A DNA stretch of 27,457 bases, from NCBI RefSeq assembly GCF_000002865.3, contig NW_001865039.1, positions 3,550,501 through 3,577,957 on the forward strand, written 5' to 3'. The notes beneath the pieces were generated by a model. The model was not told the origin of the DNA, ran no database searches, and worked only from the letters and a program-made list of their open reading frames with translations. Both the position numbers and the translations under genes were made by a program. How positions within the stretch are numbered: position 1 is the first letter of the stretch; each line of letters opens with the position of its first letter. This DNA is from Monosiga brevicollis MX1 (taxonomy: Eukaryota; Opisthokonta; Choanoflagellata; Craspedida; Salpingoecidae). Of this stretch, positions 1 through 27,457 are shown in pieces.

Positions 1-498
1 CCCCGGCGTATCAAGAGGTCGTGGCGGCTCACGCTGACTGAGGGCTGCAAAGCGCACCCGGCATGAACAGGCCAGCAGAAGGCAAGCAGCGACCCCGCCT
101 CACGACGCGAGGGCAACAGAAACTGCAGCAGCCGATCAAGCAAGAGCGCCTTCAACGCAACGTTCTCGCTTAGCGACCATCACAGAGGGGGTAGATACCT
201 TGAAAAGTCGTCGCGGCGAGGGATGTCAGCATATTCATTGCTACCAAGCGTCAGAGCGCAAAACAACGGTAGATCGTCCGCCTCGCTCGCTCCTTCGCTC
301 GCTCGCTCGCCCTTCCTTCCTCGGGGGAAGCGTAGGGCAGAGACAAGGAGAGAAAGAGAGGTTGTTCGAGAAAGAGAGAGAAGGAGAGAGAGAAGAACGG
401 ACCTTTGACGAGCCATCACCGGCTCGCTGCTCGTGGGCGTGCTGAGGTTACACAAAGAGGAGAGGCTTTTTCATACATCAAAATAGGAGCGATTTGAA
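1..498. other. 5' flank of the ACTR10-like gene, no gene recognised
   Basis: I see no recognisable coding exon here. Short open frames on both strands have low-complexity Ser/Arg-rich translations caused by the CT- and GA-rich composition. The stretch probably holds the promoter and 5' UTR of the gene starting at 499, and possibly the end of a gene outside the window. Confidence 0.5.
336..405. repeat. GA-rich (purine) low-complexity tract
   Basis: The plus strand is almost purely purine here, built of imperfect GAGA and GAAAGAGA units, and follows a CTCGCTCG-type tract at about 278-312. It lies about 100 bp upstream of the ACTR10-like start codon, so it may be promoter or 5' UTR sequence. 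A regulatory role is inference. Confidence 0.7.
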
Positions 499-3347
499 AT
501 GTCGTCGTCTTCCTCGGCCAGTGATCTGGCGGGGATCGCCACTCGTGCCAGTGCGGCCTCATCCCCTGGACCCGAGGCCCGGCGAGTCGATTTGGGCCGC
601 ACGGGGGCACGCAAGTCCTCCGTCGGACTGGGCCTGCCCAAAGGCAGTGGGGGTACCTCAGTGGCCAGCGAGCGGCCCGCCGTGGTACTCGAATTCGGCT
701 CGCGCTGGATCCGGGCGGGCTTTGCCGGCGAGCACCTCCCACGGGCCATGATCCCTATCGCTCTTGATCTTCGCAATGAACCCGTGGATCTGTTGCAAAG
801 CATCTGGTCAGCTCCCAGTGCAGTTGAAGCCGGTGAAGCTGATGAAGCGGAGTCAAAAGCTCCGAGTCAGCAAGAGTACCTTGATTTGATTATTGATGCC
901 CTTTTTAAGGTCTGCCCTCGCCACACCCCACACCTGCCCGGGCCTTTTCACTGCTTGAGGCTGCCTTGGACCTATGATCATGACTTACCGTTGCCATATC
1001 CTGGTGGCGGCTGCTTCATTTAGATCTTCTATGACACTCTTTTGGTGCGCCCAGTCGATCGACGGGTTGTCGTGGTCGAAGACCAGCATCTCCCCTTGCC
1101 ATTTCGCCGTGCAATTGCCGACGCCCTGCTCTCATACTACAAGGTTTGTGCTTGAATGTGTCTCATGTCTTCCGAGCCTGGCCGTTGCACCCTGTTCATG
1201 CAATGCTGCTATTTTTCCTCTGACCCACGCAGTGCGAAGGAGTATGCTTCGTACCCAACTTTGATGCCTTTGGCTATCTGTGGCCCGTGGAGGCAGCCTT
1301 GATCGTGGATGTGGGGCACACTGATTCGCGGATATATCCAATTTACACCGGCCAGCTCGTGCGGCGTGGTGTCGTTGTGAGCCTGTCCGGCGGTGCCGAT
1401 CTCCAGACCTACCTGAGGCATCTATTGTCCCAGCACGCCACAATCGAGCGAGCGTCAAGCACCGCCCCCTCAACCATGCCCGAACTTGCTCAGAGCTTGA
1501 CTCCCGATCAGCTCGAAGACATTCTGGTACGGCTTGCTGACAAACCTTTTGAGTTACAAAGCCCGGCCTCACGCCCGCCTCGGGGCTTCGGAACAATGGT
1601 GGCCCTTGCTTGACCTGCTTTAATTGCCTTTAGGCACGAGCCTGCTTTGCCTGCGGCCCGGCTGACGGCAGTGCTGTACCCGAAGTATCATATCGACTGG
1701 CCGACGGCACAATCATCCGCCTCAATGAAGCCATCCGCACGAATGTGGCTGACGTTTTGTTTGAAGACGACGAGTTTGGCGACGGCCTCGTCACGGGCAT
1801 CCTCACAGCCCTCCAGGCGTGTCCCGTCGATGTCCGCCGTGGTTAGTCTTCATGTTCCTTCACCTGCACAAACAACACAAGCGCTGTTGCCTGGGAAAAA
1901 AACGACAAAACAGCAAAAGCACGAGTCAACAATACATGGCAAACTTCTGTGCGTGGGCCGCCATCCATTGTCTCAGTTTTGATTTGTGTAATTTTTTTTT
2001 TTTAGAGCTTGCCAAGAACCTGGTGGTAGTGGGTGGCCACGCCCACCTGCGAGGCTTGCGATATCGCCTGCTGCAGTCATTACCACACACTTTGCGCTCC
2101 ATTTCCGAGTCAGCAAATGATCATGTCGAGAAGGGGCCACAGCGCTTTCGCGTTCGCCTCGCTTTTGACATGCAATACACCAGCCCGCTTTACACCATGG
2201 CCAGTACGGTAGAGAAGATCAAGTACGCAGCTTGCATTGAACTTCAAGAGCCAAAGCCGATATGACCTCGTCCTCAGAGGATATCTATCGTCAAGTGGCC
2301 GTTTGCTCACCTTTGTCGTCTGCGGACTCAGGATGGAGCTGGCCGAGGAACTCTCAACGGCTCTCTGGCGCGACGCCATGGTCGAGCAACCCAGTCCCGA
2401 GTCATTGGTGCTGACAGTGGAAACACTGGAACCAGTCAAGACCGATGGCATGAAGGTACCGAGGCTTTGCTGCTAGCTTGGAAGGGGAAAGGAGAGCGAG
2501 TTGAAGGACAGGCGTGGTTGTCAGTTTCAGTCAGAAAGGTCTGGGGTCGGAAGCAGTCAGAAAGGTCTGGGATCGGAAGGAGTCAGGCCGTCGTGGTGTC
2601 GTCGCGAATTGACCCGGGCCGAAACGCATTTGCATTGTCAGGGCAAGATTATATCCGGCAAGACCACTCTGGTTATGAGTGAGGCCGCGTGTGAGCCTGC
2701 TCCCAGCGATGAAGGTACACCCGCATTGCTGCAAGCCCTTGTTACTGCTCTTGTCTGGCATTTGCTTCGTCTCCACGTCACTGGGTTCCCATCTCTTCTC
2801 TTGGTGTAGCGCGGGCCTTTGCCATTCACGATGTGCCGGTTCAAAGCAATTGTGTCTTCTGGACAGCCGCGGCCGTGTTTGCCGCCCTTCCGGGAAATGA
2901 AAAGTACTTTTTAAGTCCATCCAAGTATCAGAAAGACGGCACTCTTCCTGATTGGGCCTCCATCGTGGAGCAAGGTACATCCTGACAGGAGCTTCGTTTT
3001 TATGCTTTTGACCAAGCCTTGGCTGGACTAGGGCTTGTTTGCTCGTTTGTATAGTACATGGCCAGGTTGAACGAATTTGTGCATGTGCTTGCTGGCGAAA
3101 CGTAGAACTAGTTGATCCGATGCGAGCCACAACTACGACGACGACCACTAGCTTCTTGGCCGGCACCCCCGGCGCTGGTGCGCGCAGTGTTCTCAAGACC
3201 ACCACGCTGCGTCGCAGCCTTCAGACAACGGTGGAAACCACACATCGCCTATCAAGTGGTCCACGGGCGACGGGCCCCGATTCTGCCGTTGCTTCCACTC
3301 CTGCACCCCGTAGTGGCAGTGGCAATCCCCCGACAGCGTCCGAGTAG
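499..3347 (+). CDS. ACTR10: Actin-related protein 10/11 (dynactin pointed-end subunit)
   Basis: Arp11/ACTR10 caps the pointed end of the dynactin filament in the cytoplasm and helps dynein bind cargo. Nine exons join in frame: 499-909, 1024-1143, 1233-1526, 1634-1841, 2006-2222, 2332-2455, 2642-2714, 2810-2974, 3112-3347 (615 aa). After an ~57-residue Ser/Gly-rich leader comes the actin-fold start AVVLEFGSRWIRAGFAGEH. Exon 2 encodes VRPVDRRVVVVED, exon 4 starts ARACF, exon 5 has ELAKNLVVVGG, and exon 8 has NCVFWTAAAVFAAL then GTLPDWASI. All match ACTR10 in order. It is longer than the human protein (417 aa, from memory) because of the leader, an insertion encoded by exons 5-7 just before NCVFW, and a Thr/Ser/Pro-rich 78-residue tail. 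The start at 499 is the first ATG of the open frame; exons 6 and 7 are the least certain. Confidence 0.87.
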
Positions 3348-4549
3348 GCGCCAAGCGTCGCCCTTTTGTGTGGGTGCTCAACGCTGGTTCTTGCGTGAAG
3401 CAATTGTCTGTTCGCCGTTGCCTGATCTGGCTCACGTTGGCAACGCATTTTGTGCGGCACTCCCCTGCGTTTGATGTTTCAATTGATCCGAGAGCCGATA
3501 ACCAAAAGTCACCTGATTGGGCCTTGAGCACACAGACTCGCACTTGCTCACGATGGTCATGGAGCCATGCATTCAGCACAGGTTGATCAAGGCAGGCCAT
3601 TCTTAGCTAATGCTTTGCAATACCATGTGCAGCATCTTGAAATAGCCCGAGTGCCAAGCCACAGGGCAAGAGTAGCCAGAAATTGGTCATGCATACACAC
3701 CCTTTTCAAACGTTTCAGATTGGGCCCGCGATCTGTCCTCTGTCCCCGGCTAGGTGCTTGGCTGGTTACTTTCGCATGCGGCTTTTGTTCCAACACCCCA
3801 TCTCGACGCCATCGTGCAAGCTCTTGCCTGCGTATGTGAATGAGCAAGAGACATTCATCGAAGTAAGAACGAGAACATGCATCGGCAGGGGCTTTGGATG
3901 GGCTTCTCGTTGAAGGAGTGGCAGTGCAACATGACCTGGGTGATCAAGGCCAGCATGGCCAATGACGGGAAGAGCAATACGAGCGGTATGAGTGGTCCAT
4001 ATGTAGGTGTGTACGTAGGTGTTGCGCTGCGAGCTTATGTCTGCTTTGAAACCCATCTTTCAAATGCGTGGCAAGGAGGACACACTCCTTCTTTTTTTGA
4101 AACAAAAATGCTGACACAAAAATGCTGACAATTGTGTGAAATCAATGTTGTGTTGTCAGACCTTTTCCGCCTACTTTGCAGATGCTTGCAAGAAGGCTAT
4201 CTTGCCCATGACTGACGTGCATCGAGTCATGCGTGATCGCTCTTGCGGTCGTGCCCGCTCCTCGCGAAACATGATTTGTGACCTACACTATCAAGTAGGC
4301 TCGAGCCGAAGTAACATGGCATGCCCACAGTGCCTGGTAGAGAGCAAGGGTTAGTGTGCCGTTTCGAATGCATGCTTGGGGGCACCGTACAAGTGCAGCT
4401 CCGTGGCTGTTGACTGGCATTTTACAACGACAGCACAGCCTCTCCAAAGCTAGCCTCACCAGCGACCACCTCAGCGACCCAACCAGCGGCCCGCGAACAG
4501 CGATCACTTGCTTAGACCCTCTTCGTGCTCTTACACAAGCACCGACATC
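3348..4549. other. Intergenic region, nothing recognised
   Basis: About 1.2 kb separates two plus-strand genes. The short open frames have no family motif I recognise and no convincing chain of splice sites. It should hold the ACTR10 3' UTR and the promoter of the gene at 4550. No tRNA with credible A and B boxes was found. Confidence 0.5.
4102..4129 (+). repeat. 14-bp tandem duplication (two copies)
   Basis: The unit ACAAAAATGCTGAC occurs twice in perfect tandem, shortly after a T-tract. It looks like a simple local duplication with no evident function. Confidence 0.85.
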
Positions 4550-7195
4550 ATGAAGGCCGCCTCAACCGGCCTCCTGCTGGCACTCCTCGTTCTTGGTACG
4601 AACCGGTTGCTGCTGCCCGAGTCAACCGATGCAATACTCGGCTCGCTGGTGGCATACCTTCTAACTGATGGACCCGCATTCTAGGAACGACCGCCTGCGA
4701 CATTACCCTCTCGCTGGATCTGTTTGACAACATTCAGCCCTGTCTCACCGCTTTCTCCAATGATGTGGCTGCCTGCTCCGAAAGCTCCGACTCGGTGCGT
4801 TTCTCTCTTGACGCATCGAATCGATGTTTTGTGCATGCCGGCCATTAACTTTAATCTCATTGCGTTTTCTTGTGTAATCCTTTTCAATCGCTGAACCCAT
4901 GCCTAGACTTGCATTTGCCCTGTCCTTCACAATTACCTTGAGGTCTGTCACATCGCCCGCTGCTGGTCGTTGTACTCTAATGCCTGAGGACTGACTTTGC
5001 CTTCTTTGTTTTGTTGTTACGTCCACAGTGCACCGCCAACCGATTCATCAGCACCGACGGCTGCTTGGCCACAAACGGCACCAACATGATCCGTGATATG
5101 CTGACTGATTACTCTGAGGGCCTGTGTGAGGAATTGGCCAACTTTGAGCTCGAAATCACCATCTCCGTCCCCACTAGTAAGTTTTGTTATCACAGCAACC
5201 TAAAGCTTGCTTGCCAAGGGGATCGGACATCCTCACATCCAACTGTCTGTCAGACTTCTCCATGTTCTCCCGTGCCCAACTGCGCGCTATGGCCCGCCGC
5301 ATCCTGGAGCAGGGTGGTGTCACCGGTCTTCGCGACGTGGACTTTGTTGTCAGCGTACGTAGCCTACCTCATCCGTGTATGCCCATCGTGGTGCTCCCTT
5401 CTCCCTTTCTCCCTTACCCTGCACCCCACAATGCACGCCAGCTCATGTTGACTCGGATTGCGCTTTCGACAGTACTCGGTCAACACCTCCTTCAGCAGTG
5501 ACATTGATTTGACCATCCAGTACGCCGGCCTCGTGCCTCCGGCCGCCCTCGAGATTCAGACCAACTACGAACAAGTCTTCTACATGGATGTGAACGGCAC
5601 CGTTTCCTTTTTCGATGCGTCCATCGAGCTGCCTTCCCTGTCCTTTGCCATTGACACACCTGGATGCTCCCTGGCTCTGACCCTGAGTGCCTACGATGAC
5701 CTGCGCAACTGCAGCCGTGATTTCTACGATGCGATCGAGAACTGCGATGGCGAGAATGACCGAGTTTGTTTCTGCCCCGCGGCCTTTGATTACATGGAGT
5801 GCGCCAAGGAAAGCCTGGCTACCGTGGACGGCTGCATGTCCTCCCCCATTGCCAATGAAATCCGCGAGCTCTACGCCAACTACTCTGACAGGACCTGTGA
5901 TGCACTTTCGGACTACGCCATTACCTTGACCGTCGAGGTGCCCAGCAACTTTTCGACCTTTTCCACTGCCCAGGTTGAGGCCTTTGCCCGTCGTCTTCTC
6001 AGCCAGGCTGGCATCGAGGTTGTTGTTGATGCCGCCTTTTTCGTCGAGGTTTGTCGTGCTACCGCCTGAGTACATTTGGGAGCAGCAGAGGAAACGAGTT
6101 TGCATTGAGGACTTTGTATCTCACGCTGCATGTGTTTGTGCGTGCCCTTGCAGTGGGAAACAATGCTTGAGGCCAGCGGTGCCGTCAACATGACCATTTT
6201 CTATGCCGGAGAGGCCCCACCTGCCACCTTGGAGCTGCAAGGCACCTATGGCGCCGTTGCCTACGTGGACAATGCCAACAGCTCGTCTAGCTACGAATTT
6301 GCGGTGAACCTGACTAGCATGTCGGTTGAGCTGGCTTCCGAAACTTGCAACGTTGCCCTCTCCCTCGACCTGGCCCGCGAGCTCGACAGCTGCGTTCGTG
6401 ACTTTGTGCAGGCTGTCGAGCCATGCAATGCCACCTTTGGCGACCTGTCCACTGAAGCTGCTGTATGCGCCTGCCCTCTGGTCTTTGACTACGTCGAGTG
6501 CGCCACTGAGAAAATTGCCGCAACAGAGGGTTGTGTGCCTGCCGAGGCCACCAATCAAATTCGCGCGGCCATGGAGAATATGACAGATTTCGTTTGCGAA
6601 ACTCTCAGCGAGTTTGAGATCGAGCTCGTCTTTGCCGTGCCTGAGAGTACGTTCTGAGCCCGCTTGCTTCCAGGCCCCTCCCGCCTCTTTTGTTGCACGT
6701 CCTACAGCAGCGATTTGATGTAAACCTCACGGGTGTTTGCCTGCCTATGTTTGCTTAGACTTTTCAACCTTTACCGAGGCGCAGATTACGGCTTTTGGTC
6801 GCACTTTGCTGATTGCTGCCGGTATCACAGACCTGGAGGATGGCGACTTTACCATTGAGTGGAGCACACCAAGCGGCTCAGGCTCTGTCGAGGGTTCGAT
6901 CGAGGTCGAGATTGAGTACACGGGTATGGTGGCTCCAGCGACCTTCGAAATGCAGCAGTCGTTCTCCTTTGTCACCTACAACGATGCCAACGGTTCGGCC
7001 GGCAACGGCACTGTCACTGGCCGCTCCGTGAGCATGTCTTCAGTTCAGCTGGTGGCCGACGGCGATGACATTGAGGAGCTGGATGATGATGTCGACGGCG
7101 GCGACGATGATGATGAGAATGGTGCCGGTGCTCTGACGGCCCCGGCTCTGGCTCTGACCTTGTTTGCCACTCTCTTGGGCACTCGTCTTCTTTAA
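4550..7195 (+). CDS. Three-module secreted, probably GPI-anchored surface protein
   Basis: The family is not recognised. Exons 4550-4595, 4685-4794, 5029-5176, 5254-5354, 5473-6048, 6154-6646 and 6759-7195 join in frame to 636 aa. Residues 1-16 form a signal peptide (MKAASTGLLLALLVLG). Three homologous modules of ~180-190 residues follow, starting near C20, C200 and C392. Each has a Cys-rich helical first half (pattern C-x(12-15)-C, then paired cysteines, ending in a hydrophobic strand and VP), then NFS-x-FS/T-x-AQ with an RRLL-like helix, then a beta segment with Y-x-G-x(2)-PA-x-LE-x-Q and Y-x-D-N. Many N-x-S/T sites are present. After module 3 an acidic Asp/Glu stretch leads to a small-residue site (NGAG) and a hydrophobic C-terminus ending LGTRLL, typical of a GPI signal. 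An adhesion or receptor role is inference. Confidence 0.82.
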
Positions 7196-7542
7196 AGCGA
7201 CCTATTTATTTTTCGATGAGTGGAAGGACCTGATCCCAATGCCGCTGGTTTCTTGCGCCTCCCTTCGTCACGACAGTCCGTTTTGTTCGTATTGATGTTG
7301 CAAACGATTCGACGCGCCACGCGCGCCTTTTGGCCCTGGTTGGCTCTCTTTCAACTTTTGTGTATGCGTCGCTTGGTCGTGGGCTTATGTTTCCCGTCGC
7401 GTGTGTGTACGAGGTGCCTCGCTGTCACTTGTCGTTTTCGTCCACGATGCTGCTACTTCTTCTCTGTGTCATCAAACTCAATCGATGATCAATTCACACT
7501 GGACAGATACTCGACAAGATGCTTAGTTCCGGCGAGGCGCTT
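7196..7542. other. Convergent 3' intergenic region
   Basis: This 347-bp gap lies between the stop of the plus-strand surface-protein gene and the stop of the minus-strand ENTPD-like gene. It must hold both 3' UTRs. CTATTTATTTTT just after 7200 contains AATAAA on the minus strand, but it is far from the ENTPD stop, so its use is uncertain. No other feature is seen. Confidence 0.5.
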
Positions 7543-9190
7543 CTAATAACCCAGACGCTCGAGCTCCTCAGAAAGCTCTTCGAGCGAAGCTCCCAAGGGC
7601 CACTGTGTCTCAATGGCCTCACCACGGAAAGGTAGCTTCTGGGCTAGGGTAAGCTTGGCGTTGGACTTGATGCCAAAGCCATCCTCAAGCAAGGCAACGA
7701 TAAAGTTGAGGTCCATACACAAGAAAGGGGCGTTCTTAGCATCCACCGCGGGGAAGCGCGCCATGATTCGTTCAGCAGTTTCACCACAAGCCGCGTTGGC
7801 CATGCGCTCGTAGTCGGCCGGCGTCAGCAGACCGCGCTCAGCATCGGATGCAATCAGGCCTGGGACAAGATCGAGCGAGGTCGTGAGGCAAAAAGCCGAC
7901 CATCAAACGAAGCAATAAATGGGATTCCTGGGTTGAACGTACCGGTATCGACGGCCCGATCAAAATAATAAGACATTGCAAAGATGGGCTGGTTGTTCTC
8001 AATCTGAGGCTGAGCGGGGGCACTGGCAAAGGAGCCGCCGGGGCTGATCAAAACACGGCGAGCGTGCTGGCGGCAGGCCGCGGCACCAACAGTCTTGGAA
8101 GCCTCGGCCTTGTACGTCTTGCCATCGTAAGAGTAAAGCACGGGTGTGGTGACGCAAGGCGACCAGATCTTTTGCGCGCCATCGAGGCGAGCATCACCGG
8201 CGGGGATGCCAAAGCCAAGCATGGCACCACGGCCGGCCATGAGACCGAGACCCAAATGACTGTAAATGTACATGGAAAGTTCAGTGCCCATGATGTTGGT
8301 GGAGATGAGCTTGTTGTCACGGTGGGCCACGGCCATGGCAATTTGAGTGGATCCACCACCCAGATCCAGAACCACGCACTGGCGGTGGGAGGGCTGGCCG
8401 ATGGTGTTGAGAAGATAGTTGACGGTGACCCAAGCAAACTTGCCCTCATTCAGACCTTCCATAATCTCGACAGCATCTTCGGGGTCAAAGAGGAAGGGAT
8501 AGCTCTTGATGAGGGACTCCACCTCCGTCAAAAGCGCCTGCGCCTTCTCCTGTGGCAGAAGCCGCAGGCCTGCCGTGGCCTTGAGGTTGATGGGCGTAAT
8601 GGCACGCTTGTTTTCAGGCACCGTCGACATGGCAATGTCGAGCAAAGGCATGAGGCTTTCAGCACCAGCGCGGGGATCGTCAGCATAGGAGCTCAAGCCG
8701 GGCTTGATGGATTGAAACACCTCAGACTGAAGCTCCATAGCGTCATTTTCAGCGTCGAGTGACTTGAAGTGATACACGTGGATGCGCGAGCCTGCGTTCA
8801 GCCATGGCCACAATGCAGCAGGGTTTCGAATGTGAGAAGTCCAGCAGGCTCGGCGGAAAGTTGAAGCAGGGGAAAGCGCGGGATCTTACCCGTGGAGCCT
8901 GCATCGATCATGATGCCGTAAAAGTCACCATAGTAGACCGAGCTGAGGCTAGGGCTGGGTGATGAAGCGAGGAGCCAAATCAACAGGATGGCACCTGCAG
9001 CTAGACCAAGAACACGCAGGGGGAAAACCTAATACCATGCAAGGAGGCACAGGGAAGACCCGGGGAGAGATGTCGATATCAAAGTGACGACTGTGAAGGG
9101 GGCAAGGCATAGGTGTGCCGCGCAGCAGAGATCTGAGCCGCATGCGCGCGCGCTGACCTGCGTGCCCCCGGCTACACCCTTGCGGCTCAT
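7543..9190 (-). CDS. ENTPD5/6: Ectonucleoside diphosphohydrolase, ENTPD5/6 type (GDA1/CD39)
   Basis: The enzyme hydrolyses nucleoside di- and triphosphates in the secretory pathway or outside the cell; ENTPD5 clears UDP made by glycoprotein reglucosylation in the ER. Exons 9190-9158, 9028-8890, 8791-7943 and 7859-7543 join in frame to 445 aa, starting at a CCACC-ATG. One membrane segment lies at about residues 13-33, so it is a signal-anchor or uncleaved leader. The apyrase conserved regions are all visible: ACR1 MIDAGSTGSRIHVYHF (51-66), ACR2 LKATAGLRLL (127-136), ACR3 NEGKFAWVTVNYL with the catalytic Glu (E173), ACR4 VLDLGGGSTQIA (198-209), and YYFDRAVDTG near the end. ACR2, DRAVDTG and the C-terminal DLNFIVALLEDGFG point to ENTPD5/6 rather than the two-membrane-span ENTPD1. 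The first exon codes only 11 residues. Confidence 0.94.
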
Positions 9191-9771
9191 GGTGGAGGCT
9201 TCTTGGTCACTGATTTGATCGGTCGTGTTGCGGCCCACGCTGTGGTTTGCCGGTGCCCTCCGCTTGGCTGATAAGGCCGACGGCATGAGAGAGCCTCCTG
9301 CGACAGCATCCCCATTCACACACGTGAGGCTTGGCAGGGACGCGGTGGCGTGCCACGCTGTCACCAAAGTCCAAAGATCCAGCCTGCAGTCACAACAACA
9401 CCAGACAATTCAGAGCAATTTATCCGTTCACGGACCACCCACCTACCCGTGCGTCCTTTGTCCACCAAATCGCGACCCGGCACAAACACCCGACGGCAAC
9501 GTGACACGGCAAAAATGACGGGACCAGGCACGCGTCAACGACGATGCACACACACACACAAAAAAAAAAACGAAACCTTGAACGGTCTTTCACTTGGTAA
9601 CAAGCAAGTATTGTAAAGTGGTTTCCTTTTATCTTTTCCGTGCCAAGGGCGGATGTGGATCAATTACTAGTTACTACTGAGGATGCTCTCATTTGGGAAA
9701 GCAGAACACCCAGTCGGTCAGGTACGATAGGTGGTCGTCGTTTATGCTAGAGGTAGGGGTCCATGTCATGC
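9191..9771. other. Intergenic region between the ENTPD-like and NPHP1 genes
   Basis: Both flanking genes are on the minus strand, so this holds the ENTPD promoter/5' UTR on its left and the NPHP1 3' UTR on its right. A short (CA)n tract followed by A10 lies at 9548-9570. No conserved coding segment is seen. Confidence 0.5.
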
Positions 9772-12700
9772 TCAGGTGGCGGGGCAGGCACGATAGTAGA
9801 CCTCGGCAATGTCAAACGCCTCGTGTGCGTGCGTGTCTTCGTGGCCATTTGAGTAGTCGCAGAGCATATCAGCCAAGTTGTCGCTTTGCAGCATGTGTCG
9901 CAACCAGGCTTCCCGCTTACGCTCGTACTCGCGTTGCATGCCATGCCCGGCCAGGACTGGATAGGGTGCTTGAACATTCTCGACGTGGAGCAAGGGCCAG
10001 ATCTAGGTTTGTGGTTAGCAGTGCCAACGTCAAGCGGTCAGGCTTTTATGTGTAAAGTGCGACGCACTTGCGCAAAGCCCGTATCAACAACATACATTTT
10101 GCGTAAACGTAAGTTCAAACCATGAGGTGAGGTACAAGGGGTCGCGCTTCTTGTCCTTTTTCAATAGCTTGAGACTTGTATCCCACACGCGCTTGAACAT
10201 GTTCATCATCAAGGGATCATCCAGCAGAGCCGGCAACGAGCTGAGCAAAATGGCCTGCATGCCCTCATTCTACCCAAGGCCGGCGCGCGCATGCAAAAAG
10301 AAATAAGATGTATCGGGTCAAAGCAAAGAAGAGCCCGTTCAGTCTAACCACAGCTGGGCGCAGCGGTGCGGGGTGTGTCTGCCGCAGTACACGACGCGAC
10401 ATACCTTGATCTCAGGGTGATGCACAATACGCGTGACAAGGGCGTTGCGGTAGAGGGAGAGGAAGGTGACGTTGCTAAGTTGTGTCATGATGGGGCATGG
10501 GATGCTGTCGCACAGCTCTTGCGCAGACTTGTTGATGCCACTGAGTCTGCAGAACACAAGCAGTGGCCGGCAAATGAGACGAGAGAAAATCGTCGACGCC
10601 GTCAAGTCGGTCAGGCGCCTACTTGACAACAATTGTCGGAGGCTTTCGTTCATTCCCCAGCTACTTATAGCCACCAAACAGCCATGTGAGAGAGTTTGGC
10701 CGGTGGAAATCCCTTCGCTTGGGACAGGGCAAGCTCAACATGTCATAAAAGCGGCTGCGTCACATTGATCAAAACATACTTGTACGCCACGTTCCAATGG
10801 CGTTCCGCCTTGCAAGGTCAGAGTGTAAGTTTTGTTGGCCGCAACGGCCCTGCTTGACTCGTAGAGCGGCAGCAGTGCCCATCCGTTGCACATCTACATG
10901 TTCGTGGATATGGCCAAGTAATGTTCACATGGACTGAAGATGAGAAGCGATGCGTAGAGAACCAATTCATGTACGAGAAAGAACAGGCTTCATCCAAGCC
11001 CGACACAAGACGCACATCAAAGCGCCCACGAATGGGGCTGAAGCAGGTCGTGACCAGCTCAACCAGGATGGAAAGTGCAGTGTTCCGCGAGCTAGTTTAC
11101 GCAAGATTTCAAAGGCAGGGTTGGTGTGTCAGTTGAACAGCCTCGCCAGCGGGCCTCGACCAACGTGCAAAGGGAAAGGCTTGGGACCCACTCGGAGCGC
11201 ACGATGAAGATGCTATCAGCCTCGGAACTGCCGGGTAGATCCGACGAGCTCGTCCACTTCCATGTGGTCGGCTTCTTCTCGCTCCTGTGAGGTTTGTGTC
11301 ACGATGATGAAAGCAGGGTCGGGTACCCAGGCTGGAAAACGCGCAGAAGAGCAGGTACATAGGTCTGACCAGGCTGCGCGACACTGGGCCACGTTGGACT
11401 GGAACGACTCGCCGTCAAAAAGGCTCTATATCAACGTGTCGATTGATCCACATGAGGACGCCCACGATATCTGGCCGACGACGTCATGACGATCAACCCA
11501 CCAGCAAAACCACTCGCTCCTCAATAGTGACGCCTCGCGCCAGCGGAGGGACAGGGATGTGTTTTGCGTCTTGAATTTTCAACGTCTTGCTCAAGGCAAC
11601 CTACAATGTATGATTGTGCGTGAGCCTTTCGCTGCGCACAGGCAGTGGCAGATGGTACCTACCGGAGCTGGGATAAGCTGGCCCTGATCGTCCCATGCAA
11701 AATGGGTATAGTCAAAGCCCAGATCATCAGTTTGCAAGCCAAGGAGCGCCAGTGGATCCGTGTGCGTTCGCGCTTCTGCACTAAGAGATGGTCGAAAACC
11801 AGCCCTGGCCAAGGCTTCTGGTACATGCTGCATCCCGGCATCCATGTCTTGAGCCACCGAGGATACAGCAACGGAGAGACGTGACTTGCGCTGGCTCCGG
11901 GCAACCAAGGACGCCCGGTCCCGCTCACTCAGGCCCTCGCTGGCACCATCGTTATCGGCCGCCGCTGCGGCCAAGCGAGCCATGGCCGTACGTGTGCTGG
12001 GACGCGATGTCTCGCTGGCGGGAAAGAAGACCGTATTGGGTGTATTGGCTGTGCCGGGTGTTAGCAAACGCGCAGCGGCGTCAGCAGGTGGCGCAGAAGC
12101 CCGCGCGGGCGCTCTGGGGTTCAAGGGGGCAGCTGATGGTGGAGGCTCTTGTGCCATGCGCACGGCTGTCTCCCCCGACTTGGCCACGGGCGGCGGCGGA
12201 CCCGTGGCGATGGAGCCTTCGGACCCTGTGGACGGTGAGGGGGAGCGATGTGGTTGCGCGGCTACCGTTGTGTCTAATTGTGGTGCAGAACGCCCAACCA
12301 TGGACATGCGCGCTGCTTTGGGCGCCGGCATAATGGACTGCCGATCTCCAGGCATACCATCCAAAAATTCAAGGTAAGATGTAGGTGCATAGCCTGCGCG
12401 ACCCTCCTGAGTGGTGACATAGGTCCATCCATTTCCTTGATCCACCTCCAGTAGCTCTAAAAGCTGACCCGCGATAACTGGAAGCTCTGGCGGACCCTCA
12501 CCCGCGTAGTCAGCGACGACACGCAAGCGAGTCGGTGCTGGTGCGGGTGCCGGTGCTGGAGTCGAGGCCGCAGGCGCCAGCGGGGATGGGGTAGCGCCGG
12601 GTGGCGGAGTTGCGCCGGCACTGGCGGCCGTTGCAACGTCCTCCTCTTCAGGTGCCGCAAGATGCGGAAAGTTTTGCTCAAAGGTCACGGCAATATCATC

Positions 12701-12925
12701 CAATTCATTGCCGATCCGATCGAGCTCGTCAAAGAGGCGCTGGCGCTCATCATCCTCTAGCTGATCGTCCTCCTCAAGAAGATCATAGGCATCTTCAATC
12801 TCCGCAAACCCATCTTGTACACGGCCGTAGAGAGCACTGGCACCATCCTCATCCAGCAAGCCTTCTCGCTGGTGGTTAATCAAGTCCAGCTCGGCCTGCA
12901 GTTGCTCCACCACCGCGTCCGCCAT
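9772..12925 (-). CDS. NPHP1: Nephrocystin-1, ciliary transition-zone protein
   Basis: Nephrocystin-1 is a scaffold of the NPHP module at the ciliary transition zone and at cell junctions. Ten exons join in frame: 12925-11663, 11600-11502, 11425-11370, 11284-11192, 11091-11016, 10893-10780, 10660-10623, 10546-10405, 10269-10096, 10002-9772 (761 aa; human ~732). An acidic helical N-terminus (1-90) and a Pro/Ala linker precede one SH3 domain (about 133-188, ending GYAPTSYLEFL). A Ser/Pro-rich segment leads to the nephrocystin homology region: ARAGFRPSLS, SLFDGESFQSNV, KKPTTWKW, SILVEL, CNGWALLPLY, LTLQGGTPLERG, SLPALLDDPLMMNMFKR and WPLLHVENV, in the order of the human protein. The start is the first ATG after a T-rich tract and acceptor-like TTTTTCAAG on the minus strand (about 12990-12961), so a 5' UTR intron is likely. 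The open frame extends to 13348, but that part is poly-Phe and unlikely to be coding. The 10779-10661 intron is the least certain. Confidence 0.93.
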
Positions 12926-13101
12926 CGACGCTGGTGCGATTGGGGCGTCTGTTCTCTCCACTTGAAAAAGAAAAAAAAAAAAAAAAAAAATCTCAAAAAT
13001 TTCGCAGGAAAAGTGTGACGATGGAGACGTTTTAACAATGTCATCATTTATTATCTGACATGTGAATAATTTTGTCAGACATTTGAGAATGAGGCGCGGC
13101 G
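12926..13101. promoter_or_regulatory. Divergent intergenic region between NPHP1 and the ankyrin gene
   Basis: Only 176 bp separate the NPHP1 start (12925, minus) from the ankyrin-gene start (13102, plus), so the two probably share a bidirectional promoter. The region contains a long A-run on the plus strand (about 12968-12990) that reads on the minus strand as the polypyrimidine tract of a likely NPHP1 5' UTR acceptor. An AT-rich part with TGTCAGACA/TCTGACA-like motifs lies around 13040-13085. No canonical TATA box was assigned. Confidence 0.55.
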
Positions 13102-14820
13102 ATGGAGGTGGGGACGATGGAGGTGGACGAGCTGGCACAGCGCATGGTGGCGCTCCTGGGCTCACGGCAGTTTGAGACGTGTCTCGTGGTAATGGAGGAG
13201 AGTGAGAGGGAAATTTGCGAGGCTGCTGTGCAGCATTGGTCGGATTCGGTGCGTTTGCCGTGATGAGCATGTGCGCAGCTCCGTCTCTTTTCGGTTTGTG
13301 CTGTGTGTGATGGCGGGGTGGGGATCGTGTTTGTGCGTCCTTTCCCATTCGTTGGATGGTTGTGCTCGTGGCAGAGGGGCTGGACCCTATTGCACAAAGC
13401 CTGCGCGATCAGTGGGGCAGCTTTCATCATCCAACGGCTTCTCGACCTTGGTGCCGATTTTAGTGCTCAAACCGAGGTAAGCCAAAGAGGTGGTCAACGA
13501 CCCAGGCACTCAAGCAGTCTTGTCATTGAGGGCTGGCTCACCCTGCTGCGGAATGAACGACGCAACTACAGCGTGAGCGAACACCACTTCACGTGGCTTG
13601 CAGCACTGGACAATATGAAACGGCTCAACTCTTGCTGGATTGCGGAGCGGACCTTCATGTTTTAGACGTGCGTTCCCCCTTTGCAAGGGTATTTAGCGTG
13701 CATGTTTGGCGTTGCCTCTTGGCTGTTCCTCTGATTGGAACTAAGGGCTCCTGAATTTAGGATTGGGGTTCACCTTTGCACACTGCCAGTGCACACGGGC
13801 ATGTGGCACTCGTTGGCTTGCTCCTTGCTCGAGGCGCAGCTGTAAACGAGCGCGACAAGGTCAGAGGAGTGCCGAAGCCATGCAAACCCGATGCAATCGG
13901 CAGCTTGTCAATGTGGAGCAGTGGGCAGCAGAAGACGCCTATTTGCTTGGGGGTAGGCTGCTCAGGTTTGAGCCTCATGCGGTGCATGGAGGTCTACAGG
14001 ACGGTTTTTGTGCCTTGCACCACGCTTGCTTCCACGATCATCTGGCTGTTGTGGCATGCCTCCTTGAAGCTGGCGCAGAAGTTGATGCTCCAGATCAGGT
14101 AGGTGACATCTCTTCTCGTAATCCCAAACCCTGGTGACCTGCTGTTAGGTCTTGCAGCTGCCCATCACGACGGGTTTTGATGTGTTGGTGCGATAGTTGG
14201 GTCGCACAGCGCTTCTTTTCGCGTGTCGAGCCCGAAGCTGGGATATTGTCCGCGTTCTTCTGGCCCATCAGGCGGATGTCGATCGGGAAGACGAGGTCTG
14301 GCATCCTGGTTCTCACATCATCTGACTCGGCCCTCACTGTCAGCCACAATTCGCTCAAAAACGTCCCCTAACCCTAACCCTAACCCAACGCAGCGTGCGT
14401 TTACGCCCATCAATACTCTCTTGCGCTCGGTGCAGGAGGTGGATGCAACAATATCTGCCGTAAGAATGCTCTGCAGTTTGGTACAGAGCGCACCGCTGTG
14501 TAACTTCTCACGTATTCTACCTGTGTCGATAGGTCCTGTACGAGCTGCTTCAGCGCAGTCGCTGTATGACAGAATACGGCTCATCAGTTGCTGCGGGTGG
14601 GTATTGCAATCCCGGCTACTTGTTGGCGCGCGCTCTCTCATCTGCCGCGGCGGCCTGTCTCCCGCGCGCAGTCGCCGATGACTTGAGACGGATACGCCAC
14701 AATATCTCCGCGCGCCGAACGGCTGTCCTAGTCAGCGTTGGGTGGCGGCAAACAATGGCCCTCTTTGACCACGGTGTTTTGTGCAGCCTTCCAGAAATAC
14801 AATGTCAACTCAGGCACTAG
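13102..14820 (+). CDS. Ankyrin-repeat protein
   Basis: Eight exons join in frame to 331 aa: 13102-13248, 13375-13476, 13572-13667, 13761-13859, 14000-14098, 14197-14295, 14394-14459, 14533-14820. All introns are phase 0. Exon 1 gives a 49-residue helical N-terminus. Exons 2-6 each encode exactly one ankyrin repeat of 32-34 residues, for example RERTPLHVACSTGQYETAQL and DWGSPLHTASAHGHVALVGL, with the usual LL..GAD/AEV..D endings. Ankyrin repeats bind partner proteins; none can be named. The last two exons (about 117 residues) are not recognised. They contain an Ala/Arg-rich helix, and a SOCS box was considered but is not supported. The intron before exon 7 carries telomeric CCCTAA repeats. The gene is head-to-head with NPHP1, which hints at, but does not prove, a ciliary role. 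Exons 7-8 are less certain than exons 1-6. Confidence 0.78.
14366..14386 (-). repeat. Interstitial telomeric repeat, 3.5 copies
   Basis: The plus strand reads CCCTAA three times followed by CCC, i.e. TTAGGG on the minus strand. It lies in the intron between ankyrin-gene exons 6 and 7, 7 bp before the proposed acceptor (AACGCAG). It is perfect and short, as expected of an interstitial tract formed at a repaired break. Confidence 0.95.
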
Positions 14821-15280
14821 AGTTGATGCTGGGTCGACGTCGTAGCCGTGAGCATCGATCTCTGCGCAATTCTCGGGCGACTTGTTTTGTTCCCTTGATG
14901 GTGTGAATGCTGCGCTGTGAGTTTTTTCCAATCGATAATCAGATTTCTCGAGGCATCAAACTTCTTGTTGTCATCGCTGTGAAGCTTCAAGGTGCCCGTG
15001 GATTGTAAAATGTGCTTCATATTTGAGTTTATGGCTAACGTATATCGCCAACGGTCATACCACATGGAATACACCGGCTCTCGTCCGATCGCCGCAGTTA
15101 AGCCATGTTGGGCCATGCTAGTACTATCGTGGGTGACCAGATGGGAATACATGGTGCTGTTGGCCTCATTGATTTTTTTTTTTTCTTTGAAAATTATTAA
15201 TGTCAGACCACGGTTGTGTTCTGTAACGTTCAACAGTTTCTTGGTGCTGCTGATTCGATCGAATCCCACCACTCACCACC
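14821..15280. other. Intergenic region between the ankyrin and helicase-like genes
   Basis: This 460-bp gap marks the junction between ordinary genes and the accessory block. It has a T-rich tract at about 15173-15187 and is more AT-rich than its surroundings. No exon, RNA gene or repeat family is recognised. It should hold the promoter of the gene at 15281. Confidence 0.5.
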
Positions 15281-18200
15281 ATGTCACAGAGCCGTGAAGT
15301 CCCGTGCTGCCATTGTGATTTGACCTTTCACAGTCGGTTGGCCAGAGAACAACATGTTTCACGGGTGCGTTGGACCGTCGCTCTTCCTGTTCACTTTCTT
15401 CTCTGCGAAAAACACATCGCGACGGCTCACTGTCCTCGGACATAGGTTCACCAGAAAAGCACGCGAATCAAGCTGAATGGGGAATTGATTGTCAAGCATC
15501 GAAATGAGGACGGAACCTTTCATTGCCCGGTGGAAGGTTGTGGCTACTTTCATCAACGCGCCAACACCCTCAAGTCTCATCTCCGGCACAACCATGAGAA
15601 CATGCCGACTTCAGTACCGGCTGCGCCTGCCGCCTGCCCTCCTCATCGTCAAAAACCTGCTCGGACGCGCACGAAAAAACGTGTGGTCAAGCTTGATCAA
15701 CAGCACGGCATTGCCGCGGCGCGAATTTTCATGGACGAGATTGGGTGCCTTGTATCCCCCGTCTTTGAGTCTCCAGTGTGCACGCAGTGCGGCCATGTCC
15801 TGAGAGGCAGGGTGACGCATCATCTATTCAAAAAGCACCATGTGCGGTGCAGCCAAGAAGATATTGATGCAGCCATGGCACTCCTGCGCCCGCTGCAGCC
15901 CGAGGAGCCACCGATCGACCTTGGGGCAGAATCTGAGCCTCGTTTGCCTGTTGAAGGCATCCCCATTCTGGACGGTGTGGGTTGCCCCCTGTGTCAGGCA
16001 TGCTTTACGACAAAAGGAAGCCTTTGGAATCACATCGTAGCCGAGCATCCCGACGAACCAGAGGCCAAGCAGCCGCCTCGACGTGTCAAGCTGCAAAAGC
16101 CGCTGCGCGGCGCTGGAGCCCGCTGTATCGAGGTCATTGTCGAAGAAAGCCACGATGCCTCGGCAGCCGACGTCAGCGAAAACGAGGAGGAGCTGGAGGA
16201 GCAGCAGCGGTTCAAACAGCTCATCTCAAGCACCCGGGCCATGGCCTCAGAGGCCGAGGAGAAGCGCTGCCCGCACGGCGTTCACCAGATGCACCCGTTC
16301 TACGATAGCGTGGGCATGACGCTGATCCTGAGTGAGCTGACCCCAGAGCAAATTCTCAAGCTGGGCCACGACACCCCACCCGCACCACTTGTGTCGGGCA
16401 TGCAAGAGCTCTTCTGGGAGGCCCACGAACAATTGTCCCAGCACGGTCTGGCGGCTGCTTCCGTGGCGTCCTTGTTCAAAGATGAAGACTTTCAGGTTCA
16501 GCCGCAATCTTTACCCCAAGTATCCCCTGGCACGATGGGCAGAAACCTGAACATCGCAGCGCGCCTGGTGCATTTTTTACTGCTGCTGGAAGCGATGCCA
16601 GCCCCCGAGCCATCCAGCTTTTTGAGCCAGGTGCTTGCCAGCCGTGGGGAGGCCATAACTACAGCTGCCTTGGCCGTGCAAGAGGCGCTGGATGCGGGAC
16701 TGAGCGGGGCAGATCTTGTCGAGCCCTTGGCGGCACTGTGGCTGGCGCTGGTGAATGCAGAGCTACATCTCTTTGATAACGACAAGGTGCACTTTGTCAA
16801 CGTGTTTTTATTGTGCACGGCCGTTTCCACGGGAAGCGGTGTCTTGCAGGACATCCGGCGCTGGTCCACAACGCTGGCCGGCCTGATTTATATTTTCAAG
16901 CTGTTTTTGCTCCGGTTTGGCAAGGCACAGCGATGGGCCACTGCGGGTAAACTCAGAGCTTTCCTACAGCCCGGACGGCTGGTGCATTTTTTGAGCCAGC
17001 GCATGGCGGCGGCTCGCTCTGTCAGCACGGTCGAGGGGCAGGTTGGAGTGGATATTGAGGTGCAAACGGACGGGGACATGACGGACGAGGCGCTGCACAC
17101 TATCGTTTGTCAAGGTGTTGAACTCAACGTGACAGAGATTGGGACCGCCCTGGCACAGATGCGCAACGATATGAAGGAGGTCCTGGACACGCACATCTTG
17201 CTGGAATCAGGTCTGCGAGAGCAACACATTGGCGAGTATGCTCGGCTACGCTCGAAGGAGGATCGGACCAACAGGGTGAAGAATTGGTGGGTGGGCCATG
17301 GCAGCCCAGCTGAGCGGGCGCTACTTGATCACATTGGCCAGACTCCGAGCTTGCGGCAAGAGTTTATCTGTACAGAGCTCGGGCCAGAAGGAGCCAATGA
17401 AGAGCCGACCTTTCGAGAAGACCGCGTGCGGGAATGGCTTCTATTTGTGGGCAGGTTTAACCAGCTGGCGCTCACCTACACGCACGTGGCTGGAGGTATG
17501 ATTGCGGTTCAGCAAAGACTTTGTTTGAGAAGTTTGACATGCTAATTGTATTATTCTTACCTATTTGCATTGGCTTTGGCGTTTTGTTAGGTCTGCCACC
17601 TCAAGCAACCGTATATCAAGGGCTATCCTACAAAAATGGCGTGGGCCGGCAACGGGCCGTGTTTTTTGCTGAAAGGCAGCTGTCCATATTGACTCGTCTG
17701 GGTAAAACCCACGGGCTCTCTCTAGATGAGCAGCACGCCTATCGGTACATGGACGAGGAAGTCAGCAAGCTGATTTTCATGTATTTGCTGTTGTGCAAGC
17801 CTCTGGAGCAGATGCTAACCAGCTGGCTGGAGAAGCGGGGCGCTCTTCAAATCCCTCGCGATGGTGGGCGTGGAACCTACGACGATGATCAGGAAGAGGA
17901 GGATCCATTGGAGGACGAGCAGGATGAAGACCACATGAGCCACGACGATCTCATGACCTTGCGACGCGAGGTACAAGACGCTCAGCGCCACTATAACAAC
18001 AGCCACCTGCTCTTCAACATTGCGCCTCTGCAGACCATGCTCAGCCCAGCCTCCATCTACGCTGCCTTTCGTCGACAAATGACCGCCTACCTGCATCAGC
18101 CAACGCTGGGGGTGGCCAAGTGGCGACACGCCGCGACCTTCTGGATGACAACATTTGTGACAAACCGGCTCTTTGCCGACCCCGTGAGCACTTTAGGTAG

Positions 18201-21200
18201 CCTGATGCGCACCCAGGCACAGCCCTTGGGCAACATGGCCAAAGACTTCTGTGCTACCACAACAAGCAACCAATTGCAAGCCAAAATGTCATCACGTCTG
18301 ATGCATCAGCTGGCCTCACAAAGCTGGCATGCCTTCTTGGGTCTTGACCGCAAGCGCAGCGTGGCCGAGCTCACAGCCGCCAGGGAAGCTTTGGAAGGTC
18401 GCCACCCCATGAGCTGGAGCGTGTCATCAAAGCTTGAAGCAGACGGGCGCATCATCATGGATACGCAAGCTGAGCATGATATCGGCTACATGACCCAACT
18501 GGCTCAGCAGGCACGCATCTCGTGGGGCCACGGCTTTAAAAGCCAAGAACAATTGGACCTGGCAGCGGCCATTGACCAGCATCGGGCCGAGGATGGCTGG
18601 CTGATTGTTGTCGCGCCGTTAGACATGGACAAGAAGCTTTGTACCATGCCCGAACTGGGTTGTCACCCGCATGCCGGCACGGTGCTGTGGATTGTGCCTT
18701 TTGCGACCTCGGCAGACAATTTGCTGCGGCGTCTGCAGGCGGCTGGCCACAGTGCGCAAAGGTGGCTGGGCCCCTCAACGCCGGTAGCAGCTGGCCTGGG
18801 CGTGCTTATCATCACGACTGACAAGTTTGTTCGCGCGGGCTCTGACGCCCTGCACGCACGTGCTTGCTTCCAGGGCATTAGAACCGTTGTTCTGGACGAG
18901 GCGCACACGCTCATCTCTGATGCCAGCCACCGGAACATGATGGCTCAAGTCGGGGCCTGCGTGGCCTCTGGCGGATGGACCAACATCAAGCGCGTGGCCT
19001 TGACTGATACTTTATGCATGTGCGACCAAGAGCGGCTTTTTCGACAGCTGGGTCAGCAAGCAGGGGGCAAACTGTACCGCCTGGAAACGATGTGTCACAA
19101 TGTGGAGCTGCGTGTGCATCATGGCGACCAGCGGGCCTTCTTGTCGCACGCGCAAGGTCTTGTAGACAGACAGCGGATGACGCGTCAGGCGAATGAGGAG
19201 CGTGTGCACATGATGGTCTTTTGTGACTCGGTGGCCGAGGTGAAGCTGCTGTGTGACCAGCTGCACGCACGCGGCTATGCAGCCTTGCCCTACTATGCAG
19301 ACTTGGAAGAGATGGCGCAGAAGGACCATCTGGCGCGGTGGCAACAGAGTGAATGCGACGTCATTGTCGCCACCAGCTGTTTGAGCATGGATGTGGACCT
19401 GCTTACCGTCCGCCACGTGCTATGGTATGGCAGTGGCCATGACGTGTATACCCTTGTACAGGTGAGTTGTTGCTCAGACGTCCGCGGAACTGTCTCAATT
19501 AAAAAAAAAAAAAAAATCAATGGTTGGTTGAGCTAATGGTGTGCATGTAATCGGCTGTAGGCATTTGGTCGCGCTGGCCGTGATGGAAAGGGCGGAGCTG
19601 CCGAGCTGTGGCTGCCAGTCAGGTGCGGCCCAGCACCAGGCATGGAAGCCTTTGTCGAGGGCAGTGTGTGTCGAAGGTGGACGCTTGGCAAAATGTTGGA
19701 TCCCCGCGCTGCTACATGCCTTGCCACCGGCCAGGCTCTCTGTGACGTGTGCACGCAAATGGCACAGGAAGTGCAGCCAAGCATCGTCACACATCGTGAA
19801 CATGTCAATCCATCAGGCGAGACTGCAGTGATGGCTGATGTATCGCCACGGTCAAGTGCTGGACTTGATGCAGCCACCGCAGAGCCTATGCCTGTGTCAG
19901 ATTCACCCACGGTGTCAGATTTCGAGCTTCAGGCACAGCGACAGGAAGAAGCTCGGGCACAGCCAGTGCAGAGCAGTGACCATCGTCAAGCTCCACCATC
20001 CGGCGTGACGACAGCCTCTGAAGCAGGCTCGGCCATGGCTGATGCTTTGCCAAGGCCACGTGCAGCGCGGCTTGACAAAGAGGCCGCAGAACCCATCATG
20101 TCTCTGCCAGCAACACCGACGACATCTGACTTTGAGCTTGAGTTTGATTCCCTAACAGAACTGCAAGAAGATGATGCACCATGTTCTTCCGTGCCAGGTC
20201 TGCGGGTCAAAACCACGTCAGAGGGTGAAAGTGTGTCTCAGCCCGCAACAGAGTCTGCAGCTTCAAACGAGGCTACGCAGATTCACACGGCTTTATTACC
20301 TAGTCTTGGAGCACCGCTGCCATCTCTACCGGTACCTTCGGCCTTGCCGATGCGTTTGCCCGTGCCTTCTGCTCTCGATGCCTTGCCACCACGGCCCAGG
20401 GCAAACGTGCCCTCGGCAGCGCTGCGTCATACGCGTGCCCGCGCTCTGGCGGAACGCACAGCTGCCGTAGACGCACCCATGGAGAGCTCTTCCGATTGTG
20501 ACGACCCTCTTGATGCAGACACCGCCGCAGAGGCCGAGGCCACGCAGCACCCTTGCTCTTTGTTGGGCAACCAAGGGTCTGGACTATCTGGCGCAAATCC
20601 TGCATGGCCTTCTGCCAAACGAGTGACATCTGCTACATTGCCCCCGGCTGCTTTATCATCGCGAAGAAGTGAGGCGGCGTCGATGCCACGCCTGAGATCA
20701 AACAAGCGAGCCAGGACGACGCGCTCGCGCCTGATCCACAAGGCAGCGGCTGACAAGTTTCTGGATGCGCTGAGGTTGATGCACGGCTATTGCATGCCAT
20801 GTACCATTCGCCAGTCTCAAGCCGTCTGGCAAGCTCAACATATCTGTCCCGAATCAGACGACACATGCACCCGGTGCCATCTCGCGGGGCACAGAACCGA
20901 CGAGTGCAACATTGATTTTGAATCTGCCACACGAGAATGTTGCGCCAGATGTGGCATGCCATCTAGGATCGGCGGCTACCCCTTGAAGCATCTGCCGGGC
21001 TGTGCAATCGATAAAGGCCTTGGACGAGTCTTGAGCTCCATCGTCCTCCTTGCCGACTGTCATCCGCGGCTGCGCCAACTGGCCAAGCGAATGGGATACG
21101 ATCTTCGGCCGGGGACGCTGCAGACGCGACATTTTCGCGAAAGATTTGTCGCATGGCTGTACATGGAAGACAAGCATCTGCCGGCAGGCCATTGGCACCT

Positions 21201-21264
21201 TGTGGAGTTTGTGATTGAAAGCGTTGAGATTTTGATCGGGGCAGCCGCGAGGGCTGTGATATGA
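15281..21264 (+). CDS. Zinc-finger/OrsD-like RecQ helicase, telomere-linked type
   Basis: Exons 15281-15364, 15446-17495, 17591-19461 and 19561-21264 join in frame to 1902 aa from a CCACC-ATG. Zinc fingers: C9/C12/H24/H30 (split by intron 1), C55/C60/H73/H78, an OrsD-type VCTQCGHVL..HHLFKKHH (139-160) and C208/C211/H224/H229. A long helical region ends in AGGLPPQATVYQGLSYKN, comparable to the GGxPxRxTE segment of fungal OrsD/telomere-linked helicases. The helicase part has DEAH (1147-1150), a lobe-2 segment, and motif VI QAFGRAGRDG (1335-1344). A RecQ-type Cys cluster follows (C1372, C1388, C1396, C1399), then a ~345-residue Ser/Pro-rich linker and a Cys/His-rich C-terminus (about 1745-1815). 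Walker A is degenerate (APLDMDKKLC, 1053-1062) and motif III reads TDT instead of SAT, so ATPase activity is doubtful. Subtelomeric maintenance or mobility is inference. A decayed paralogue starts near 25050. Confidence 0.87.
19501..19516 (+). repeat. A-tract in helicase-gene intron 3
   Basis: About 16 consecutive A residues lie between the donor at 19462 and the acceptor at 19560. An A-run on the sense strand is not a polypyrimidine tract, so it probably arose by slippage or from an old poly(A). Confidence 0.85.
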
Positions 21265-22115
21265 TAGCAGAGGCGACAGACTTTTTTCATGGTTGGATGG
21301 TATTATAGTGAGGACCGAGACCACCATGATGCGTGTAACAGACCAAAACAATTATGCAAGTGTGTTTCAATAGCCACTGGGCTTTCTCTGTCATGCGGAG
21401 TGAGCTGCGTCTTTCATCATTAATTTTACCAATTCAAAGCCACATCCTATCGACGGTTTTAGAGTCGCGCGCTACACATTGCATGAACAAGCGAGCCAGT
21501 CCAGTCATGATGGCTTACCTGCTATAGCTGCTGGCTCTCTCGCTGTAAGAAATGGTTGATCTGGGTTTGGTATGTCTGATATGGTCGGCAGCGTTAAAGC
21601 GGTTACCGAAGAGCTTGGACTGCCTTCTAGCTGTCATCGCTGGCAAAGGAGCATCACACGTACACGTACAGGCCCGAGCTTTGCGGCGCTTCGAAAGCAC
21701 ATGAAAATTTTTTCCCCGCACACCGCGGGCATTCGCGCTTGCCAGACTGTTCTCAACTGCTGTCCTTTAAGACGTGTCTCGCGCACAAGACTAAGTCTTA
21801 CCTTTCGTGCAGCAAATCAATACGGTGAAGTTCACCCACACTCAGCCAACAGGCAGCACTACGAAAGTTTATCAAAACTACTCACAGCAGTTGTTATCCA
21901 AAAAAAAAAACCAAAAAAAAAAAAAAAAACGAAGAACAAGAATCTATTTATAGCGCATAAAGCAAAAAGAAATGGCGGGAAGGGTTTGTCGACTTGCATT
22001 TTTCTTCTCTCTCTTTCTGTGTCTTCATCCTTGCAACGCTTCGAGTTTTTTTTTTTTCTTTTCTTTTATTTTTTTTTGTCTTCTTGGTGAGCGTCGCCCT
22101 TTGGCATCGCGCACC
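21265..22115. other. Intergenic region with A-rich and T-rich tracts
   Basis: This 850-bp region separates the helicase-like and nuclease-kinase genes. It has an A-rich run at 21901-21930 and a T-rich run at about 22046-22078, which could pair as an inverted repeat. The open frames crossing these tracts translate to poly-Lys or poly-Phe and are not credible genes. It should hold the promoter of the gene at 22116. Confidence 0.55.
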
Positions 22116-24446
22116 ATGGATGATGATGGACCGTCGCTGGATGATGGTCTGCAGCAGTTGCGGCTTGAAGAACAAAGCCCTGAACGGTCTGAAAGCGAAC
22201 AGCCACAACAAGCTTCCCAAAATGAGCTTGCGCGGCTGAACGCCCAAGTGCGTCTAGCCGAGGCCGAAGCGCGCAAGGCCGAGGCCGAAGCGCGCAAGGC
22301 CGAAGCCGAGGCCGAAGCGCGTATCGCCGAGCTTCATGCCGAGGCCGAAAAAGTGCGTCGAGCCGAGGCCGAAAAAGCGCGTCGCGAGGAGAAGCGTAGA
22401 GTGTGCACTGAAAAGGTTTGTCGTGCTCCGTCTGGGGTGATTACAACATCAAGGCCTACCTACCACCTTTGCACACGCCAGCCTCACTTGATTTGCGGCC
22501 GTTAGATCAAAATTTTACAAAGCGTCTTTTGCGGCCTCACTTCGGACCACATAAAGACCCTGCGAAAGAAGATGATGGACCTTGCTGATGATGTTTTTGA
22601 TGAAAATGTCGTCGATCTTATCAACAACGAAACCTCATCAGAAGCGATGAAGGCCCGGTTCCCCTTGAAAGGTGTGTCTGTCGTTGGTTGTCACCCACCC
22701 CAGATCTGGCCTGCTCTTGGTCATTGCTGTGCGCACCTGAACACAGTTGGCGAGCAACAGCACTACATGACCGTTGTTGATTGCACGTGTGCAGGCTTTT
22801 CGTGGCAAACAAAAAAATCGGTCATTGGCAAGATGCCGTCGATAGCGCCCTCGCAAACCCCATCTTTGACCGCTGCAAATCAACTACTCAACTGCATCGT
22901 CGCAGAACTTCCCTGCAGCCACCACTACTACGCAGCAAAAATTGTCCGGCACATTGATGAGCTTTGCGCGGATTCCGAGTTGACGATCGACAACGAGCTG
23001 ATTGAGAACCTCGAGTGGGCGGTCAAGGTTGAGCGACATTCCCGATTGTCTGTGCTCCAGCAGGAAAGCGACATCTCTTCTCGACTGAGTATCGTGCTGC
23101 GTCGCTACTTTGGCCTGGACGTTGTCCATCAATATTCCATCGGCAACCAGAACACCCATGTTGATTGGGCGGGATTTGATGATAGCCACCACGTTGTCGT
23201 CATGGGCGAGTGCAAAAAGGCCCCGCAGAACTTCAACGAATACGGGGGACAGGTTGCCAATGAACTCTTGCGACTGAGAGCCATCGCAACACGTTATGAG
23301 AGCGGCAAGAAGTCTCAGGGGCTGCCGGGCCAGATGCGCACAGAGTGGCCCATTGTCAACATCAACGTGGTAGGAGATTATGTGAGCGCATACCTGGCCT
23401 TGATGGTTTCTGAAAGGCGCTGGGACTTGGTCAAGCCCTACTTGTCGCAGCTGCTGCCTGCACTTGAAGGCCACAGTCTCAACCAAGATGCAGTCTCTGG
23501 AGTGTTCTTTTTGCGCCTCGGTTGTGCAAGCTTATCGAATGATTCGAAGCAGGTCCAAAGCATCCTGCAAGCGTGCAAGGATTTTGTGCATCAGGAGTTG
23601 GCAGGCTTGCTGGCAAATGGGACAGAAAGAAAAACGCGGCCATCATTGCCCCAACAACCCTTTCCTTGCCCTTTCGAGGACCTACACAACTGGAAGTTGA
23701 TTGAATCGTTTGGTCCCAACGTGCAGGTCTACAGCGACAAGAAGCAACGCAAGGTGTATAAGCACTTTGACTACTGGGGTCGCACAGACCTCTGCAGCGC
23801 TTTGAGCAATTGCGTGGCTCCCGCAAATTGCCGCTGCCCGCCCGACGACAAACTTCTGGAAAAACTCCGGCGACTGGATGCGACGGGCACCTTCTATCAG
23901 AAATGGAAGGTGACGGAGCTTGCGACTGCCGTGCATGTGCTCAGCTACCCTTACGTGGAGCTGGCACACCCCACCAAGCTCGAGCAATTGGTCCAAGTCA
24001 TCCGCCAATTGGAGGCCATACACAGCGTTGACTTTGTGCACGGCGACATTCTCCCTCGCAACATTCTTTTTTGCAGCGACTGGGACGGGCATCCTGCGGC
24101 CTTTCTCATTGACTTTGATCTCGGCCGGTTCCTCCCAGCCGATGACGCCAACGGAGCCAATAGGGCTTTGTATGTCTCCAATTATGCCGTGAAAGCGAAG
24201 GCGCTGAAGCCGTATCGTCACGATGATGCATACCCAAATGAAGCCATGGACAAGGAGCACGATGGCTTTGCCTTGGCACGTGTCATGCAGGACTTTTTAG
24301 AAGATGACGATAATCGGAAGGAGTTGGTGGCTGCGCTGGAGGAGCTCCGCCTGGATGACGCTGCCACGCTGTGTATGGAGTGCGAGCTTTTGTCGGAGTT
24401 CAAGGTTTCTGTGTCTGGCAAGGCAACCGGGAGTCCTCATAAGTGA
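22116..24446 (+). CDS. Coiled-coil, PD-(D/E)XK nuclease and protein-kinase fusion (Crinkler/RHS-type effector layout)
   Basis: Exons 22116-22415, 22506-22671 and 22795-24446 give 705 aa; the 123-bp second intron has no stop and is a multiple of three, so an unspliced 746-aa form is possible. The start has the context CACC-ATG-G. Residues ~36-97 are a highly charged coiled coil built of AEAEARK repeats. A nuclease fold of the PD-(D/E)XK type follows: SRLSIVLRRYFGL, then HVDWAGF (D279) and VVVMGECKKA (E294, K296). The C-terminal half is kinase-like: KVYKHF (K478 as the beta-3 lysine), FVHGDILPRNILF (D573, N578) and LIDFDLGR (D595, DFG changed to DFD). This nuclease-kinase order is known from Crinkler and related effectors thought to derive from transposons. 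Whether it is secreted, acts on DNA in its own cell, or is selfish is unknown. No canonical Crinkler N-terminal header was seen. Confidence 0.78.
22255..22400 (+). repeat. Tandem Ala-Glu-Ala-(Arg/Lys) coding repeat
   Basis: Short units such as GCCGAGGCCGAAGCGCGCAAG recur with small variations inside exon 1 of the nuclease-kinase gene and encode its charged coiled coil. The near-identical units suggest recent slippage expansion, so copy number may vary between strains. Confidence 0.8.
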
Positions 24447-24663
24447 GGCAGCTGTTGTTCTTGACCCAACTCCTGTCCCCATGTTTTGTCAAAGCCGTGA
24501 ATGCGCGCTGTATCAAAAACTGACTGCCCGAATGAGGACACATCTTCACACCTAAGAGTCAGCCTCACAAATTGTGCCAAGCAGTGCGCCTAATGCAAGC
24601 ACCAATCAATCTCAAGTTCTGACACCACGATGCCATTTTATTTCACTCTTCCTGTCCCCCCAA

Positions 24664-24734
<71 letters not shown>

Positions 24735-25049
24735 CGCACACTACCCTGATCCTATCGGTGGCAATGATTTAATACTGGGTGACCAAGCTGTTTATGGTGC
24801 GTGTATTGACATGTGAACATGTAAAACGTCGAATATTTGAAGTAACGACCTCGAGAAAGAGAGAGTTGGAGTCAGCTTTCAGGTGCTTGAATTACCGAAC
24901 CGGCTCACCCATGTCACACACATTAATCACAATGTTCCTCGGAACAGGGCACCATGTGCTAGGTATCTCACATTTGCCATATGGACGATGTCCACAGAGC
25001 GCACGCAGAATCGACTATCCCTCCCACGGGGCACGCTACTCTTTTTTCA
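24447..25049. other. Intergenic region with AC microsatellite
   Basis: About 600 bp lie between the nuclease-kinase stop and the first detectable homology of the decayed helicase copy. Apart from the microsatellite nothing is recognised. A relic of exon 1 of the helicase copy (first zinc finger) was sought by eye and not found. Confidence 0.5.
24665..24741. repeat. (AC)n microsatellite
   Basis: About 31 perfect CA units are followed by imperfect CACACACG units. It is the longest simple repeat in the window. Confidence 0.97.
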
Positions 25050-26892
25050 TAAACACAGGCGTATGCGTGCATCCAAGCGTGTGGTCAACATTGACCAGTA
25101 GAACGGGCGTTACTGGGCATAGATGCTCGTGTCCGACATCAGGGGATTCGTGCCCCTTCTTCAGCGTTTTTAATGTACACGTGCCGTCAATGCGTCCTCA
25201 GCGGCAATGTTCCCCGTCATTTGCTCAATAAACATCATGTACGTTGCACCCAAGAGGACATTGTAACGCTACAGCACTCCTACGTCCACTGCAGCCCGAG
25301 GGGCCCTCGATGGACACTGGGGCAAGGTCTGAGTCTAGTATACCTGTGGAAGGCATCCCCATTCTGAACGGTGTGGGTGGCCCCCAGTGCCGAGCATGCT
25401 ACACGTCAAAAAATAGCCTGCACTGCCACTTGCACACCGAGCATGTTGGTGACCCCGGTATCAATCAGCCGCCACGACTTGTCAAGCTGCAAAAGCGCTG
25501 CGTGGTGCTGGGGCCCGCTGTGTCGAGGTCATTGGCGAAGAGAGCCACGACGCTTCGGCAGCCGTTGTCAGCGAGAACGAGCAGGAGCTGGATGAGCAGC
25601 AGCGGTTCAAGCAGCTCATCTCAAGCACCCGGGTCATGGCCTCAGAGGCTGAAGATGAGCGATGCCCGCACGGCGTTCACCAGATGCATCCGTTCTACGA
25701 CAGTGCGGGCATAACGCTGGTCATCAACGAGCTGAAGCCAGAGCGCATGGTCAACCTGGGCCACTGCACCCGTCAACGCTCCTCGATTCGAGCATGTATC
25801 GTTATTCCGGACGGCCTATGAGTAGCTATCGGATCAGGGCTTGGCCGCCGCTGCGGTGACGCGTCTGTTTGACGGCAATGAAGGGCAGTATCAGCATCGC
25901 CCCATGCGGCAAGTGTAGCCGCAAACCGTCAGCAGGTACCTGAGTCTTGGAACACGCCTGGTTCAATTTTTGCTGCTGCTGAAAGCCACGCCAGCCCCCG
26001 ACCCGTCGAGCTTTCTGGGCCAGGTGCTTGCCAGCCGTGGCCCTGCGGTAATTGATGCCACCGTGGCTCTGAGGGCGGGCCTGGACGCTGAAATGACCAA
26101 GAAAGAGCTGGTCGAGCCCCTCACGTCCCTGTGGCTGGCCCTGGTGGAGGTGAAGCTGAGCCTCTTTGACGACGACAAGGTGCACTTTGTCAACGTCTTC
26201 TTACTGTGCACGGCCGTGTCCAAAGGAAGCGGCATCCTGCAAGACATCAGGCAGTGGACCACGACGCCCGCTGGACTGCTGTACGTTTTCAAATTGTTCC
26301 TGCTTCGCCGTGGCAAGAATGAGTCATGGTCAGTGTCCAACGAGTTTAGGCCGTATATGCAGCCCGGCCGATTGGTGAATTTCTTGAGCCAGCGCAAGAG
26401 CATGGCACGAACAGCGAGCATGGCCGAGGGGCAGGCTGGAGTCGACGTCGAGGTCCGAACCGATGGCGACGAGACGCTGCGCACCATTGTCTGTCGAGGC
26501 ATTGAGCTCAATGTGGAGGAGCTCGGGGCCGCATTGGAGCAGATGCGCAAAGACATGACGGAAATATTGGACAAGCACCTCTTGTTGGTCTCAGGCCTGC
26601 GGACAAAGTACGATAACAAATATGAGCGGCTGCGATTGAAGGAGGATCGGACCAACAGGGTCAAGAACTGGTGGGTGGGCCATGGCAGTCCAGCCGAGAC
26701 AGCGCTGTTTGATCACATTGGCCAGACCCCGAGTCTGCGGCAAGAGTTTATCCAAACCGAGCATGGGTCCAGTGGCGAGCTGACCTTTCGAGAGGACAGG
26801 GTGCGGGTATGGCTTTCATATGTGTGCAGGTTCAACGAGCTAGCCCTCACCTCCACGCACATTGCCGGAGGTACGATTGGAATCAGGCCGTC

Positions 26893-26922
26893 TCTTTTTT
26901 TTTTTCTTTTTTTTTTTTTTCT
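26893..26922 (+). repeat. Long T-tract in the intron of the helicase copy
   Basis: Two runs of T separated by single C residues fill the intron 26871-26959 and serve as its polypyrimidine tract. The matching intron of copy 1 (17496-17590) lacks such a long run, so it expanded after duplication. Confidence 0.85.
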
Positions 26923-27330
26923 TTGTTCCTGCCACTCATGCCTGCTTGCCTTTGACTAGGTCTGCCGCCACGAGCCTCTGTGTATCAAGGGCTGTCCTAC
27001 AAAAACGGCGTGGGCCGGCAACGAGCCGCGTTTTTTGCCGAGAAGCAGCTCTCCATATTGACCCGCGTGAGCAAGACCTACTGGCTGTCCCTGAACGAAC
27101 AGCACACCTTTCGATACATGGACCAGGAAATCAGCACGCTGATATTCATGTATTTGCTGCTGTGCAAGCCTCTGGAGCACATGCTGAGCAGCTGGCTGCA
27201 AAAGCGGGGCGGGCTGGACACCCTCGACGACGAGAATGGCTTTCACAATGCCGAGCAGGACGACGAAGATTTCCTCGACGACGAGCTGGATGAAGACCAC
27301 ATGAGCCACGACGAGACGATGACATTGCGA

Positions 27331-27347
27331 TAGGGTTAGGGTTAGGG
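27331..27347 (+). repeat. Interstitial telomeric repeat inside helicase-copy coding sequence
   Basis: TAGGGTTAGGGTTAGGG directly follows the codons for MTLR. In copy 1 the matching position holds 13 different bases (17965-17977), after which both copies resume with ACGCTC. The insert is thus bounded by homologous coding sequence on both sides. It introduces a TAG and a net +4 shift. Confidence 0.96.
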
Positions 27348-27457
27348 ACGCTCGAAACCACTACAACCTCCTCTTCAATATTGCGCCCCTGCAGGCGATG
27401 GTCAGCCCAGCCACCATCTATGCGGCATTTCGTCGACAAATGACCACGTACCTGCAT

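Follow-up and report, generated by a model that had tools for sequence, protein, structure and literature searches.

A short telomeric repeat inside a decaying, end-linked helicase copy of Monosiga brevicollis: a probable trace of break repair

The stretch of DNA analyzed here, called the window, is the terminal 27,457-base portion of contig C56 (3,577,957 nt) of Monosiga brevicollis, a protist that grows in culture. The assembly amounts to 39.47 Mb in 57 contigs, and window base 27457 is the final base of its contig. Two copies of one helicase family lie on the plus strand of the window. Copy 1 (15485-21264), a member of the A subfamily, was delimited by protein and domain matches. Copy 2 (25048-27457), recognized by protein matches, is a decayed B-subfamily copy that carries premature stops and frame changes and is cut by the contig end. 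The helicase domains of the family were found in copy 1: Pfam matches above cut-off were obtained for OrsD in the first exon (3.6e-08) and for Helicase_C in the second exon (1.5e-08), and a DEAD match (0.0031) stayed under its cut-off. An intron is likely at about 17496-17590, as suggested by a GT...AG pattern and by the related protein P0010, which has no such stretch. The frame at 19642-21264 is probably a further exon of copy 1, its start resembling by eye the tail of protein P0005. A 5S rRNA gene is located upstream of copy 1 at 15047-15165. A 5S gene situated about 6.6-7.1 kb upstream of the second helicase part, in the same orientation, is also seen on C47, C48 and C11; genome-wide there are 32 5S matches, many of them away from helicases. 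Between both helicase copies, a 624-residue frame (22572-24446) gave weak kinase-like matches, all under their cut-offs.

When the second part of copy 1 was compared with the genome at the protein level, 73 matches were obtained, and a DNA search with 26948-27457 returned 38. Of the latter, 25 (window copy included) span the site of the repeat described below, and the 13 partial matches without this site were excluded. All 25 site-spanning copies are transcribed toward the nearer contig end and lie 0 to 34.7 kb from it, a distance measured to contig ends, which are not proven chromosome ends. An earlier reading made from the sequence alone (the sequence-only reading) had called the gene telomere-linked, and this label fits a family whose 25 copies are all outward-facing and within 35 kb of a contig end; its closest known counterparts are the telomere-linked helicase genes of M. 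brevicollis and of fungi. Robertson, in 2009, is said to have named telomere-linked helicase genes in M. brevicollis; the family as a whole is one that we take to be of the RecQ type. Identity to the window copy and the alignment divide the copies into two subfamilies, A with copy 1 and ten others and B with the window copy and 13 others. The five closest full-length sisters of the window copy are 92-94% identical to it over 510 nt, and the others score lower. The protein collection holds 12 relatives, nine of them named Monosiga brevicollis MX1 proteins and some named DNA 3'-5' helicase. For several of the family proteins the source record is short (2 to 20 kb), which suggests that further helicase copies exist beyond the 57-contig set.

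Copy 2 carries several lesions. Compared with the first exon of copy 1, it matches in several frames and has stops at query residues 316 and 347; further stops at query residues 73, 80 and 98 fall in a stretch of 35% identity and are not trustworthy, and the sequence before about 25268 matches copy 1 weakly. The second query also shows a stop, at residue 18, but this position is intronic and was set aside as uninformative. Four B sisters (L052, L037, L051 and L040) cover the first exon from residues 184, 275, 282 and 288, respectively. None of the four has a stop in the covered part of this exon, residues 316 and 347 included, and all four are without the frame change that copy 2 has at about residues 297-309; its frame change at about residue 205 is absent from L052, the sole sister reaching there. 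The sisters have lesions of their own, among them a frame change in L052 near residue 653 and second-exon stops in L037 and L040. Copy 2 is now, as predicted from its stops and frame changes, a pseudogene.

In the second exon of copy 2, positions 27331-27347 of the plus strand read TAGGGTTAGGGTTAGGG, which corresponds to 2.8 telomere units. The insert lies between TTGCGA (27325-27330) and ACGCTC (27348-27353); these letters, and the 13 other bases found in copy 1 at 17965-17977, are as the sequence-only reading had given them. The left flank (27225-27330, plus strand) belongs to the second exon and is identical over 106 nt to the copy on contig C12, and the right flank (27345-27457, plus strand) continues the same exon to the contig end. 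Sequence of the end-linked helicase family is continuous on either side of 27331-27347, and the observation of a telomere repeat inside a helicase copy is confirmed. Chance was ruled out as its origin: TTAGGGTTAGGG is expected in the window with a mean of 0.00 (100 shuffles), and the reversed pattern has no match in the genome. The G-rich strand points 5' to 3' toward the contig end. The stretch is a short interstitial telomeric sequence, a kind already known, whose non-terminal position holds insofar as the assembly is correct. The repeat does place a TAG in frame immediately 3' of CGA, but the earlier statement that it had broken the frame is not supported in that form: given the further lesions in copy 2, the insert did not demonstrably disable a working gene.

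The state of the site before the insertion can be read from the sister copies, whose alignment had been proposed as a check by the sequence-only reading. The repeat is missing from all 24 other copies that span the site, each of which reads CGCGAGGT followed by a short variable part. Neither TTAGGG nor an intermediate state was seen at the insert position in any of these 24 aligned copies, and the homologous site is empty, as after a one-step insertion. This comparison rules out a spliced intron or normal family sequence as the source of the repeat. Five family proteins (P0001, P0003, P0004, P0005 and P0010; 5/12 inspected) are uninterrupted across the site. The copy on C12 is nearest for both flanks, with 3 mismatches in 233 positions on the left and 0 in 88 on the right, followed by the copy on C50 (4/233 and 3/87). 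A common nearest copy on either flank fits insertion in place and gives no support to a chimera joining two different members of the family.

Between 27091 and the contig end, four substitutions separate the window from C12 over 353 flanking bases. They are confined to 27097-27224, and the only further differences are the repeat and a 9-nt deletion. Where C12 has CGCGAGGTTC (10 nt), the window has TAGGGTTAGGGTTA (14 nt, 27331-27344). The right flank shared with C12 begins at GGGACGCTC, and the GGG at 27345-27347 is present in the ancestral right flank too and therefore counts as junction microhomology. The exchange of 13 by 17 nt proposed in the sequence-only reading has to be revised to 10 by 14 nt, the former values having been derived from a comparison with copy 1, which belongs to the other subfamily and is 77% identical to 26948-27457. 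Along 27345-27457 there is no substitution relative to C12, and the sole break is the 9-nt deletion between 27367 and 27368 on the plus strand, 20 nt downstream of the repeat, where C12 has AACAGCCAT. In the alignment, this deletion is private to the window copy (0/24 others). The loss of 10 nt, the GGG shared on the right and the nearby 9-nt deletion are modifications of the end-joining type. The event had also been described as dated and of known ancestral sequence. The ancestral state is indeed given by the 24 copies, and the date is reduced to a relative bound, the four substitutions in 353 flanking bases that separate the window from C12. It might be argued that the repeat grew by slippage and point mutation from a pre-existing telomere-like stretch, as C12 has GGTTCGGG at the right junction. 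Such growth is scarcely credible, as a unit would have to be duplicated and several substitutions would have to fall in a stretch that is otherwise free of substitutions relative to C12, and the two other empty sites described below, on C50 and C54, are without such a seed.

The position of the repeat, 110 nt before the end of contig C56, calls for caution about the assembly. The chromosome arm might in reality end in a telomere right after TTGCGA, and a read from another copy might have been joined to it where GGTTAGGG resembles GGTTCGGG. Misassembly had been named as a caveat from the beginning, and it is weightier than stated then, since the contig ends only 110 nt beyond. Four other contigs likewise end within or shortly past helicase-family copies, at 84 nt (C43), 418 nt (C49), 717 nt (C11) and 720 nt (C51) beyond the matched helicase stretch. 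A pattern search of all contigs of the assembly revealed no TTAGGG array of at least 15 nt at any contig end, and terminal telomeres therefore seem to be absent from the assembly. Against an artificial join stands the 9-nt deletion on the right flank, whose absence from the 24 other copies shows that none of them can simply have supplied this flank as a stray read. In addition, C12 is nearest for both flanks, and twelve comparable arrays are found in the interior of contigs, with clean empty sites for two. A misassembly is considered unlikely on these grounds.

These other arrays were identified by a genome-wide search for GGGTTAGGGTTAGGG, which gave at least 15 matches merging to 13 sites, as opposed to none for the reversed pattern; all genome counts of repeats are lower bounds. 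Leaving the insert aside, at least 12 TTAGGG arrays measure 15 nt or more, all of them well within contigs; the two on C43 duplicate each other. No overlap was observed between the 12 arrays and the helicase matches of the protein or DNA genome searches. A telomeric 18-mer had at least 7 matches in the genome versus 0 for its reversed control. Arrays of 12 nt were dropped as added evidence, since at least 26 matches face 4 for the reversed pattern and isolated two-unit matches are near chance. For 11 of the 12 arrays, with one C43 copy standing for both, the 90-nt flanks were searched against the genome, and clean empty-site paralogues with the same kind of replacement were recovered for two. 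At C50:476288, CT is replaced by TTAGGGTTAGGGTTAG, so that the site reads CTTGG-TTAGGGTTAGGGTTAG-GGTGCTG as compared to CTTGG-CT-GGTGCTG in both of its paralogues; on its left side, this array shows GG in register. At C54:1684855, where the five paralogues all read CAT-GC-ATCAGGA, the GC has given way to 41 nt of TTAGGG-like repeat. A third paralogue of the C43 array is too diverged at the spot to serve as an empty site, and the flanks of the other eight arrays tested match their own place only in the genome search. The second interstitial array of the window (14366-14386, minus strand, 3.5 units of TTAGGG) has no paralogue, only its own place being matched genome-wide. Stop-free stretches extend over 74 to 265 codons at the other arrays and over 150 at the insert, in a rough test that does not settle coding status.

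With a probability of roughly two in three, the insert is a short interstitial telomeric sequence that arose from double-strand break repair in a decaying, end-linked helicase copy. The chromosome would have broken within the second exon of the copy, with a loss of some 10 nt. At the 3' end on the centromere side (...TTGCGA), slightly more than two telomere repeats of the G-strand would then have been added, most likely by telomerase, and the repeat tail would have joined the distal fragment by a short GGG match, possibly with GGTTAGGG pairing with the ancestral GGTTCGGG. The 9-nt deletion 20 nt away may stem from the same repair. A break, the addition of telomeric repeats and rejoining had already been suggested by the sequence-only reading, and this sequence of events is still the best reading. 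The replacement itself is borne out by the 24 sister copies, by the position of C12 as nearest copy on both flanks and by the two analogous arrays; we infer the break, telomerase as the source of the repeats and the route of joining.

The two junctions differ in what they tell about this course. On the left (...CGA, then TAGGG), no base is in register with the repeat, and no priming signature is therefore present there; in-register bases at an extended 3' end are a tendency and no requirement, and the left end of the insert does not have them. On the right, GGG is in register, and one step further GGTTCGGG matches GGTTAGGG at 7 of 8 positions. When 11 neighbouring 8-mers are compared with every phase of the telomere repeat, a match of at least 7/8 is reached at 0.6% of random window positions. 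The G-strand runs toward the contig end, as is expected if the proximal end was extended. Telomerase extension followed by microhomology joining appears to be the likeliest course.

A telomeric DNA fragment, or DNA reverse-transcribed from telomeric RNA, might also have been ligated into the break in the absence of any extension by telomerase. This route has been proposed for some mammalian arrays in the accessible part of one study (PMC7215372). Such a capture would leave an identical scar, which counts against the telomerase reading, and a left junction with no base in register agrees with it. It is nevertheless regarded as quite unlikely, because the GGG match on the right and the orientation of the repeat suit 3' extension of the proximal end, the C50 array does have GG in register at its left end and a telomerase gene exists in the genome. 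A third course would be telomere healing followed by recombination, in which the broken arm first received a new cap and a later exchange with a sister copy restored the distal sequence. The sisters are similar enough for an exchange to be plausible, the five closest full-length copies reaching 92-94% identity over 510 nt. Two events would be needed where one would do, however, both flanks are nearest to C12 and only 2.8 units are left, so that healing with later exchange is very improbable.

Extension by telomerase presupposes the enzyme, whose catalytic subunit (TERT) had, according to the accessible part of a previous survey, not been found in M. brevicollis or Salpingoeca rosetta despite TTAGGG telomeres in both (PMC5405514). 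In a profile search of the genome, the Pfam Telomerase_RBD model matched C48:754256-754531 with 55.2 bits (cut-off 25, E 2.3e-13). It matched none of 14 control genomes, a weak control, as 11 of them are prokaryotes by name. The candidate telomerase reverse transcriptase gene lies at L060:2769-4684 (G000:C48:754268-756183) and was delimited by Telomerase_RBD and structure matches. Among its five pieces, the RNA-binding piece, searched by itself, matches Telomerase_RBD above cut-off (7.5e-15), three have no Pfam match, and the fifth has a reverse-transcriptase match of 23.7 bits, under the cut-off of 29.6. Comparison with solved structures retrieved TERT in 15 of 16 matches for the RNA-binding piece (best 3.7e-05), in 5 of 6 for the piece with TEGISQGSVLSTMFCNYFYGDLE (best 1.7e-08) and, weakly, in 5 of 5 for the piece with VDDFLLVT (best E 0.014). 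An RNA-binding domain and reverse-transcriptase motifs of the TERT type were found together in the C48 gene, the correspondence of its sequence motifs to those of TERT being our assumption. All 19 matches to the C48 query in a large protein collection carry Telomerase_RBD; 11 of them are named and none of these is from Monosiga, in a search that covers about 340 to 1070 residues and would miss a Monosiga model of other length. Taken together, these matches place a predicted gene for the telomerase catalytic subunit on C48, perhaps an unannotated one. The literature searched, whose coverage leaves out most subscription papers, contains no report of a choanoflagellate TERT.

The nearest known counterparts of the insert are the short interstitial arrays of mammals, which are inserted in one step, often with short deletions. 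In horse, 31 of 40 informative loci have one to six in-register bases at the 3' end, and deletion of a short sequence is the commonest change, as far as the accessible part of the study extends (PMC7215372). The Monosiga insert resembles the primate, rodent and horse arrays of that part of the study in its few internal TTAGGG units, its one-step origin, its small deletions and its empty homologous loci; unlike most horse loci, it has no in-register base at its left end (PMC7215372). It also differs from the mammalian arrays, as they are presented there, in being placed in the coding sequence of an end-linked gene family of a choanoflagellate, and in that its empty state is read from paralogues in one genome and not from related species. 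In S. rosetta, six telomeres without shared subtelomeric genes have been called aberrant or newly formed, which suggests, from the accessible part of that paper, that new telomeres at breaks are not foreign to choanoflagellates (PMC4054682). The accessible parts of two further papers describe the addition of telomere repeats at a subtelomeric break in Plasmodium (PMC5550746; PMC11458181). Such healing leaves a terminal telomere there, whereas helicase sequence goes on past the Monosiga repeat. The repeat inside it would set the window copy apart from known telomere-linked helicases. In the literature searched, again with most subscription papers outside its coverage, neither this insertion nor any telomere repeat within a helicase copy of this kind is described, although the work of Robertson (2009) may mention it.

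It is tentatively proposed, at somewhat less than even odds, that choanoflagellates, the closest relatives of animals, use a conventional telomerase to insert telomere repeats at double-strand breaks and that this process is older than animals. In M. brevicollis, such events would be readable against paralogues in the pre-insertion state, one of them inside an end-linked helicase family. If so, interstitial arrays from break repair, described in mammals, would extend to the sister lineage of animals, and the sequences from before the insertion would survive as paralogues in the same genome. The C48 telomerase would make the mechanism testable in a culturable protist. It would also end the puzzle of TTAGGG telomeres without a recognised catalytic subunit, as that puzzle appears in the accessible part of the survey (PMC5405514).

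Some features of the helicase family deserve mention in their own right. Among 11 A-subfamily helicases (window 17521-19536 and loci L029-L058), ten have DMDK or GMDK in the nucleotide-binding stretch, the eleventh, L031, being missed by the nucleotide-binding pattern. The B copies seen have GMGKT or GMGKA there; lysine and DEAH box are retained. Together with the open frames in many A copies, this makes for a changed yet conserved helicase set at contig ends, which is odd. Similarity to the window copy stops near 27084-27091 in the copies on C12 (L057, near 1429), C55 (L042, near 1199) and C49 (L050, near 1524). The C12 and C55 copies have a common upstream sequence, as if a 5'-truncated copy had been duplicated. 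Finally, the helicase exon also occurs as six small fragments, four at scattered places on C9 and the others on C7 and C14. They are without about query positions 285-470, and in five of the six the stretch after this gap is also among the matches.
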